Part shown: in pieces, positions 1-64,000 of the stretch | Position numbering within the stretch: position 1 is the stretch's first letter | Layout of the letters: every line of letters begins with the position of its first letter | DNA from: an uncultured Acidobacteriota bacterium | GTDB taxonomy: Bacteria > Acidobacteriota > Vicinamibacteria > Fen-336 | DNA: 64,000 nucleotides | Direction: 5' to 3' | Assembly: GCA_902826455.1 (NCBI GenBank) | Contig: CADEEV010000005.1 | Coordinates: forward strand, 101,674-165,673 | Position numbers and translations under genes: made by a program | The notes under the pieces: generated by a model | The model's database searches: none | What the model was told of the DNA's origin: nothing | The model's input: the letters and a program-made list of their open reading frames with translations, nothing else

Positions 1-1120
1 AGACGACGCCGGGCCCCTTGCCGGCGAGCTCTCCGGACGTCGCGATCATGACGGTCGAGAGCGCGATCAGGGCCACGAAGGCCTCGAGCAGCATCGCGCC
101 GTAGCCCACGACGCGGCAGTCGCTCTCCTTCGCGATCTGCTTCGAGGTGGTGCCCGAGCAGACGAGGCCGTGGAAGCCCGAGCAGGCGCCGCACGCGATC
201 GTCACGAACAGGAACGGAAACAGGGCTCCGGAGACGCCGGGGCCCTGCCAGGTCTTGAAGGCGTCCTGCTGGATCGCGAAGCCGCCGAAGAAGATGCCGA
301 CGACGCCCACCGCGATGGCCATGTAGAGGACGAAGCCTCCCAGGTAGCCGCGCGGCTGCAACAGCGCCCAGACCGGGGTGAGCGACGCGACGAAGCAATA
401 GACGAGGATCGCGATGCCCCAGGTGCGCGAGCTCGCGACGAGCCACGTCGAGTGCTGCGTGCCGAGCCACACGACGCCCAGGGTCGCGGGCACGAACACC
501 GCGGTCGACAGCCACAGTGGCGGCTTCAGGAAGCGCTCGACGAGCCCCATCACGACCGACAGCGCGAGATACAGGACCGAGGCGAGGGCGACGGCGCCTC
601 CCGGGTTGAAGCCCACCGCCAGGCCCTCGAGGTCCTCGGTCTTCCCCACGAACGTGGAGGCCGTGATGTCGGTGAAGGCGAGGATCACGTAGAGGAGAGC
701 GATCCAGATGAAGGCCATCACGGCCAACCAGGCGCGCCGCCCGAGCTGGAGCCGTACGATCTCGGCGATCGACTTGCCGCCGTGGCGCACGGAGGCCACG
801 AGGCTCGAGAAGTCGTGGACGGCCCCGATGAAGACGACGCCGAGGCCGATCCACAGCAGGCACGGCAGCCAGCCGAAGACCTGGCAGGCCAGGATCGGGC
901 CCGCGATGGGGCCGGCGGCGGCGATGGCGCTGAAGTGCTGGCCGAGGAGATAGAACGGCCGCGTGGGCACGAAGTCGTCCCCGTCGTTCACGCGCACGGC
1001 GGGCGTCGGAGTGGCGTCGTCCAGGGCGTACTGCCGGGCGACGAAGCGGCCGTAGAAGCGGTAGCCCAGGGCCAGGCCGACGATCGCCACCAGGGCGATC
1101 TGCGGGAGCGAGACCGTCAT
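1..1120 (-). CDS. cstA: Carbon starvation protein CstA, 3' end outside window
   Basis: This is the N-terminal part, about 373 residues, of a CstA-type inner-membrane transporter used for peptide or pyruvate uptake when carbon is limiting. The reading frame runs off the left edge of the window. Family hallmarks are visible: a first membrane segment at the N-terminus, then DDFVPT near residue 50, GQHFSAIAAAGPIAGPILA, and GAVHDFSSLVASVRHGG. Many further hydrophobic segments follow. The ATG at 1118-1120 overlaps the TGA of hpnC as ATGA, so translation is probably coupled to that gene, and it would be transcribed from the operon promoter near 2812. Family assignment is secure; the transported substrate is not shown by the sequence. 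Confidence 0.93.
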   Translation of the reverse strand, partial: MTVSLPQIALVAIVGLALGYRFYGRFVARQYALDDATPTPAVRVNDGDDFVPTRPFYLLGQHFSAIAAAGPIAGPILACQVFGWLPCLLWIGLGVVFIGAVHDFSSLVASVRHGGKSIAEIVRLQLGRRAWLAVMAFIWIALLYVILAFTDITASTFVGKTEDLEGLAVGFNPGGAVALASVLYLALSVVMGLVERFLKPPLWLSTAVFVPATLGVVWLGTQHSTWLVASSRTWGIAILVYCFVASLTPVWALLQPRGYLGGFVLYMAIAVGVVGIFFGGFAIQQDAFKTWQGPGVSGALFPFLFVTIACGACSGFHGLVCSGTTSKQIAKESDCRVVGYGAMLLEAFVALIALSTVMIATSGELAGKGPGVV

Positions 1121-2001
1121 CGGCGGGAGACGTTATCCGTTCGCGCCGCCTCGCGCCAGCGCCAGGCACGGAAGCCGAGGGCGAGCTTGCCGGCGAGGCC
1201 ATAGCTCGGCCGCCGCCGGAACACGTCGTAGCCGTTGGCCTCGATGCGGTCGAGGATGCCGGTGCCCCCGAGCCACGTGAGGCGCATCTCGAAGCGCAGG
1301 TCGCGGTCCACGCGGTCGCACAGCGCGCGGCCGGTCTCGAAGAGCGCCCGGGTGCGGGCGATCAGGTCCTGCATGAGCGCGACGAACCCCGGCGTGATCC
1401 GGCCGGCGTTCAGGTCCCACTCGGCGACGCCGTGCCGGACCAGCAGCGCGCGCGGGACGTAGATGCGGTCCTTGCCCAGGTCGACCGCGAGATCCTGCCA
1501 GTGGTTCGCGAGCTGCAGCGCGGTGCAGATCGCGTCCGAGAGCGGCAGCAGGGCCTCGTCCCCATATCCGAAGACGAGGAGCACGAGGCGTCCGACCGGG
1601 TCGGCGGAACGCCGGCAGTAGTCGAGGAGCTCGTCCCAGGTCTCGTAGCGCGCCTTGTCCACGTCCTGCTTGAAGGCGGAGAGCAGGTCGAGGAGCAGCG
1701 CCTTGGGGATGTCGAGGCGCTTCACGGTCTCGGCCAGGGCCACGAAGATCGGTCCTTCCGCCCGTCCTTCGTAGGCGCCGTGGAGCCGCGCCTCCCACTC
1801 GTCGAGCTTCTCGCGGCGCAGGCCCTCGTAGAGGGGCTCGTCGGCGAAGTCGTCGGCCACGCGGGCGAAGGCGTAGATCGCGTACACGTAGCGGCGTTTC
1901 TCCTTCGGAACGAACAGGCCGACCGGGAAGTTCTCGTAGTGCTGGCGCGCCCGCTCCTCGCAGTGCTTGAAGGCTTCGTCCAGGGTGAACGCGACGCTCA
2001 C
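1117..2001 (-). CDS. hpnC: HpnC-type squalene/hydroxysqualene synthase
   Basis: This 294-residue protein belongs to the squalene/phytoene synthase family, which condenses two prenyl diphosphates head to head. The two Asp-rich, Mg-diphosphate-binding motifs are present: VADDFADE near residue 48 and ANHWQDLAVD near residue 170. Length and the N-terminal pattern (HYENFPVGLFVPKEKR, YAIYAFARVADD) fit HpnC, which in the HpnC-HpnD-HpnE route makes hydroxysqualene from presqualene diphosphate. HpnD, HpnE and squalene-hopene cyclase are not in this window. The GTG start forms a GTGA overlap with the upstream MDH-like gene, and its TGA overlaps the ATG of cstA. Hopanoid synthesis is the likely role; carotenoid-type synthesis is the alternative. 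Confidence 0.85.
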   Translation of the reverse strand: MSVAFTLDEAFKHCEERARQHYENFPVGLFVPKEKRRYVYAIYAFARVADDFADEPLYEGLRREKLDEWEARLHGAYEGRAEGPIFVALAETVKRLDIPKALLLDLLSAFKQDVDKARYETWDELLDYCRRSADPVGRLVLLVFGYGDEALLPLSDAICTALQLANHWQDLAVDLGKDRIYVPRALLVRHGVAEWDLNAGRITPGFVALMQDLIARTRALFETGRALCDRVDRDLRFEMRLTWLGGTGILDRIEANGYDVFRRRPSYGLAGKLALGFRAWRWREAARTDNVSRR

Positions 2002-2801
2002 CGGCGGGCGCGCTCCGCGGCGTTGTCGAGCAGCATCCGCTCGCGAGGCGACAGCTCGAGATCCAGCGGGCCGAGCACGCGGCCGGCGGCGACCCGGGCC
2101 GGCAGCGCCGGCCCGCGCACCACGAGCGGCAACACCGAAGGACGCGACCCGGCGAGCGCGCGCAGGGTGCGCGCGGCCGCGGCGGCCAGGCTGACCGGGC
2201 CGAAGCGCGTCGCCTTCAGGCGCTCGACCGCACGGCCGAGCGCCGACAGGCCCGCCGCCGTCAGGGGCGCGCCACCGAGCGTCACACCCAGGGGCACGAA
2301 GTCGGGCGGGGAGCCCGCCGCGACCGCCGCGATCGCCGATGGCTCGACCTTCAGCTCCTCCGCCAGCAGACGGCGCAGCGCCGCCGACCACGCGACCGGA
2401 GCGCTGCCCATCACGCGATCGGCCGGAACTCCGCGCTCGAGGGCAGCGGCCACCAGGGGTGCCGGCCGGGCATCGGCGATGACGAGGGGCGCCGAGCCCA
2501 GATGCGGCGCCAGGCTGCGCATGAAGTCGGCCTGCCGCAGCGCCGTGACGTCGGCGCCGGCCAGCTCCGTCGGGTCGGCGATCACGATCGCGTCGACGCT
2601 GCCGGTGAGGGACGCGACGCCCTCGAGCCATGTGTCCGAGCGTTCGACGGGACCGGACTGCATGAGGTCCAGGGCCTTGCCCTGGGCCCGGCTCGCCTCG
2701 GGGTCCACGAGGAGGATGCGGCGCGCCTGCTCCCGATCGGCGAGCACGCGGGCGAGCGTCGCGCCGAGCTCGTTCGCCCCCACGATCGCCACCGTCTTCA
2801 T
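1998..2801 (-). CDS. Degenerate malate/lactate dehydrogenase-like Rossmann protein
   Basis: The 267-residue product starts like a malate dehydrogenase, with GANELGATLA as the nucleotide-binding glycine loop at residues 8-17 and an acidic residue after the second strand (LLVDPE). Further on the catalytic features are missing. The region aligning with the family's G-x-H-G-D catalytic histidine loop reads AGSPPDFVPLG, without His. The substrate-binding arginine loop is replaced by DPTELAGADVT. It is about 40 residues shorter than usual. The frame is intact and joined to hpnC by GTGA, so it is probably expressed. It may bind a nucleotide without acting as a dehydrogenase. The ATG follows a TATAGT box by 8 bases. 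Confidence 0.7.
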   Translation of the reverse strand: MKTVAIVGANELGATLARVLADREQARRILLVDPEASRAQGKALDLMQSGPVERSDTWLEGVASLTGSVDAIVIADPTELAGADVTALRQADFMRSLAPHLGSAPLVIADARPAPLVAAALERGVPADRVMGSAPVAWSAALRRLLAEELKVEPSAIAAVAAGSPPDFVPLGVTLGGAPLTAAGLSALGRAVERLKATRFGPVSLAAAAARTLRALAGSRPSVLPLVVRGPALPARVAAGRVLGPLDLELSPRERMLLDNAAERARR

Positions 2802-2809
2802 CGCGCGCG

Positions 2810-2815
2810 ACTATA
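2810..2815 (-). promoter_or_regulatory. -10 box TATAGT for the MDH-like/hpnC/cstA operon
   Basis: A near-consensus -10 hexamer lies 8 bases upstream of the ATG at 2801, with no Shine-Dalgarno sequence between. A transcript starting about 7 bases after the box would begin at or next to the start codon. It is back to back with the SulP promoter. Confidence 0.5.
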
Positions 2816-2832
2816 ACCCGCCGCGCGCCGCC

Positions 2833-2838
2833 TATACT
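2833..2838 (+). promoter_or_regulatory. -10 box TATACT for the SulP gene
   Basis: TATACT ends 6 bases before the GTG at 2845, so the mRNA is probably leaderless. No convincing -35 element is visible in the GC-rich spacer shared with the divergent operon. Confidence 0.5.
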
Positions 2839-2844
2839 CGCGGC

Positions 2845-4572
2845 GTGCTGCTTGCCACGGCGCTGCGCGCGAGCTGGAGGGAGGGCCACGCCTGGTCCGG
2901 GATCCGGGCCGACCTGCTCGCCGGCGTCGTGGTCGGGGTCGTCGCCCTGCCCCTGTCGATGGCTCTCGCGATCGCCTCGGGTGTCGCGCCTCAGCACGGT
3001 CTCTACACCGCGATCGTCGCCGGGGCCCTGATCGCCGTGCTTGGCGGCTCGCGCGTGCAGGTGTCGGGCCCGACCGCGGCGTTCGTCGTGATCCTCGCTC
3101 CGATCGTGGCGCACCACGGCCTCGGCGGGCTGCTCGTGGCGACCCTCCTCGCGGGCGTCCTGCTCGTCGCCATGGGCCTGTCGGGCCTGGGCCAGTTCAT
3201 CGAGTTCGTCCCATACCCGGTCACCACGGGCTTCACGGCCGGCATCGCGGTCGTACTGGGCACGCTGCAGCTCAAGGACCTGCTGGGTCTCTCGGTCGAC
3301 GCGATGCCCGAGACCTTTGCCGAGAAGGTCGGCGTGCTGCTCCACGCGCTGCCCACGCTGCGGGCGCCCGATGTGGCGGTCGGCCTGCTGACGCTGGCGG
3401 TGCTGCTTCTCTGGCCGCGGCTGGAGCGGCGCGTCCCGGCGCCCCTGGTGGCGCTCGTGCTCGCGGCCGTCGTGGCCTTCGCCCTGTCCCGGTGGCGCCC
3501 GGATTTCGACGCAGCCACGATCGCGACCCGCTTCTCCCACGACGAGGGGGACGTCCGGCGTCCCGGTATCCCGCGGCACCCGCCGCTGCCTCTCCTGCCC
3601 TGGCACCTGCCGGGGCCGAACGGCACCCCGCTCGAGCTGTCCCTGGAGTTGGTGCGGGCGCTGCTGCCGGCCGCCTTCGCGATCGCCGCCCTCGGCGCCA
3701 TCGAGTCCCTGCTCTCGGCCGTGGTGGCCGACGGCATGACGGGTGGACGCCACGACCCCAACGGCGAGCTCGTGGGCCAGGGCATCGGCAACATCGTGAC
3801 GCCGTTCTTCGGCGGCATCGCGGCGACGGGAGCCCTGGCCCGGACGGCCACCAACGTGCGCTCCGGGGCGCGCTCGCCGCTCGCGGCGCTCGCCCACGCG
3901 GTCTTCGTGCTGGCCGCCGTCCTCGCCCTCGCGCCGGCCCTCGGCTACCTGCCGATGGCGTCCCTCGCCGCGCTGCTGCTGCTCGTGGCCTGGAACATGG
4001 GCGAGGCCCGCCACGTCCTCCATATCCTGCGGGTCGCGCCGCGCGGCGACGCCGTGATCCTGCTGCTCTGCTTCGGCCTCACGATCGTGTTCGACATGGT
4101 CGTCTCCGTCACGGCCGGAGTCGTGCTGTCCTCGTTCCTGTTCATGCGTCGGATGGCCGAGGTTTCCGGCGTCCGGCTGGTGACCGAGGGACACCCGAGC
4201 CTACGCGAGCCGCTGCCGCGCGGCGTGCTGTTCTACGAGGTCGCCGGGCCCCTGTTCTTCGGGGCGGCGCAGAAGGCGATGACCGCCATCGAGAGCGTCG
4301 AGCGCCGCGGCCTCCGGGTGGTGGTGCTCGACATGCGGGCGGTCCCGGCCATCGACGCCACCGGTCTCGTGGCCCTCGAGTGCCTGGTGAAGACGCTCAA
4401 CGGCGCGGGCGTCAAGGTCATCCTGGCGAGCGTCGCGGGCCAGCCGCTCCACGCGTTCGCCCGGGCCGGCTGGCGCAACCGCAAGGGCCGGCTGCGCATC
4501 TTCCAGACCCTGGACAAGGCCCTCGAGAGGGCGCGCGCCCACGTCGCGGTCCCGGATCCGGAAGCTTCCTGA
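2845..4572 (+). CDS. SulP-family anion transporter with STAS domain
   Basis: This 575-residue inner-membrane protein has the SulP layout: about a dozen hydrophobic segments, then a cytoplasmic STAS domain in the last 120 or so residues ([35 protein letters not shown]). The N-terminal signature [20 protein letters not shown] is followed by [19 protein letters not shown] and [12 protein letters not shown], typical of sulfate/bicarbonate carriers. [23 protein letters not shown] matches the conserved core. Substrate could be sulfate, bicarbonate or another anion; the sequence does not decide. GTG was chosen because it lies just after the TATACT box and just before the conserved first helix. It is divergent from the hpnC operon. 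Confidence 0.9.
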
Positions 4573-4573
4573 C

Positions 4574-4579
4574 TATACT
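4574..4579 (+). promoter_or_regulatory. -10 box TATACT for gpmA
   Basis: TATACT sits exactly 7 bases before the ATG of gpmA and only two bases after the stop of the SulP gene. The spacing puts the expected transcription start at the ATG, so this is among the clearest leaderless promoters in the window. Confidence 0.55.
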
Positions 4580-4586
4580 TGGCGCC

Positions 4587-5336
4587 ATGCACAAGGTAGT
4601 CCTGCTGCGCCACGGCGAGAGCCAGTGGAACCTCGAGAACCGCTTCACGGGCTGGACCGACGTGGACCTCACGCCGAAGGGCGTCGAGGAGGCGCAGCAC
4701 GCGGCGCGCCTGCTGAACGAGGGCGGCTACACCTTCGACGTGGCCTACACGTCGCTCTTGAAGCGCGCGATCCGCACGCTGTGGATCGTCCTCGACGGCA
4801 TGGACCTCATGTGGATCCCGGTGCATCGCAGCTTCAAGCTGAACGAGCGCCACTACGGCGATCTCCAGGGCCTGAACAAGGCGGAGACCACCGCGAAGTT
4901 CGGCGAGGCGCAGGTCAAGATCTGGCGCCGCAGCTACTCGACGCCGCCTCCTCCTTTGAGCCCGAGCGACCCGCGCTACCCGGGCAAGGACCGGCGCTAT
5001 GCGGGACTCACGCCCGGAGAGCTGCCCCTCACCGAGTCGCTCAAGGAGACCGTCGAGCGCTTCCTGCCCTACTGGCACGAGACGATCGCGCCGCGGATCC
5101 GCGCCGGCGAGCGCGTCGTGATCGCGGCCCACGGCAACAGCCTGCGCGCCCTCGTGAAGTACCTCGACGGCGTGTCCGAGGACGAGATCACCGAGCTCAA
5201 CATCCCGACCGGCACGCCGCTCGTCTACGAGCTCGACGCGAACCTCAAGGCCCAGGCCCACTACTACCTCGGCGACCCCGAGGCCGTGCGCAAGGCCGCC
5301 GAGGCCGTCGCGAGGCAGGCGGCCGGCAAGAAGTAG
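4587..5336 (+). CDS. gpmA: 2,3-bisphosphoglycerate-dependent phosphoglycerate mutase
   Basis: A glycolytic and gluconeogenic enzyme that interconverts 3- and 2-phosphoglycerate through a phosphohistidine. The 249-residue length equals the usual GpmA length. The catalytic [10 protein letters not shown] motif is at the N-terminus with the nucleophilic His near residue 10. [15 protein letters not shown], the [15 protein letters not shown] segment with the acid Glu, and the second catalytic histidine in [16 protein letters not shown] are all intact. It is a single-domain cytosolic protein. Its own promoter lies immediately upstream, so it need not depend on the SulP gene. Confidence 0.96.
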
Positions 5337-5340
5337 CGCA

Positions 5341-5670
5341 GTGCCTCTCTCGCGGCGCGCGCTGTTCCGGATCGCCCTCGGCTCCGCTCTCGCCTCGGCT
5401 TGTGCGCGCGTGGCTCCGGCCGAGCCGGCGCGCGCCCGGCTCGCGCGGCGCCTCGGGCTCGAGCCGGCCGAGCGGGCCTGGCTCGACGGCCTGCGCGGGC
5501 GCCGGCAGGAGCGTCTGCTGCGCGCTCTCGAGGCCGGCGGCCCTCTCGACGAGGACGCCCTGCGCTCCCTGCGCGACAGCCTCGGGCCGCGCTCGCGGCT
5601 GTTCGCCTACGTCGGCTATCCCGAGGTCGCCGATCGACGCAGCGTGTGCGATGGCCTCGTCCGCGAGTAG
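5341..5670 (+). CDS. Tat-signal small subunit of a GMC dehydrogenase (subunit 3-like)
   Basis: A 109-residue protein starting with a GTG 4 bases after gpmA stops. Its N-terminus has a twin arginine (SRRALFRIALGSALASAC) and a hydrophobic core ending at Cys, like a Tat or lipoprotein signal. The rest is charged and helical. It precedes and overlaps a GMC oxidoreductase gene that carries an iron-sulfur-type Cys cluster. In FAD-dependent glucose and gluconate dehydrogenases a small Tat-signal gamma subunit carries the catalytic subunit to the periplasm, and that is the likely role here. Sequence similarity to known gamma subunits is weak by eye, so the call rests mainly on context and the signal. 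Confidence 0.6.
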   Translation: MPLSRRALFRIALGSALASACARVAPAEPARARLARRLGLEPAERAWLDGLRGRRQERLLRALEAGGPLDEDALRSLRDSLGPRSRLFAYVGYPEVADRRSVCDGLVRE

Positions 5671-7201
5671 CCGCGAGACCGACCTACTCGTCCTGGGCGG
5701 CGGCATCGCCGGGATGCTGCTGGCCGAGCGCGCGAGCGCCGCCGGGCGCGAGGTCCTGATCCTGGAGCGCGGCCTGCTGCCCGCGCGCGGCGAGGACGCC
5801 GGCCAGGCGCGGCCCCTGCCGTTCAACGCGCCGCCTTCGGCCGGTCGGGCGCGCGGCGACTACTACTTCGCCCCCGTCTACGCCGTGGGGGGCTCCACGA
5901 GCCATTTCTTCGGGAACCTGCCGCGCCTTCACCCGGCGCATCTCGAGGCGCGCGCCTTCGGCGGCGCCGATCGCCGCTGGCCGCTGCCCTACGCCGAGCT
6001 CGAGCCCTACTACCTCCAGGCGGAGGCCCGCCTGCGCGTGACCGGGGATTCCGAGCGCACGCCGTTCCGGGGACGTTTCGCGTACCCGCTCCCGCCCCAC
6101 CGCCTGAGCCCGATGGACCGGGCGAGCGCCGAGATCTTCGGCGCCGAGCACGTGCTGCCGGTGCCGTGCGCGCGGCCCTCGCGCCCGGTCGACGAGTGTC
6201 CAGCGTGCTGCGGCTCGAACCGCTGCATGCACTGCCCGATCGACTCGAAGATCACCGCCCTCAACACCGTGCATCCCGCCCTCGGCAAGCAAGTCGAGAT
6301 CGCCACGGGCCTGCTCGTGCGCGAGATCCGCTGCGAAGGGCGCCGCGCCGTCGAGGTGCGCGCCCTCGACGCCCGGGGCGAGACGCGCCTCTTTCGCGGA
6401 CGAGAGGTGGTGGTCGCCTGCAACGGCGTCGACTCGCCGCTGCTGCTCCTCGCCTCGCCCAGCGTGCCCCGGCACTCCGCCCTCGGCCGCTTCTACATGG
6501 ACCACGCGTCGTTCCGCGTCGCGGTCCACGGCTCGGGGCTCGACGCGCGCCCGGGCTACGGCGACAGCGCCCAGACTGGAATGGTGACGACGTTCTTCGA
6601 GCGCCTGGCCGCCGATCTGCCCGTGTCCATGCTCGGAGAAGTGAAGGGCGCCGACCTCGCGATGGACGCCGGCGGCGGCGACCGCGAGAGCGTCTTCTCG
6701 CAGGTGCTCCAGGACGCCGCGGCTTCGAGGCACGCGACGGGGCCGGATTTCCGCGACCGCTTCCGGGAGCTGTGGCGCTCGACGCTCCTGTTCAACTTCA
6801 TGCTGGAAACGCAGCCCCTGGCCTCGAACACGCTGACGCTGCGGGAGGTCACGGCGGCGGGTCAGCCGTTGCCGCAGTTCCGCCTCGAGCTTCCGTCGTA
6901 CCTGCCGGCGGCGGAAGCCGCGGTCGAGGCGCGCATCCGCGCGCGCCTGCCGAAGGCCGAGGTCCGCGTGATCCGGCGCACCCAGAGCCTCCAGCACTGG
7001 CTCGGCGCGACCCGCTACGGCCCGACCCCCGAGACCGGCTGCGTCGACCGCGACCTGCGCTACTACGGGGTCGACAACCTGTTCGTGCTGTCGGCGTCCG
7101 TCTTCCCGTCGAGCTCGAGCGCGAACCCGACGTTGACCCTGGCGGCGCTGTCGCTGAGGCTGGGCGACACGCTCTCGGCCACCGGCGTCGCCAGGGCCTG
7201 A
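5651..7201 (+). CDS. GMC-family FAD dehydrogenase, catalytic subunit
   Basis: This 516-residue flavoprotein has the FAD-binding GGGIAGMLLAERA loop near residue 16, the GGSTSHFFGN flavin motif, and a GMC C-terminus with HWLGATRYGP and SSSANPTLTLAALSLRLGD. Cysteines at 183, 186, 187, 192 and 195 form CPACC-x4-C-x2-C. The CC-x4-C part matches the cluster-binding motif of the FAD glucose dehydrogenase alpha subunit, which holds a 3Fe-4S centre. It has no signal peptide of its own, which fits export with the preceding Tat subunit; the two genes overlap by 20 bases. No cytochrome c subunit follows. The substrate is probably a sugar or alcohol. Its last 139 bases are antisense to the end of the next gene. 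Confidence 0.82.
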   Translation: MASSASSRETDLLVLGGGIAGMLLAERASAAGREVLILERGLLPARGEDAGQARPLPFNAPPSAGRARGDYYFAPVYAVGGSTSHFFGNLPRLHPAHLEARAFGGADRRWPLPYAELEPYYLQAEARLRVTGDSERTPFRGRFAYPLPPHRLSPMDRASAEIFGAEHVLPVPCARPSRPVDECPACCGSNRCMHCPIDSKITALNTVHPALGKQVEIATGLLVREIRCEGRRAVEVRALDARGETRLFRGREVVVACNGVDSPLLLLASPSVPRHSALGRFYMDHASFRVAVHGSGLDARPGYGDSAQTGMVTTFFERLAADLPVSMLGEVKGADLAMDAGGGDRESVFSQVLQDAAASRHATGPDFRDRFRELWRSTLLFNFMLETQPLASNTLTLREVTAAGQPLPQFRLELPSYLPAAEAAVEARIRARLPKAEVRVIRRTQSLQHWLGATRYGPTPETGCVDRDLRYYGVDNLFVLSASVFPSSSSANPTLTLAALSLRLGDTLSATGVARA

Positions 7202-8766
7202 ACGGCCCAGGCCCGCGCCGCGATCGCGGCCTCCAGCTCGGCGCTGCGCGTGAGCACGAGGGCCACGAGCTCGCGCCCGTCGCCCATCGGGATCCGCACG
7301 AGATAGGAGCCGGACGGCAGCGCGCCAACCACTTCCAGCTGGCGCAGGGCCACCGGGGCCGACGCCTCGAGACGCGCGCCCGCGTCGACGAGCCAGGGAT
7401 GGCCGATCACGAGGGTGACGCCGCGCCGCGCGAGGTACGCGAGGGGCGCGATGCGCGTCGGCCAGCCCGAGCCCGGCCGCCGCGGCGCATGGCGGCCGAC
7501 CCAGGCGTCGGTCAGTCCGAACATGTCGATGCTCTCGAGGCCCGAGTAGTACGGGATGGCGCCCGCCGGCGCCAGGGCGATCGAGACGCCGGGAACGCTG
7601 CCGAGCTCGCGCTCGAGGGCCTTGCCGACTCCGATCCAGTCCGAGGCCGGGTCGGTGAGGTGGTCCGCGAGTCCCGCGACCGACTGCAGGTCGAGGGGGT
7701 CGCCCGTGCCGCGGAAGTGGCGGGCGTGACCGAACGAGGCCAGCGGCAGGAGCGCCAGCAGCGCCCACTGGGCTGCCGTCATGGGAACGAGCTCCCGCAC
7801 CGCCGCGACGCTCACCAGCGCGAGGGCCGGCAGGATCGGCACGAGCAGCCGGAACTCCATGAAGTCGCCGCCCACCGCGACCACGTAGCCCGCCCAGGCC
7901 GACACGAGCGCCAGCGCGAAGCCGAAGCCGGCCGGCCGGCGCCGCAGCAGCGCGGGCATCGCGGCGAGGGTCAGGACGAGGAACGGGCCGAAGCGGTACG
8001 CGGAGACGAACGCGTCCAGGTAGGCGAAGCCCCGTTCCATCGAGCCGGCCACGGGCACCTTCGCGAAGTAGGTGTTGGGCAGGAGGTGGCCGTAGAAGCC
8101 GAGCTTCCAGTACACCCACGGTCCGACGATCGCGACGACGGGCACGACGGCGATGACCAGGCAGCGCAGCGGTTCCCCCGCGCGGCCCCGCCACACCTGG
8201 GCGACGACGAACAGCCAGGCGAGGCCCACGACCAGCACGGAGTCCGGACGGGTCAGGATCGCCACGGCGCTCCACAGGGACAAGGCGAGCAGGCGGCGAT
8301 CGGACCAGCGCTCGTCGCCTGCCACGAGGAACAGCAGGCCGGCGAAGAGGGCCGCCTGGAGCGCGGTCTCGAGCCCGCCGGTGGCGAAGGCCGAGAAGGA
8401 GTAGTTGGTGGCCAGCACGACCGCGACGAGGGCCGCGGCCGACGAGGACTTGAGCAACGAGCGTGCGGTGACGTGGACCAGGGCGAGCGTGACGCCGCTC
8501 GCGGCCAGGCCCAGCCACTGGCTCGCGGCCTCGGGCGCGAGGCCGAGACGGATCGCGGCGGCAAGCAGCACCGTCCACGAGAAGTTCGTGTATCCCTCGA
8601 CGCGCTCGCCCACGTTGAAGACGAGGCCGTGTCCCGCCGCGAGGTTGGCGGCGTAGCGGAACGAGATGAAGGCGTCGTCCATCAGGAACCGGTTGTGCCA
8701 GGCGAGGATCAGCCCGAAGACGAGGATCCCCCCCAGAACGGCGCCGTCACGCTTCGGATGGAACAT
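7063..8766 (-). CDS. Multi-pass membrane protein, GT-C glycosyltransferase-like
   Basis: The 567-residue product has many hydrophobic helices and an early acidic pair in the first loop (NRFLMDDAFISFRYAANLA), followed by GHGLVFNVGERVEGYTNFSW. This is the pattern of polyprenyl-phosphate-sugar-dependent GT-C transferases, where loop-1 acidic residues are catalytic. A soluble C-terminal part of about 200 residues includes SIDMFGLTDAWVGRH. It may add a sugar to an envelope glycan or lipid; donor and acceptor are unknown. The ATG follows a TATAGT box by 8 bases. The last 46 codons overlap the convergent GMC gene; an earlier stop is not available in this frame. Confidence 0.72.
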   Translation of the reverse strand: MFHPKRDGAVLGGILVFGLILAWHNRFLMDDAFISFRYAANLAAGHGLVFNVGERVEGYTNFSWTVLLAAAIRLGLAPEAASQWLGLAASGVTLALVHVTARSLLKSSSAAALVAVVLATNYSFSAFATGGLETALQAALFAGLLFLVAGDERWSDRRLLALSLWSAVAILTRPDSVLVVGLAWLFVVAQVWRGRAGEPLRCLVIAVVPVVAIVGPWVYWKLGFYGHLLPNTYFAKVPVAGSMERGFAYLDAFVSAYRFGPFLVLTLAAMPALLRRRPAGFGFALALVSAWAGYVVAVGGDFMEFRLLVPILPALALVSVAAVRELVPMTAAQWALLALLPLASFGHARHFRGTGDPLDLQSVAGLADHLTDPASDWIGVGKALERELGSVPGVSIALAPAGAIPYYSGLESIDMFGLTDAWVGRHAPRRPGSGWPTRIAPLAYLARRGVTLVIGHPWLVDAGARLEASAPVALRQLEVVGALPSGSYLVRIPMGDGRELVALVLTRSAELEAAIAARAWAVQALATPVAESVSPSLSDSAARVNVGFALELDGKTDADSTNRLSTP

Positions 8767-8774
8767 TCGACGGA

Positions 8775-8780
8775 ACTATA
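8775..8780 (-). promoter_or_regulatory. -10 box TATAGT for the GT-C-like gene
   Basis: TATAGT lies 8 bases upstream of the ATG at 8766 on the minus strand, with no ribosome binding site between. It shares a 44-base divergent spacer with the promoter of the plus-strand HTTM-like gene. Confidence 0.5.
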
Positions 8781-8794
8781 GTCGACGCGCAATG

Positions 8795-8800
8795 TAGGAT
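8795..8800 (+). promoter_or_regulatory. -10 box TAGGAT for the HTTM-like gene
   Basis: TAGGAT overlaps a possible ATG at 8799 and lies 10 bases before the ATG at 8811. A promoter here favours 8811 as the true start. Confidence 0.4.
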
Positions 8801-8810
8801 GCGCCCCGCG

Positions 8811-10181
8811 ATGTCTCGCTCACCCGGATCGGCGCGCGCTCTCTCGGTCTTCGCCTGGCTCTGGGCAGCGGCGACGCTCTTCCACCTCGCGTCCTATCGG
8901 CTCTTCGGCGAGAGCGCGGCCGATCTCGCGCTGGCGGGGGCGGCCGTCCTCACGCTCTTGCGCCCGGCGTCCACCCCACGTTTCGCCTTCCTGCTGGCGG
9001 CGCAGCTCGTCGAGCTCTGGAGCGCAATGCCCTACGTCGCGAACCACTGGCTCTTCACGGGCTTCGTGAGCCTGACGCTCCTCGTCGCGATGGCCCAGCA
9101 GGCGCTCTCGAGCCGGGTGTTGCGCATCGATCGGGACCGGCTCTGGGCCGCCGCTGCGCCGGTCGTGAGGCTCGAGCTCGTGCTGCTCTACTTCCTGGCG
9201 TTCTTCCACAAGCTCAACCGCGACTACACGAGCCTCGACGCGAGCTGCGCGTCCTACTTCCTGTCGGCGCTCGAGACGCGCTTCACGTGGCTGCCCGAGG
9301 GTCCCGCGTTGCGCGCCGGCTTCGTGCTCGGGTCCCTCGCGGTCGAGCTCGCGATCCCTTTGCTGCTCCTGTCGCGCTCGCGCCGCGAGCTGGGGATCCT
9401 CGTGGGGGTGCTCTTCCACGTGCTCCTGCCGCTCTCGCCGTTCCCGCCCCACGGCGTCTACAACTTCTCGGCGATGCTGTTCGCCTGCTATTTCACCTTC
9501 GCTGCCGCGGCGCGGGTCGAGCGGATCCTCGAGCTGCGGCCGGTCGGCTGGCTGCGCGACGAGTCGCAGCGGCCGGGTCTCGGGGCGGCCGCCTGGCTCG
9601 GGGTCTTGTGCGCCGCCGGGCTGGTGCTCGCCCCGGCCTGGCTCTGGCTCGCGTACGCGGCGACGCTGCTGCTCCTGTTCCTCGCGTCGCGGAGCGGCCT
9701 GCGGGAAAGCCCGGAGCCGGTGCGTCCCGTGGTCGCCGTCGGAGCCGGCGCCTCCTGGATCGGTCCCGCCCTCGTGCTGCTGACGGGCATGAGCCCCTAC
9801 CTGGGCCTGAAGACCGAGACCTCGTTCGCGATGTTCAGCAACCTGCGCACCGAGGGCGGCGCCAGCAACCACTGGATCGTCCGCAAGCCCCTCGACCTGT
9901 TCGGCCTGCAGGGGGACCTCGTGCGCATCGTCGCGGCGCGGGACCGGCTCCTCGCGTCGTACGCCGCGAGCGGACAGCAGCTGACCTGGCTCGAGTTCCG
10001 CGACTACGTGCAGTCGCGGCCGCGCGCCGACGCGAGCTACGTGCGCGGCAGCGAGGCCCCCCGCTCCATCAAGCGCCTCGAGGACGACCCGCGGCTGCTC
10101 GAGCCGGTTCCGTACCTGGTGCGCAAGCTCGTGCGCTTCCGGCCCGTGCGCCTCGCGAGCCCTGTCGAGTGCGTGCACTGA
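8811..10181 (+). CDS. HTTM-like (vitamin K gamma-carboxylase-related) membrane protein
   Basis: This 456-residue protein has about ten hydrophobic segments and resembles the bacterial HTTM group related to vitamin K-dependent gamma-carboxylase. [21 protein letters not shown] and [17 protein letters not shown] give the helix-histidine patterns seen in that group, and [15 protein letters not shown] is conserved at the start of the soluble C-terminal part. The biochemical role of bacterial HTTM proteins is mostly unknown. I prefer the ATG at 8811 because the ATG at 8799 lies inside the TAGGAT box. It is divergent from the GT-C-like gene. Confidence 0.65.
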
Positions 10182-10196
10182 CGACGCCGGCGCGTC

Positions 10197-12239
10197 CTAC
10201 TTGAGGCCGAACTCCCGGGCCCGCAGGTTCTTGACGCGGTCGCGCAGCTCGGCCGCCTTCTCGAACTCGAGGGCCTTGGCCGATTCGCGCATCAGCTTCT
10301 CGAGCTTCTTCACCTCGCGCTCGATGTCGTCGATCGTCTTGAAGCTGTCGACCACCGGCGCGTCGATCTCGGGCACGGCCATGTAGTCGGCCTCGTACAC
10401 GCTCGAGAGCAGCTCGCCGATGTTCTTCCGGATGCTCTCCGGGGTGATGTTGTGCTCCTTGTTGTAGGCCTCCTGGATGACGCGGCGGCGCGAGGTCTCG
10501 CCGATCGCGGCCTTCATCGAGTCCGTCTCCTTGTCCGCGTACAGGATCGCGGTGCCCGAGAGGTTGCGGGCGGCGCGGCCGATGGTCTGGATCAGTGAGC
10601 CGCCGGAGCGCAGGAAACCCTCCTTGTCGGCGTCGAGGATCGCGACCAGCGACACCTCGGGCAGGTCGAGGCCCTCGCGCAGCAGGTTGATGCCCACGAG
10701 CACGTCGAACTCCCCCTTGCGCAGGTCCCGCAGGATCTTGACGCGCTCCAGGGTCTCGATGTCGGAGTGCAGGTAGCGCACGCGCACGCCGAGGTCGTGG
10801 TAGTACTCGGTCAGGTCCTCGGCCATGCGCTTCGTCAGGGTCGTGACGAGCACGCGCTCGTCCTTGGCCGCGCGGGCGCGGATCTCGGCCAGCAGGTCGT
10901 CGACCTGGCCCTGCACCGGACGGATCACGACCGGCGGATCCATGAGGCCCGTGGGCCGGATCACCTGCTCGACCACGACGCCCTTCGACTGCTGGAGCTC
11001 GTAGGGTCCGGGCGTCGCCGACACGTAGATGCGCTGGCCGACGCGCTCCTCGAACTCCTCGAAGTTGAGGGGACGGTTGTCGAGGGCCGAGGGCATGCGG
11101 AAGCCGTACTCGACCAGGGTCGTCTTGCGCTGGCGGTCGCCGTGGTACATGCCGCGCACCTGGGGGATCGACTGGTGGCTCTCGTCCACGACGATCACCG
11201 CGTCCTTCGGCAGGTAGTCGAGGAGCGTCGGCGGCGGCTCCCCCGCCTGGCGCCCGGAGAGGTGGCGCGAGTAGTTCTCGATGCCGTGGCAGTGGCCGGC
11301 CTCGCGGAGCATCTCGAGGTCGAACATCGTGCGCTGGTAGAGCCGCTGCGCCTCGAGGAGCTTGCCGTCCCGCTCGAGCTCGCCCTTGCGCTCGAGCAGC
11401 TCCACCTCGATCGTCTTGATCGCCTCCTCGAGGCGCGGCCGCGGCGTGACGTAGTGGCTCGACGGGTAGATCGCGACCTGGGCGAGCCGGCCGAGGGTGC
11501 GCCCGGTCAGGGGATCGAAGGACGCGATCGACTCCACCTCGTCGCCGAAGAGCTCGATGCGGATGCCGGTCTCCTCGTAGGACGGGATGATCTCGACGAC
11601 GTCGCCGCGCACCCGGAACGTGCCCCGCTTGAAGTCCATGTCGTTGCGGTCGTAGCGCGCCTCGACGAGCTTCGCGAGCAGGTCGCGGCGGTCCAGGGTC
11701 TCGCCCTGGCGCACGAACAGCAGCATCCCGTAGTACGCCTCGGGCGAGCCGAGGCCGTAGATGCACGAGACCGAGGCGATGATGACGACGTCGCGGCGCT
11801 CGAAGAGGCTGCGGGTCGCCGAGAGCCGCAGCCGGTCGATCTCCTCGTTGATCGTCGACTCCTTCTCGATGTACGTGTCGGACTGCGGCACGTAGGCCTC
11901 GGGCTGGTAGTAGTCGTAGTACGAGACGAAGTACTCGACCGCGTTGTTCGGCAGGAACGACTTGAACTCCTGGTAGAGCTGCGCGGCCAGGGTCTTGTTG
12001 TGGGCGAGGATCAGCGCCGGCCGGTTCACCCTCGTGAGGACCTGGGCGATCGTGAACGTCTTGCCGCTGCCGGTGACGCCCAGCAGGACCTGGTGCTTGT
12101 CGTGGCGCTCGAGGCCGGCGACGAGCTCCTCGATGGCCCGGGGCTGGTCGCCCTGGGGCTGGAAGTCGCTCACCAGCTCGAAACGGGCGTCGGCGGGGGC
12201 GGGGGCGAGGCGCGGGGCTTCGGGACGGACAGGGCTCAT
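10197..12239 (-). CDS. uvrB: UvrABC excision repair subunit UvrB
   Basis: UvrB verifies DNA damage delivered by UvrA and hands it to UvrC. The 680-residue product has Walker [11 protein letters not shown] near residue 47, the [12 protein letters not shown] beta-hairpin that inserts into damaged DNA, the [12 protein letters not shown] and DESHQSIPQ helicase motifs, QTIGRAARN as motif VI, and a C-terminal UVR coiled-coil region ([16 protein letters not shown]) that contacts UvrC. The ATG at 12239 has GAGGAG 6 bases upstream, so it is better than an in-frame ATG at 12302. UvrC is encoded at 51202-52998; UvrA is not in the window. Confidence 0.98.
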
Positions 12240-12268
12240 GGACGGCTCCTCGAGAAAGCCATCCCGCG

Positions 12269-12274
12269 ATGATA
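12269..12274 (-). promoter_or_regulatory. -10 box TATCAT for uvrB
   Basis: TATCAT is 29 bases upstream of the uvrB ATG and would give a leader of about 20 bases that includes the GAGGAG ribosome binding site. This contrasts with the leaderless spacing at other genes here. No LexA-like box was noticed. Confidence 0.35.
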
Positions 12275-12291
12275 CACGGGGGGTCAGCGCC

Positions 12292-12741
12292 TCAAGGTCC
12301 ACACCGCTTCAGGACGGCCGCGGTGATCTGGGCCGAGGTCGGGGGCGCCTCGGGCAGGCCCAGGGTGTGGAGCATCTCGTGGATCACGAGGGCCGCCGCC
12401 CGGTCGGGATCTCCGGCCGCCAGCAGGGAAAAGCGCTGCGCGCACGCAAAGATCACACGGCTTCCGGGAGCGGTGGCGAACAGGACCTCGCTGCGGCGGC
12501 AGGCGGCCTGGCCCACGCCGTCGGCGAAGACCAGGCGGTCGAGCCACTGATCGGCTGCGAGCCCGCCCGTCTCGAGCCCGAAGTCGCCGAGCACCGCACG
12601 ACAGCCCGGCTCGCCCAGGCGCGACCGGGCGTCCGCCACCGCCTGGCGGACCGCCTCTCCCGCGCGCCCTTTCACGTGGACGCGCGCGGCCGGGATCATC
12701 GTCAACGTCGTGAGCACCGCGAGCAGCGCGAGACCGGGCAT
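12292..12741 (-). CDS. Small secreted protein with HExxH zinc-protease motif
   Basis: A 149-residue protein with a hydrophobic N-terminal signal ([17 protein letters not shown]) and the motif [11 protein letters not shown] at residues 121-131. That is HExxH followed by G and E at spacings that recall metallopeptidase sites. Four cysteines (47, 81, 100 and 147) suggest two disulfides in the periplasm or outside the cell. The segment before the motif ([17 protein letters not shown]) is helix-like, as in gluzincins and metzincins. It is much smaller than most proteases with this motif. I do not recognise the family. It is divergent from the winged-helix regulator and ends 52 bases before the uvrB start region. 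Confidence 0.65.
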
Positions 12742-12810
12742 CGCCGTTCCTCCGACGAGCTCGACGGCGCGCGGGCCTCTCTGGGTCTTGAGAGTTCCCT
12801 GCGAGTTGTC

Positions 12811-12822
12811 TCAAAGCTTTGA
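12811..12822. promoter_or_regulatory. 12-base perfect palindrome TCAAAGCTTTGA in a divergent spacer
   Basis: A perfect AT-rich palindrome stands out in the otherwise GC-rich 103-base spacer between the HExxH gene and the winged-helix regulator. It lies 22 bases before the regulator's ATG. It could be an operator, possibly autoregulatory; function is inferred only from position and symmetry. Confidence 0.35.
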
Positions 12823-12844
12823 AAGCGAGCGAAAAGGCTCTCTA

Positions 12845-14902
12845 ATGCGTCGTAGCGACCTGGCTCCGATGGCTGAACAGTTCCAGACGGTCTACGAGTT
12901 CGCTCCTTTCCGCCTCGAGCCGGCGCGCCGCCGCCTGCTGCGCGACGCCGAGTCCATTCCCTTGACCCCGAAGGCGTTCGACACCCTCGTGCTGCTGGTC
13001 CGCCACCGCGACCGCGTGGTCGAGAAGGACGAGGCGCTGAAGGCGCTGTGGCCCGACGCCCACGTCGAGGAATCGAGCCTCGCCCAGAACGTCTTCGCGG
13101 TGCGCAAGGCCCTGGGCGACGCTCCCGAAGGCTCCCAATTCGTCTCGACGATCCCGCGGCGCGGCTACCGGTTCATCGCGACCGTCCAGGAGCGGGTCGA
13201 GGGCCCGGCCGTGATGGACCCGTCCGAGGGCCGCCCCGCTCCGGGGCGGCCGTGGTGGATGCTGGCCCTCGCCGTCGCGGCGGTGGCGGCGCTCGCCGTG
13301 GTGGCCTACCTCGCCGGCTCGCGCGCGGCGACGCGCCAGGAACCGAGCTATCAGCGGCTGACCTTCCGCCGCGGCATGGTGCGCTCGGCGCGCTTCGCTC
13401 CCGACGGCACGAGCGTCGTCTACAGCGCGTCGTGGGAAGGGGCCATGCCCCGGGTGTTCCTCGCCCGGCCCGAGAGCCCCGAGTCCCAGAGCCTCGACCT
13501 TCCCGACGCCGACGTGCTCTCGATCTCGCGTCGCGGCGAGCTGGCGCTGCTCCTGGGAGCGCCCCAGCTCGACGTCCCGCTCGGGAAGATGGGGACGCTG
13601 GCCCGGGTGCCGATGACCGGCGGCACCCCGCGGCCGCTGCTCGAGCAGGTGCAGTGGGCGGACTGGGGCCCGGACGGCGAGAGCCTGGCGGTCGTCCGCA
13701 ACATCGGAAAGACCAGCCGGCGCCTCGAGTACCCGATCGGCACCGTGCTGTTCGAGACGGTGCCGGCCGCCTGCATCAGCTCGCCGCGGGTCTCGCCCCG
13801 CGGCGACAGCGTCGCCTTCGTGGCCTGCAAGGAGCCCGACGGCCCGGCGATCATGCTCGCCGAGCGCGGCGCCCCGCTGCGCGTGCTGCTGCGGACCCGC
13901 AAGTGGATCGGCGCGCTGTGCTGGAACGCCGCGGGCACGGAGCTGTGGTACACGAGCGGCGCCACGAGCCTGTTCCCCGAGCTGCGTGCCGTCTCCCTGA
14001 ACGGCAAGGAGCGCCTGGTGGCGCGGCTGCCCGGGACGATCGAGGACCTCGCTCCGGACGGCCGGGTCCTGCTCACGCGCGGCACGCAGTTCTGGGGCAT
14101 CCGCGGCGCGGGGCCCGGGGAGACCGAGGAGCACGAGCTCACCTGGCTCGAGGGCTCGATCGCCGTGGACCTCTCGGAGGACGGTCGTCGCGTGCTGTTC
14201 GGCGAGGCCCTCGAGGGCGGCGGCGTCAACGGCCGCATCTACCTGCGCGGCACCGACGGCTCGCCGGCCGTGCGGCTCGCCGAGGGCTTCCCCGGCAGCC
14301 TCTCGCCCGACGGAAAGTGGGCGATCGTGAGGCGGCCCGGGCTCGAGAGCTTCACGATCCTGCCCACGGGCCCCGGGGAATCGCGCGAGCTCACGATCGC
14401 GGGCGTCACGCCGTACAAGGTGCAGTGGTTCCCCGACGGCAAGCGCCTGCTGCTCAGCGCCGACGAGGCGGGCCGTTCCGGACGGCTCTGGGTGCAGGAC
14501 CTGCAAGGCGGCAGGCCCCGACCGATCACGCCGGAGCGCACCGGCGTCGGCGTGCTCTCGCCGGACGGCCGCTTCGTGGCCACGATCGGCGACGACGGGC
14601 ACTTCGTCTACCCCGTCGACGGCGGCCCGCGGCGAGCGCTGGCCGGGGCCGAGGCGGAGGAATGGCCGACCCAGTGGGGCCTCGACGGCGGCGTGTACCT
14701 GGTGAAGGAGGGCTCGCTGCCCCTGCGCATCGTGCGTGTCGACGCGGCCACCGGCGCACGCCGACTGTGGAGGGAGATCCTGCCCTCGGACCGCGGCGGC
14801 CTGGTGCGCATCGCGCCGATCCTGACGCGCGACTCCCGGGCCTACGTGTACACGTACCAGCGCTACCTCTCCGACCTCTACCTCGTAGGGGGCCTCCGGT
14901 GA
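12845..14902 (+). CDS. Membrane winged-helix regulator with TolB-like beta-propeller
   Basis: A 685-residue ToxR/CadC-like one-component regulator. Residues 1-125 form an OmpR-type winged helix (FRLEPARRRLLRD, LTPKAFDTLVLLVRHRDRVVEKDEAL, VFAVRKALGD, STIPRRGYRFIA). One membrane helix follows (WWMLALAVAAVAALAVVAYLA). The periplasmic part is a string of WD40/TolB-like blades with repeated APDGTSVVY, WGPDGESLAVV, SPDGKWAIV and SPDGRFVATI motifs. Such proteins are very common in Acidobacteriota; the propeller probably senses an extracellular ligand or partner protein. An ATG at 12869 is an alternative start. The palindrome at 12811-12822 may be its own operator. Confidence 0.85.
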   Translation: MRRSDLAPMAEQFQTVYEFAPFRLEPARRRLLRDAESIPLTPKAFDTLVLLVRHRDRVVEKDEALKALWPDAHVEESSLAQNVFAVRKALGDAPEGSQFVSTIPRRGYRFIATVQERVEGPAVMDPSEGRPAPGRPWWMLALAVAAVAALAVVAYLAGSRAATRQEPSYQRLTFRRGMVRSARFAPDGTSVVYSASWEGAMPRVFLARPESPESQSLDLPDADVLSISRRGELALLLGAPQLDVPLGKMGTLARVPMTGGTPRPLLEQVQWADWGPDGESLAVVRNIGKTSRRLEYPIGTVLFETVPAACISSPRVSPRGDSVAFVACKEPDGPAIMLAERGAPLRVLLRTRKWIGALCWNAAGTELWYTSGATSLFPELRAVSLNGKERLVARLPGTIEDLAPDGRVLLTRGTQFWGIRGAGPGETEEHELTWLEGSIAVDLSEDGRRVLFGEALEGGGVNGRIYLRGTDGSPAVRLAEGFPGSLSPDGKWAIVRRPGLESFTILPTGPGESRELTIAGVTPYKVQWFPDGKRLLLSADEAGRSGRLWVQDLQGGRPRPITPERTGVGVLSPDGRFVATIGDDGHFVYPVDGGPRRALAGAEAEEWPTQWGLDGGVYLVKEGSLPLRIVRVDAATGARRLWREILPSDRGGLVRIAPILTRDSRAYVYTYQRYLSDLYLVGGLR

Positions 14903-14909
14903 GCTGCGC

Positions 14910-14915
14910 TACAAT
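14910..14915 (+). promoter_or_regulatory. -10 box TACAAT for bactofilin-lpxD
   Basis: TACAAT is 21 bases before the bactofilin ATG. The predicted short leader contains GAGGAGG 4 bases before the ATG, so this is a normal Shine-Dalgarno transcript with a very short leader. Confidence 0.45.
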
Positions 14916-14936
14916 GACGCCTTTCGAGGAGGCGTG

Positions 14937-15317
14937 ATGGAGCCGGACAAGCCGACGCTGATCGACGCGGACGCCGCGATCGAGGGCAAGCTGACGGGCT
15001 CCGAGGCGCGGATCCTCGGCCGCTTCAAGGGCGAGATCCACCTCTCGGGCCGGCTCCACATCGGCGAGGGCGCCCGCGTCGACGCGAAGGTCGTGGCCGA
15101 CTCGGCCGAGGTGGCGGGCGAGTTCGCGGGCGAGATCAAGGTCCAGCGCCTGCTGCTCCTGGAGAAGGCGAAGATCAACGGCACGATCGAGGCCCACACC
15201 CTCTCCGTGCGCGAGGGCGCCGAGGTCAACGGCCCGGTGAGCGCCGGCGAGCCGCCGCGGCCCAAGGCCGCCCCGGCGCCGCCGCTCGCGCCAGCCCCGG
15301 CCAACCCGGCCCGGTGA
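14937..15317 (+). CDS. Bactofilin (polymer-forming cytoskeletal protein)
   Basis: A 126-residue bactofilin. The core of about 100 residues consists of short beta-helical repeats (DAAIEGKLTGSEARILGRF, GEIHLSGRLHIGEGARVDAKV, AGEIKVQRLLLLEKAKING) that polymerise into filaments without nucleotides and shape or position envelope machinery. The Pro/Ala-rich tail (KAAPAPPLAPAPANPA) is typical. The ATG has a strong GAGGAGG site; the adjacent GTG at 14934 is less likely. The last codons overlap the lpxD start as GTGA, so a cell-shape gene and a lipid A gene are co-translated. Confidence 0.92.
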   Translation: MEPDKPTLIDADAAIEGKLTGSEARILGRFKGEIHLSGRLHIGEGARVDAKVVADSAEVAGEFAGEIKVQRLLLLEKAKINGTIEAHTLSVREGAEVNGPVSAGEPPRPKAAPAPPLAPAPANPAR

Positions 15318-16330
15318 GGTTGTCCGAGCTCGCCCCGAAGCTGAACGCGACGCTTCGCGGCGACGGCTCGATCGAGGTCGCGCGCGTCGCCGGCATCGAC
15401 GAGGCGGGGCCCGGGGACCTGACGTTCGTCTCGAACCCGCGCTACCTGACGAAGCTCGCCACCACCCGCGCCTCGGCCGTGATCCTCTCGCCCGGCATCG
15501 ACACGCCCCTGCCGAGCCTGGTCTGCGGCAACCCGTACCTGGCCTTCGCCCACGCCGTCACGATCCTCGAGCCGCCGGCCCGGCCCGCGCCGGGCGTCCA
15601 CGCGACGGCGCAGGTCGCGCCGGACGCGGTGCTGGGCGACGGCGTCCACGTCGGGGCCTACGTGGTGGTGGGCGCCGGCTGCCGGGTCGGCGCGCGCACC
15701 GTGCTGCGGCCCCACGTCGTGCTCTACGACGGCGTCGCGATCGGCGCCGACTGCGAGCTGCACTCGGGCGTGCAGGTCCGCGACGGCTGCCGCCTCGGCG
15801 ACCGCGTCATCGTCCAGAACGGCGCGGTGATCGGCAGCGACGGCTTCGGCTTCGCCAAGGACGAGGCGGGGCGCTACGCGAAGATCCCGCAGCGCGGCAT
15901 CGTGGTGGTCGAGGACGACGTCGAGGTGGGTGCGCTGACCGCGATCGACCGCGCCGCCCTCAACGAGACGCGCATCGGCCGGGGCACCAAGCTCGACAAC
16001 CTCGTGCAGATCGGCCACTCCGTGACGATCGGCGAGGACACGGTGCTGGCCGGCCAGGTCGGCGTCGCCGGGAGCACGAAGATCGGCCGGCGCGTGACCC
16101 TCGCGGGGCAGGTGGGCGTCGCCGGCCACCTCACGATCGGCGACGGCGTCATCGCGTCGGCGCAGACCGGCATCCCTGGCGACGTCGAGGCGGGCCGCTT
16201 CGTCTCGGGCACGCCGGCCCTCGACAACCGCGCCTGGCTCAAGTCGAGCGCGGTGTTCTCGAAGCTGCCCGAGCTGCAGAAGCGCGTGCGCGAGCTCGAG
16301 CGGCAGATCGAGGAGCTGAAGAAGCGCTGA
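15314..16330 (+). CDS. lpxD: UDP-3-O-acylglucosamine N-acyltransferase LpxD
   Basis: LpxD adds the N-linked acyl chain in lipid A synthesis. The 338-residue protein has the N-terminal uridine-binding domain (DLTFVSNPRYLTKL), the left-handed beta-helix of hexapeptide repeats (VHVGAYVVVGAGCRVGARTV, VIVQNGAVIGSDGFGFA), the catalytic-type histidine in VQIGHSVTIGE, and a C-terminal helix (LPELQKRVRELERQIEELKK). It shows that the organism makes lipid A. The GTG start overlaps the bactofilin TGA. Confidence 0.96.
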   Translation: MRLSELAPKLNATLRGDGSIEVARVAGIDEAGPGDLTFVSNPRYLTKLATTRASAVILSPGIDTPLPSLVCGNPYLAFAHAVTILEPPARPAPGVHATAQVAPDAVLGDGVHVGAYVVVGAGCRVGARTVLRPHVVLYDGVAIGADCELHSGVQVRDGCRLGDRVIVQNGAVIGSDGFGFAKDEAGRYAKIPQRGIVVVEDDVEVGALTAIDRAALNETRIGRGTKLDNLVQIGHSVTIGEDTVLAGQVGVAGSTKIGRRVTLAGQVGVAGHLTIGDGVIASAQTGIPGDVEAGRFVSGTPALDNRAWLKSSAVFSKLPELQKRVRELERQIEELKKR

Positions 16331-16334
16331 CGCG

Positions 16335-16350
16335 GCCGGCCGCGGCCGGC
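16335..16350. terminator. 16-base GC palindrome between convergent lpxD and VWFA gene
   Basis: GCCGGCCGCGGCCGGC is a perfect palindrome in the 21-base gap between two convergent stop codons. It could fold into a strong hairpin on either strand. There is no U-run, so it is at best a bidirectional or Rho-assisted terminator, or an RNA 3' end stabiliser. Confidence 0.45.
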
Positions 16351-16351
16351 G

Positions 16352-17272
16352 CTACTCCTTCGGAACGACGTAGCCCTGGCGGTGGCGGACCTGGAGGCCG
16401 GGGCGCGTGACCTCGACGCGCAGCTTGCGGAACCGGCCGTCGCGCTTCGCGTTGTCGGACACGAAGCCGAGCACGTACTGGGCCGTCAGCTCGTCGAGGA
16501 TCTTGTCGTAGATCCGCGGCAGGTCCTTGGACGTCCGGGGCAGGTACACCTGGCCGCCGGAGATGTCCGCCAGGCGCTGCACGAAAGCCCGGGCCGAGAG
16601 CGAGCGGTTGTTCCCGAGGGTGAAGCTGCCGGTGAAGGCGATCGGGTAGATCGTCACGGAGCTGCCCCGCACGAGGTTGATCAGCTCCGGCAGGCTCACG
16701 GAGCTCGTGGTGTCCTCGCCGTCGGTGAAGACGACCAGGATCTTGCGGCCGGTCGAGTCGGCCACGCGCGAGAGGTACACCGTGATCGCGTCGTAGAGCG
16801 CGGTGTTCCCCGAGCCCTTCATGTCCATGATGCGCTCGATCAAGCCCTGCTGGTGCTCGCTGTCGTAGCGCGACACGCGGATGTCCTGGTCGAAGAAGAC
16901 CGTGAGCAGCTCCCGGGCGCGCGGGATCGCCTCGAGGAAGCGCACGGCGGCCTCCTGGGAGAGTCGCAGCTCGTTCATCATGCTCTCGCTCGTGTCGAGG
17001 AGCAGCCCCAGGTCGAGGGCCAGGGCCTCCTCCTGGCCCGGCTCGACCGCGCGGGCGAAGAGCTGGACGCTCTGGGACCGCTCGTCCTCGACGACGCGGA
17101 AGTCGCCGGGGCCGAGGTCGTTGACCAGGTTGCCGGCCGCGTCGCGCACGCTGACCGTGAGGTTGACCATCTCGAGGCCGGCGGTGAACGTGGGTGTCGC
17201 CGGGCGTTCTTGCGCGTAGACCGGAAGCGCGGCGGCGGCGGCAGCGGCGAGTGCGACGAGCCCAGTCTTCAT
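16352..17272 (-). CDS. Secreted VWFA-domain protein of the acidobacterial type
   Basis: A 306-residue protein with a signal peptide (GLVALAAAAAAALPVYA), an N-terminal beta domain (VNLTVSVRDAAGNLVNDLGPGDFRVVEDE) and a von Willebrand factor A domain. The MIDAS metal site is DTSES at residues 93-97, with FTDGEDTTS further on. The NDLGPGDFRVVED segment and the C-terminal QYVLGFVSDNAKRDGRFRKLRVEV region match the VWFA-related family described mainly from Acidobacteria. Its role is probably metal-dependent protein binding in the periplasm or outside. The ATG at 17272 was chosen for the signal peptide; upstream in-frame codons cross the promoter and a gene remnant. Confidence 0.9.
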   Translation of the reverse strand: MKTGLVALAAAAAAALPVYAQERPATPTFTAGLEMVNLTVSVRDAAGNLVNDLGPGDFRVVEDERSQSVQLFARAVEPGQEEALALDLGLLLDTSESMMNELRLSQEAAVRFLEAIPRARELLTVFFDQDIRVSRYDSEHQQGLIERIMDMKGSGNTALYDAITVYLSRVADSTGRKILVVFTDGEDTTSSVSLPELINLVRGSSVTIYPIAFTGSFTLGNNRSLSARAFVQRLADISGGQVYLPRTSKDLPRIYDKILDELTAQYVLGFVSDNAKRDGRFRKLRVEVTRPGLQVRHRQGYVVPKE

Positions 17273-17294
17273 TGCGGCGGAAACCGTTGCCGGG

Positions 17295-17300
17295 ATTCTA
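17295..17300 (-). promoter_or_regulatory. -10 box TAGAAT for the VWFA gene
   Basis: TAGAAT is 22 bases before the ATG. Its first three bases are also the stop codon TAG of the alpha/beta-hydrolase remnant that lies upstream. Confidence 0.4.
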
Positions 17301-17420
17301 GACCAATCCGAGAACGAAGGATTCGATTTCTTTCCGGACCTCTGGACCGGCAAGCACGTCGTTGTGCCCGGCGCCCGGCACGAGGACCAAGCGATTCGGG
17401 CAGTTCAACGGATTGAAGAA
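17298..17420 (-). pseudogene. C-terminal remnant of an alpha/beta hydrolase
   Basis: Forty codons plus a TAG read FFNPLNCPNRLVLVPGAGHN, then a short tail ending in KEIESFVLGLV. This is the last strand, catalytic-histidine loop (GAGHND) and last helix of an alpha/beta hydrolase. No start codon or upstream domain remains. The remnant begins directly after the stop codon of the MTHFR fusion gene and in the same frame. My count gives about 58% GC, clearly below the neighbours. It looks like what is left after a deletion removed the rest of a hydrolase gene. Confidence 0.7.
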
Positions 17421-19289
17421 CTAGTGCAGCGCCTCGATGACGCGAACGGCCAGGTCGACCTTGTTGAAGGGCGGCATGATGTACGCGCCGTGGGCCTGCT
17501 CCCGCGCGACGAGCAGCGCCTCCTGCGCGATCCTCACGCCCTCGAGCCGCGCCTCGTCGCCTGAGCCGGCCTTGCGCATGCGCTCGCGGATCTCGTCCGG
17601 GATCCGCATCCCCGGCACCTCGTTGTGCAGGAACTCCGCGTTCTTGTGGGAGTACAGCGGCAGCAGGCCGACCAGCACGGGCACGCCGAAGGGCTTCGCG
17701 GCCTTCAGGAAGGTCTCGAGGGTCCGGGGATCGTAGATGGGCTGCGTCATGATGTATTCCGCGCCCGCCTTCACCTTGGCCTCGAGCCGCTGGATCTCCT
17801 TCTCCTGGTCCGGCTTGCTCGGATCGGCGCCGCAGCCGATGTGGAGACCCAGGGCCGGCCCGATCAGGTTGCCCGCGAGATCGCAGCCGTGGTTCAGGTG
17901 GTCCATGATCCGGATCAGGCCCACCGAGTCGACGTCGTAGACGGCGGTCGCGTCGGGATAGTCGCCGAGCTTGGGCGGGTCCCCCGTGATCGCGAGGACG
18001 TTGCGCAGGCCCATGGCGTAGGCGCCGAGCAGGTCGGACTGGATGCTGAGCAGGTTCCGGTCGCGGCAGGTGTAGTGAAGGATCGTGTCGATGCCGACCT
18101 TGTCCTTCAGCAACAGGCACAGGGACTGCGCGCTCATGCGCGCCGAGGCGCGCGGGCCGTCGGCCACGTTGATGACGTCGACCTCGCTCTCCTTGCAGTA
18201 CTGCGCCTTCTCGAGAATGGCGCCCGCGTCGGCGCCGCGCGGAGGGTCGAGCTCGACCGAGACCACGAAGCGCTGCTGGGCGAGCTTGCGCGCGAGCGGG
18301 CTCTTCTCGGCCCGGGCGACCGGCGCGGGGGCTTCCTTCGCGCGCGTCGGCGGCAGCACGGTCACGGCCTCCCGCGACGGCTGTCCCATGCGCACGGAGC
18401 GCACCAGGTTCTTGATGTGGGCCGGCGTCGTGCCGCAACAACCGCCCACGAGGCTGACGCCCGCGGCCAGGAAGCGCCGCGCGTACGAGGCCATGTACTC
18501 CGGCGTGCACAGGTAGACGTAGCGGCCTTCGACGAAAGCGGGAGCCCCGGCGTTGGGCATGGCCGACAGCCGCGCGGACTTCGCCGCGGCCGCCATGCGC
18601 TGCACGGTCTCGAGCATCGGCTGCGGACCCTGGCTGCAGTTGGCGCCGATCACCGGGACGCCGAGGTCCTCGAGCTGTCGCACCACGTCCTCGGGCTTGT
18701 CGCCGTAGAACGTCGTGCCTTCCTCGTTGAAGGTCACGGAGACGACCGCGGGCAGGTCGGAGACGGAGCGCACGGCGGCGAGCGCGGCCTTCGCCTGGTC
18801 CAGGGACGGCATGGTCTCGATCAGGAACAGGTCGACGCCGCCCTCGACCAGGCCCTCGGCCTGCTCGCGCCAGGCCGAGGTCGCCTCGGCCGCGCTGATG
18901 TTGCCGAACGGCTCGAGGGGCTTGCCCAGCGGTCCCAGCGCCCCGGCGACGTAGGCGCGGCCCGCGGCGGCCTCGCGCGCCAGCCGCGCGCCCTCGGCGT
19001 TGATGCGGCGCACCTGCTTCTCGAGGCTGTGGGGCCCGAGCTTGAAGCGGTGCGCGCCGAAGGTGTTGGTCTCGATCAGGTCGGCCCCGGCGTCCACGTA
19101 CTCCTCGTGGACGCCGCGCACCAGGGCCGGGTTCGAGAGGTTGAGCTCGTCGAAGCAGCGGTTGAGGAAGACGCCGCGCGCATAGAGCATCGTGCCCGTC
19201 GCGCCGTCGGCCACGACGACGCCTTCGGCGATGCGCTCCAGGAACGGCTTCAACGCCACGACCTCGGCTTTTCCGCTGCCCGCGCTCAT
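17421..19289 (-). CDS. Homocysteine S-methyltransferase / methylenetetrahydrofolate reductase fusion
   Basis: A 622-residue bifunctional protein. The N-terminal half is a homocysteine methyltransferase barrel (DGATGTMLYARG, ETNTFGAHRFKLG) with zinc cysteines in GANCSQG and GGCCGTTP. The C-terminal half, after a Pro/Ala linker near residue 320, is a MetF-like barrel that reduces methylene-THF (VSVELDPPRGADAG, NVADGPRASARMS, LAITGDPPKLGDYP, YIMTQPIYDP). The two domains would make the methyl donor and pass it to homocysteine for methionine. It has no cobalamin domain. The ATG follows a TAGACT box by 7 bases. It lies beside the aspartate-family gene thrA. Confidence 0.93.
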   Translation of the reverse strand: MSAGSGKAEVVALKPFLERIAEGVVVADGATGTMLYARGVFLNRCFDELNLSNPALVRGVHEEYVDAGADLIETNTFGAHRFKLGPHSLEKQVRRINAEGARLAREAAAGRAYVAGALGPLGKPLEPFGNISAAEATSAWREQAEGLVEGGVDLFLIETMPSLDQAKAALAAVRSVSDLPAVVSVTFNEEGTTFYGDKPEDVVRQLEDLGVPVIGANCSQGPQPMLETVQRMAAAAKSARLSAMPNAGAPAFVEGRYVYLCTPEYMASYARRFLAAGVSLVGGCCGTTPAHIKNLVRSVRMGQPSREAVTVLPPTRAKEAPAPVARAEKSPLARKLAQQRFVVSVELDPPRGADAGAILEKAQYCKESEVDVINVADGPRASARMSAQSLCLLLKDKVGIDTILHYTCRDRNLLSIQSDLLGAYAMGLRNVLAITGDPPKLGDYPDATAVYDVDSVGLIRIMDHLNHGCDLAGNLIGPALGLHIGCGADPSKPDQEKEIQRLEAKVKAGAEYIMTQPIYDPRTLETFLKAAKPFGVPVLVGLLPLYSHKNAEFLHNEVPGMRIPDEIRERMRKAGSGDEARLEGVRIAQEALLVAREQAHGAYIMPPFNKVDLAVRVIEALH

Positions 19290-19296
19290 TTCGGGC

Positions 19297-19302
19297 AGTC
19301 TA
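19297..19302 (-). promoter_or_regulatory. -10 box TAGACT for the homocysteine methyltransferase/MTHFR gene
   Basis: TAGACT is 7 bases before the ATG at 19289 with no ribosome binding site, the same leaderless spacing as gpmA. No SAM or cobalamin riboswitch fits in the 52 bases to the next gene. Confidence 0.5.
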
Positions 19303-19341
19303 GCATGCGGCTCCGGGGCCTCCCGGCGGCCATGACACGCT

Positions 19342-21009
19342 TCAGTGGACGTAGCCCAGGGCGCGCAGGGCCTCGATCTCCTGGGCATCGAGCGGCGCTT
19401 TTTCCAGCGCGACGCCGGCGCTGCGGCCGCGCTCCAGGAAGCCGTCGACCTCGCGGCGGAACGGCGCCAGGTCCCGGGCGACGGGCCGGCGCTCGTCCGG
19501 ATCGGCCTCGAGATCGAAGAGCTGCTCGCGGCGCAGCACGCGACCGGAGGTGGGCGTGTCGTAGAAGGCCGTGTACTTCCAGCGGCCATCGCGCACCGCC
19601 ACCTGGTGATGCGCCTCCGTACGGGCCGTCTCGGAGTAGAGCGGCACGGGTGGCAGGGTCGCGCCGCGGACCAGCGGCAGGAGGCTGCGTCCCTGGAACG
19701 ACGGCGGGCCGGCGACGCCCAGGGCCTCGAGCAGCGTCGGGGCGAGGTCGACGAGCGACACGGGCTCGGCCACGCGGCGCGGCGCCTGTCCCGGGACGCG
19801 CAGCGCGAAGGGCACGTGGACGAGCTCCTCGTGGAGCGTGTGGGCGTGGCCCCACGCGCCGCGATCGAAGAGCTCCTCGCCGTGGTCGGCCGTGTACGCC
19901 ATCACCGCCTTCGCCAGCAGGCCGCGCTTCTCGAGCTCGGCCAGGAGCGCCGCGATCTCGGTGTCGGTGTAGGCGATCTCGCCGTCGTAGAGCGCGCGCA
20001 CGTGGTGCCGGTCCGCGTCGGTCTTCGCTGCCGACTGGTAGTTGTAGCCGTCGACGAGGCCCGAGTAGGGCTCCCCGAAGCGCGTGTCGAACGGCGGCGG
20101 CGGCTGGTACGAGCTATGGGGGTCCATGTAGTGCACGAAGAGGACGAGATCGCCGCCTCCCCACTGCTCGACGGCGCGCAGCGCGAGGCGCGAGATCACG
20201 TCGGCGCGCAGGCCGCTGTAGACGAGGGAGTCGAAGCCGCGGGCCAACCCGTACTTCTCGGACACGAAGGGGTTGCCGGTGACCCCGGCGACCGCGAAGC
20301 CCTGGGACGCGAGGACCTCGAACAGCGTCGGAAAGCGGTCGTCCGCGCGGCGCAGGTGGTTCGTGGCCCCATGGAACGAGGGATACCGCGACATCATCTG
20401 CGAGGCGAGGCTCGGCAGCGTCCACGAAGCGGCGGACAGGCCCCGCTCGAACAGCGTCCACTGGCCCGCGAGCCTCGCGAACTCCGGTGTCGTCTCCCGG
20501 GAGTAGCCGTAGGTCTGGAGGTGGTCGGCCCGCACCGTGTCCTGGGAGATCCACACGAGGACGCGGCCCGGGGTGGGAACGGCGGGAGCGAGCCGCGGTC
20601 CGGCGAGGACGACTCCCTCGCCGGAGATCTCGAGCTCCAGGCGGCCGTTCGAGACGGGACGCACGGTGACCGAGCGATTCCACCAGCGCATGCGGCCGGC
20701 GGGGAACGCGTCGCGCAGCACCTCCTGTCCCTCGAGACGCACGCGCACGGTGACGTCGCCTTCGCGTAGAGACCCCGGGAGCACGCCCAGCGCGAAGGCG
20801 AACTGCGCATCGCGGCCGACGTTCACCTGCCACGAGCGGGTTTCCCCGGAGCGCAGGCGCGTGACCGGACGCGTGTCGGCGTCGAGCGTGACGAACTCCG
20901 CGCCCGAGGTCGCGAGGAGCCGCTGCAGGCGCTGCGGGCGCACGGCTGGTGCGGGGTCGCACCCGACCACGACGAGGACGGCCAGAGCCGCGAGAGCGAC
21001 CCGCGGCAT
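19342..21009 (-). CDS. Sulfatase-fold lipoprotein with Thr in place of the formylglycine Cys
   Basis: A 555-residue protein with lipobox VVVGC at residue 17, an N-terminal beta domain, then an alkaline-phosphatase/sulfatase domain from about residue 150. Metal-binding motifs include ISQDTVRADHL and YTADHGEELFD, with FVHYMDPHSSY between. The nucleophile position reads SWTLPSL, so Thr197 replaces the Cys or Ser that arylsulfatases convert to formylglycine, and the Arg of C-x-P-S-R is Leu. Thr is the nucleophile in LTA-synthase-like and phosphoethanolamine transferases of this fold. A phosphotransferase or phosphatase role is therefore as likely as sulfate ester hydrolysis. It starts 5 bases after thrA stops. 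Confidence 0.75.
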   Translation of the reverse strand: MPRVALAALAVLVVVGCDPAPAVRPQRLQRLLATSGAEFVTLDADTRPVTRLRSGETRSWQVNVGRDAQFAFALGVLPGSLREGDVTVRVRLEGQEVLRDAFPAGRMRWWNRSVTVRPVSNGRLELEISGEGVVLAGPRLAPAVPTPGRVLVWISQDTVRADHLQTYGYSRETTPEFARLAGQWTLFERGLSAASWTLPSLASQMMSRYPSFHGATNHLRRADDRFPTLFEVLASQGFAVAGVTGNPFVSEKYGLARGFDSLVYSGLRADVISRLALRAVEQWGGGDLVLFVHYMDPHSSYQPPPPFDTRFGEPYSGLVDGYNYQSAAKTDADRHHVRALYDGEIAYTDTEIAALLAELEKRGLLAKAVMAYTADHGEELFDRGAWGHAHTLHEELVHVPFALRVPGQAPRRVAEPVSLVDLAPTLLEALGVAGPPSFQGRSLLPLVRGATLPPVPLYSETARTEAHHQVAVRDGRWKYTAFYDTPTSGRVLRREQLFDLEADPDERRPVARDLAPFRREVDGFLERGRSAGVALEKAPLDAQEIEALRALGYVH

Positions 21010-21014
21010 CGCCG

Positions 21015-23519
21015 TCAGTGAGACCGGGCCAGGAACTGGATGTCGTTCAGGATGCCGGCCGCGGTCACGTCGGCGCCGGCGCCGGGGCCGGTGATGACGA
21101 GAGGCTCCGCGCGGTAGCGGCGGCTCGTGAACGAGATCAGGTTCCGGGTTCCCGTGAGGGACCCGGTCGGGCTCGCGAGGGGCACGGCCACGAGGCGCGC
21201 CGTCACCGAGCGTCGGGTCGCGGTCACGACGTAACGATACACGCGGCCGCGCGCCTTGGCCTGGGCCACGCGCGCGCGCCAGGCGTCATCGAGGCGCTCG
21301 AGCTTCGCCAGGAACTCGGGCAGCGGCAGGCGGCGCAGCGACGGCGGCGTGAGGTCCTCGGCTTCGGGCTGGGCGCCCTTGTAGCCCATGAGCCGAGCCA
21401 GGATGAGCCCCTTGCGCGCGGCGTCGCGGCCCGAGAGGTCCTCGCGCGGGTCGGGCTCCGCGTAGCCGCGATCGACGGCTTCGCGCACGGCCTCCGAGAA
21501 CGGCCGGCCATCGGAGACCGCGGACAGCACGTACCCGAGGGTGCCGCTCACGCAGCCCTCGATGCGCTGCACCACGTCGCCGCTCTCGGCCAGCTTGCGG
21601 TACGTGTCGAGGATCGGCAGGCCCGCGCCGACCGTCGCCTCGAACAGCACGTGGCGGCCGGCCTTCGCCGCCGTGCCGAGCAGGCGCTCGGCGCTCTCCT
21701 CGGAGCCGGCGAGCGGCTTCTTGTTCGCGAGCACGAGGTCGAAGCCGCGGCCGAGCGCCGCGAGCAGCACGTCGCTCGTCTCCTCGGCCGTCACGTCCAC
21801 GAGGACCGGGCGCGAGACCGCGTGGGCGCCGATGTCGGCGAGGGCCGACCGGGCGTCGGCACGTCGGCCGCCGAGGGACGACAGCAGGCGCCCGGCGTCC
21901 TTGCCTTCGGCGAGCTTCAGGAGCCGCCGGCGCGACAGGCCCTTCGCGTCGAACACGTAGCCGGAGCGGTCCACGGCGCCCACCACGCGCAGCCGGCCAT
22001 GGCCGTTCTGCTGGGCGATCTGGTCGGCCAGGGCGCGGCCGACGCGGCCGAACCCGAGCAGCACCACGTCGCGGCGGGCGCTCTCGGCGGAGCGACCGCC
22101 GCCGATCTTCGAGAGCTGGAAGGCCTCGTGGATGCGGCGCGCCGCCTCCGAGGCCTGGACCTGCTCCACCACGAACGAGATGTTCCGCTCCGAGGAGCCC
22201 TGGGCCACGGCGATCACGTTCACGCCTCCTTCGCCCATCGCCGCGAACACGCGCGAGGCGATGCCGGGTGTGCCTGCCATGCCTTCGCCGACGACGGCGA
22301 TCACGGCGAGGCCGTCACGGGCGGAGACGGTGTCGATGAGCCCGGCGTGGAGTTCCTCGCGGAACGCCCGCTTGATCGCGACCACGGCGCGGTGGGCTTC
22401 GCCCGCCGCCAGCGTGAATCCGATCGAGCTCTCCGAGGACGACTGGAAGATGGTCGAGACCGACAGCCGCTCGGCGTGCACGGCGCCGAAAGCGCGGGCG
22501 GCGATGCCGGGGACGCCCAGCATGCCCTTCCCCGAGACCGTCACGAGGGCCTGGCCGGAGATCGTGGCGAGCGCCTTCACCGGATAGCCGGGAAGCGTGC
22601 GGCGCGACGAGACCTCGGTGCCCGGCTTCGTCGGGTCGAGGAAGGAGCGCACGTCCAGGATCACCCGCGTCTCCGAGAGCGGCATGAGGGCGCGCGGGTG
22701 CAGCACCTTGGCGCCGTAGTAGGCGACCTCGGCGGCCTCGCGGTGATGGAGCTGCGGGATGAGACGCGCGTCGGGAACGGCGCGCGGATCAGCGGTCAGG
22801 ATGCCCGGCACGTCCTTCCAGAGCACGACGCGGCTGGCCCCGAGACAGCGGCCGAGCAGGGTCGCGGTCATGTCGGAGCCGCCGCGGCCGAGCGTCGTCA
22901 GGAGACCCTCGGAATCCTGGCCGATGAACCCGGGGACCACGACCGTGAGGCCGCGCCTCAGGAGCCGCACGACCACGCGGCGCGCGCGCAGCCGCGTCTC
23001 CTCGACGTCGGGCGTCGCGTTGCCGTGGCGCGCGTCCGTGGCCACGAAGTCGGTGGCGTCGACCCAGCGCGTGGCGCGCCGGGACTCGGCCACCACGGCG
23101 GCCACGAGGGCGCTCGCGAGGCGCTCGCCGCGCGACACGAGGCGATCGCTGACGAGGGCCGGGACGGACCGCAGGGCCGCGAGGGCGCGCGTCAGGTCCT
23201 GGTACTCGTCCGCCGCCACGTCGACGAGCTGGTCGAGCCGGCGCCGCTCGCGCGCCGAGCGAACGAGGACGGCGTTCAGGCCGCGGTGCCGGCGGCGCAG
23301 CGTCTCCGCCGTCGCCGCGCCGGCCGCGGCGTCGCCCGCGGCCGACTTCTCGGCCCCGGCCAGGAGCAGATCGGTGATGCCCCCGAGGGCCGAGACCACC
23401 ACGACCAGCGGGCCGCGGTGGGCGACGACCAGGCCCGCGACGCGGCGGATCGCCGCGGCGTCGGCCACGGACGCGCCCCCGAACTTCCACACCTGCAACT
23501 TGCCGCCCGCCTTCGCCAT
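21015..23519 (-). CDS. thrA: Bifunctional aspartokinase / homoserine dehydrogenase
   Basis: An 834-residue fusion that performs the first and third steps of the aspartate pathway to threonine and methionine. The kinase domain begins with VWKFGGASVADA and has GRGGSDMTATLLGRCL. Two ACT-type regulatory segments follow (TVSGKGMLGVPGIAARAF and VVGEGMAGTPGIASRVF), which usually give threonine feedback. The dehydrogenase domain starts at VLLGFGRVGRALADQI and includes LANKKPLA, EATVGAGLPI and the catalytic region EPDPREDLSGRDAARK. Domain order and length fit ThrA/MetL proteins. It is upstream of the sulfatase-fold gene in the same transcript. Confidence 0.95.
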   Translation of the reverse strand: MAKAGGKLQVWKFGGASVADAAAIRRVAGLVVAHRGPLVVVVSALGGITDLLLAGAEKSAAGDAAAGAATAETLRRRHRGLNAVLVRSARERRRLDQLVDVAADEYQDLTRALAALRSVPALVSDRLVSRGERLASALVAAVVAESRRATRWVDATDFVATDARHGNATPDVEETRLRARRVVVRLLRRGLTVVVPGFIGQDSEGLLTTLGRGGSDMTATLLGRCLGASRVVLWKDVPGILTADPRAVPDARLIPQLHHREAAEVAYYGAKVLHPRALMPLSETRVILDVRSFLDPTKPGTEVSSRRTLPGYPVKALATISGQALVTVSGKGMLGVPGIAARAFGAVHAERLSVSTIFQSSSESSIGFTLAAGEAHRAVVAIKRAFREELHAGLIDTVSARDGLAVIAVVGEGMAGTPGIASRVFAAMGEGGVNVIAVAQGSSERNISFVVEQVQASEAARRIHEAFQLSKIGGGRSAESARRDVVLLGFGRVGRALADQIAQQNGHGRLRVVGAVDRSGYVFDAKGLSRRRLLKLAEGKDAGRLLSSLGGRRADARSALADIGAHAVSRPVLVDVTAEETSDVLLAALGRGFDLVLANKKPLAGSEESAERLLGTAAKAGRHVLFEATVGAGLPILDTYRKLAESGDVVQRIEGCVSGTLGYVLSAVSDGRPFSEAVREAVDRGYAEPDPREDLSGRDAARKGLILARLMGYKGAQPEAEDLTPPSLRRLPLPEFLAKLERLDDAWRARVAQAKARGRVYRYVVTATRRSVTARLVAVPLASPTGSLTGTRNLISFTSRRYRAEPLVITGPGAGADVTAAGILNDIQFLARSH

Positions 23520-23619
23520 GGAGCAGGAAGCCTACGGACTGCGCCCGCCGCGGTCAAGAATTCGGGGCAACGTTTCTGTGACATGGTGCGTCTCAGGTGG
23601 GACCCTGGAGGGCCGCGCC

Positions 23620-26076
23620 ATGTCCCTGATCTCCGACCTCGCGACCGACGTCGTCCGTGCCGCCCGGACCCTCGGCAAGAACCCGGGCTTCGCCGCGGCG
23701 GCGATCGTGACCCTGGCCCTGGGCATCGGCGCCAACAGCGCCATGTTCAGCGTGCTGAATGCGGTCGTGCTGCGGCCGCTGCCGTATCGCGCTCCCGAGA
23801 CGCGGGTGATGATCTGGAGCCGTTGGGCCGGGTTCGACAAGACGTGGGTCTCCGACTCCGAGCTCCAGGACTACCGGCGGCTGTGCCGCAGCCTGAAGCA
23901 GGTCGCGGGCTGGTCGACGGGCCAGGTCAACCTCACGGGCGACGGCGAGCCGCTCCGCGTCGGGTGGGCCGCGATCACGCCCAACACCTTCTCGGTGCTC
24001 GGCGCGGAGCCGCTGCTGGGCCGCGGCTTCGTGGACGGAGAAGCGGTACCCGCGCCGGCCGACGTCGTCATCCTCGGCTTCGAGCTGTGGCAGAGCCGCT
24101 TCGGCGGCGCTCCCGACGCCGTGGGCCGCAGCCTGCAGCTCGACGGCACCGCGCACACGATCGTCGGGGTGATGCCGCCGGGCTTCCGGCTTCCGACGGA
24201 CTTCGGCGTCGACGCGACCGAGCCCACGGGCGTGTGGACTCCGTACACCCTCGACCCGGACCCGAGCAACCGCGGCAACCACGGGCTGTACGCCGCGGCG
24301 GAGCTCGCGCCGGGCGCCACGGCCCGGCAGGCGAACGCCGAGCTCCAGACCGTCACGGCGAACTTCACGAAGGAGGGCCTGTACCCCGCGCCGATGCGCT
24401 TCTCGGCGCTGGCGGTGCCGCTCGTCGAGGAGGTGCTGGGCTCGGTCCGGCAGACCGTCACGCTGCTGTTCGCGGCGGTCACGCTGCTGCTGCTGATCGC
24501 GTCGGCGAACGTGGCGAGCCTGCTCCTGGCCCGCGCCGAGGTGCGGCAGCGCGAGATGGCGCTGCGGGCCGCCCTCGGCGCAGGCCGCTCGCGGATCCTG
24601 CGCCAGCTCTTCGCCGAGGGCCTGGTGCTCGCGGCGCCGAGCGCCGTCGCCGGCGTCGTGCTCGCGTGGGCCAGCCTGCGCCTCCTCGGCTCCCTCGGCG
24701 TCGCGGGCATCCCGCGTGTCGCCGAGGCCGGAGTGGATGCCCGGGTGCTGGCCTTCACGGCGCTCGCGGCCTTCGCCTCGACGCTGCTGTTCAGCCTCGC
24801 CCCCGCCCTGCGCGCGCTCCGTGTGAACCTCGTGGAGTCGCTGCGCGAGGGCGGTGCCCAGGGCACGGTGAGCGGCCGCGGCATGCGGATGCGCGGCGTG
24901 CTCGTGGCCGGCGAGATGGCGCTCTCCGTGATGCTGCTGCTCGGCGCCGGCCTGCTGCTGCGCAGCCTGTGGAACCTGCAGCGGGTGGACCTGGGCTTCG
25001 AGCCCCGCGGCGTGCTCACGCTGCGCTTGTCGCTGCCCGAGGTCGGCTACGACGCGAACGAGAGGGTGGTGGCGTTCTACCGCCAGCTGGCCGCGGAGGC
25101 GCGGGCCCTGCCGGGAGTGGAGAAGGCCGGCGTGATGCGCCTGCTCCCGCTGGGCGCCCCGATCGGGGACTGGGGCGTCGACGTCGACGGCTTCGTCGAG
25201 ACGCCGGGCGACGACGCCAAGGGCGACTGGCAGATCGTGTCCGACGACGCGATCGAGGCCCTGGGCGAGCATCTCGTGCGGGGCCGCACGTTCACGGCGG
25301 GCGACACGAGCGACGGCCAGCTGGTGGCGCTCGTCAACGAGACGATGGCGAGCGCGTATTGGCCGAAGGGCGACGCCCTCGGAGGACGCTTCCGCATCGG
25401 CTCGAGCCAGGAGCGCCCCTGGGTCACGGTCGTGGGCGTCATGAAGGACGTGCGCCACAACGGCGTCGTGGCGCCGATCAAGACGAAGTTCTACGTGCCT
25501 CACGCGCAGTTCCACGTCTCGACCGGGTTCGCGCCGCGCACCATGAACCTCGTGATCCGGACCGCCGGCGATCCCCTGGCGCTCGTGCCCGACGTGCGGG
25601 CGACGCTGCGCCGGCTCGATCCCAACGTGCCGGCCGCGGCGATCCGGTCGATGACGGACGTGGTGGCGGCCTCGCTCTCGACGTCGCGCCTGGCGGGACT
25701 CCTGCTGGCATTGTTCGCGCTGCTGGCGCTGTCGCTCTCGGCGGTCGGTATCTACGGGCTGCTCTCCTACCTGGTCAACGAGCGGCGCCAGGAGATCGGC
25801 ATCCGCCTCGCGATCGGGGCCGGCGAGCGCGACGTGTTGCGGCTGATCCTCGGCCAGGGCCTGCGCCTGACCCTCGCGGGGCTCGCGGCCGGCTGGGTGG
25901 CCGCGTTCGCCCTCGCTCGCATCGTCGCGAGCCTGCTCCACGACGTGGCGCCCCACGACCCCGTGACGTTCGGGCTGGCGCCCGCCGTGCTGCTGGTCGC
26001 GGCGCTCGTCGCGAGCTACCTGCCCGCGCTGCGCGCGTCGCGCGTGGATCCCGTCGCGGCCCTGCGCTCGGAGTAG
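23620..26076 (+). CDS. ADOP-type MacB-like permease with two FtsX domains
   Basis: An 818-residue membrane protein of the acidobacterial duplicated orphan permease type. The N-terminus (ARTLGKNPGFAAAAIVTLALGIGANSAMFSVLNAVVLRPLPY) is the family hallmark. The order is a helix, a periplasmic MacB-like domain, an FtsX unit near residue 285 (VTLLFAAVTLLLLIASANVA), a second periplasmic domain, and a last FtsX unit (YGLLSYLVNERRQEIGIRLAIGA, ending in ASRVDPVAAL). No ATPase gene is next to it, as is usual for this group. Role may be export or mechanotransmission. The ATG has GGAG 9 bases upstream. Confidence 0.92.
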   Translation: MSLISDLATDVVRAARTLGKNPGFAAAAIVTLALGIGANSAMFSVLNAVVLRPLPYRAPETRVMIWSRWAGFDKTWVSDSELQDYRRLCRSLKQVAGWSTGQVNLTGDGEPLRVGWAAITPNTFSVLGAEPLLGRGFVDGEAVPAPADVVILGFELWQSRFGGAPDAVGRSLQLDGTAHTIVGVMPPGFRLPTDFGVDATEPTGVWTPYTLDPDPSNRGNHGLYAAAELAPGATARQANAELQTVTANFTKEGLYPAPMRFSALAVPLVEEVLGSVRQTVTLLFAAVTLLLLIASANVASLLLARAEVRQREMALRAALGAGRSRILRQLFAEGLVLAAPSAVAGVVLAWASLRLLGSLGVAGIPRVAEAGVDARVLAFTALAAFASTLLFSLAPALRALRVNLVESLREGGAQGTVSGRGMRMRGVLVAGEMALSVMLLLGAGLLLRSLWNLQRVDLGFEPRGVLTLRLSLPEVGYDANERVVAFYRQLAAEARALPGVEKAGVMRLLPLGAPIGDWGVDVDGFVETPGDDAKGDWQIVSDDAIEALGEHLVRGRTFTAGDTSDGQLVALVNETMASAYWPKGDALGGRFRIGSSQERPWVTVVGVMKDVRHNGVVAPIKTKFYVPHAQFHVSTGFAPRTMNLVIRTAGDPLALVPDVRATLRRLDPNVPAAAIRSMTDVVAASLSTSRLAGLLLALFALLALSLSAVGIYGLLSYLVNERRQEIGIRLAIGAGERDVLRLILGQGLRLTLAGLAAGWVAAFALARIVASLLHDVAPHDPVTFGLAPAVLLVAALVASYLPALRASRVDPVAALRSE

Positions 26077-26085
26077 GCCCGCCGC

Positions 26086-26091
26086 TAGAAT
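26086..26091 (+). promoter_or_regulatory. -10 box TAGAAT for the NTF2-like gene
   Basis: TAGAAT lies 15 bases before the ATG at 26107, with GGAGG in between. The transcript leader would be about 8 to 10 bases. Confidence 0.4.
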
Positions 26092-26106
26092 GGCCGCGGA
26101 GGCCCC

Positions 26107-26559
26107 ATGCTGCTCGCGGCCGTCGCCCTGGCGTTGTCGTCGCTGGCCACTGCCGGCCCGTCGCACTCCGAGCGCGCCGCGATCGCGCGGGCGCTGGTGG
26201 CGCTCGAGGCCGAGTGGATCGGCGTGTATGCGAGCCACGACCTCGCCCCTCTCGAGCGCCTGATCGCCGACGACTTCGTCGGGACCCTCGCCGACGGCAC
26301 GATGCGCGGCAAGCGCGCGCACATCGAGTCCTACGCGGCCGACTTCGAGGCGCTGGCGAGCGTCACGAGCGCCGAGGTCGTGGTGCACGTCTTCACCGCC
26401 GATACGGCGGTCGTGACCGGCCTGTACACGGCGACGCTGCGCGATCCGAAGGGCGCCGCACCCGGCCGCTTCCGCTACACCGACACCTGGCTCAAGCGCA
26501 GCGGACGCTGGCGATGCGTCGCCACCCACGAGAACGCGCTACCGATCGACGCGCGTTAG
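26107..26559 (+). CDS. Secreted NTF2/SnoaL-like protein
   Basis: A 150-residue protein with a signal peptide (MLLAAVALALSSLATA) and an NTF2-like cone fold of the DUF4440 type. Visible family features are LEAEWIGVYASHDLAPLERLIADDFVGTL near residues 33-61, FTADTAVVTGLYTAT, and DTWLKRSGRWRCVATHE at the end. Such proteins bind small ligands or act as isomerases or accessory domains; no catalytic residues can be assigned here. GGAGG precedes the ATG. It overlaps the convergent Cys-rich gene by 21 bases. Confidence 0.82.
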   Translation: MLLAAVALALSSLATAGPSHSERAAIARALVALEAEWIGVYASHDLAPLERLIADDFVGTLADGTMRGKRAHIESYAADFEALASVTSAEVVVHVFTADTAVVTGLYTATLRDPKGAAPGRFRYTDTWLKRSGRWRCVATHENALPIDAR

Positions 26560-26892
26560 CTGGAACCCCCGTACGCCGTCACGCTCGACGACCTGACCCT
26601 CGACGGTCACGCGTTGGCCCGCCAGGCCCGCCACGACCTCCTTGACCGAGACCGGCCGCTCGGCGAGGAGCAGGTAGACGCGGCCGTCTTCCGCGACGAA
26701 GCCCGGCGTCACGCCGCGCCCGATACAGGCATTGGCGCAGCCCGCGTGTCCGGGCCCGCGCTCGCCGCGCACCAGGTAGCAGTGCATGTCGACGATCTCT
26801 CCCGTCAGGCGCTGCATCGCCGGACCTTCCTGCGCCCCTGACGACGCTCCGAGCCCTGCGATCACGACCCATCCCCACCAGCGTCCGCGCAT
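26539..26892 (-). CDS. Secreted small protein with conserved Cys pattern, partner of di-heme peroxidase
   Basis: A 117-residue protein with a signal peptide (WWGWVVIAGLGASSGA) and a motif DMHCYLVRGERGPGHAGCAN followed by ACIGRGVTPGFV. The single Cys, the Gly-His and the C-x3-C pair look like a metal or heme-linked site. A C-terminal OB-like beta segment follows (LAGQRVTVEGQVVERDGVRGFQL). I know of similar hypothetical proteins but no assigned function. It is 21 bases after the di-heme peroxidase gene, with AAGGAGG before its ATG, so the two are an operon. A role in electron transfer or metal handling with the peroxidase is inferred from context. Confidence 0.7.
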   Translation of the reverse strand: MRGRWWGWVVIAGLGASSGAQEGPAMQRLTGEIVDMHCYLVRGERGPGHAGCANACIGRGVTPGFVAEDGRVYLLLAERPVSVKEVVAGLAGQRVTVEGQVVERDGVRGFQLTRVDR

Positions 26893-26913
26893 CTGGCCTC
26901 CTTGTAGACGTTC

Positions 26914-27915
26914 CTACGGCAGTTCCGGCTGGCTGATCTCGGCATCCACGTCGAGCGCGCGCAGGAAGGCGAGCAGGTCGGAGCGCTCGGCGAGCGTGAG
27001 GGCGACGGGCTTGAGGGCGGCGTCGAGGTGCGGGTTGCGCAGGCCGCCGCCGGCCATGACGTCGACGGCCTCCTCCAGCGTCGCGACGCTCCCGTCGTGG
27101 AAGTAGGGGGCCGAGCGCCCGACGTTCAGCAGCGTCGGCGTCTTGAAGGCGCCGCGGTTCGCCTCGACGCCGGTGATCGCGAAGCGTCCCGGGTCGGGCT
27201 TCGCGGCCTGGGAGCCGATGCCCACGTTGTGGAATTGCAGGTCCGTCAGGAGCACGCCGTTGTGGCACTGGGTGCAGCGCGCCTTGCCGTCGAAGAGCGC
27301 GAAGCCACGGCGCGCCTGGGGGGAGAGCGCCGCGCGGTCGCCGTCCTGGAACCGCACCCAGGCCGAACGGTCGGCCACGAGAGTGCGCAGGAAGCTGGCG
27401 AGGGCCCTGGGCAGGTTGGTGAGCGTCGCCGGCTCCCCGAACGCCGCCTGGAACGCCGCGCGGTAACCGTCGATCGCGTTGAGGCGCGCGATCACGTCCT
27501 CGGGCGTCGCACGCCCCGGTCCCTTGGGGACGAGGATGTACGTCCACACGCCCGACACCGCCTGCTCGAGGGACGTGGCCGAGCCCTCCCAGAAGAACGC
27601 CTGCTGGTAGCCGACGTTCCACAGCGTCGGGCAAGCCCGACCGCTGGCGATGCCGTAGGAGCCGACCGGGTTCTTGCGTCCGTCCGTCAGGCCGTTCGCC
27701 GGACGGTGGCACGAGGTGCAGGCCGTGCTCGAGTCGCCGCTGAGGCGCTTGTCGAAGAACAGCTGCTTGCCCAGTTCCACCTTGGCGCGCGTGAGCGGGT
27801 TGTCCGCCGGAACCGCCATCGGCTCGTAGCGCCTCAGGGCGGGCCAGCGGGCCGGCTCTTCCGCGGCCATGGTGAAGGCGAACGCGAACAGGATCGCGAC
27901 GAGGCTGGTTCTCAT
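26914..27915 (-). CDS. Di-heme cytochrome c peroxidase / MauG family protein
   Basis: A 333-residue periplasmic protein with a signal peptide and two c-type heme motifs, CTSCH at 66-70 and CTQCH at 214-218. Conserved family segments are ELGKQLFFDKRLSGDSS, NPVGSYG, RACPTLWNVGYQQAFFWEGSATSLEQAV and PYFHDGSVATLEEAV. Such enzymes reduce hydrogen peroxide with electrons from small cytochromes or oxidise protein or small-molecule substrates. The ATG follows a TAGCTT box by 6 bases. The divergent two-component system and the palindrome at 27961-27981 suggest regulated expression. Confidence 0.92.
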   Translation of the reverse strand: MRTSLVAILFAFAFTMAAEEPARWPALRRYEPMAVPADNPLTRAKVELGKQLFFDKRLSGDSSTACTSCHRPANGLTDGRKNPVGSYGIASGRACPTLWNVGYQQAFFWEGSATSLEQAVSGVWTYILVPKGPGRATPEDVIARLNAIDGYRAAFQAAFGEPATLTNLPRALASFLRTLVADRSAWVRFQDGDRAALSPQARRGFALFDGKARCTQCHNGVLLTDLQFHNVGIGSQAAKPDPGRFAITGVEANRGAFKTPTLLNVGRSAPYFHDGSVATLEEAVDVMAGGGLRNPHLDAALKPVALTLAERSDLLAFLRALDVDAEISQPELP

Positions 27916-27921
27916 GCCCGG

Positions 27922-27927
27922 AAGCTA
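27922..27927 (-). promoter_or_regulatory. -10 box TAGCTT for the di-heme peroxidase operon
   Basis: TAGCTT lies 6 bases before the ATG at 27915 on the minus strand, a leaderless spacing. The palindrome at 27961-27981 is 34 bases upstream of it. Confidence 0.4.
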
Positions 27928-27960
27928 GCAGTCCGGCCGCTCGCGGCGCATCGCCCGGGC

Positions 27961-27981
27961 GTCGTAGGCGCCGCCTACGAC
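27961..27981. promoter_or_regulatory. 21-base inverted repeat, probable operator between peroxidase and two-component genes
   Basis: Perfect 10-base arms GTCGTAGGCG and CGCCTACGAC flank a central C. The same half-site recurs as CGTAGGCGTC at 28019-28028, just before the kinase ATG. The element lies in the 113-base spacer between the divergent peroxidase and histidine kinase genes. The encoded NarL-type regulator is a good candidate to bind it. Binding is inferred, not shown. Confidence 0.5.
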
Positions 27982-28014
27982 TTTCGACCTATTCTCCCGC
28001 CGCGTGCGCGGGAG

Positions 28015-28020
28015 TAACGT
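28015..28020 (+). promoter_or_regulatory. -10 box TAACGT for the two-component operon
   Basis: TAACGT lies 8 bases before the ATG at 28029. An alternative -10, TATTCT at 27990-27995, would give a leader of about 27 bases. The GTAGGCG half-site overlaps the first candidate. Confidence 0.35.
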
Positions 28021-28028
28021 AGGCGTCC

Positions 28029-29138
28029 ATGCCCGGCCTGTCGGACACGTTGCGCGTGCTGCGTCTCTCGGGGCTGTTCGCCTGGCTGCTGGTGGCGGCT
28101 CCGGCCGTGGTCCAGGGCACCGGCAACCCGAGGGCGTTCGTCCCCTGGCTCGGATCGCTGCTGGTGTTCGGGATCCTGTTCGCCGTGAGCACGCGGACGT
28201 CCGCGCGCCCCGGCCCGTCCCACCATGCGGCGCTCGCCGCCGAGAGCGCATGCGTGATCACGATGGTCGCGATCCAGTGCCGGGGTCTCGAGGGCACGCT
28301 GCTCGTGCTCGTGGCGCTGCAGCTCGCCCTCGCCGCCGAGCGGCGCGCGGGGCTCGTCGTGATCGTGGCGCAGTCGGCGGCCCTCGCGGCCGCGCTCTCG
28401 TACCACTGGACGCCGCGGCAGGCCTTCCTGCTGGTGCCGCCCTACTTCGGCTTCCAGCTGCTGGCCTTCCTGCTCATGGAGCGCGTCGTCCTCGAGGGCC
28501 GCGGGCGCGCAGAGCTGGAGCGCCTGAACGCCGAGCTCGCCGCGAGCCGCGAGCGCCTCGCCGAGGGCGCGCGGCTGGGCGAGCGCCTGCGCATCGCGGG
28601 CGAGCTCCACGACGCGATGGGCCATCAGCTGGTCGCTCTCAGCCTGAACCTCGAGGCGCTGGGCTCGACGCCTCGCAGCGCGCCCCTCGAGACCGCGCGG
28701 ACCCTGACGCGGCGCCTGCTCGACGACGTGGAGCGCGTCGTCCACGCCCTCGATCGCGACCCGGGACTCGATCTCCCGGCCGCGCTCCGCGCGCTCGCCG
28801 CCGACATCCCGAAGCCCCGCGTCCACGTCGAGGCCTCGGAGCTGCGGCCCGACGCGGCGCGCGCCCACACCCTGCTGCGCTGCTGCCAGGAGATCGTCAC
28901 CAACGCTGTGAAGCACGCCGATGCCTCCAACCTCTGGATCACGATCCAGGCGGGGCCGAACGGCGTCGTCCTCGAGGCCCGTGACGACGGCGCCGGCACC
29001 GACCGCCTGGTCCTCGGCCACGGCCTGAGCGGAATGCGGCGGCGCGTGGAGGAGCTCGGCGGCGCCCTCGATCTCGAGACGCGGCCCGGCGCCGGCTTCC
29101 GGCTGCGCGCCCTGTTCCCCGCCGCGGCCGGCGCGTGA
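28029..29138 (+). CDS. NarL-type sensor histidine kinase (HisKA_3)
   Basis: A 369-residue membrane sensor kinase. About six hydrophobic segments fill residues 12-150, with no large periplasmic domain, so the signal may be sensed in the membrane. A short coiled linker leads to the H-box RIAGELHDAMGHQLVAL with His194, then the ATPase domain with TNAVKHADASN (N-box), DDGAGT (G1) and GHGLSGMRRRVEELGG (G2). This is the DesK/NarX-type family that pairs with NarL regulators. The next gene is such a regulator, overlapping by GTGA. Confidence 0.92.
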   Translation: MPGLSDTLRVLRLSGLFAWLLVAAPAVVQGTGNPRAFVPWLGSLLVFGILFAVSTRTSARPGPSHHAALAAESACVITMVAIQCRGLEGTLLVLVALQLALAAERRAGLVVIVAQSAALAAALSYHWTPRQAFLLVPPYFGFQLLAFLLMERVVLEGRGRAELERLNAELAASRERLAEGARLGERLRIAGELHDAMGHQLVALSLNLEALGSTPRSAPLETARTLTRRLLDDVERVVHALDRDPGLDLPAALRALAADIPKPRVHVEASELRPDAARAHTLLRCCQEIVTNAVKHADASNLWITIQAGPNGVVLEARDDGAGTDRLVLGHGLSGMRRRVEELGGALDLETRPGAGFRLRALFPAAAGA

Positions 29139-29773
29139 TCCGGGTGCTCATCGCCGACGACGAAACCCTGGTGCGCGCCGGGTTGCGGACCCTCGTCGAG
29201 CAGCAGCCCGGCCTGGAGGTCGCCGCCGAGGCCCGCGACGGCGACGAAGCCCTGGAGCGCCTCGGCGAGGGCATCGACGTGGGGCTGCTCGACGTGCGCA
29301 TGCCGAAGCGCAGCGGGATCGACGTGCTGCGCGCGCTGGGCGAGCGGCCCCAGGCGCCGCCGTGCCTGCTGCTCACGACGTTCGACGACCGCGAGGCGCT
29401 CCTCGCGGGGCTGCGCGTGGGCGCCCGCGGCTACCTTCGCAAGGACGTGACGGTCGCGACGCTGACGCGCGCGGTGCACGTGCTCCACTCCGGGGGCACG
29501 TTCTTCCAGCCGTCGCTGACCGAGAAACTGCTGCGCCGGGTGCACGAGCGGCAGGAGCGGCCGGATCCCGCGGAACTCGTCGAGCCCCTGACGTCCCGCG
29601 AGACCGAGGTCATGCGGCTCGTCGCGAGCGGCTGCAGCAATCGCGAGATCGGCGAGGCGCTGGGCACGGCGGAGGCCACCGTGAAGGTCCAGGTCTCGAG
29701 CATCCTGTCGAAGCTGGGCGTGCGCGACCGCGTGCAGGCCGTGCTCCGTGTCCTGGAGTCGGGCCTGATCTGA
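29135..29773 (+). CDS. NarL/LuxR-family response regulator
   Basis: A 212-residue regulator. The receiver domain has VLIADDE at the N-terminus, phosphoacceptor Asp53 in LLDVRMP, and YLRKD with the conserved Lys. The LuxR-type helix-turn-helix occupies about residues 149-205 (LTSRETEVMRLVASGCSNRE, then TVKVQVSSILSKLGV). The GTG start overlaps the kinase TGA. Likely target sites are the inverted repeat at 27961-27981 and its half-site, which would place the peroxidase operon and its own operon under its control. Confidence 0.94.
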   Translation: MIRVLIADDETLVRAGLRTLVEQQPGLEVAAEARDGDEALERLGEGIDVGLLDVRMPKRSGIDVLRALGERPQAPPCLLLTTFDDREALLAGLRVGARGYLRKDVTVATLTRAVHVLHSGGTFFQPSLTEKLLRRVHERQERPDPAELVEPLTSRETEVMRLVASGCSNREIGEALGTAEATVKVQVSSILSKLGVRDRVQAVLRVLESGLI

Positions 29774-29781
29774 GCGCCGTC

Positions 29782-31263
29782 CTAGAGGCCGACGGGCTGA
29801 CGCTCGGGCGGTGTCGGCACGACGGCGCGGCGCGGCTCGGGGGCGGCACCCACGACGGGCTCCACGAACAGCCGGTAGGCGTCCTTGTAGCCGCGCTCGA
29901 TCAGGTCCTCGGGCGTCTCCAGGACCTCGCTCGCGGGATCGCGGGCGCCATCCCACTCGAGGGGTCCGAGGCCACGGCGCTCGGGGCGCACCACGTACAG
30001 CGCGAAGTCGCGGTACAGGCGGCCGGTGGCCGGGTCCTGCCAGGCGCGGCCGCTGGCGGTGTCGTGGCCGAGGGTCTGCACCATGCGGTTGATGCGCTCG
30101 GCCTGGGCGAGGTCACGATCCACCGCCTGGCGCTCGAGCAGCGCCAGGGTGCCGTCGGCCTGGGCGCGCGGGCCGCGGCGCCGCGCCGGCGGCGCGGGCT
30201 CCTCCGGCGTCGCCGACACCACGAGCACCTGCTCGGCGCCGGCGGCGATCGCCTCGCCGAGGCCGCAGCCGGAGACCAGCGTCGCGTCGGTCAGCCGGTG
30301 CGTCTCGCCGCCGTACAGCCCGCCCTTGGGAAACGCGACGCGGCGCACGGGCGCCACGAGGGGCGGCAGCAGGCCGGTCATCACGGCGTCGAACAGGAGC
30401 GTGTCGCTGCCCGGGGCCCGCAGGTCGATCGCGTCGGGCATGCCGTCCAGCCGCGAGCGCACCCCGCGCGAGCGCGAGGCGGCGAAGGAGTTGCGGTGGG
30501 CGTCCTGGAGCAGCACGAAGGCGAGGGCGCCGCCCGTCTCGAGATCGGCCGCCCGCAGGATCAGCTCCCGGAAGCTGGGCTGGCCCAGGTTCTCGGAGGC
30601 GAGGGCCACGTAGCGGCGCCCCAGCTCGGCCTCGGCGGGCGGCGCGTCGGAGAGCGCCGGGCCGCGGGCGATCTCCCACAGCGCCCGCGACAGGCGATCG
30701 CGGCCGCGCTCGGTCTCGAGCAGCGACTCGAGGGACTCCGCGAAGCGCCGCCGGTCCCGGACGAAGACGCGCAGGGCGGCGAAGGACGCGATCACGCACA
30801 AGGCGAAGACCGGGACCGTGAGGGCCGCGAGGTACGGCCCGCCGACGACCGCGGGCGCCGCGGCCAGCTGGGAGATCAGGCGCGCGAACGTCCCCGGCAG
30901 GAAGAGGTCCACGACCAGCGCCGGCAGGAACAGGACGAAGCCCACGATCGCGAGCGCCAGGGGCAGCAGGAACACCCCGTACGACGAGCCGACGAGCAGC
31001 AGCGCGATGCGCGCCGCGAGCCGCAGGCGGTAGAGCGTGTTCCAGCCGACGCCGGCCCAGAAGCCGTCCTCGCCGTAGAGCCGAGCGCTGCCCGCCACCG
31101 CCGCGAAGGCCGCGCCGATCGTGCCCGAGCCGGAGCCGACCACGACGTCGATCTTGACGCCGCTCTCGTCCAGGGCCCGCAGCACGCCGGCGTGGTAGGC
31201 GGCGGCGGTGCCGCTGCCGGTCAGCACGAGCGCGGTGCGTCGCTTCGGCGAGTACTCCTTCAA
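29782..31263 (-). CDS. Degenerate patatin-like membrane protein
   Basis: A 493-residue protein that opens like a patatin phospholipase (ALVLTGSGTAAAYHAGVLRA, VKIDVVVGSGSGTIGAAFAA). However, the canonical G-x-S-x-G reads G-S-G-S-G, which puts Gly45 where the nucleophilic serine should be. The oxyanion loop lacks its usual basic residue. The aspartate region LTDATLVSG is kept. A block of three hydrophobic segments (residues 84-170) is inserted after the first Rossmann-like part, making it a membrane protein. The TTG start overlaps the TGA of the upstream GIY-YIG-like gene as TTGA. Loss of lipase activity is an inference; a neighbouring serine (44 or 46) could act instead. Confidence 0.7.
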   Translation of the reverse strand: MKEYSPKRRTALVLTGSGTAAAYHAGVLRALDESGVKIDVVVGSGSGTIGAAFAAVAGSARLYGEDGFWAGVGWNTLYRLRLAARIALLLVGSSYGVFLLPLALAIVGFVLFLPALVVDLFLPGTFARLISQLAAAPAVVGGPYLAALTVPVFALCVIASFAALRVFVRDRRRFAESLESLLETERGRDRLSRALWEIARGPALSDAPPAEAELGRRYVALASENLGQPSFRELILRAADLETGGALAFVLLQDAHRNSFAASRSRGVRSRLDGMPDAIDLRAPGSDTLLFDAVMTGLLPPLVAPVRRVAFPKGGLYGGETHRLTDATLVSGCGLGEAIAAGAEQVLVVSATPEEPAPPARRRGPRAQADGTLALLERQAVDRDLAQAERINRMVQTLGHDTASGRAWQDPATGRLYRDFALYVVRPERRGLGPLEWDGARDPASEVLETPEDLIERGYKDAYRLFVEPVVGAAPEPRRAVVPTPPERQPVGL

Positions 31264-32219
31264 GAGGCGCCTAACTTATCACGCAGCCGCGCGGCCAGAT
31301 CCCGCTCGTTTTCGTCCGCGCGCGCGGCGACGTAGAGGCCGGTGCGCTTCTTCTTGTGGAGCCACGCCGAGAGCCAGGCCGTGTCGTCGCGGCCGCTCGC
31401 CGGAGCGGCGCCGTCGAGCGCCGCGAGCGCCGGCTCGAGGCCCGATGCGTCGGGCACGACCCGGCGCGCCTCGTCGATCACGGCGCCTTCCACGACGGGG
31501 TACAGCTCGAGCCCGCCGCGTCCCTTCTCCACGACGAGGCCGCGGCTCCTCGCGAGAGGCGCGACCCAGTCGCCGCGCCAGGCGGCCTCGCCCCCGGAGA
31601 GCAGGACGGTCGCCGCCCGGGCCCGGCCTCGATACTCGTCGCCGGAGATCCGCTCGAGGCACGGCGCGCTGCAGCTCCGCACCTGGGCGAACAGGCAACC
31701 CAGGCCCAGGGGCAGCCGCGGCGAGGGCTCGAAGACGTAGTCGCACGGCCGGAGGCCGAGCTCCTTGTTGAGGGCGTCGCGTGCGCGCTCGGCCGCGCGC
31801 TTGTCGCGGAACGGGCCGAAGAGCGCCTCGGGACCGGAGTCGAGAGCTGCGACGCCCACCCGCGGGAAGCGCTCGCCGGCGTCGAGCCGCAGCCAGGCGG
31901 CGGGCTTGAGGTCGCGGCGGCGCGCCAGGGGAACCAGGCTCGCCATGTGCCGCTCGAAGACGAGGAGCTGGTGGAAGTCCGAGGTCGTCGGCTCGAAGCG
32001 CACCGCCGTCGCGATGCCGCGCAGGTCGAGGGCGGGCCGTCCCGTCTTGCGCGCCGGCTTGCCGCCGCCGAGGCTCTTGCCCGCCCACCGGCGCAGGTTC
32101 GCCGCGCGGCCCAGCATCAGGCTCTTGCCGCCGGCGCCGAAGAGCTGCCCGACGCCGGGGCCGGTCGGGAGAGCGGAGAGCGCCGCCTCCAGGTCGCCCG
32201 CGAGGGCGACCTCGTTCAC
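31260..32219 (-). CDS. UvrC-like GIY-YIG family protein lacking the signature tyrosines
   Basis: This 319-residue protein aligns with the N-terminal region of UvrC. PGVGQLFGAGGKSLMLGRA stands where true UvrC (51202-52998) has PGVYLFRDAGGRVLYVGKA, so both signature tyrosines are gone (Gly24, Met35) and Lys is Arg38. The following NLRRW keeps the arginine. Further UvrC-like parts are GPFRDKRAAERARDALNKEL and the cysteine segment GCLFAQVRSCSAPCLERISG. There is no UVR motif or RNase H-like half. Nuclease activity is doubtful. The GTG overlaps the greA TGA and its own TGA overlaps the patatin-like TTG, so the three genes are tightly coupled. Confidence 0.72.
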   Translation of the reverse strand: MNEVALAGDLEAALSALPTGPGVGQLFGAGGKSLMLGRAANLRRWAGKSLGGGKPARKTGRPALDLRGIATAVRFEPTTSDFHQLLVFERHMASLVPLARRRDLKPAAWLRLDAGERFPRVGVAALDSGPEALFGPFRDKRAAERARDALNKELGLRPCDYVFEPSPRLPLGLGCLFAQVRSCSAPCLERISGDEYRGRARAATVLLSGGEAAWRGDWVAPLARSRGLVVEKGRGGLELYPVVEGAVIDEARRVVPDASGLEPALAALDGAAPASGRDDTAWLSAWLHKKKRTGLYVAARADENERDLAARLRDKLGAS

Positions 32220-32689
32220 TCGGCGACCTGGTCGTGGATCGTGACGAGCTTGACGATGTCGTACTCGCGCGTGCCCGAGGGGGCCTTCACCTCGACGGTG
32301 TCGCCCTCCTCGTGGCCGAGCAGGCACTTGCCGATCGGCGACGAGGGCGAGATGCGCCCCACGCTCGGGTCGGCCTCTTCCGGCGTCACGAGCTCGTAGG
32401 TGATCTCCTCGTTCGTCGAGGTCTCCCGCAGGCTGACGGTCGAGCCGAGGCCGACCTTCCCCACCGGGATCTTGTCGAGGTTCATCATCGAGAGCGCCGC
32501 GAGCCGGCGGTGGATCTGGCCCTGGCGCGCCTGCAGGTAGCTCTGGCGCTCCTTGGCAGCCTTGTACTCGGCGTTCTCGCGCAGGTCCCCGTACTCGCGG
32601 GCCCTCAGGATCTCCTTGGGCAGGGTGATCTTGAGCTCGTGGTCGAGGACCTTGAACTCTTCTTCGAGGCGCTTCTTGATATGGTTCAT
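32216..32689 (-). CDS. greA: Transcription elongation factor GreA
   Basis: A 157-residue GreA. The N-terminal coiled coil has AREYGDLRENAEYKAAKERQ, whose acidic loop enters the RNA polymerase secondary channel and triggers cleavage of backtracked RNA. The C-terminal FKBP-like domain ends in SPIGKCLLGHEEGDTVEV. It is the usual length. It heads a coupled operon with the GIY-YIG-like and patatin-like genes, an unusual set of partners. Upstream lies the AT-rich stretch TTTTATAC on the minus strand, directly before the ATG. Confidence 0.96.
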   Translation of the reverse strand: MNHIKKRLEEEFKVLDHELKITLPKEILRAREYGDLRENAEYKAAKERQSYLQARQGQIHRRLAALSMMNLDKIPVGKVGLGSTVSLRETSTNEEITYELVTPEEADPSVGRISPSSPIGKCLLGHEEGDTVEVKAPSGTREYDIVKLVTIHDQVAE

Positions 32690-32735
32690 AGCGTATAAAA
32701 TCCAAACCCCGCGCAGTACGGCACGGGGCGAGTGA

Positions 32736-32741
32736 TAGTAT
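32736..32741 (+). promoter_or_regulatory. -10 box TAGTAT for the rRNA methyltransferase-rarA operon
   Basis: TAGTAT lies 10 bases before the ATG at 32752 and overlaps the small palindrome TGATAGTATCA. It favours the ATG over the GTG at 32746 as the start. Confidence 0.4.
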
Positions 32742-32751
32742 CACGGTGCCC

Positions 32752-33549
32752 ATGGCTCCCGCCGAGGTGATCCGCAGCCGGAGCAATCCCCTCTACAAGC
32801 GCCTGACGGGCCTCAAGGAACAACTGGAGCGCGACGCGTGCCTCCTCGAGGGCCCGCGTCTCGTGGCGGAGGCCCTGGACGCCGGGGTCGCGATCCGCGA
32901 GGCGATCGCCGGGCCCCGGGGCGAGGAGCGCTCGGGCGCGCTGCTCGCCATGCTGGCCGCCCACGGGGTTCCCGTGAGCCGGCTCGACGACGCGCTCCTC
33001 GCGTCGCTGTCCGAGACCGAGACGACCCAGGGCATCCTCGCGATCGCGGAGCGGCCGGCGACGAGCCTGGCGTTCCTGGACGCGCCGCGGCCCCTCGTCC
33101 TCGTGGCGGTCGCGATCCAGAACCCCGGCAACCTGGGCGCCCTGTTGCGCACGGCCGAGGCGGCCGGCGTGGCCGGCGCGTTCCTGACCCGCGGCTCGGC
33201 CGACCCGTTCTCCTGGAAGGCCCTGCGCGGCTCGATGGGCAGCGCCTTCAGGCTGCCTCTCGCCACGGGCCTCGAGCTCGAGGCCGTGCTGGAGCGGCTC
33301 CGGGAGCGCGGCGTCCCGACGGTCGCCTCGAGCGCCGAGGCCGCGACGCGCTACGACGCCTTCGACTGGAGCGGCCCGGCGGCGCTGCTCCTGGGCAACG
33401 AGGCGGCCGGCCTTCCCGCGGCCGTGGCGCGAGCGGCGACTGCCACGGTCTCGATCCCGATGGCCGGCGACGTCGAGAGCCTCAACGTCGCGGCGGCGGC
33501 GGCGGTGCTGCTGTTCGAAGCCGCGCGCCAGCGCCGCGCCGCGCCATGA
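32752..33549 (+). CDS. SPOUT (TrmH/SpoU) family RNA 2'-O-methyltransferase
   Basis: A 265-residue SAM-dependent methyltransferase of the RlmB/TrmH type. The N-terminal substrate-binding domain (IRSRSNPLYKRLTGLKEQLE, CLLEGPRLVAEALDAG) resembles the L30e-like domain of rRNA methyltransferases. The three knot motifs are present: NPGNLGALLRTAEAAG, LLLGNEAAGLP, and IPMAGDVESLNVAAAAAVLLFEA. The target is probably a ribose in rRNA. Its last codon overlaps the rarA ATG as ATGA. Confidence 0.9.
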   Translation: MAPAEVIRSRSNPLYKRLTGLKEQLERDACLLEGPRLVAEALDAGVAIREAIAGPRGEERSGALLAMLAAHGVPVSRLDDALLASLSETETTQGILAIAERPATSLAFLDAPRPLVLVAVAIQNPGNLGALLRTAEAAGVAGAFLTRGSADPFSWKALRGSMGSAFRLPLATGLELEAVLERLRERGVPTVASSAEAATRYDAFDWSGPAALLLGNEAAGLPAAVARAATATVSIPMAGDVESLNVAAAAAVLLFEAARQRRAAP

Positions 33550-34910
33550 GCCCGCGCGACGAGACGACGGGCTCCCTCTTCGGTCCCTCCGAGGCCCCCC
33601 GCGACGAGCCGCGCTCCGACGCGCCCCTCGCCGACCGCATGCGCCCCCAATCCCTCGAGGAGATGAAGGGCCAGGACGAGGTGCTGGGGCCTGGCACGCC
33701 GCTGCGCCGCGCGATCGAGGCCGACGCGCTGCGCTCGCTGATCCTGTGGGGCCCGCCCGGCTCCGGCAAGACCACCCTCGCCCACGCGATCCGGCGCCGC
33801 ACCAAGGCCCACTTCGAGGCCCTGTCCGCCGTGCTCTCGGGCGTCAAGGAGCTGCGCGAGTCGCTGAAGCAGGCCGAGTACCGGCGCCGCCAGAGCGGGC
33901 GCCCCACGATCCTTTTCATCGACGAGATCCATCGCTACAACAAGGCGCAGCAGGACGCGCTGCTCGCCCACGTCGAGTCGGGCGACGTCGCCCTCATCGG
34001 CGCGACCACGGAGAACCCGTCCTTCGAGGTCAACGCGGCGCTCCTCTCGCGATCGCGGGTCGTCGTGCTGAAGGCGCTGGCCGAGCCCGACCTCGCTGCG
34101 ATCCTGGAGCGCGCTCTCGAGGACGTGGAGCGCGGCCTCGGCTCGCTGCGGCCTGCAGTGAGCGACGAGGCCGTGACCTTCCTGGCCCGCGCGGCCGACG
34201 GAGACGCCCGTACCGCCCTCAACGTCCTCGAGCTCGCGGTGACGACGGCGCCCGCCGAAGCCGACGGCCGGCGCCCCGTGGACCTCGAGGCCATGCGCCA
34301 GGCCTTCGCGCGCAAGGCGCTGCTCTACGACCGCGCCGGCGAAGAGCACTTCAACATCATCAGCGCGCTCCACAAGTCGATCCGCAACTCCGACGCGGAC
34401 GCGGGTCTGTACTGGCTCGCGCGCATGCTCGAGGCGGGCGAGGACCCGCTCTACGTGGCGCGGCGCCTGGTGCGGTTCGCGTCCGAGGACGTGGGCATGG
34501 CCGACCCGCAGGCCCTCGTGCAGGCGATGGCCGCGCAGCAGGCCGTGCACTTCGTCGGCCTGCCCGAGGGAGCCCTTGCGTTGGCGCAGCTCGTCGTCTA
34601 CCTGGCCGCCGCCCCGAAGAGCAACGCGCTCTACATGGCCTACGGCGCCGCCGCGCGCGAGGCCCTGGAATCCCGCGCGGAGCCGGTGCCGCTCTGGATC
34701 CGCAACGCGCCCACGGGCCTGATGAAGGATCTGGGCTACGGCAAGGGCTACAAGTACGCCCACGACGAGGCGGAGGGCGTCGCGGCGATGGACTGTCTGC
34801 CCGAGGCCCTCGCGGGCCGGCGCTTCTACGCGCCCACGGAGCGCGGCGCGGAGCGCGAGATCGCCGCGCGCCTCGAGGCGGCGCGCCTCGTCCGCACGCG
34901 CCGGGGCTGA
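33546..34910 (+). CDS. rarA: Replication-associated recombination ATPase RarA
   Basis: A 454-residue AAA+ ATPase (RarA/MgsA, related to WRNIP1) that acts at stalled replication forks. It has LADRMRPQSLEEMKGQDEVL, Walker A WGPPGSGKTTLAHAI, Walker B ILFIDEIHRYNKAQQDALL, sensor IGATTENPSFEVNAALLSRS, and the C-terminal tetramerisation region (RLVRFASEDVGMADPQAL, NAPTGLMKDLGYGKGYKYAH). Length and motif order are normal. It is translationally coupled to the rRNA methyltransferase. Confidence 0.95.
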   Translation: MSPRDETTGSLFGPSEAPRDEPRSDAPLADRMRPQSLEEMKGQDEVLGPGTPLRRAIEADALRSLILWGPPGSGKTTLAHAIRRRTKAHFEALSAVLSGVKELRESLKQAEYRRRQSGRPTILFIDEIHRYNKAQQDALLAHVESGDVALIGATTENPSFEVNAALLSRSRVVVLKALAEPDLAAILERALEDVERGLGSLRPAVSDEAVTFLARAADGDARTALNVLELAVTTAPAEADGRRPVDLEAMRQAFARKALLYDRAGEEHFNIISALHKSIRNSDADAGLYWLARMLEAGEDPLYVARRLVRFASEDVGMADPQALVQAMAAQQAVHFVGLPEGALALAQLVVYLAAAPKSNALYMAYGAAAREALESRAEPVPLWIRNAPTGLMKDLGYGKGYKYAHDEAEGVAAMDCLPEALAGRRFYAPTERGAEREIAARLEAARLVRTRRG

Positions 34911-34944
34911 ACGCAGCGCCGTGGTAGGATCGCGGCCTGTCCCG

Positions 34945-35394
34945 ATGAGCCGCAAGAGCGCCGAACCCCAGGCCGAGCGCAAGAGGATCCTGGCCGTCGA
35001 CGACGACGTCAACGCCGTGGGGGCGCTCCGGCAGATCCTCACGAGCCGCGGTTACGACGTGGTGGTCGCCCACACGGCCGAGGAGGCGATCCCGCTCTCC
35101 CTCGACGGCGTGTGGGACCTCTTCATCCTCGACGTCGCGCTCCCGGGCGTGTCGGGCTACGACCTGTGCCGGAAGATTCGCGAGAGCCCGCAGACCAAGG
35201 ACGTGCCCGTGGTCTTCCTCACCGCCAAGGGACGGCTGATGGACATGGCCGAGGGCCAGGACGCCGGCAGCGACCTCTACCTGATCAAGCCGGTGCTCGC
35301 GAGCAAGCTGCTGCACATGATCGGCCTGTTCCTGACCGCCGACGCGCCGCTCTCCAAGAAGCCCCGCCCCGCGCTTCCCGAGCCCACGGTCTAG
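34945..35394 (+). CDS. Single-domain response regulator
   Basis: A 149-residue receiver protein with no output domain. Conserved parts are the acidic triad ILAVDDD at 19-21, phosphoacceptor Asp63 in FILDVALPG, VFLTAKG with the switch Thr, and the Lys in LIKPV. No histidine kinase is adjacent. The Lys/Pro-rich tail is short. It lies 16 bases before a radical SAM gene and is probably co-transcribed with it; TAGGAT at 34925-34930 may be the promoter. It could pass a phosphoryl signal to a partner protein. Confidence 0.88.
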   Translation: MSRKSAEPQAERKRILAVDDDVNAVGALRQILTSRGYDVVVAHTAEEAIPLSLDGVWDLFILDVALPGVSGYDLCRKIRESPQTKDVPVVFLTAKGRLMDMAEGQDAGSDLYLIKPVLASKLLHMIGLFLTADAPLSKKPRPALPEPTV

Positions 35395-35410
35395 TGCCCT
35401 CCAGGAGCCG

Positions 35411-37017
35411 ATGAAGGTCTTCCTCGTCCACGTCCGCGATCCCCAGTTCTACGCGATCCCCTCGAAGACGCGGGGCAAGAACGGCCGCATCCAGGTCATG
35501 GGCTTCCCGCCCATCGGCATCATGTCGCTCTCGGCGGTGCTGAAGCGCGCCGGTCACGAGTGCACGATGTTCGACCAGGCGAACCCCGACACGCCCGACG
35601 ACGTGATCCTGGCCGCGATCGCCCGCGAGAAGCCCGACCTGATCGGGCTCAGCTTCCTGTCGACGACGAGCTATCCGTACGCGAAGCTGATCGCCCGCCA
35701 GATCCGCGCCGCGAACCCCGACGTGAAGATCGCCATGGGCGGCGTGTTCGTGAGCTTGAACGCCCAGCTCGTGAAGCTGCAGTGTCCCGAGGTGAACTTC
35801 GTGTGCCGCGGCGACGGCGAGCAGCTGCTCCTCGACCTGCTGGAGCGTCTCGACGATCCCGCCGGGGTCGCGGGCGTCACGTGGCAGGACGCGGACGGCG
35901 CCCTGCGCCACAACCCGAACCGGCCTCTCGGCCGCGACCTCGACCAGTGGCCCTTCCCGGATCGCGAGAGCCTCGAGCTCGACTTCGTCGAATCGATGCC
36001 CCTCGACGTCCCGGCGGTGCTGTCGCGCGAGCGCTTCACGACCATGCAGACCTCGCGCGGCTGCCCCTGGCCGTGCGTGTTCTGCGACATCCCGATCTTC
36101 AACGAGGGCAAGTGGCGCTCGCGCAGCCCCGAGCACGTCCTCGCCGAGTTCCGCCAGCTCCAGAAGGAAGGCTACGGCTCGGTCTATTTCGTGGACGACC
36201 ACTTCCTGCTCCAGCCCAAGCGCATCGACGCGATCTGCAAGGGCCTGATCGAGCAGGGCAGCACGATCCAGTGGGGCTGTGAGGGCCGCGTCGACTCGAC
36301 CTGCATGCAGCTCTTCCCCATCATGGCGAAGGCGCTCTGCCGCACGATCATGTTCGGGATCGAGAGCGGCAGCCAGAAGATCCTCGACCGGCTCAAGAAG
36401 GAACAGACCCTCCAGGAGATCGAGACCGCGGTCACCAACGCCAAGGAGGCCGGGATCGAGATCGTCCACGGCTTCTTCGTCGTCGGCATCCCCGACGAGA
36501 CCGAAGAGGACATGCGCGAGACGTTCCGCTTCGCCTCGAAGCTGCGCATCGACAGCTTCGGCTTCAACCGCCTGTGCGTCTACCGCGGCACGCCGCTGTG
36601 GCAGGAGTACGTGCGGCGCGGCCTCGTGAACGACGTCGAGGACTGGTACAAGTACTTCAAGTGCTCGTCGATCGACCCGACGGTGCTGCCGGGCGAGGAG
36701 ATCCACCGCATCCGCTCCGAGGAGATGCAGAAGCTCATCGTCTACAAGCTCACGCGTCACACCCGGCAGACCTTGCGGCTGCTGCGGCGCTTCACGCGCT
36801 ACATGCCGCTGCGCGACGTGCTCTACCTGATCGTGAAGCCGTTCCTCGGCAACAAGAAGGGCTTCACGAAGGCCGAGGTGATCTCGCGCGCGGTCGAGCA
36901 CGGCGACGTGAAGAGCGCCGCCGCCGACATGACGCTGATCTCCGACGCCGCCCTCGAGCACGCGATCACCGAGTCGCGCGCCGAGCGGGCCCGCATCCAG
37001 GCCCAGGCCGAAGCCGA

Positions 37018-37021
<4 letters not shown>
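35411..37021 (+). CDS. B12-binding radical SAM enzyme
   Basis: A 536-residue class B radical SAM protein. Residues 1-140 form a cobalamin-binding domain ([41 protein letters not shown]). The radical SAM core begins at [13 protein letters not shown], whose CxxxCxxC binds the 4Fe-4S cluster. [29 protein letters not shown] and [15 protein letters not shown] are standard for this group. The C-terminal 120 residues are helical and basic and may bind a lipid or other substrate. The family includes methyltransferases and ring-forming enzymes; the substrate is unknown. AGGAG precedes the ATG. Its stop shares CTAG with convergent gcvP. Confidence 0.88.
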
Positions 37022-39900
<2,879 letters not shown>

Positions 39901-39924
39901 GGTCCTCGCTTCGGGAATGGAGGG

Positions 39925-40311
39925 CTACTTGGATTCGCTCTCGACGAACGCCTTGTAGGCGGCCGCGTCCATGAGCGCTGCGACCGCCGCGGGCTCGGCG
40001 AGCTTCACGACGAGCATCCAGCCGGCGCCGTAGGGATCGGTATTGACGGCCTCGGGGCCCTTCACCAGGGCGGCGTTGGCCTCGACGACCTCCCCCGCCA
40101 CGGGCGAGAGCAGCTCGGACACGGCCTTCACCGACTCGACCGTGCCGAAGTTCTCGCCGGCCTTCAAGGCGCGCCCCGCGTCTGGCAGCTCGAGGAACAC
40201 GACGTCGCCGAGCTGCTTCTGGGCGTAGTCGGTGATCCCCACGGTGCCGCGATCGCCCGCGACGCGGACCCACTCGTGGTCCTTCGTGAAGCGCAGGTCC
40301 TCTGGATACAT
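39925..40311 (-). CDS. gcvH: Glycine cleavage system H protein
   Basis: A 128-residue lipoyl carrier protein. The lipoylated lysine lies in GTVESVKAVSELLSPVAGEV near residue 62, with FTKDHEWV at the N-terminus and NTDPYGAGWMLVVK toward the end, all typical. It shuttles the aminomethyl group between GcvP and GcvT. It lies between gcvT and gcvP with gaps of 9 and 24 bases. Confidence 0.97.
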   Translation of the reverse strand: MYPEDLRFTKDHEWVRVAGDRGTVGITDYAQKQLGDVVFLELPDAGRALKAGENFGTVESVKAVSELLSPVAGEVVEANAALVKGPEAVNTDPYGAGWMLVVKLAEPAAVAALMDAAAYKAFVESESK

Positions 40312-40320
40312 GCCGGGCTC

Positions 40321-41433
40321 CTACTTGACGCGCTTGTAGAACGGGGTCGGAACGACGCGGGCCGGAACGAGCCGGCCGCGGATCTCCACGTCGAACTCGG
40401 TGCCGACCGCGGACTGCGCCGTGGGCAGGTAGCCGAGGCCGATGTTCTTCTGCAGGAACGGGGCGAAGGTGCCCGAGGTGACGGCGCCGACGCCCTGGCC
40501 CTTGAGCAGGATCGGATAGCCGTGACGCGCGATGCCGCGGCCGACCATCTCGAAGCCCACCAGCTTGCGGGGCGGGCCGCTCTTCTTCTGGGGCTCGAGG
40601 ACCGGGCGGCCGAGGAACTCGCCCTTGGCCTCGTCGAGCGACACGATCCAGCCGAGACCGGCCTCGACCAGCGTGGTGCTCTCGTCCATGTCGTTGCCGT
40701 AGAGGCACATGCGGGCCTCGAGCCGCAGCGTGTCGCGGGCCCCGAGGCCGGCCGGGACGAGGCCGAGCGGCTGCCCGACCTCGATCAGCTTGCGCCAGAG
40801 CGGCTCGGCGCGGTCGGCGCTCACGAGGATCTCGAAGCCGTCCTCGCCCGTATAGCCCGTGCGCGAGACCGTGGCCTCGCTGCCGTCCACGGTGCCGGTC
40901 GCGAAGTGGTAGTAGCGGATCGACGCCAGGTCGAGGCTGGTGAGGCCCTGGAGGATCTCCTGGGACTTCGGGCCCTGGAGCGCCAACAGCGCGAACTCGT
41001 CGCTGCGGTTGCGCAGCTCGCAGCCAGTCGGCTCCTGGTCCTGCAGCCAGCGGTAGTCCTTGTCGATGTTGCTGGCGTTCACGACGAGCAGGTAGCGATC
41101 CGCCGCCCGCCGCGAGACGATCACGTCGTCCACCGGGGCGCCCGTCGGCATCGGCAGGGCCGAGTATTGCGCCTGACCGTCCACGAGCTTCGCGACGTTG
41201 TTGGACGTGACCCGTTGCAGGAAGGCGAGGGCGCCCGGTCCCGACACCTCGAACTCGCCCATGTGGGACACGTCGAAGAGGCCGGCGGCGGTCCGGACGG
41301 CCATGTGCTCGGAGATCAATCCCGAGTACTCGACCGGCATCTCCCAGCCGCCGAAGGGGACCATCTTGGCGCCGCTCTCGCGGTGCACGGGGTAGAGCGG
41401 CGTCTTGCGAAGGACGGAGGCGGCGCTTTCCAT
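40321..41433 (-). CDS. gcvT: Glycine cleavage system T protein (aminomethyltransferase)
   Basis: GcvT releases ammonia and transfers the one-carbon unit to tetrahydrofolate. The 370-residue product has [37 protein letters not shown]-like IVNASN contacts ([16 protein letters not shown]) and [12 protein letters not shown], all conserved. The ATG at 41433 was preferred to a TTG at 41448, which falls in the TAGCTT promoter-like box. It is first in the gcvTHP operon. The 115-base divergent spacer is too short for a tandem glycine riboswitch, and none was recognised. Confidence 0.96.
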
Positions 41434-41487
41434 TCGAAGGGCGCTCAAGCTATCACACGGCCCGACCCAGGGTCAATGACTGCAGCG

Positions 41488-41502
41488 CGTTGTCCGACAA
41501 CG
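41488..41502. promoter_or_regulatory. 15-base perfect inverted repeat between gcvT and the PilB-like gene
   Basis: Arms CGTTGTC and GACAACG flank a central C in the divergent spacer. It lies 36 bases upstream of the gcvT promoter-like TAGCTT and 11 bases upstream of TATCCT on the plus strand. It looks like the operator of a dimeric repressor that could control both directions. The binding protein is unknown. Confidence 0.45.
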
Positions 41503-41548
41503 AGTTATGGGCTATCCTTGAGGCTGGTCCCTCCTCCGAAGGGTACGG

Positions 41549-43156
41549 GTGCGCGTGGCCGTCGAGACCTACATCACCACCTGCTGGAACTGCCTGGGCG
41601 ACTTCGATGCGCTGAGCGCGGTCTGGTGCTCGGACGACCCCAAGAACCCCACGAAGCTCTGCCCGTTCTGCTTCCGCTGCTTCTGCGACGGCAGCGAGAA
41701 GTACAAGCAGGAGTTCTGGAAGAAGGCCCCGGCCAAGCTCGTCGAGGAGGTCCAGGTCCTGGCTCGCAGCAAGGACCGCCTGGGCGACGTGCTCATCCGC
41801 ATGAAGAAGCTGCAGACCCCGCAGCTCCTCGAGGCGCTCGTCGAGCAGAAGAACACCGGCAAGAAGCTGGGCGAGATCCTCGTCGACCGGAAGCTGGTGC
41901 GGCCCGAGGACATCGCCGCCGCCCTCAAGAGCCAGGGCGTCAGCCCGCTGACCGACACGATGGGCGCCGAGTACGCGGCGAGCCCGGTGTGGGACCAGAG
42001 CGGCCCCGACGCGATCATCCAGTACATCCTGTCCCTCGCGGCCCGCAAGGGCGCGTCCGACGTCCACATCGAGCCCAAGGAAGACGCGATCTCGGTCAAG
42101 TACCGCATCGACGGCTTCTTCTTCCGCGTCGACCCGATCCCCAAGAGCTTCCAGGCCGCCTTCACGCAGAAGCTCTTCGAGGTCTTCCGGCTCGATCCCG
42201 AGCGCTCGACGCGCCCGCAGACGAGCCGCACGAGCGGGCGCCTCGCCGAGGGCGACTACGACCTCGTGACGCAGACGCTGCCGACGCCCCACGGCATCTC
42301 GGCCACGATCAAGCTGATCAACCGCTCGACGTTCATCAAGGACTTCGCGACGCTGGGCCTCGAGCTCGAGGACCGCGTGCGGCTCCTCGAGGAGCTGCGC
42401 AACCACTTCGGCCTCGTGCTGGTCACGGCGCCCGTCTACAACGGCGCCGGCACCACCGCGTACTCGATCATGAACTTCCTGGCCCAGGCCCAGCGCGACG
42501 TGGTCTCGCTCGAGTCGCCGATCCACTGGCCCCTCGAGGGCGTCCGCCAGGTCGAGGTGGAGCAGGGTCCCCAGGGCCTGAAGATGGAAGAGACGCTGCG
42601 CTCGGTGGTGGCGGTGCGCCCCGAGGTCGTGATGCTGTCGTCGATCCCCGACCGGGCGACGGCGCTGCTCGCGAGCCAGCTCGCCTCGAGCGTGCTGGTC
42701 GTCGCGGTCATCCCGGGCCAGAACGCCGGGGGCGCCGTGAGCGGCCTGATCGAGATGGGCGTGCCGCCGCAGATGCTGTCCGGGGCCGTCGCGGCAGTGA
42801 CCTGCCAGCGCCTGGTGCGCCAGATCTGCCGCATCTGCCGCGAGCCGGGCGAGGCTCCGGCGCCCCAGACCCTGGCAAACCACGGGATCAGCGCCGAGGA
42901 GTCGGCGAAGCTCCAGTTCTTCCGGGGCCGCGGCTGCCCCACCTGCAACAAGGTCGGCTACCGCGGCCGGCGCGCGATCTTCGAGGTCATGAACGGCGCG
43001 CCCGAGATCCGCACCTCGATCCAGAGCGGCCTGTCCGCCGCCGAGATCGAGTCGATGGCGATCGGCGCCGGCATGACGACGCTGCGCGCGCGCTGCCTGC
43101 AGCTCGTGGCCGAGGGCGCCACGACCTTCGACGAGTTCGCGAAGCTCAGGCTCTGA
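41549..43156 (+). CDS. PilB/GspE-family protein with all ATPase motifs lost
   Basis: A 535-residue homologue of type IV pilus/type II secretion ATPases. The N-terminus is a Cys cluster (C12-x2-C15, C27, C38-x2-C41-x2-C44-x-C46), then a PilB N-domain-like stretch (RLGDVLIRMKKLQTPQLLEA). The Asp-box is conserved (GASDVHIEPKEDAISVKYRI) and so is the C-terminal zinc region (ICRIC, CPTCNKVGYRGRRAIFEVM). The Walker A loop reads APVYNGAGTT at 294-303, with Ala300 instead of Lys. Walker B GEIRD reads SSIPD. The His-box lacks His (VLVVAVIPGQN). It cannot work as a normal ATPase but is kept as a full gene. No pilus genes are nearby. Confidence 0.8.
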   Translation: MRVAVETYITTCWNCLGDFDALSAVWCSDDPKNPTKLCPFCFRCFCDGSEKYKQEFWKKAPAKLVEEVQVLARSKDRLGDVLIRMKKLQTPQLLEALVEQKNTGKKLGEILVDRKLVRPEDIAAALKSQGVSPLTDTMGAEYAASPVWDQSGPDAIIQYILSLAARKGASDVHIEPKEDAISVKYRIDGFFFRVDPIPKSFQAAFTQKLFEVFRLDPERSTRPQTSRTSGRLAEGDYDLVTQTLPTPHGISATIKLINRSTFIKDFATLGLELEDRVRLLEELRNHFGLVLVTAPVYNGAGTTAYSIMNFLAQAQRDVVSLESPIHWPLEGVRQVEVEQGPQGLKMEETLRSVVAVRPEVVMLSSIPDRATALLASQLASSVLVVAVIPGQNAGGAVSGLIEMGVPPQMLSGAVAAVTCQRLVRQICRICREPGEAPAPQTLANHGISAEESAKLQFFRGRGCPTCNKVGYRGRRAIFEVMNGAPEIRTSIQSGLSAAEIESMAIGAGMTTLRARCLQLVAEGATTFDEFAKLRL

Positions 43157-43802
43157 CGGCCGCCAGCATCCGCTCGATCACCTGCTCGGGCGTGAGCTCC
43201 GTCGTGTCGACGAGGAGGGCGCCCGGCGCCCTCGTCAGCGGCGAGTCGCTGCGGGTCATGTCCGCGTGGTCGCGCTCGCGGATCTCGTGCTCGATGGCCG
43301 CGAGGTCAGCGGCGGCGCCCGCCGCCTGGAGTTCCGCGCGGCGTCGCTCGGCCCGGTGCCGCACGTCGGCGTCCACGTAGAACTTCACGTCCGCGTCGGG
43401 GAACACGGCGGTGCCGATGTCGCGGCCGTCGAGCACGACGCCGCCGTCGCGCCCCAGCTCGCGCTGCCGCGCCACCATCTCGCGGCGCACGGCCGGGTGT
43501 ACCGAGACGCGGGAGGCCAGGGCGCTGACGTCGCGGGTGCGGATCGACGCGGTGACGTCCTCGCCGTCGAGCAGGACCTGGCGGCCGCCCTCGCGCAGCT
43601 CGATGCGCGAGGCCTTCAGCAGCTCCGCCAGGACGGCAGCGTCACCGGCGTCGATCGACCGGCGCGAGGCCTTGAGCGCGAGGGCCCTGTACATGGCGCC
43701 GGTGTCGATGAAGACGTAGCCGAGTCGCGCCGCGAGGGCCCGGCCGGCCGTGGACTTGCCGGCCCCGGAAGGGCCGTCGATCGCGATGACGAGCGGCTTC
43801 AC
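43146..43802 (-). CDS. cmk: Cytidylate kinase
   Basis: Cmk phosphorylates CMP and dCMP. The 218-residue product has the P-loop AIDGPSGAGKSTAGRALA at the N-terminus, YVFIDTGAMYRALALKA, the CMP-binding segment VVLDGRDIGTAVFPDADVKF, and RDHADMTRSDSPLTRA. GTG overlaps the hisC TGA as GTGA. The 3' end overlaps the convergent PilB-like gene by 11 bases. Confidence 0.96.
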   Translation of the reverse strand: MKPLVIAIDGPSGAGKSTAGRALAARLGYVFIDTGAMYRALALKASRRSIDAGDAAVLAELLKASRIELREGGRQVLLDGEDVTASIRTRDVSALASRVSVHPAVRREMVARQRELGRDGGVVLDGRDIGTAVFPDADVKFYVDADVRHRAERRRAELQAAGAAADLAAIEHEIRERDHADMTRSDSPLTRAPGALLVDTTELTPEQVIERMLAAVRA

Positions 43803-44923
43803 GCGCGCGGGACGTCGCGGAGGGCCTGGGCCATCGCCTCGAGGAGCCGGTCGTTCTCCGGCCCGGTGCCGACCGACACGCGCAGGCTCGTGGGCATGGC
43901 GTAGGCACGCAGCGGCCGCACGATCACGCCCTGCTCGAGCAGGCGACGGAACATCGAGGCGCCGTCGCGGCCGGTGTCGACGCACACGAAGTTGCCGAGG
44001 CTGGGCAGGACGTCGAGGCCCAGCTCGCGCAGGCCCGCGTCGAGGCGCGAGCGCTCGTGGCGGTTGAGCTCGACGCCGCGCCGGACGTGCTCGCGATCGC
44101 CGAGAGCGGCGAGCGCCGCGGCCTGGCCGAGGCTGCCGGTGTTGAACGGCTCGCGGATCGTGTCGAGGGCGTCGATGACCTGCGGCGACGCGACGCCGTA
44201 GCCGACCCGCAGCCCGGCGAGCCCGTAGGCCTTGGAGAACGTCCTGAGGACGATCAGCGGCGCGCCGTCGCGCACGTACGCGACGCCGTCGGGATATCCG
44301 GGCTCGCCCTCGGCGTACTCGTAGTAGGCCTCGTCGAGCACGACCAGCACGCCCTCCGGAACGCGATCCAGGAGCGACTCGACCTCCTCGGCGCGGTTCC
44401 AGTTGCCCGTGGGGTTGTTGGGGTTCGCGACGAACAGCAGCCGCGTGCGCGCGTCGCAGGCCGCGAGCATGGCCTCGAGGTCGTGGGCGCCGTCGCGCAT
44501 GGCCACGAGCCGGGCGCCGCCGTTGCGGGCGTTCGCGCATTGCCGGAAGCGCGAGAAGGCCTTGTCGCCGATGACGGCGTTGTCGCCCGGCCCCAGGTAG
44601 GCGCGGGTCAGCATGTCGATCAGGTCCGTCGAGCCGTTCCCGATCACCACGTTCGCGGACTCCACCTCGAGCCGGCTCGCGAGGGCGCCCCGCAGCGTGA
44701 GCGCGGTGCCGTCGGGATAGCGGGAGAGGCCGGCGAGGGCGTTCTGCACGGCGGCGAGGGCTTTCGGCGAGGCGCCCAGCGGGTTCTCGTTCGAGGCCAG
44801 CTTGACGACGTCGGTGACGCCCAGCTCGCGCTCCACCTGCTCGATGGCCATCCCCGGCTCGTAGCGGTCGAGACCTTCGAGGTGGGCCGGCCGCTGGGGC
44901 ACGGCCGCGCGCACAGGCTTCAA
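43799..44923 (-). CDS. hisC: Histidinol-phosphate aminotransferase
   Basis: A 374-residue class I/II aminotransferase. It has VVKLASNENPLGASPKA, GNGSTDLIDMLTRAYLGPGD, NPNNPTGNW, the Asp and Tyr of LDEAYYEYAE, and the PLP lysine in LRTFSKAYGLAGLRVGYG. It is typical of HisC and of related aromatic aminotransferases, so the substrate may be histidinol phosphate, phenylalanine or both. The start appears to be TTG, overlapping the rluB TGA as TTGA. No other his genes are in the window; this operon setting (rluB-hisC-cmk) is a common place for an aromatic aminotransferase. Confidence 0.88.
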   Translation of the reverse strand: MKPVRAAVPQRPAHLEGLDRYEPGMAIEQVERELGVTDVVKLASNENPLGASPKALAAVQNALAGLSRYPDGTALTLRGALASRLEVESANVVIGNGSTDLIDMLTRAYLGPGDNAVIGDKAFSRFRQCANARNGGARLVAMRDGAHDLEAMLAACDARTRLLFVANPNNPTGNWNRAEEVESLLDRVPEGVLVVLDEAYYEYAEGEPGYPDGVAYVRDGAPLIVLRTFSKAYGLAGLRVGYGVASPQVIDALDTIREPFNTGSLGQAAALAALGDREHVRRGVELNRHERSRLDAGLRELGLDVLPSLGNFVCVDTGRDGASMFRRLLEQGVIVRPLRAYAMPTSLRVSVGTGPENDRLLEAMAQALRDVPRA

Positions 44924-45654
44924 CGGGCCTTCTTCCGCGGGACGGGCGTGCGTCCCGCCAGCACGTCCACCTCGCGCGGCGTCAGCTCGCGGAAGTGGCC
45001 GGGCTCCAGCCCCTTCGCCGTGAGCGGTCCGATGGCCACGCGCTTCAGCTTCGACACCGGGTGGCCGACCGCCTGGAGCAGGCGCTTCACCTCGTGGTTC
45101 TTGCCCTCGTGGAGCGTCACCTCGACCCAGGAGTTGTTGTCGGACTCGAGGACGCGGGCACGATCGACGGCCATGCGCGTGCCCTCGACCATCACGCCGG
45201 CCTTGAGCCTGCCGAGGGTGTGGGCGTCGGGGATGCCGCGCACCTTCGCCTCGTAGACCCGCGGCACCTCGAAGCTCGGGTGCGACACGCGCTGGGCGAA
45301 GTCGCCGTCGTTCGTCAGGAGGATCAGCCCCTCGGTGGTGACGTCCAGGCGGCCCACCGGGAACAGGCCGGCGACGGGCGGCACGAGCTGCATCACGGTG
45401 GGCCGGCCCTCGGGATCGTGGCGCGTGGTCACGACGCCCTTGGGCTTGTTGAGCAGGACGTAGACGGGCGCCTTCGGCGGCTTGATGCGGACCCCGTCCA
45501 CGCGCAGGTCGTCGACGGTGATGTCAGCCTTCGTGCCGAGCTCCCGGACGATCTCTCCGTTCAAGGTCACGCGGCCATGGAGGATGACCTCCTCGGCCTT
45601 CCGGCGCGAGGCGACGCCGGCGCGCGACAATATCTTCTGGATCCGCTCGTGCAT
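44920..45654 (-). CDS. rluB: 23S rRNA pseudouridine synthase, RluB/RsuA family
   Basis: A 244-residue pseudouridine synthase. The N-terminal S4 RNA-binding domain reads RIQKILSRAGVASRRKAEE. The catalytic domain has PVYVLLNKPKGVVTTRHDP, the catalytic aspartate in PVGRLDVTTEGLILLTNDG, and HEGKNHEVKRLLQAVGHPV. The ATG at 45654 was chosen over a GTG at 45675 because the TATCAT and TACTAT boxes lie between them. It heads the rluB-hisC-cmk operon. Confidence 0.93.
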   Translation of the reverse strand: MHERIQKILSRAGVASRRKAEEVILHGRVTLNGEIVRELGTKADITVDDLRVDGVRIKPPKAPVYVLLNKPKGVVTTRHDPEGRPTVMQLVPPVAGLFPVGRLDVTTEGLILLTNDGDFAQRVSHPSFEVPRVYEAKVRGIPDAHTLGRLKAGVMVEGTRMAVDRARVLESDNNSWVEVTLHEGKNHEVKRLLQAVGHPVSKLKRVAIGPLTAKGLEPGHFRELTPREVDVLAGRTPVPRKKAR

Positions 45655-45663
45655 GAACAGCCG

Positions 45664-45669
45664 ATGATA
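45664..45669 (-). promoter_or_regulatory. -10 box TATCAT for rluB-hisC-cmk
   Basis: TATCAT lies 9 bases before the rluB ATG; an overlapping TACTAT at 45667-45672 is 12 bases away. No ribosome binding site is present. The divergent gene has a good GGGAGG site instead. Confidence 0.45.
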
Positions 45670-45689
45670 GTACACGGGAGGTTTCGGCC

Positions 45690-46232
45690 GTGAAGGTGGC
45701 CCTGGGATTCAAGGCGCATTCGGGCTGGGCTGCGCTCGTCGTTCTCGGCGACGCCGGCGGGAGGCTGACGCTCGTCGACCGGCGGCGCATCGAGCTCGTC
45801 GAGGAGCTCGCGGGCAAGGCGCCGTACCACGCCGCCGAAAAGCTGCCGGTCGCCGAGGCCTGCGCGCTGGTCGAGCGGCTGGTCGCCGCCGATCTCCGGC
45901 AAACCGAGGCCGCGGTGCGCGCCGCGATCGGGGAACAGAAGGCGCTCGGCAACGAGGTCCTGGCGGGCGCGGTCGTCACCGGCGCGCCGATGCCCGCCTG
46001 GACGACGGAGCAGATCCTCGCGGTCCACTTCCGGATGCACAAGGCCGAGGGTGTGCTGTTTCGCGACGCCCTGTGCCGCGCCATCGAGGGCTCCGGCGTG
46101 CCGCTCGTCGCGATCCCGGAGAAGGGATTGAAGCTGCCGGCCGCCCTGGACGCGCTCGGCAAGGCGGCGGGCCCGCCCTGGGGCCAGGACCAGAAGCACG
46201 CCGCCGCCGCCGCCCTCGCGGCGTTGCGCTAG
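45690..46232 (+). CDS. Conserved protein of unknown function, possible RNase H-like fold
   Basis: A 180-residue protein with an N-terminal strand pattern ([20 protein letters not shown]) that resembles the first beta-hairpin of RNase H/actin-like folds. A helix-rich middle follows, then [20 protein letters not shown] and a final [17 protein letters not shown] have no functional name for it. A GTG start is supported by GGGAGG 8 bases upstream. It is divergent from rluB and shares its CTAG stop with the convergent lipoprotein gene. Confidence 0.65.
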
Positions 46233-47059
46233 AAGTGCTTCAGCCGGAAGCGCAGCCGGATCTTGCCCTGGTCGTCGTAGACCTCGAACCAGACGTTGCT
46301 CGAGAGCACCATGTCGGAGAGCGTCACGTTCGTCACACCCTGGGACTCGACGTCGCCGCCGTTGGGATCGAGGATGTCGTTGCTGACCGCGGCCCGGCGC
46401 CACTTCAAGGCCTTCGTGGTGTTCGCTTTCAGGTCGAAGCTCACGCTGCGGCTCGTGATCACCGCCACCGGGCAATCCTTGTTCGAGGCCACGCGGGTGA
46501 CCTCGACGCACTCGTTGCCGCTCAGGGCATCGGGATACTCGACGCTCACCTCGCAGCTGCCGGCGGCGTTGACCGACGTGCCGCAGCCGACGGGCTCGGG
46601 CGTCGGGGTCGGTGTGGGCTCGGGCGTGGGCGTCGGTGACGGCTCCGGACTCGGGGACGGGCTGGGGCTCGGTGACGGCGACGCGTCCGGCGTCGGGGTC
46701 GGCGACGGCGTGGGAGTGGGGGTCGGCGAGGGCGAGGGGCTCGGGCTCGGAGAACCGGCGACCGTGACCTGCACCGTCTGGGTTGCGAGGGTCGTGCCGG
46801 CCTTGGCCGTGAGGGTATAGGAGCGGGTCTGGCTCGCAAGGACCTGCTTCGAGCCCTTGGCCTGAACCGTGGTGCCATCGATCTGGACGGACTCGGCGCC
46901 GGAGACGTTCCAGCTGAGGGTCACCGACTCGCCCGGGGACACCGCCGCCGGTGTCGCCACGAAGGAATCGATCGTCAGGCCTTCGGGGCCGGTGACCTTG
47001 TCCACCAACCCGCACCCGGCCAGCCCCAGCAGAACGAAAAGCCCCAGCAGTCGTCGCAT
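46229..47059 (-). CDS. Lipoprotein with Ig-like domain and long Pro-Ser/Thr linker
   Basis: A 276-residue lipoprotein with lipobox GLAGC, an Ig-like domain ([33 protein letters not shown]), then about 55 residues of alternating Pro with Ser or Thr, and a C-terminal beta domain with Cys pairs ([32 protein letters not shown]). The linker probably spans the periplasm or stands out from the cell surface. The repeat DNA is prone to length change. GAGGTG precedes the ATG. The 63 bases upstream are AT-rich and hold TATTGT as a candidate -10. Confidence 0.8.
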
Positions 47060-47122
47060 CACCACCTCAACCACAATATCTAGTGATGGTAGAGGCTTGG
47101 AAAACGACCGTCAAGTATTACT

Positions 47123-47878
47123 TTAGGTCTGCGGATCCTCGGAAGCCGGGTCGTCCAGGAGGCTCCTCTGCCCCGTATCCTCCTCGGACAGGGGGATTTC
47201 GACCGGTCGAGGCGCCTCGATAGCGCGCTTCAGGCCAACGATGTCGACCTCCTCGCCCAGGACCTCGGCGAACTCCTCGATCTTGGGCAGCTCGGCCAGG
47301 TCCTTGAGGCCGAAGTGCAGGAGGAACTCCTTGGTCGTCCCGTAGAGCATGGGCCGGCCCACGACTTCCTTCCGGCCCGTGATGCGGATCAAGCGCTTCT
47401 CGAGGAGCGTCTTCACCACGCCCCCGGACTTGACGCCGCGCAGCTCGATCACCTCGGGCATCGTGACCGGCTGCTTGTACGCGATCACGGCCAGCGTCTC
47501 CAGGGCCTGGATCGACAGGCGCGTCGGGGTCTTGGGATCCAGCAGCTCGCGGATCCAGTCGTTGAACTCGGGGCGCGTCGTGATCTGCCAGCCGCCGGCG
47601 ACCTCGACCAGCTGCAGGCCGCGGCCGTCGCGCAGGTAGTCGGCCTGGATCTCGCCGATCGCGGCCATCCAGTCGTCCTTCGGCACGCCCTGGATCACCT
47701 GGCCGATCTCGCGGGGCGTGATCGGCTGCGGCGACGCGAAGATCAGCGCCTCCACGACCGCGCGGATCTCGGCGGGCGGCAGGACCGGCGCCGCGGGCTC
47801 GGGCTCGCTCGGGTCGGGCCCGGCGCCGTCGGCCTGGGCCACGGTCACCGGCGTTTCGTCTGTCTCGTTCTCTTCCAC
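47123..47878 (-). CDS. scpB: Chromosome segregation and condensation protein ScpB
   Basis: A 251-residue kleisin-associated winged-helix protein that works with ScpA and SMC in condensing and segregating the chromosome. Conserved parts are AVVEALIFASPQPITPREIG, LSIQALETLAVIAYKQPVT, LRGVKSGGVVKTLLEKRLIR and RPMLYGTTKEFLLHFGLKDL. N- and C-termini are acidic and disordered. The start is GTG. It follows scpA by 15 bases. Confidence 0.96.
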   Translation of the reverse strand: MEENETDETPVTVAQADGAGPDPSEPEPAAPVLPPAEIRAVVEALIFASPQPITPREIGQVIQGVPKDDWMAAIGEIQADYLRDGRGLQLVEVAGGWQITTRPEFNDWIRELLDPKTPTRLSIQALETLAVIAYKQPVTMPEVIELRGVKSGGVVKTLLEKRLIRITGRKEVVGRPMLYGTTKEFLLHFGLKDLAELPKIEEFAEVLGEEVDIVGLKRAIEAPRPVEIPLSEEDTGQRSLLDDPASEDPQT

Positions 47879-47893
47879 TTCGTCCTTCGCTCT

Positions 47894-48760
47894 CTAGACG
47901 GTTGGGACCGGCGCGCCCTCTTCGGGGCCGACGGGACGGAACACCCGGATCGGCTGGAACACGCCGCGCTGGTAGACCTTCACGCGCTTCAGGCGAATCA
48001 GCTCCAGGATCGCCAGGAACGTCACGATCATGTCGGCCTTGGTGCGCTCGGTCTCGAACAGGCCGACGAACTCCACGGACTCCCCTTCCTTCACGAGGCC
48101 GAGGATCTCGTCCATGCGCATCTCGATCGACTTGCCCTCGGACTCGACCTCGTGGTCGAACAGGGTCTTGCGGCGGTCGAGGAGCTCCTTGAACGCGCTG
48201 ATGAGGTCGAAGAGCCCGGCCTCGAGCATCTCGTCCCCGCCGTCGTCGAACTTAGGGATCACGGCGTCGGGGCGGGTCCAGGTGGCGGCGCGGATCTGGC
48301 CCTTCTGGTGGAGCAGCCCCGCGGCTTCCTTGTAGCGCTCGAACTCGAGCAGGCGCCGCACCAGCGCGTCGCGCGGATCTTCCTGGTCCTCCTCGCCGCC
48401 CTGGGCCTCGGTGGGATCGACCGGCACCAGCATCTTCGACTTGATGTGGATCAGCGTCGCGGCCATCACCATGAACTCGCCGGCCACGTCGAGGTTGAGC
48501 TGCTGCATCAGCCCCAGGTACTCCATGTACCGGCGCGTGATCGGCGCGATCGGCAGGTCGTGGATGTCGATCTGGTCGCGGCGGATCAGGTAGAGCAGCA
48601 GGTCCAGCGGGCCCTCGAACGTCGGCAGCTGGATCTGCGGCACGTCCTCGGGCAGCGACGACTCGACGCCCTCGGGCACCGCGACCTTCTCGGCTCCGGC
48701 GGGCGTGGGGACTTCGAGCGCCGCGTCCTGCGGCGTGGGATCTTCCGTGTCGGCGGTCAT
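47894..48760 (-). CDS. scpA: Segregation and condensation protein ScpA
   Basis: A 288-residue kleisin that bridges SMC heads. The N-terminal domain begins after an acidic tail at QIQLPTFEGPLDLLLYLIRR, with the family's IDIHDLPIAPITRRYMEYL and VMAATLIHIKSKMLVP. The C-terminal winged helix (VTFLAILELIRLKRVKVYQR) binds the SMC head. The acidic N-terminal extension of about 50 residues is longer than usual. It lies between trpS and scpB, the usual order. Confidence 0.96.
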   Translation of the reverse strand: MTADTEDPTPQDAALEVPTPAGAEKVAVPEGVESSLPEDVPQIQLPTFEGPLDLLLYLIRRDQIDIHDLPIAPITRRYMEYLGLMQQLNLDVAGEFMVMAATLIHIKSKMLVPVDPTEAQGGEEDQEDPRDALVRRLLEFERYKEAAGLLHQKGQIRAATWTRPDAVIPKFDDGGDEMLEAGLFDLISAFKELLDRRKTLFDHEVESEGKSIEMRMDEILGLVKEGESVEFVGLFETERTKADMIVTFLAILELIRLKRVKVYQRGVFQPIRVFRPVGPEEGAPVPTV

Positions 48761-48771
48761 CGTTCTTCCGG

Positions 48772-49761
48772 TCAGTAACGGATCTTCATGGCGGCCCGGA
48801 CCTCGTCCATCGTGGCCTGGGCCGTCGCGCGGGCCCGCTTCGAGCCCTCGATCAGGATCTCCCACACGTCCTTGGGCCGCGCCTCGAAATCGCGGCGCCG
48901 CGCCTGCATGGGAGCCAGCACCGCCAGCATGTGCTCGGCGAGCTTGTTCTTGCAATCGATGCAGCCGATCCCGGCGCTGCGGCAGCCGGCCGCCGCCCAG
49001 TCCTGCGTCGGCTTCGGGGAGAACGCCTTGTGCAGGTCGAACACCGGGCAGATGTCGGGGTTCCCGGGATCCGTGCGGCGCTGGCGGGCCGGGTCGGTCA
49101 GCATCGGCCGCAGCTTCTGGCGGATCGCGTCGGGCGTGTCCTTCATGTCGATCGCGTTGCCGTAGGACTTCGACATCTTGCGGCCGTCGGTGCCGGGAAT
49201 CCGCTTCGACACCGTGTGCAGCGTCTTCGGCTCCGGGAACACCGGCCCGTAGAAGTTGTTGAAGCGCCGCACGATCTCGCGGGTCAGCTCGATGTGGGGC
49301 GCCTGGTCCTCGCCCACCGGCACGGCGTCGGCCTTGTAGATGATGATGTCCGCCGACTGCAGCAGCGGGTAGCCCAGGAACCCGTAGGTGCCGAGGTCCT
49401 TCTCGCTGATCTGCTGCTGCTGCTCCTTGTACGTGGGCACGCGCTCGAGCCACGGCAGCGGCGTGATCATCGACAGCAGCAGGTGCAGCTCGGCGTGCTC
49501 GGGGACCAGGCTCTGGATGAACAGCGCGGAGCGCTCGGGATCGAGCCCGGCCGCGAGCCAGTCGGTCGCGACCTCGAGGACGTTGTCCTTCACCTGGCCC
49601 GGGTTCGCGTAGTCGGTGGTGAGCGAGTGCCAGTCGACGATGCAGTAGTAGCACTCGTACTCGTCCTGCAGGCGCACCCAGTTCTCGAGGGCGCCCATGT
49701 AGTTGCCCAGGTGCAGCGCGCCGGTCGGGCGCATGCCGGAGAGGATGCGGGGACGGGTCAT
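48772..49761 (-). CDS. trpS: Tryptophanyl-tRNA synthetase
   Basis: A 329-residue class I synthetase. The HIGH-like motif is GALHLGNYMGALENW and the KMSKS loop is DGRKMSKSYGNAI. GFLGYPLLQSADIIIYKAD and PVGEDQAPHIELTREI form the tryptophan pocket region. The length fits the bacterial enzyme. It directly follows the site-2 protease gene with no gap. Confidence 0.97.
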   Translation of the reverse strand: MTRPRILSGMRPTGALHLGNYMGALENWVRLQDEYECYYCIVDWHSLTTDYANPGQVKDNVLEVATDWLAAGLDPERSALFIQSLVPEHAELHLLLSMITPLPWLERVPTYKEQQQQISEKDLGTYGFLGYPLLQSADIIIYKADAVPVGEDQAPHIELTREIVRRFNNFYGPVFPEPKTLHTVSKRIPGTDGRKMSKSYGNAIDMKDTPDAIRQKLRPMLTDPARQRRTDPGNPDICPVFDLHKAFSPKPTQDWAAAGCRSAGIGCIDCKNKLAEHMLAVLAPMQARRRDFEARPKDVWEILIEGSKRARATAQATMDEVRAAMKIRY

Positions 49762-50400
49762 CTAGGTGGCCATCGCCAGAAGCACGCTCGTGAGGAGGTC
49801 GGTCAGGGGGCCCAGGACGAAGCTGAGGGCGCCCGTCGCGAACAGGATCAGGAGGATGTAGCCGCCGTAGGGCTGGATCACGCGGTCGTAGGCGTCGGCC
49901 ATCGAGCGCGGCAGGCCGAAGGAGGCGACCTTGGAGCCGTCGAGGGGCGGCAGCGGCACCAGGTTGAAGAGCCCGAGCAGCACGTTGATCTGCACGCCCT
50001 TGACCAGCAGGATCAGCAGCGGGTCGGCATTGGTGCGGATCAGGCCGGCGCGGATGCACACGAACAGGACGGCCGTGAACAGCACGGCCAGGATCAGGTT
50101 CGAGATCGGGCCGGCTCCCGCCACGGTGACGTGGCCCCGGGCCAGCGACCGGTCGCGCCGGAAGTTCGCGGGGTTGTAGGGCGTCGGCTTGGCCCAGCCG
50201 AACAGCGGGCTTCCGCTGGTCAGGAACATCAGGAACGGCAGCAGGACCGTGCCGATCGGATCGATGTGGACCACGGGGTTCAGGCTGATCCGGCCCTCGC
50301 GCAGGGCGGTGTCGTCGCCCAGCCGCAGCGCGGCCCAGGCGTGAGCCGCCTCGTGGAACGAGAGGCTGAAGAGCAGGACGACGTACATCGTCAGGCCCAT
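49762..50400 (-). CDS. Site-2 protease family (M50) membrane metalloprotease
   Basis: A 212-residue integral membrane protease. The zinc site HEAAH is at residues 16-20 in the first helix, and the third ligand is in LFNLVPLPPLDGSKV. GHVTVAGAGPISNLILAVLF is conserved. Genes of this type next to trpS and scpAB are common; they may cut membrane regulators. The frame stays open upstream for about 20 residues, but no other ATG, GTG or TTG is available, so the start is set at ATG 50400. TACGAT at 50452-50457 is a candidate -10. Confidence 0.9.
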   Translation of the reverse strand: MGLTMYVVLLFSLSFHEAAHAWAALRLGDDTALREGRISLNPVVHIDPIGTVLLPFLMFLTSGSPLFGWAKPTPYNPANFRRDRSLARGHVTVAGAGPISNLILAVLFTAVLFVCIRAGLIRTNADPLLILLVKGVQINVLLGLFNLVPLPPLDGSKVASFGLPRSMADAYDRVIQPYGGYILLILFATGALSFVLGPLTDLLTSVLLAMAT

Positions 50401-50464
50401 CGCGATCGACTGACCCGTCAGCTCGTGCAGACTGCCCCCAAAGAACCCGGGATCGTAGCATTTT

Positions 50465-51172
50465 TCATGGGAGCCACAGCGTGCGCGCGCTCCGCTCGCG
50501 GGGATCCAGGCCGGCCGCCTTCCCGAGCAGCTTCACGACCGCCGGCGGATCGGTCCGGAAGCGCCACTCGTCGTTACGGGCGTCCGGGAACGCGGCCGCC
50601 CAGGCCGTCCACCAGGGCGCGACGCGCTTCGAGAGCGGCTCGACGACCAGGACGCGGGCGCCGCGCCGGCGCGCGTCGAGGAGGCGGGCCCTGAAGCCGT
50701 CCCGGCCCGCGTCGTCGAGCTCGTTGAGGGTCCAGGCCACCAGGATGCCAGCGCCTCCGCCGGGCAGGACGTGGGTCATGAGGTCGCCGCGGACGAGGCG
50801 GCCGCTGACGCCGAGCGCGGACAGCGTGAAGCGGGCCTCGCCGGCGGCCCAACCGCTCGTCTCGACGCCCTCGTACCGGGCGCCCGCTTCCGCGGCCCAC
50901 GCGGCTCCGGCCGAGGCGGTGCCGCAGCCGAGATCGCAGACCGAGCGCACGCGGGCCGCGTCCCCCAGCTCCCGGACCACCGCCCGCACCGTGAGGAAGT
51001 GCAGGATCCCGTAGTACAGCGCGAAAGCCGCGCGCTTGCCGTGACCGTCGAAGACCGAGCCGCCGGGAAGCCTGTCGCGGCGCTCGACGTACAGCGACGA
51101 CAAGGCCTGCAGGCCGCGGCGGATCTCGGTGAAATTGAGCTCGCGGGTGTGGCGCGCTTCGAGGGCCGTCAC
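50465..51172 (-). CDS. Class I SAM-dependent methyltransferase
   Basis: About 235 residues with the SAM-binding motif SVCDLGCGTASAGAAWAAEA and a second acidic strand (YEGVETSGWA). TLNELDDAG follows as motif post-II. The N-terminal helical part (ELNFTEIRRGLQALSSLYVE) recalls Rsm22-like rRNA methyltransferases, but this is not firm. The GTG at 51172 is the first standard start. The frame extends to a CTG at 51205 that would overlap the uvrC TGA as CTGA, exactly like other coupled pairs here, and would add the sensible sequence SPPSDRFDAW. Confidence 0.75.
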   Translation of the reverse strand: MTALEARHTRELNFTEIRRGLQALSSLYVERRDRLPGGSVFDGHGKRAAFALYYGILHFLTVRAVVRELGDAARVRSVCDLGCGTASAGAAWAAEAGARYEGVETSGWAAGEARFTLSALGVSGRLVRGDLMTHVLPGGGAGILVAWTLNELDDAGRDGFRARLLDARRRGARVLVVEPLSKRVAPWWTAWAAAFPDARNDEWRFRTDPPAVVKLLGKAAGLDPRERSARTLWLP

Positions 51173-51201
51173 CCAGGCGTCGAAGCGATCGGACGGCGGG
51201 C

Positions 51202-52998
51202 TCAGGGCCGGCCCTCGAAGTGGGCCTTGATGCGGGCGGCCGTCACCTTCCCCACCGCCGCGGCGATCTCGACCTCGCTGGCCGAGCGCACGCCGCGCAG
51301 CGAGCCGAAGCGCGTGAGCAGCTTCTTGCGCTTGGTCGGCCCCACGCCCGGGATCGAGTCGAGCTCCGAGTGCAGCGTCCGCTTGCTGCGGGTCTGGCGA
51401 TGGAAGCCGATCGCGAAACGGTGCGCCTCGTCGCGCACGCGCTGGACGAGCTGCAGGACCGGCGACGAGTGGGGCAGGACGATGGGCTCCTCGCGGCCGC
51501 GCAGGTAGATGAGCTCCTCGCGCTTCGCGAGGCTCGCGACGGGCTGGTCGCCGAGGCCGAGCTCGTCGAGGGCCTCGCCGGCCGCGTGGAGCTGTCCCTT
51601 GCCGCCGTCGATCAGCACCAGCTCCGGCAGGTCCTGCCCTTCTTCGAGCAGGCGCTTGTAGCGGCGGCCGACGACCTCGCGCATCGAGGCGAAGTCGTCG
51701 GGAGCACCGGTCACGGTCCGCACCTTGAACTTGCGGTACTCCGACTTCTTCGGAAGGCCGTCGACGAAGCACACCATGGACGCCACGATGTCGGAGCCCT
51801 GGATGTTCGAGATGTCGAAGCACTCGATGCGCCGGGGCTCCTCGCCGAGGTCGAGCAGGTCCCGGAGCGCCCGCAGGATCTCCTCGGACTGCTGGCGCGG
51901 GTGCTTCCACTCCAGGTCGAAGGCGAGCCGGGCGTTCTTCTCGACGAGCTCGAGGAGCCGCACCTTCTCGCCGCGCTGCGGCACGCGCACCTTCACGTTC
52001 GTGCCGCGCCGCGCCGTGAGCCAGGCCTCGAGCAGCTCGCAATCGGGGATCGCCTCGGGGATCAGGATCTCGCGCGGAACGTAGCGGCCCTGGGCGTAGA
52101 ACTGCTGCACCGCGGAGGCGACGACGTTCTCGGGCTCCGCGACGCCGTCGAGCAGGTAGGCCTCGCGCGAGACGACCTTGCCGTCGCGCACCGAGAACAC
52201 CTGCAGGGCCGCCCGCGAGCCTTCGACGTGGGCGCCGAACAGGTCGCGCTCCTCGATGTCCGTGGTGGTGATCTTCTGGGGCGTGTCGAGGCGCTCGAGG
52301 GCCCGCACCTGGTCGCGCAGGCTCGCCGCCTCCTCGTAGCGCTCGCCGGCCGCGGCGTCGGCCATCTGGTGCTCGAGGTGGCCCAGCACCTCGTCGGTGT
52401 GCCCCTCGAGGAACAGGGCCGCCTGGCGCGAGGCCTCCTTGTAGCGGTCGAGGGAGCAGACCTCCACCACGCACGGGGCGATGCAGCGTCCGATCTGGTG
52501 CTGGAGGCAGGGCCGGGGCCGCCGGCCGTTCAGGGTCTCCTTGCACGAGCGAATGCCGAAGACGCGGTGGACGACGCGGCTCGTCTTGCGGCCCAGGCTC
52601 GCGGGGATATAGGGCCCGCCGTAGGCGTTGCCGTCTTCCGCCGGGCGCCGCACGACGTACATGCGCGGGTAGTCCTCGTTCAGCGTGAGCTTCAGGTACG
52701 GGTGGTTCTTGTCGTCGCGAAGCAACACGTTGTAGCGGGGCTTCTCGCGCTTGATCAGGTTGTTCTCCAGGGCGAGGGCCTCCATCTCGGAGTCCGTCAC
52801 GACCAGGTCGAGGTCCGCGATCTCGCCGATCATCCTCGTCTTCAGGAGCTCGAAGGGCCGCGAGGCCTGGAAGTAGGAGCGCACGCGGTCGCGCAGCAGG
52901 CGCGCCTTGCCCACATAGAGCACGCGGCCGCCGGCGTCCCGAAACAGGTACACGCCTGGCCGCGCCGGCAGTGCTTCCAGTTTCTCGCGCAGCCCCAT
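51202..52998 (-). CDS. uvrC: UvrABC excision nuclease subunit UvrC
   Basis: UvrC makes both cuts around a lesion. The 598-residue product has an intact GIY-YIG domain (PGVYLFRDAGGRVLYVGKA), the Cys segment RPCLQHQIGRCIAPC, a UVR motif (ERYEEAASLRDQVRALERL), the RNase H-like nuclease half (IECFDISNIQGSDIVASMVC, LVLIDGGKGQL) and C-terminal helix-hairpin-helix repeats (LDSIPGVGPTKRKKLLTRFG). GGAGG is directly before the ATG, which overlaps a divergent promoter region. A second, degenerate UvrC-like protein is at 31260-32219. Confidence 0.97.
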   Translation of the reverse strand: MGLREKLEALPARPGVYLFRDAGGRVLYVGKARLLRDRVRSYFQASRPFELLKTRMIGEIADLDLVVTDSEMEALALENNLIKREKPRYNVLLRDDKNHPYLKLTLNEDYPRMYVVRRPAEDGNAYGGPYIPASLGRKTSRVVHRVFGIRSCKETLNGRRPRPCLQHQIGRCIAPCVVEVCSLDRYKEASRQAALFLEGHTDEVLGHLEHQMADAAAGERYEEAASLRDQVRALERLDTPQKITTTDIEERDLFGAHVEGSRAALQVFSVRDGKVVSREAYLLDGVAEPENVVASAVQQFYAQGRYVPREILIPEAIPDCELLEAWLTARRGTNVKVRVPQRGEKVRLLELVEKNARLAFDLEWKHPRQQSEEILRALRDLLDLGEEPRRIECFDISNIQGSDIVASMVCFVDGLPKKSEYRKFKVRTVTGAPDDFASMREVVGRRYKRLLEEGQDLPELVLIDGGKGQLHAAGEALDELGLGDQPVASLAKREELIYLRGREEPIVLPHSSPVLQLVQRVRDEAHRFAIGFHRQTRSKRTLHSELDSIPGVGPTKRKKLLTRFGSLRGVRSASEVEIAAAVGKVTAARIKAHFEGRP

Positions 52999-53026
52999 CC
53001 TCCGGATTATGCTTGACGCGCCTTCC

Positions 53027-53647
53027 ATGGTCACCGACAGGCTGGGACGCGTCTTCGCACGGCCACTCGAGGCCCTGGTTCGCGGCTTCTCGCGCTTCAG
53101 CCCCGACGTCCTCACCATCACGGGCCTCGCCTTGAACGGCGTCGCCTGCGCGTTCTTCGCGATCGCGGGCGGCAAGGACTATCGCAGCCCGCAGCTGCTC
53201 CAGGTGGGCGGCCTCGTGGCGCTGCTCGCGAGCGTCTTCGACATGCTCGACGGCCGCGTCGCGCGGCTGCGCGGCCGCGACACGAAGTACGGCGCGTTCC
53301 TCGACTCCACGATGGACCGCTACTCCGACATGGTCCTCTACATGGGCCTGCTGATCCTGTACGCCCGCGTCGACAAGACGCCGCACATGGTGCTCGTGTG
53401 GGTGGCGGCGTTCAGCAGCTTCATGACGTCGTATGCGCGGGCGCGCGCCGAGAGCCTGATCCCCCGCTGCGACGTGGGCTTCCTCGAGCGGCCCGAGCGC
53501 ATCGTGCTGATCATCCTCGGCGCCCTCACGAACCGCATGGTGGCCGTGCTGTGGGTGATCGCCGTGCTCTCGAACGTCACGGCCATCCAGCGCGTCGTCT
53601 ACACCTACGTCGAGCTGAAGCGCGGCTGGACCCGGCGCGACCCGTGA
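53027..53647 (+). CDS. CDP-alcohol phosphatidyltransferase
   Basis: A 206-residue membrane enzyme of phospholipid synthesis. The metal- and CDP-binding signature is complete: DMLDGRVARLRGRDTKYGAF followed by LDSTMDR. About six hydrophobic segments follow. The alcohol acceptor (glycerol phosphate, inositol phosphate or other) is not determined. The ATG at 53027 follows a TATGCT box at 53008-53013; an earlier ATG at 53009 lies inside that box. The uvrC promoter region overlaps on the other strand. Its TGA overlaps the next gene's GTG. Confidence 0.92.
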   Translation: MVTDRLGRVFARPLEALVRGFSRFSPDVLTITGLALNGVACAFFAIAGGKDYRSPQLLQVGGLVALLASVFDMLDGRVARLRGRDTKYGAFLDSTMDRYSDMVLYMGLLILYARVDKTPHMVLVWVAAFSSFMTSYARARAESLIPRCDVGFLERPERIVLIILGALTNRMVAVLWVIAVLSNVTAIQRVVYTYVELKRGWTRRDP

Positions 53648-54144
53648 TCTTCAGCGCCAGGGCCGAGAGCGCGCGACGCCGGCTGCTGCGGCCCTGGCCG
53701 TTCTTCGGCTACCTCTGGCTCCGGCTGCCTCTCGCGGCGTTCGCGGGGCTGCGGCTCGAGCGCCTCGACGAGGACGCCTGCGAGGTGCGGCTGCCCGGCG
53801 GATGGCGCACGCAGAACCCGTTCCGCTCGACCTACTTCGCCGCGCAGGCCATGGCGGCGGAGATGTCCACCGGCGCCCCGGCGCTGGTCCTCGTCGAGGG
53901 TGCTCCTGCCTCGGTCGCGCTGCTCGTGCGCGAGGCCCGGGGCACGTTCGGCAAGAAGGCGACGGGCGACGTGAGGTTCCGCTGCGAGGACGTCCGGGCG
54001 ATGGCCGCGGTCGTCGAGCGCGCCGCCGCGGGCGGCGAGGGAGAGACGTTCGCGGCCCGCAGCACCGGGCGCATGAAGGACGGCACGGTCGTGTCCGAGT
54101 TCGAGATCACCTGGACGTTCCGGCGCCGGCAGCCGCGGCCGTGA
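53644..54144 (+). CDS. DUF4442-like hotdog-fold protein (thioesterase-like)
   Basis: A 166-residue protein that resembles hotdog thioesterase-like proteins of the DUF4442 type: LRPWPFFGYLWLRLPLAAFAG, then CEVRLPGGWRTQNPFRSTYFAAQAMAAEM, the conserved asparagine-helix region of this family. No catalytic residue can be named. It is coupled by GTGA on both sides, to the CDP-alcohol phosphatidyltransferase and to mobA. Its position after a phospholipid gene suggests an acyl-thioester link, but this is inference. Confidence 0.72.
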   Translation: MIFSARAESARRRLLRPWPFFGYLWLRLPLAAFAGLRLERLDEDACEVRLPGGWRTQNPFRSTYFAAQAMAAEMSTGAPALVLVEGAPASVALLVREARGTFGKKATGDVRFRCEDVRAMAAVVERAAAGGEGETFAARSTGRMKDGTVVSEFEITWTFRRRQPRP

Positions 54145-54716
54145 GCGTCTCGGGCTTCGTGGTCGCGGGCGGCCGCAGCGTCCGGATGGGCCGGGACAAG
54201 GCGCTGCTTCCCTGGAACGGCGCGACGCTCCTCGACCGCGCGATCGCGCGGCTCTCCGCGGTCTGCGACGACGTCACGATCCTCTGTGGGCCGGAACGCC
54301 GCTACGCCGATCGCGGCGTGCCGGTGGCCGTCGACGTGGTGGCCGACGCCGGTTCGCTGGGCGGAGTCCTGACCGGCCTCACGCTGCTGAATGGAGCGGC
54401 GGGGCTGTTCCTCGCGGTGGACGTGCCGCAGGTCGGCGTCGACCTTCTGAAGCACCTGGTCGAGCTGTCCGCCGAGGCCGACGTGGTGGTGCCCGTGTCG
54501 CCGAATGGGCCCGAACCGTTGTGCGCCATCTATTCGGCGGCGTGCCTCGCGCCGGTGACGCGCGCGTTCGAGCGCGAGGCGTTCAAGATGACGAGCTTCT
54601 GGCCCGAGGTTCGCGTGCGCGAGGTGACGGGTGCCGAGCTCGAGGCTTTCGGGGATCCGGTGCAGCTCTTCCGCAACGTCAACACGCCCGAGGACTACGC
54701 GGACAGCCGCGGCTAG
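54141..54716 (+). CDS. mobA: Molybdenum cofactor guanylyltransferase, MobA-like
   Basis: A 191-residue nucleotidyltransferase. The N-terminal signature GFVVAGGRSVRMGRDKALLP binds GTP and the phosphates; LFLAVDVPQVGVDLLKHLV contains the metal-binding Asp; PEPLCAIYS and FRNVNTPEDY are family features. It adds GMP to the molybdenum cofactor. No molybdoenzyme is in the window. GTG overlaps the previous TGA. The stop is part of a CTAG shared with the convergent coiled-coil gene. Confidence 0.9.
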   Translation: MSVSGFVVAGGRSVRMGRDKALLPWNGATLLDRAIARLSAVCDDVTILCGPERRYADRGVPVAVDVVADAGSLGGVLTGLTLLNGAAGLFLAVDVPQVGVDLLKHLVELSAEADVVVPVSPNGPEPLCAIYSAACLAPVTRAFEREAFKMTSFWPEVRVREVTGAELEAFGDPVQLFRNVNTPEDYADSRG

Positions 54717-55063
54717 TTCGGGAGAACCGCGTCCTCGAGCCGGCGGATCGCAGCGACCATCATCTGGTACTCGGTCTCGAGCCTATCGAACCGCGAATAG
54801 AGCGCGTCGAGGTGCCCCTGCATCTCGCGGCGGAATGCCCTGAGGTCGGCCTCGAGGTCCTTGAAGCGGCGCTCGACATGAGCGAACTGCGCGGCCACGC
54901 GTCCCTCTAAGGCACCAAGCCGGGCCTCCAGAGCCCCCACCCTGAGCTCCAGGGCATCGAACCGCGACTCGAGCCCATCGAACCGCACTTCGAGGCGATC
55001 GAAGCGCTGGTCGAGCCGCGATTCGAAAGCCGTCAACGCCGAGATGAAGTCGATGTCCGCCAT
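54713..55063 (-). CDS. Small coiled-coil protein with heptad repeats
   Basis: A 116-residue protein made almost wholly of heptads. Units such as RFDRLEV, RFDGLES, RFDALEL, then RVGALEA and RLGALEG repeat at 7-residue steps from about residue 20. The DNA of these units is also repeated, so the array can expand or shrink. No signal peptide or membrane segment is present. A good GGAGGGA site precedes the ATG. Similar small coiled-coil proteins are scattered in many bacteria without known function; an oligomeric scaffold or regulator is possible. Confidence 0.75.
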   Translation of the reverse strand: MADIDFISALTAFESRLDQRFDRLEVRFDGLESRFDALELRVGALEARLGALEGRVAAQFAHVERRFKDLEADLRAFRREMQGHLDALYSRFDRLETEYQMMVAAIRRLEDAVLPN

Positions 55064-55158
55064 CTGGACATCCCTCCCTCCACGATCGCTCGGGAGAGAG
55101 AAGACGCATGGTGACGGGAGTCTACGTCAGGCGGCGGGCGGCGGCGGTCCGAAAATCT

Positions 55159-55602
55159 TCAGGGAACGTTGACCGTGATTCCGACCTCGGTGTTCCCCTT
55201 GCGGCACCAGCCCTCGCGCTTCGAGCAGTAGAAGTACGTGACGGTGGCGGTCACGGTCTGGGCGCCCTTGGGCGCTCCCTTCGCGAGCGTCGCCGGGAAC
55301 ACCACGGGCAGCGTGATGTCGAGGTACTTCGCGGTCGCGGGGTCGTAGGGCGCGACGCGCTCGGCGGCCGGCGCCTGCTTGTCGACCAGGATCGTCTGGG
55401 CCGGGTCGAGCTTGATGCGGGCCGCGGGGGTCTCGTTGATGTGGATCTCGGGATCGGTCCCCGTGAACTGCACGGCGATCACGCCGTCCTTCACGCCCTT
55501 CGCGGGCGGCAGGTAGGAGGCCGTCAGGGTGAAGTGCTGGGGGGCCGCCGCCTGGGCGGCGCCCGCGGCGGCGACGAAGGCCAGGAGAGCGGTTCTCTTC
55601 AT
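55159..55602 (-). CDS. Secreted protein resembling the DsbD N-terminal (alpha) domain
   Basis: A 147-residue protein with a signal peptide (ALLAFVAAAGAAQAAA) and an Ig-like beta fold. The C-terminal segment VTYFYCSKREGWCRKGNT has two cysteines separated by six residues, in a context like the redox-active strand of DsbD-alpha. Before it lies LPVVFPATLAKGAPKGAQTV. In DsbD this domain passes electrons to periplasmic partners; here it stands alone, with no membrane or thioredoxin domain next to it. A thioredoxin-TPR protein is at 58620-59450. The function is inferred. Confidence 0.7.
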   Translation of the reverse strand: MKRTALLAFVAAAGAAQAAAPQHFTLTASYLPPAKGVKDGVIAVQFTGTDPEIHINETPAARIKLDPAQTILVDKQAPAAERVAPYDPATAKYLDITLPVVFPATLAKGAPKGAQTVTATVTYFYCSKREGWCRKGNTEVGITVNVP

Positions 55603-55621
55603 GTCCCGATCCTAGCAGACG

Positions 55622-55861
55622 CTAGACCTTCTCGGCGTGGAGCTCCAGGGCGGTGCGGAACGCCTCGTTCGCTTCTTCGTCCCGGCCGAGCTCGCGGAGC
55701 ATCAGGCCGAGATGCAGGTGGACGTCGGGATCCGACGGGTCCTTCTGGGCGGCCTCACGATAGGCGTCGGCGGCTTCGGAGTAGCGGCCGGCCCGTTCGA
55801 AGGCGAGGCCGCGACTGAGATGGCCGGGGGAGGGATCCACCATCGCTTCAACAGGCTCCAT
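55622..55861 (-). CDS. Small TPR protein
   Basis: A 79-residue protein with about one and a half tetratricopeptide repeats: HLSRGLAFERAGRYSEAADAYREAAQKDPSDPDVHLHLGLMLRELGRDEEANEAFRTALELH region split over residues 13-74. The ATG at 55861 gives the core; a GTG at 55909 would add 16 residues without clear structure. There is no signal peptide. It is probably an adaptor. It ends 19 bases after the start of the DsbD-alpha-like gene's upstream region, so the two may be co-transcribed. Confidence 0.7.
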   Translation of the reverse strand: MEPVEAMVDPSPGHLSRGLAFERAGRYSEAADAYREAAQKDPSDPDVHLHLGLMLRELGRDEEANEAFRTALELHAEKV

Positions 55862-55935
55862 GACGCAGCATGACTCCGCGCTCGCGCGCCGACCGGTGAC
55901 AGGGATCACACGGAAGACGCCGCGCGACGCTCGGC

Positions 55936-55941
55936 TATACT
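55936..55941 (+). promoter_or_regulatory. -10 box TATACT for argS operon
   Basis: TATACT is 16 bases before the ATG at 55958 and 7 bases before an in-frame TTG at 55949. The second spacing equals that of gpmA, so a leaderless TTG start is possible but less usual. Confidence 0.45.
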
Positions 55942-55957
55942 TGGGCGTTTGTCAGGC

Positions 55958-57919
55958 ATGATCCTCGCGCTCCAAGAGTGGCTCGCCGCACAGGTCCGGG
56001 CCGTCGCCCGCGACAGCTTCGGCGCCGAGCTCGGCCACGTCGCCGTCCAGTACCCCCCGAAGATCGAGCTGGGAGACATCGCCCTCACGGCGCCCTTCGA
56101 TCTCGCGAAGACGCTGCGGCGCAAGCCGCGCGACATCGCGGAGGCCCTGGCCCCGGCCCTGGCGAAGCTCCCGGGCATCCGCAGGGCCGCGGTGGCGGGC
56201 GGCGGGTACGTGAACCTGTTCCTCGACCGCGGCCGCTTCGCCCGGGACCTGGCCGGCGCCCTCGCGGCGAAGAGCGCCGCGGCGGCCGTGCCGGGTTCGG
56301 TCGTGGTCGAGCACACGAGCATCAACCCCAACAAGGCGGCCCACATCGGCCACGTGCGCAACGCGACCCTGGGCGACACGTTCGTGCGGGTGCTGCGGGC
56401 CCGCGGCCGGACGGTCGGCGTCCAGAACTACATCGACGACACCGGCGTGCAGGTGGCGGACGTGGTCGTGGGCTTCCTCTACATGGAGGGCAAGTCCCAG
56501 GCCGAGGTCGAGGCCATCCCGGGCAAGTTCGACTACTACTGCTGGGAGCTGTACGCGCGGGTCGGCGACTTCTACGCCGCGAGCCCCGAGAACAAGGCCC
56601 GCCAGGCCGAGGTGCTCCACGCCATCGAGGAGGGCGGCAACGACGTCGCGCGCCTCGCCGAGCACGTCGCCGAGCGCATCGTCGTGTGCCACCTCGCGAC
56701 CATGCGGCGCCTCGACATCCGCTACGAGCTGCTCGCTCACGAGCGCGACGTGCTGCGGCTGCACTTCTGGGACCGCGCCTTCGAGCTGCTGAAGCAGTCC
56801 GGCGCGCTGCGTCTCGAGACCGACGGCAAGAACGCGGGCTGCTGGGTGCTGACCATGGCCGGCGAGGCCGAAGGCGATGCCGACCGCATCGACGAGGACA
56901 AGATCATCGTCCGCTCGAACGGAACGGTGACCTACACCGGCAAGGACATCGCCTACCAGCTCTGGAAGCTGGGCCGCCTCGACCGCGACTTCAACTATCG
57001 GCGCCACAGCACCGACGACTCGGGTCACCTGGTGTGGACGACGACCAGCGGCCCGGGCGAGCCCGGGGCCCCCGCCTTCGGCCACGCGACCTCGGCGTTC
57101 AACGTGATCGACGTGGGCCAGTCCTACCCCCAGCGCGTCGTGAAGGCCGGCGTCGCGGCCCTGGGCTACGTGGCCGAGGCCGAGAACAGCCACCACCTCG
57201 GCTACGAGAAGGTGGTGCTCTCGCCGGCCACCGCCCGCGCCCTCGGCTACAGCGTGGGCGAGGACGACGCGATCGTGAAGGTCTCGGGCCGCAAGGGCCT
57301 GGGCGTCAAGGCCGACGACCTGATCGACGCGCTCATCGCCAAGGCGGAGTCCGAGATCGAGCTGCGCGACGCCGAGCGCGACGCGGTCGCCCGGCGCCGC
57401 GACGCCACCGCGATCGCCGTCGGCGCGCTTCGCTACTTCCTGCTCAAGTTCGGCCGCTCCAAGATCATCACCTTCGACATGGAGGAGGCCCTCGCCTTCG
57501 TCGGCGAGACCGGTCCCTACATCCAGAACGGCGTCGTGCGCGCCCGCAACATCTTCGCGAAGCTCGTGGCCGACGGGCAGGACCCCGCGCGGCTGCGCGA
57601 GCGCGCCCTCGGCCTGGACCTCGCGGCCCTCCTCGAGGGCGAGGAGGGCGACGAGGTGTGGACGCTGCTCCTGCTCATCGCCCGCAGCGAAGAGGCGATG
57701 GAGCTGTCGGTCCGCTCGGAGGAGGTGGCGCCGCTCGCGAAGCACGCCTTCGCCGTGGCCCAGGCCTTCCACTCGTACTACCAGAAGCCGCGCTACTCGA
57801 TCCTCCACGCCGAGAGCGACGACCTGCGCGCGTTCCGGGCTTTCGTGGTCGACACCTTCATCCGCCAGATGGAAGCGCTCCTGGGCGTCCTCGGGATCCC
57901 GGTCCCGGACCGGATGTGA
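55958..57919 (+). CDS. argS: Arginyl-tRNA synthetase
   Basis: A 653-residue class I synthetase. The N-terminal additional domain is followed by VEHTSINPNKAAHIGHVRNA with the HIGH motif, NYIDDTGVQVADVV, and TYTGKDIAYQLWKLGRL. The segment KVSGRKGLGVKADDL stands at the KMSK position, and the C-terminal anticodon-binding domain (SYYQKPRYSIL) is typical of ArgS. It heads a coupled operon with the amidotransferase and the thioredoxin-TPR gene. Start choice is between ATG 55958 and TTG 55949. Confidence 0.96.
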   Translation: MILALQEWLAAQVRAVARDSFGAELGHVAVQYPPKIELGDIALTAPFDLAKTLRRKPRDIAEALAPALAKLPGIRRAAVAGGGYVNLFLDRGRFARDLAGALAAKSAAAAVPGSVVVEHTSINPNKAAHIGHVRNATLGDTFVRVLRARGRTVGVQNYIDDTGVQVADVVVGFLYMEGKSQAEVEAIPGKFDYYCWELYARVGDFYAASPENKARQAEVLHAIEEGGNDVARLAEHVAERIVVCHLATMRRLDIRYELLAHERDVLRLHFWDRAFELLKQSGALRLETDGKNAGCWVLTMAGEAEGDADRIDEDKIIVRSNGTVTYTGKDIAYQLWKLGRLDRDFNYRRHSTDDSGHLVWTTTSGPGEPGAPAFGHATSAFNVIDVGQSYPQRVVKAGVAALGYVAEAENSHHLGYEKVVLSPATARALGYSVGEDDAIVKVSGRKGLGVKADDLIDALIAKAESEIELRDAERDAVARRRDATAIAVGALRYFLLKFGRSKIITFDMEEALAFVGETGPYIQNGVVRARNIFAKLVADGQDPARLRERALGLDLAALLEGEEGDEVWTLLLLIARSEEAMELSVRSEEVAPLAKHAFAVAQAFHSYYQKPRYSILHAESDDLRAFRAFVVDTFIRQMEALLGVLGIPVPDRM

Positions 57920-58623
57920 GCCGCCCGGCGATCGGCGTCACGATCGGGACGGACGACGACCAGCCGGGACTGCACCGCCTCCGCGCCGACTACATCCGCT
58001 CCGTCGAGAAGGCCCGGGGCCTGCCCGTGGTCCTGGCTCCCGGGGTTCCCGGAGACGCGATCGAGCACCTCGAGCGGCTCGACGGCCTGATGCTGACGGG
58101 GGGCTCCGACGTCGACCCCGCGCTCTACGGCGCCGCCCCGCATCCCGAACTGGGAAAGGTGTTTCGGGCCCGCGACGATTTCGAGCTCGCGCTCGTCCGC
58201 GAGGCCCTGCGCCGGGATCTGCCAGTCCTCGCTATCTGTCGGGGCCATCAGGTGTTAAACGTTGCGACCGGCGGAACACTGATCCAGGACATCCCGTCTG
58301 AGCTTCCGGGGGACGTCGACCACGATCCACGCCGGCCACGGCCGGATCGTGTCCACGAAGTCCGGATTCTCAAGGGAACGAGGCTCCGGCGTCTCCTGGG
58401 CAAGGAGACCGTCGGCGTGAACAGCTTCCATCATCAGGCGATCCGGGAACTGGGGCGTGGCCTCGTGGCCACGGCCTGGGCGCCGGATGGGGTGATCGAG
58501 GCGGTCGAGGCGCCCGACCGGCGCTTCGTCGTGGGCGTCCAGTGGCACCCCGAGTCGTTCTGGGACGATCCCACGGGCTTCCAGCCCCTGTTCCACGGCC
58601 TGGTCGTCGAGGCGACGCGTTGA
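57916..58623 (+). CDS. Class I glutamine amidotransferase, peptidase C26 type
   Basis: A 235-residue enzyme of the gamma-glutamyl-GABA hydrolase (PuuD-like) group. LMLTGGSDVDPALYG lies near residue 58, the nucleophilic Cys is in LAICRGHQVLNVATGG, and the His-Glu pair is in VGVQWHPESFWDD. NSFHHQAI is also conserved. It probably hydrolyses gamma-glutamyl amides. The GTG start overlaps argS TGA as GTGA, and its own TGA overlaps a TTG of the next gene. Confidence 0.9.
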   Translation: MSRPAIGVTIGTDDDQPGLHRLRADYIRSVEKARGLPVVLAPGVPGDAIEHLERLDGLMLTGGSDVDPALYGAAPHPELGKVFRARDDFELALVREALRRDLPVLAICRGHQVLNVATGGTLIQDIPSELPGDVDHDPRRPRPDRVHEVRILKGTRLRRLLGKETVGVNSFHHQAIRELGRGLVATAWAPDGVIEAVEAPDRRFVVGVQWHPESFWDDPTGFQPLFHGLVVEATR

Positions 58624-59450
58624 CCAGCCTGGTCCTGGCGGCGCTGCTCCTGGGCGGAGCCCCCGAAGTGAAGGGCGGGATCCGCTGGGAGCGCGACTTC
58701 GAGGTCGCCCTCAAGAAGGCGAAGAACTCCGGCAAGCCCGTCATGATCGACTTCTGGGCCGATTGGTGCGGCTGGTGCCACCGCCTCGACGAGACCACCT
58801 ACCGCGATCCGAAGGTCGTCCAGCTCTCGAAGGGCTTCGTGCCGCTCAAGCTCAACGCGGAGGGCACGCGGGCCGAGGTGGCGATCGCGGTGCGCTACGG
58901 CGTGTCGTCGCTGCCGACGATCGCGTTCATCTCGCCCTCGGGGCGCATGGTGCTGCTCCTGCAGGGATTCCAGGGGCCGGCTCAGTTCCCCAAGGTCATG
59001 GAGCAGGCCAAGACGATGGCCTCGAAGCTGATCTCCTGGGAGACGACGCTCGCGAAGAACCCCAACGATCCCGAGGCGCTGCTGGGGCTCGGCATCCACG
59101 TCCTGGACGCGTCGCTCTACGACGAGGCGCGCGAGCTCCTGGCGCGCGCCCGCGAGGTCGACGGCGAGCGGCCCGTGACCGACCGCAAGCAGGCGCGGCT
59201 GCTCCTCGGCACGCTCGAGTACTACGCCGGCCGGCAGCCGCAGGCGGAGCAGGTCCTGAAGGAGGGCCTGGCGCTCCCGACGCCCACCGAGTACGACGCG
59301 AAGCTCCTCTACGTCCTCGGCAAGAACTACCTGAAGTGGGGCCGCAACCAGGAGGCGCGCCGCACGCTCCAGAGCGTCGTGACCGACTACGCCTCGAATC
59401 CCATCGCCCAGAAGGCCAAGGAAAGCCTCGTGGCGATGGACGCGCGCTAG
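58620..59450 (+). CDS. Periplasmic thioredoxin-fold protein with TPR domain
   Basis: A 276-residue protein. The start is most likely a TTG that overlaps the preceding TGA (TTGA), giving a short signal-like N-terminus (SLVLAALLLGGAP). The thioredoxin domain follows with active site DWCGWCHRL near residue 50 and the cis-proline in GVSSLPTIAF. Residues 140-270 are TPR-like helices (DPEALLGLGIHVLDASLYDE and YYAGRQPQAEQVLKEGL). It is likely a thiol reductase acting on a bound client in the periplasm. The stop is in a CTAG shared with the convergent hydrolase. Confidence 0.85.
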   Translation: MTSLVLAALLLGGAPEVKGGIRWERDFEVALKKAKNSGKPVMIDFWADWCGWCHRLDETTYRDPKVVQLSKGFVPLKLNAEGTRAEVAIAVRYGVSSLPTIAFISPSGRMVLLLQGFQGPAQFPKVMEQAKTMASKLISWETTLAKNPNDPEALLGLGIHVLDASLYDEARELLARAREVDGERPVTDRKQARLLLGTLEYYAGRQPQAEQVLKEGLALPTPTEYDAKLLYVLGKNYLKWGRNQEARRTLQSVVTDYASNPIAQKAKESLVAMDAR

Positions 59451-60274
59451 GCCTCTCCCAGGAACTCCCGCAGCACGGCCAGGGTTTCCACCGGCTTTTC
59501 CTCCTGGGGCAGGTGGCCGCAGCGCTCGAGGACCACGGCGCGCGTCCGCGGGAGCGCCGCCGCGAAGCGCTCGGAATACCGCAGCGGGATCCAGCGATCG
59601 TTCCGGCCCCAGAGGACCAGCGTCGGCGCCGATACCCGGCGCGCCAGGGCCTCGAACTCCGCCGGTGTCACCGCGGCGGAGGCCATCATCGAGCGGGCCG
59701 AGGCGAGGGCGCCCGGCCGCCGCAGCGGAGCCAGGTACTCGGCGAGGCGCTCGGCGGTCAGGAGCTTCGGGTCGTGGAAGACCTGCTTCAACCCCATCCG
59801 GAGCACCGGCGCCGGCAGCGGGAAGCGGTCGAGCCACGCCGGCGTGGCCGCCGCCGCTCGCAGCAGCGCCGGCCAGTCGCGCGGCAGGAGGTTGAAGCCG
59901 GCTGGGTCGATCAGCGCGAGCCGCTCCAGCAGCGCCGGGTGCTCCGCCGAGAGCAGCACGGCCACGGCTCCGCCGAGGCTGTGGCCCACGAGCGCGAAGC
60001 GCTTCAGCCGCAACTTCTGCGCGAGGCCGGCCACGACCCGGGGATAGACGGCGGCGTCGAGGTCCCGCGGCTGGTCGGAGCCCCCGAAGCCCGGCAGGTC
60101 CAGGGCCACGACATCGCGATCGGCCGCGAGCCCCGGCAGCACGTCCCGCCACGTGAAGATCGACGACGCGATGCCGTGGAGCAGCACGAGGGGCTGGCCG
60201 GCGCCCTTGCGGACGTAGCGGATCCGCAGGCCTTCGATCGTCTCGAACCGCGGCTCGAGCCCCGCCTCGGCCAT
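59447..60274 (-). CDS. Alpha/beta hydrolase
   Basis: A 275-residue cytosolic hydrolase with a complete catalytic triad: Ser in LVGHSLGGAVAVLL, Asp in LWGRNDRWIPL, His in ERCGHLPQEEKP. The oxyanion region is VLLHGIASSIFTW and the strand-lid region is LDLPGFGGSDQP. The substrate is unknown. The ATG at 60274 is used; a GTG at 60292 is also possible and would lie 3 bases after the patatin stop. It is co-transcribed with the upstream patatin gene. Confidence 0.9.
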   Translation of the reverse strand: MAEAGLEPRFETIEGLRIRYVRKGAGQPLVLLHGIASSIFTWRDVLPGLAADRDVVALDLPGFGGSDQPRDLDAAVYPRVVAGLAQKLRLKRFALVGHSLGGAVAVLLSAEHPALLERLALIDPAGFNLLPRDWPALLRAAAATPAWLDRFPLPAPVLRMGLKQVFHDPKLLTAERLAEYLAPLRRPGALASARSMMASAAVTPAEFEALARRVSAPTLVLWGRNDRWIPLRYSERFAAALPRTRAVVLERCGHLPQEEKPVETLAVLREFLGEA

Positions 60275-60294
60275 CCACGCGCCGGGAGCCACCT

Positions 60295-61059
60295 TCAGGC
60301 GGCGATGAGACGGCGGAGCTCGGGAAGGGCCTGGACCGCCGCTTCGCCGCCGGCCTCGAAGAAGCGCGGGATCTTGCGAGGCTGCATCCAGCCGGAGTCC
60401 CCCATGGAGGGGGCGATGATGAGGTCGGCACCGAGCAGCTCGCCGCGGGTGCGGCCGCGCAGCAGCGTGAGGCCGGCGCGCAGGGCCAGGGCCACGAAGC
60501 TGTCGGCCGCGGGCCAGCGCGTGCCGCTGTTCGCGTCCACGGCCACGACGATGCCCGCGTCGCCGGCCATCTCGCGGGCCAGGCTCACGGGCACGACCTC
60601 GGAGATGCCGCCGTCGTAGAGGCGCCGCCCGTCGATGACCATGGGTGGGAAGACGCCGGGGAAGCTGCAGGAGGCGCGCACGGCGTCGCGCAGGTCGCCC
60701 TTGTCGAACACCACCGGCTCGCCCGTGTCGACGTCCGTCGCGAGCACGCGCACCGGGACCTTGAGGCCCTCGAACGTCGGGGTCGGCAGGAACTCGTCCA
60801 TCAGCATCCCGAGCTTGGTGCCCGAGAGCAGGCCGCCGCCCCAGCCGCGCACCCACATCCAGGGATGGAGGTGGGAGGCCTGGTCCACGAGCTGCACGAG
60901 GTCGGCGCCGCCGGCCCAGGCGCCGGCCACCAGGGCTCCCCCGCTCACGCCGGCCAGGCCGGCGATCGGGATGCCCTCGCGCTCGAGGACGCGCACGACG
61001 CCGGCGTGGGCCGCGGCATGGCCGCCGCCGCCCGACAGCGCGAGAACGAGTGGCTTCAT
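60295..61059 (-). CDS. Patatin-like phospholipase with intact catalytic dyad
   Basis: A 254-residue patatin/RssA-type serine lipid hydrolase. The oxyanion loop is LSGGGGHAAAHAGV, the nucleophile is in GVSGGALVAG (canonical G-x-S-x-G) and the Asp is in LYDGGISEVVPV. It has no signal peptide. Unlike the patatin-like protein at 29782-31263, all catalytic residues are present. It probably cleaves acyl chains of membrane lipids. The ATG lies 9 bases after a TACAAT box. Confidence 0.92.
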   Translation of the reverse strand: MKPLVLALSGGGGHAAAHAGVVRVLEREGIPIAGLAGVSGGALVAGAWAGGADLVQLVDQASHLHPWMWVRGWGGGLLSGTKLGMLMDEFLPTPTFEGLKVPVRVLATDVDTGEPVVFDKGDLRDAVRASCSFPGVFPPMVIDGRRLYDGGISEVVPVSLAREMAGDAGIVVAVDANSGTRWPAADSFVALALRAGLTLLRGRTRGELLGADLIIAPSMGDSGWMQPRKIPRFFEAGGEAAVQALPELRRLIAA

Positions 61060-61068
61060 GGAAAACCC

Positions 61069-61074
61069 ATTGTA
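61069..61074 (-). promoter_or_regulatory. -10 box TACAAT for the patatin/hydrolase operon
   Basis: TACAAT lies 9 bases before the ATG at 61059 with no Shine-Dalgarno sequence. It is 12 bases from the divergent TAGGAT box at 61087-61092. Confidence 0.45.
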
Positions 61075-61086
61075 ACGGGCACGGTG

Positions 61087-61092
61087 TAGGAT
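61087..61092 (+). promoter_or_regulatory. -10 box TAGGAT for the EamA transporter
   Basis: TAGGAT is followed by GGAGG at 61104-61108, a clear ribosome binding site. The next ATG in frame is more than 50 bases away, while an in-frame CTG lies 7 bases after the GGAGG. Confidence 0.4.
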
Positions 61093-61115
61093 CGCGCCAC
61101 TCCGGAGGTCAACGC

Positions 61116-61994
61116 CTGGGCGCCGACACGCTGCAGTGGCTCACACCGACGCTCCTCGCGATGCTGCTCTGGGGGCTCGCCCAGGGCCTCGCGAAGCGCT
61201 CGGTGGGCGAAGTGGCGCCGGCCCGCTTCTGCCTGTTCTACGCCCTCGCGAACGCGGTCGTGAGCCTCGCGTTCTGGTCCAGCCAGGACGCGCCCGCGGT
61301 GCTCGCCGCCGAGGGCCGGCAGTTCGCGGTCTGGGGCCTGCTCGCCTACTTTCTCGACGGCAGCGCGTGGATCTTCTACTACCAGTCGATCGCCCGCGGC
61401 CCGATCTCGATCGTCGGGACGCTCTCGGCGGCCTATCCCGCACTCACCGTGATCTTCTCGCGCGTATTCCTGGGCGAGCTGTTGACGACCGCTCAGTACG
61501 CCGGGGTCGCGGCCGTGATCGCCGGCTGCGTGGCGCTCGCCTACATGCCGCCGGCGCCCGAAGGGGCCCGGCCGCAGCGGCGCTGGATGCTCTACGCCGG
61601 CGCCGCGATCCTGATCTGGGGCGTCTCGGCGACGCTGATCCGCTACGCCTATCGCTTCCCGGGCGCCCACGAAGCCAACATGGCGCTGTTCCTCGGCGTC
61701 GGCGGCCTCGCCAGCCTCGGCATCTACGGCCTGCTCTTCGGCCGCGGCGGCACCCGCCACGAGTGGGGCCGCGCCGCCGTGCCGATGGCGACGATGGCGC
61801 TCGGGAGCCTGCTCGCGGCGATCGCGTACAAGTACGGGCCCGCCTCCGTCGTGACGCCGATCTCGGGCGCCTACCCGGTGGTGACGCTGGTCTTCGCCTG
61901 GATCGCGCTGCGCGAGCGGCCCAGCCGGCTGCAGTGGGCCGGCATCGCCTCGGTGCTCGTGGGCATGGTGCTGACCACGGCGGGGGCCGAGTAG
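61116..61994 (+). CDS. EamA/DMT-family transporter, apparent CTG start
   Basis: About 292 residues with ten hydrophobic segments in two EamA repeats (PTLLAMLLWGLAQGLAKRSV, SIVGTLSAAYPALTVIFSRV, and PVVTLVFAWIALRERPS). It is probably an exporter or importer of a small metabolite. Reading between the promoter and the first helix gives no ATG, GTG or TTG in frame. GGAGG at 61104-61108 is 7 bases before CTG 61116, which gives full first-helix length. Alternatives are ATG 61161, which cuts the first helix, and GTG 61050, which lies upstream of the promoter and inside the divergent gene. Confidence 0.82.
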   Translation: MGADTLQWLTPTLLAMLLWGLAQGLAKRSVGEVAPARFCLFYALANAVVSLAFWSSQDAPAVLAAEGRQFAVWGLLAYFLDGSAWIFYYQSIARGPISIVGTLSAAYPALTVIFSRVFLGELLTTAQYAGVAAVIAGCVALAYMPPAPEGARPQRRWMLYAGAAILIWGVSATLIRYAYRFPGAHEANMALFLGVGGLASLGIYGLLFGRGGTRHEWGRAAVPMATMALGSLLAAIAYKYGPASVVTPISGAYPVVTLVFAWIALRERPSRLQWAGIASVLVGMVLTTAGAE

Positions 61995-62002
61995 AGTCGG
62001 CC

Positions 62003-64000
62003 ATGCTCCTCTGGCTGGCGGCCGCGGCGCTCGCGGGCGACCTCGTCTCCCACGTCGACCCGACCCTCGGCGCCAAGGACGGCCGCAGCAACTGCGTGAT
62101 CGGCCCGCAGCGTCCCTGGGGCTCGATCAACCCCAGCCCCGACACCCGCGACGGCGGCGACTCCGGCTACAAGGCGGGCCAGCCGGTGCGCGGCTTCAGC
62201 CAGCTCCACGTCAGCGGCACCGGCTGGGGCAAGTACGGCCAGATCCTGGTCTCGCCGCAGATCGGCCTCGCGACCGGCGAGACCGACCACGACTCCCCCA
62301 TCGCCGACGAGGTGGCCCGCGCCGACGCGTACGCCGTGACCCTGACGCGCTACGGGATCCGCACCGAGGTCACGCCCACGGCGCATGCCGCGCTGTACCG
62401 CTTCGACTTCCCGGCGTCGTCTGACGCGAGCGTGCTGATCGACGTCACTCACGCGATTCCCCGGGACCTCTACCCCGAGATGGGCGGCGCCGTCTCGGAC
62501 GGCCGCGTCTTCGTGACCGGCAGCGATCGCATCTCGGGCTGGGGCCAGTACCGCGGGGGCTTCGCCGACGGCATCTACAACGTCTACTTCGCCGCGACGT
62601 TCAGCCGGCCGGCGACGGCCTTCGGCACCTGGCGCAACGACGTGGCGACCGCCGGCTCCCGGGTCCGCGCGGTGATCCGCCAGGACGACCGCGTGGGCGC
62701 GTTCCTGCGCTTCGCCACGGCACCCGGGGAGCCGGTCTTCATGAGGATCGGTGTCTCGATGAAGAGCCTCGAGCAGGCCGAGCGCTACGCGGCGAGCGAG
62801 GTGCCGGACTGGAACATGGAGGGCCTCAGGGCCCAGGCGACGGCCGCGTGGAACCGCGAGCTGGGCCGCATCGCGATCGAGGGGAGCGACGCCGACAAGC
62901 GGCTCTTCTACACGGCGCTCTACCACGCGATGCTGATGCCCCGCGACCGCAGCGGAGACAACCCGAACTGGACCTCGGCCGAGCCGTACTGGGACGACCA
63001 GTACGCCGTCTGGGACACCTGGCGCACGCTGTTCCCCCTGCTCGCCCTCATCAAGCCCGACGTCGTGCGCGACAACGTCCGCAGCTTCGTCGATCGCCTC
63101 GAGCACAACGGCGTCGTGCGCGACGGCTTCGCCGCGGGCCACGAGATGGACGATCAGCAGGGCGGCGACGACGTCGACAACGTGATCGCGGACGCCTACG
63201 CCAAGGGCGTCCCAGGGATCGACTGGGAACGGGCGTACGCGGTGATGCGCCACGACGCCGAGCACGAGCGGATGGCGACGCCGCGGGAGTACCACGACCC
63301 CGACACGACGCGGCCGAACCCGTACCCGCGCGACGTCTACCGGGCGACCGGCTGGCTGCCGGCCGGGATCATGTCGTGCTCGCTGACCCTCGAGTTCGCC
63401 TACAACGACTTCTGCGCCGCGTCCGTCGCGCGCGGCCTCGGCCACCACGAAGACGCCGAGCGCTACCTCGCGCGCTCCCGGAAATGGGAGGCGCTGTGGA
63501 ACGAGACGGCGCAGAGCGACGGCTTCCGCGGCTTCGTGGCGCCGCGGCGCGCCGACGGCTCCTGGATCGAGCCCTTCGACCCCAAGGAGCGCTACCGGTC
63601 GTGGAAGGAATACTTCTACGAAGGCAGCTCCTGGACCTACTCGTACTTCGTGCCCCACGACGTGGCGCGCCTCGTCGCGCTCTCGGGCGGGCCCGAGGCG
63701 TTCGCGCGGCGGCTCGAGCACGCCCTCGGGGCCGGCCTCATCGAGTTCGCCAACGAGCCCGGCTTCCTCGCGCTGCACACGTTCAACTACGCGGGACGGC
63801 CGGATCTCACAGCGGACTGGATCGCGAAGGCGCGGGCCCTCTTCACGGACGGCTATCCCGGCAACGACGACAGCGGCGCCATGAGCTCGTGGTACGTGTT
63901 CGCGAGCCTGGGGTTCTTCCCGAACGCGGGCCAGGACGTGTACCTCGTCGGGCTGACGGCCCTCACCGCCGCCGAGTACTTCCGCGACGAAGAGGGCAAG
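62003..64000 (+). CDS. GH92-family alpha-mannosidase, 3' end outside window
   Basis: The first 666 codons of a secreted glycoside hydrolase that runs off the right edge. A short signal (LLWLAAAALAGD) is followed by SHVDPTLGAKDGRSNCVIGP and QLHVSGTGWGKYGQILVSP, hallmarks of family 92. The catalytic (alpha/alpha)6 part has WDTWRTLFPLLALIKPD and GNDDSGAMSSWYVFASLGFF, which hold the calcium and mannose contacts. These enzymes are calcium-dependent exo-acting alpha-mannosidases that trim mannans or N-glycans. Most of the usual length is inside the window. It follows the EamA gene by 8 bases. Confidence 0.93.
   Translation, partial: MLLWLAAAALAGDLVSHVDPTLGAKDGRSNCVIGPQRPWGSINPSPDTRDGGDSGYKAGQPVRGFSQLHVSGTGWGKYGQILVSPQIGLATGETDHDSPIADEVARADAYAVTLTRYGIRTEVTPTAHAALYRFDFPASSDASVLIDVTHAIPRDLYPEMGGAVSDGRVFVTGSDRISGWGQYRGGFADGIYNVYFAATFSRPATAFGTWRNDVATAGSRVRAVIRQDDRVGAFLRFATAPGEPVFMRIGVSMKSLEQAERYAASEVPDWNMEGLRAQATAAWNRELGRIAIEGSDADKRLFYTALYHAMLMPRDRSGDNPNWTSAEPYWDDQYAVWDTWRTLFPLLALIKPDVVRDNVRSFVDRLEHNGVVRDGFAAGHEMDDQQGGDDVDNVIADAYAKGVPGIDWERAYAVMRHDAEHERMATPREYHDPDTTRPNPYPRDVYRATGWLPAGIMSCSLTLEFAYNDFCAASVARGLGHHEDAERYLARSRKWEALWNETAQSDGFRGFVAPRRADGSWIEPFDPKERYRSWKEYFYEGSSWTYSYFVPHDVARLVALSGGPEAFARRLEHALGAGLIEFANEPGFLALHTFNYAGRPDLTADWIAKARALFTDGYPGNDDSGAMSSWYVFASLGFFPNAGQDVYLVGLTALTAAEYFRDEEGK

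What the first reader, a model, noticed from the sequence alone, without database searches (positions are those of the whole stretch)
41549..43156. Full-length PilB/GspE homologue with every catalytic ATPase motif replaced
Walker A is APVYNGAGTT (Lys to Ala at residue 300), Walker B SSIPD replaces GEIRD, and the His-box histidine is gone. The Asp-box, zinc-binding C-terminal region and overall length are all kept. A seven-Cys cluster is added at the N-terminus. The pattern suggests a dedicated non-ATPase role such as a scaffold, regulator or ligand sensor rather than decay. It stands alone, far from any pilus gene, with a palindromic operator upstream.
Basis: partly seen in the sequence, partly recalled or inferred. 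Interest (0 to 1): 0.8.

Follow-up and report, generated by a model that had tools for sequence, protein, structure and literature searches.

The report
Conserved dead pilus motor with cysteine tag
Several groups of Acidobacteria keep a gene of the type IV pilus motor family that has lost its key ATP-burning residues and carries a cysteine-rich tag at its front end; the protein likely works as a c-di-GMP-responsive adaptor or brake on the pilus machine rather than as a motor.

The parts
41549..43156 (+). Predicted pseudo-ATPase of the PilB/GspE family, 535 aa (GTG start)
41570..41746 (+). N-terminal seven-Cys module, residues 8-66: CxxC-x11-C-x10-CPxCxxCFC
   Evidence: also on receiver-domain and MshEN-motif-only proteins
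41777..41935 (+). Tandem 24-residue c-di-GMP receptor motif of MshEN type, residues 77-129 (R77 L78 G79 L93 L97 Q100 / K106 L107 G108 I122 L126 Q129)
   Evidence: NF053729 55.5 bits, cut-off 38; contact residues from PMC5013675 (passages); conservation
42014..43138 (+). PilB/GspE core (T2SSE), residues 156-530
42428..42457 (+). Dead Walker A, APVYNGAGTT, residues 294-303 (Lys to Ala at 300)
42500..42529 (+). Asp box, residues 318-327: E322 kept, D323 to S, E326 to H
42638..42652 (+). Dead Walker B, SSIPD, residues 364-368 (catalytic Glu to Ser, Arg to Pro)
42713..42715 (+). His-box position, residue 389 (His to Pro)
42827..42946 (+). C-terminal tetra-Cys zinc motif (C427, C430, C463, C466), kept
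   Evidence: 260 of 265 rows; the other 5 have gaps there
41488..41502 (+). Dyad CGTTGTC-C-GACAACG over the putative -35
41490..41518 (+). Putative promoter TTGTCC-17 nt-TATCCT; same spacing in 8 of 9 same-family regions
   Evidence: not reported by the strict sigma-70 scan
40321..41448 (-). gcvT, divergent neighbour (gcvH 39925-40311 and gcvP 37018-39900 follow): conserved synteny anchor
   Evidence: gene names by resemblance, recalled

Best explanation
This is a conserved, predicted pseudo-ATPase of the type IV pilus motor (PilB) family, without the ATP-binding lysine in every copy examined, that likely senses c-di-GMP through its MshEN-type motif and is predicted to act on the pilus machine as an adaptor or brake instead of driving it. 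Proposed steps. (1) Shown: the PilB core keeps its zinc cysteines and, by prediction, its fold, but lacks the Walker A Lys, Walker B Glu, Asp-box Asp and His-box His. (2) Inferred: without the lysine it stays in the nucleotide-free conformation; in Myxococcus xanthus the engineered equivalent (PilB K327A) is dominant, does not support pilus motility and signals exopolysaccharide production (PMC5544727, abstract and discussion read). (3) Inferred: c-di-GMP binds the tandem MshEN-type motif, whose ligand contacts are kept. (4) Inferred: the seven-Cys module, probably a zinc-bound docking domain, brings this protein and the Cys-receiver proteins to a common partner, so that kinase/GGDEF signalling and c-di-GMP meet at one place. 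(5) Inferred: the dead ring or subunit competes with or mixes with an active PilB, of which this genome has several paralogues.
Against: No binding, partner or phenotype data. The turn glycine of motif I (Gly18 in MshE) is K or R in most close rows (K 144, R 17 of 173); R at position 77 is kept in only 27 of 92 distant rows; P0166 falls below the c-di-GMP cut-off (29.7 of 38). The longer Pfam MshEN domain PF05157 is not found in the window protein. The gene sits among housekeeping genes, and the dead-motor loci show no GGDEF and one kinase hit (L143) by single-sequence searches. G386 and G415 have the Cys module and no PilM match; 83 of 396 genomes have none. The link to the Cys-receiver proteins is only a shared domain; three g10 genomes have the receiver form without the dead motor. 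Across genera the gene evolves somewhat faster than its gcv neighbours. The 5-of-18 figure uses related loci and stretches of unequal length; the 37 include one contig held twice (L027, L142).
Confidence: 0.42

Rival explanations
1. A pilus-independent signalling hub: the dead PilB core is only a scaffold, and the protein relays c-di-GMP or phospho-signals to matrix or another output, as nucleotide-free PilB is proposed to do for exopolysaccharide in Myxococcus.
For: Gene away from the genome's other PF00437 genes and PilM; proteins with Cys module and c-di-GMP motif but no motor core exist; M. xanthus PilB K327A signals without supporting motility (PMC5544727).
Against: The PilB core is kept under purifying selection and its zinc cysteines are near-invariant, as if its ordinary contacts still mattered; PilM co-occurs in 45 of 47 genomes.
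Confidence: 0.25
2. An inactive structural subunit of a mixed PilB hexamer, with no sensory role for the MshEN-type motif or the Cys module.
For: Predicted fold kept; four strong PilB-type matches in the same genome; tandem dead paralogues in L026 and L027.
Against: MshEN contacts and the seven cysteines are among the most conserved positions; the Cys module also occurs without the motor.
Confidence: 0.15
3. A redox or metal sensor: the cysteines change state with oxygen, iron or zinc, and the rest is an output platform.
For: Seven near-invariant cysteines; several of the non-significant fold neighbours are zinc or iron proteins.
Confidence: 0.12
4. Simple decay: a pilB copy that lost function and drifts.
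For: Catalytic residues gone; some relatives are far more degenerate (L135, L140).
Against: 66-100% identity over the 120 listed homologues; dN/dS 0.15-0.19; fixed replacement letters; synteny kept.
Confidence: 0.02

Closest known systems
PilB, type IVa pilus assembly ATPase (TIGR02538; structures 5TSH, 5OIU)
   Different: No Walker A Lys, Walker B Glu, Asp-box Asp or His-box His; 253 bits against a cut-off of 675.65; extra seven-Cys module; not beside PilM or other PF00437 genes
Myxococcus xanthus PilB K327A (PMC5544727)
   Same: Walker A lysine replaced, as alanine; proposed nucleotide-free signalling state; c-di-GMP motif
   Different: A laboratory mutant of an active motor; here the change is natural, family-wide and comes with loss of the other motifs and a Cys module
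Vibrio cholerae MshE, MshEN c-di-GMP receptor (PMC5013675)
   Same: Two 24-residue motifs with a 5-residue spacer and the ligand-contact residues
   Different: Turn glycine of motif I is Lys in the window; the longer PF05157 domain is not found; binding untested
Acinetobacter baylyi TfpB, second extension ATPase (PMC11656802, section 11 read)
   Same: A further PilB-family protein beside PilB
   Different: Described there as a second ATPase that takes part in extension
Cyanobacterial PATAN-receiver regulators; Caulobacter ZitP
   Same: Receiver or zinc-finger proteins linked to pili or pilus placement (roles recalled or from search listings)
   Different: No sequence relation shown; ZitP appears only among non-significant fold matches

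Membership tests
Functional PilB/GspE secretion ATPase | Walker A GxxGxGK[ST] | tested here: not met
   APVYNGAG; K in 0 of 265 family rows
Functional PilB/GspE secretion ATPase | Walker B catalytic Glu (GEIRD) | tested here: not met
   SSIPD in the window; E in 19 of 265 family rows
Functional PilB/GspE secretion ATPase | His-box His and Asp-box Asp | tested here: not met
   389 is P, 323 is S; E322 kept
PilB/GspE superfamily (T2SSE) | PF00437 above cut-off and PilB fold | tested here: met
PilB/GspE superfamily (T2SSE) | C-terminal tetra-Cys zinc motif | tested here: met
   C427 C430 C463 C466; 260 of 265 rows, 5 gapped
NCBIfam equivalogs PilB (TIGR02538) and GspE (TIGR02533) | Score above curated cut-off | tested here: not met
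   253 of 675.65 and 249.7 of 630.25 bits
MshEN c-di-GMP receptor | 53-residue tandem c-di-GMP motif (NF053729) | tested here: met
   55.5 bits, cut-off 38; contacts kept, turn Gly of motif I not
MshEN c-di-GMP receptor | Pfam MshEN domain PF05157 | tested here: not met
   No match at E up to 1 in the window protein; present in relatives P0121 and P0166
MshEN c-di-GMP receptor | Binding of c-di-GMP | not testable with these tools
   Needs calorimetry or the like
Known zinc-finger folds | Fold match of the seven-Cys module | tested here: inconclusive

The most novel reading that the evidence does not exclude
Acidobacteriota evolved an undescribed pilus-control module: a seven-Cys docking domain carried both by a catalytically dead PilB that reads c-di-GMP and by receiver proteins, some of them encoded with kinases and GGDEF cyclases, so that a pseudo-motor and phospho-relays compete for one site on the type IV pilus base. 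It would be, to my knowledge, the first natural pseudo-motor family of the PilB line and a natural version of the laboratory 'nucleotide-free PilB' signalling state.
Probability: 0.3. Interest if true: 0.85.

Novelty: new variant of a known kind. Interest (0 to 1): 0.7.

Why it matters
Whether PilB signals separately from driving pili rests on engineered mutants in Myxococcus. A natural family in which the motor residues are gone but the core, the c-di-GMP motif and a docking-like module are conserved would let that question be tested directly. It also warns that the label 'type IV pilus assembly protein PilB', which a source gives to many of these proteins, is probably wrong as to function.

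Tried and rejected
Decay: rejected. Sequencing or assembly error: rejected, since the same substituted motifs recur in other genomes and metagenomes. Pilus operon at this locus: other PF00437 genes and PilM lie elsewhere. Fold of the Cys module: no significant match. Closed nucleotide pocket and heteromers: not tested, coordinates are not exposed and complexes cannot be predicted here. 'Operator': the dyad is real, but the strict promoter scan reports nothing, and the looser pattern was chosen after reading the sequences; its 15-base dyad pairs at 7, 5, 6, 3, 6, 6, 5 and 4 of 7 positions in the 8 regions, so it is weak in some. The first tree (20 dead and 13 active rows chosen by identity limits among rows with under 15% gaps) gave the split only 83/77; I removed the long rows A_L014, D_L135 and D_P0155, where D_P0166 is still long and the bootstrap had not fully settled. 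The search for more Cys-receiver proteins by their first 70 residues returned 2 proteins. Literature searches listed no paper whose title or shown abstract describes a dead PilB family; the library is partial. Stretches L182-L185 were fetched and not analysed.

About the counts: the 265 'dead' rows are P0001-P0204 plus 61 locus ORFs over 470 aa, unique by exact sequence only, so some genes count twice with another start or a cut end; L140 and shorter ORFs were left out. 'Dead' was set by the Cys module and by rank in the searches (202 of 204 proteins match a seven-Cys pattern; P0046 starts late and P0130 lacks the first Cys), 'active' by Walker patterns in loci and by rank for P0205-P0224. Only the best 120 proteins of each search were listed. 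The class and phylum samples hold 193 and 396 genomes; the PilM comparison assumes that searches drew the same 396.

Full report
What is there. The ORF at 41549-43156 (+) encodes 535 residues. Three parts can be read: a seven-Cys module (residues 8-66), a tandem MshEN-type c-di-GMP motif (77-129, NF053729 55.5 bits over a cut-off of 38) and a PilB/GspE core (156-530, PF00437 201.2 bits). It lacks the Walker A lysine, the Walker B glutamate, the Asp-box aspartate and the His-box histidine; E322, D368 and the four C-terminal zinc cysteines remain. It scores far below the PilB and GspE equivalog cut-offs.

It is a family, not an accident. A protein search found 538 relatives, of which the best 120 are listed, at 66-100% identity. 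Among those 120 the residue at 300 is A 94, S 20, G 5, V 1; the intact motif occurs in 0 of 120. A second search from a 33% relative showed a clean border: of P0001-P0204, 202 match a seven-Cys pattern and 0 match Walker A; of P0205-P0224, 20 of 20 match Walker A and 0 match the Cys pattern. On one alignment of 265 dead and 64 active rows, K at 300 is 0 of 265 against 63 of 64, D at 323 0 of 265 against 62 of 64, E at 365 19 of 265 against 63 of 64, H at 389 3 of 265 against 62 of 64. The dead site has its own conserved letters (P295 in 265, G299 in 259, T303 in 251, P367 in 209 of 265), which drift would not give.

One origin is the simplest account. With the catalytic columns removed, 18 dead and 12 active rows are separated at 100/100; the first run with long branches gave 83/77. 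The trees are unrooted, so gain and loss are not told apart.

Selection. The two same-genus pairs give dN/dS 0.154 and 0.185; for one of these pairs gcvT gives 0.225 and gcvP 0.159. From the window to other genera the values are 0.27-0.47 for this gene and 0.21-0.36 for the gcv genes, so it is somewhat less constrained than they are. Synonymous sites are near saturation in the more distant pairs.

Where it occurs. In the class, 14 of 193 genomes match at E 1e-120, among them 10 of the 14 of the same family. In the phylum sample 47 of 396 genomes have the Cys module in some form; in 35 of these it lies in an open frame of over 540 aa, the length of the dead-motor form, by frame length only. All 13 named loci are labelled Acidobacteria, Acidobacteriota or Vicinamibacteria. 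The gene is divergent from gcvT within about 0.1-0.5 kb in 9 of the 10 same-family genomes that have it (the tenth, G005, has no gcvT match). It also neighbours gcv genes in L023-L025 (another family of the class) and in L154, L156, L158 and L161 (families f35 and f65, outside the class; gcvT called in two of the four). In other loci it sits among other genes. L026 and L027 hold two dead paralogues in tandem.

The Cys module travels. It is fused to a receiver domain in this genome (contig C10, L043/L162) and in all 18 short-protein loci that I tested with Pfam. In L127 and L131 it stands before a c-di-GMP motif (45.3 and 46.9 bits, cut-off 38) with no T2SSE match. In this genome the Cys-receiver gene is followed on the same strand by a GAF/PAS histidine kinase, a receiver and a REC-REC-GGDEF protein whose Hpt match is below the cut-off (22.1 of 24.6; above it in L124 and L126). 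5 of the 18 loci have a GGDEF gene in the stretch held, against 0 of 37 dead-motor loci. L163 has an HD-domain receiver protein next to it. Stretches differ in length and loci are related, so the p value is only a guide.

How it may work. The strongest clue is what was kept: the ligand contacts of the MshEN motif as given in PMC5013675 (passages read), the PilB core and the Cys module. The c-di-GMP model passes its cut-off in the window and in 7 of 8 further Cys-module proteins tried. Against this, the turn glycine of motif I is lost in most rows and the Pfam MshEN domain is not found. In Myxococcus, PilB with its Walker A lysine changed to alanine is dominant, does not support motility and signals exopolysaccharide production, which the authors ascribe to the nucleotide-free state (PMC5544727, abstract and discussion read). 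Here that kind of change is fixed by nature, most often to alanine (142 of 265). I therefore read the protein as a c-di-GMP-responsive adaptor or brake on type IV pili. PilM co-occurs in 45 of 47 genomes with the Cys module against 268 of 349 without it. Binding, partners and phenotype are inferred.

Promoter. In 8 of 9 same-family intergenic regions a TTGNNN-17-TANNNT match occurs once, each with a 17-nt spacer (16-18 allowed), and a 15-base partial dyad covers its -35 (3 to 7 of 7 pairs; the window has 7). The pattern was chosen after looking, and a strict scan finds no promoter.

Novelty. Seven literature searches listed no description of a dead PilB family or of this Cys module; the library is partial and I saw listings, not whole texts. 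The Cys module itself gave no Pfam match above a cut-off in the proteins tested. I call it a new variant of a known kind: a pseudoenzyme branch of the PilB family with a new accessory module.

Noticed in passing
L026 5506-7251 and 7261-9135; L027 4149-5927 and 5931-7787: Two dead PilB paralogues in tandem, both with the seven-Cys module.
   Followed up: partly
L162 3066-7786 (G000 contig C10, about 17.1-21.8 kb): In the window's own genome a Cys-receiver gene, a GAF/PAS histidine kinase, a receiver and a REC-REC-GGDEF protein follow one another on one strand.
   Followed up: partly
L127 4046-4732, L131 2769-3431: Proteins of 220-230 aa with the Cys module and a c-di-GMP motif but no PilB core match.
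   Followed up: partly
L140 5984-7642: A 553-aa Cys-module protein with no Pfam match and C-terminal CxxC pairs like the PilB zinc motif: possibly a still more degenerate PilB.
   Followed up: no
P0205-P0210 (protein search): Proteins of about 1007 aa with two GPTGSGKT Walker A motifs in one chain, perhaps fused twin PilB motors.
   Followed up: no
L024 9676-11046: SpoVG-like, pseudopilin-like (below Pfam cut-offs) and ComEA-like helix-hairpin-helix genes beside the dead motor in a related family; similar order in L023 and L025.
   Followed up: partly
window 41488-41502: Perfect 7-nt dyad over the putative -35; partial dyads at the same place in relatives.
   Followed up: partly
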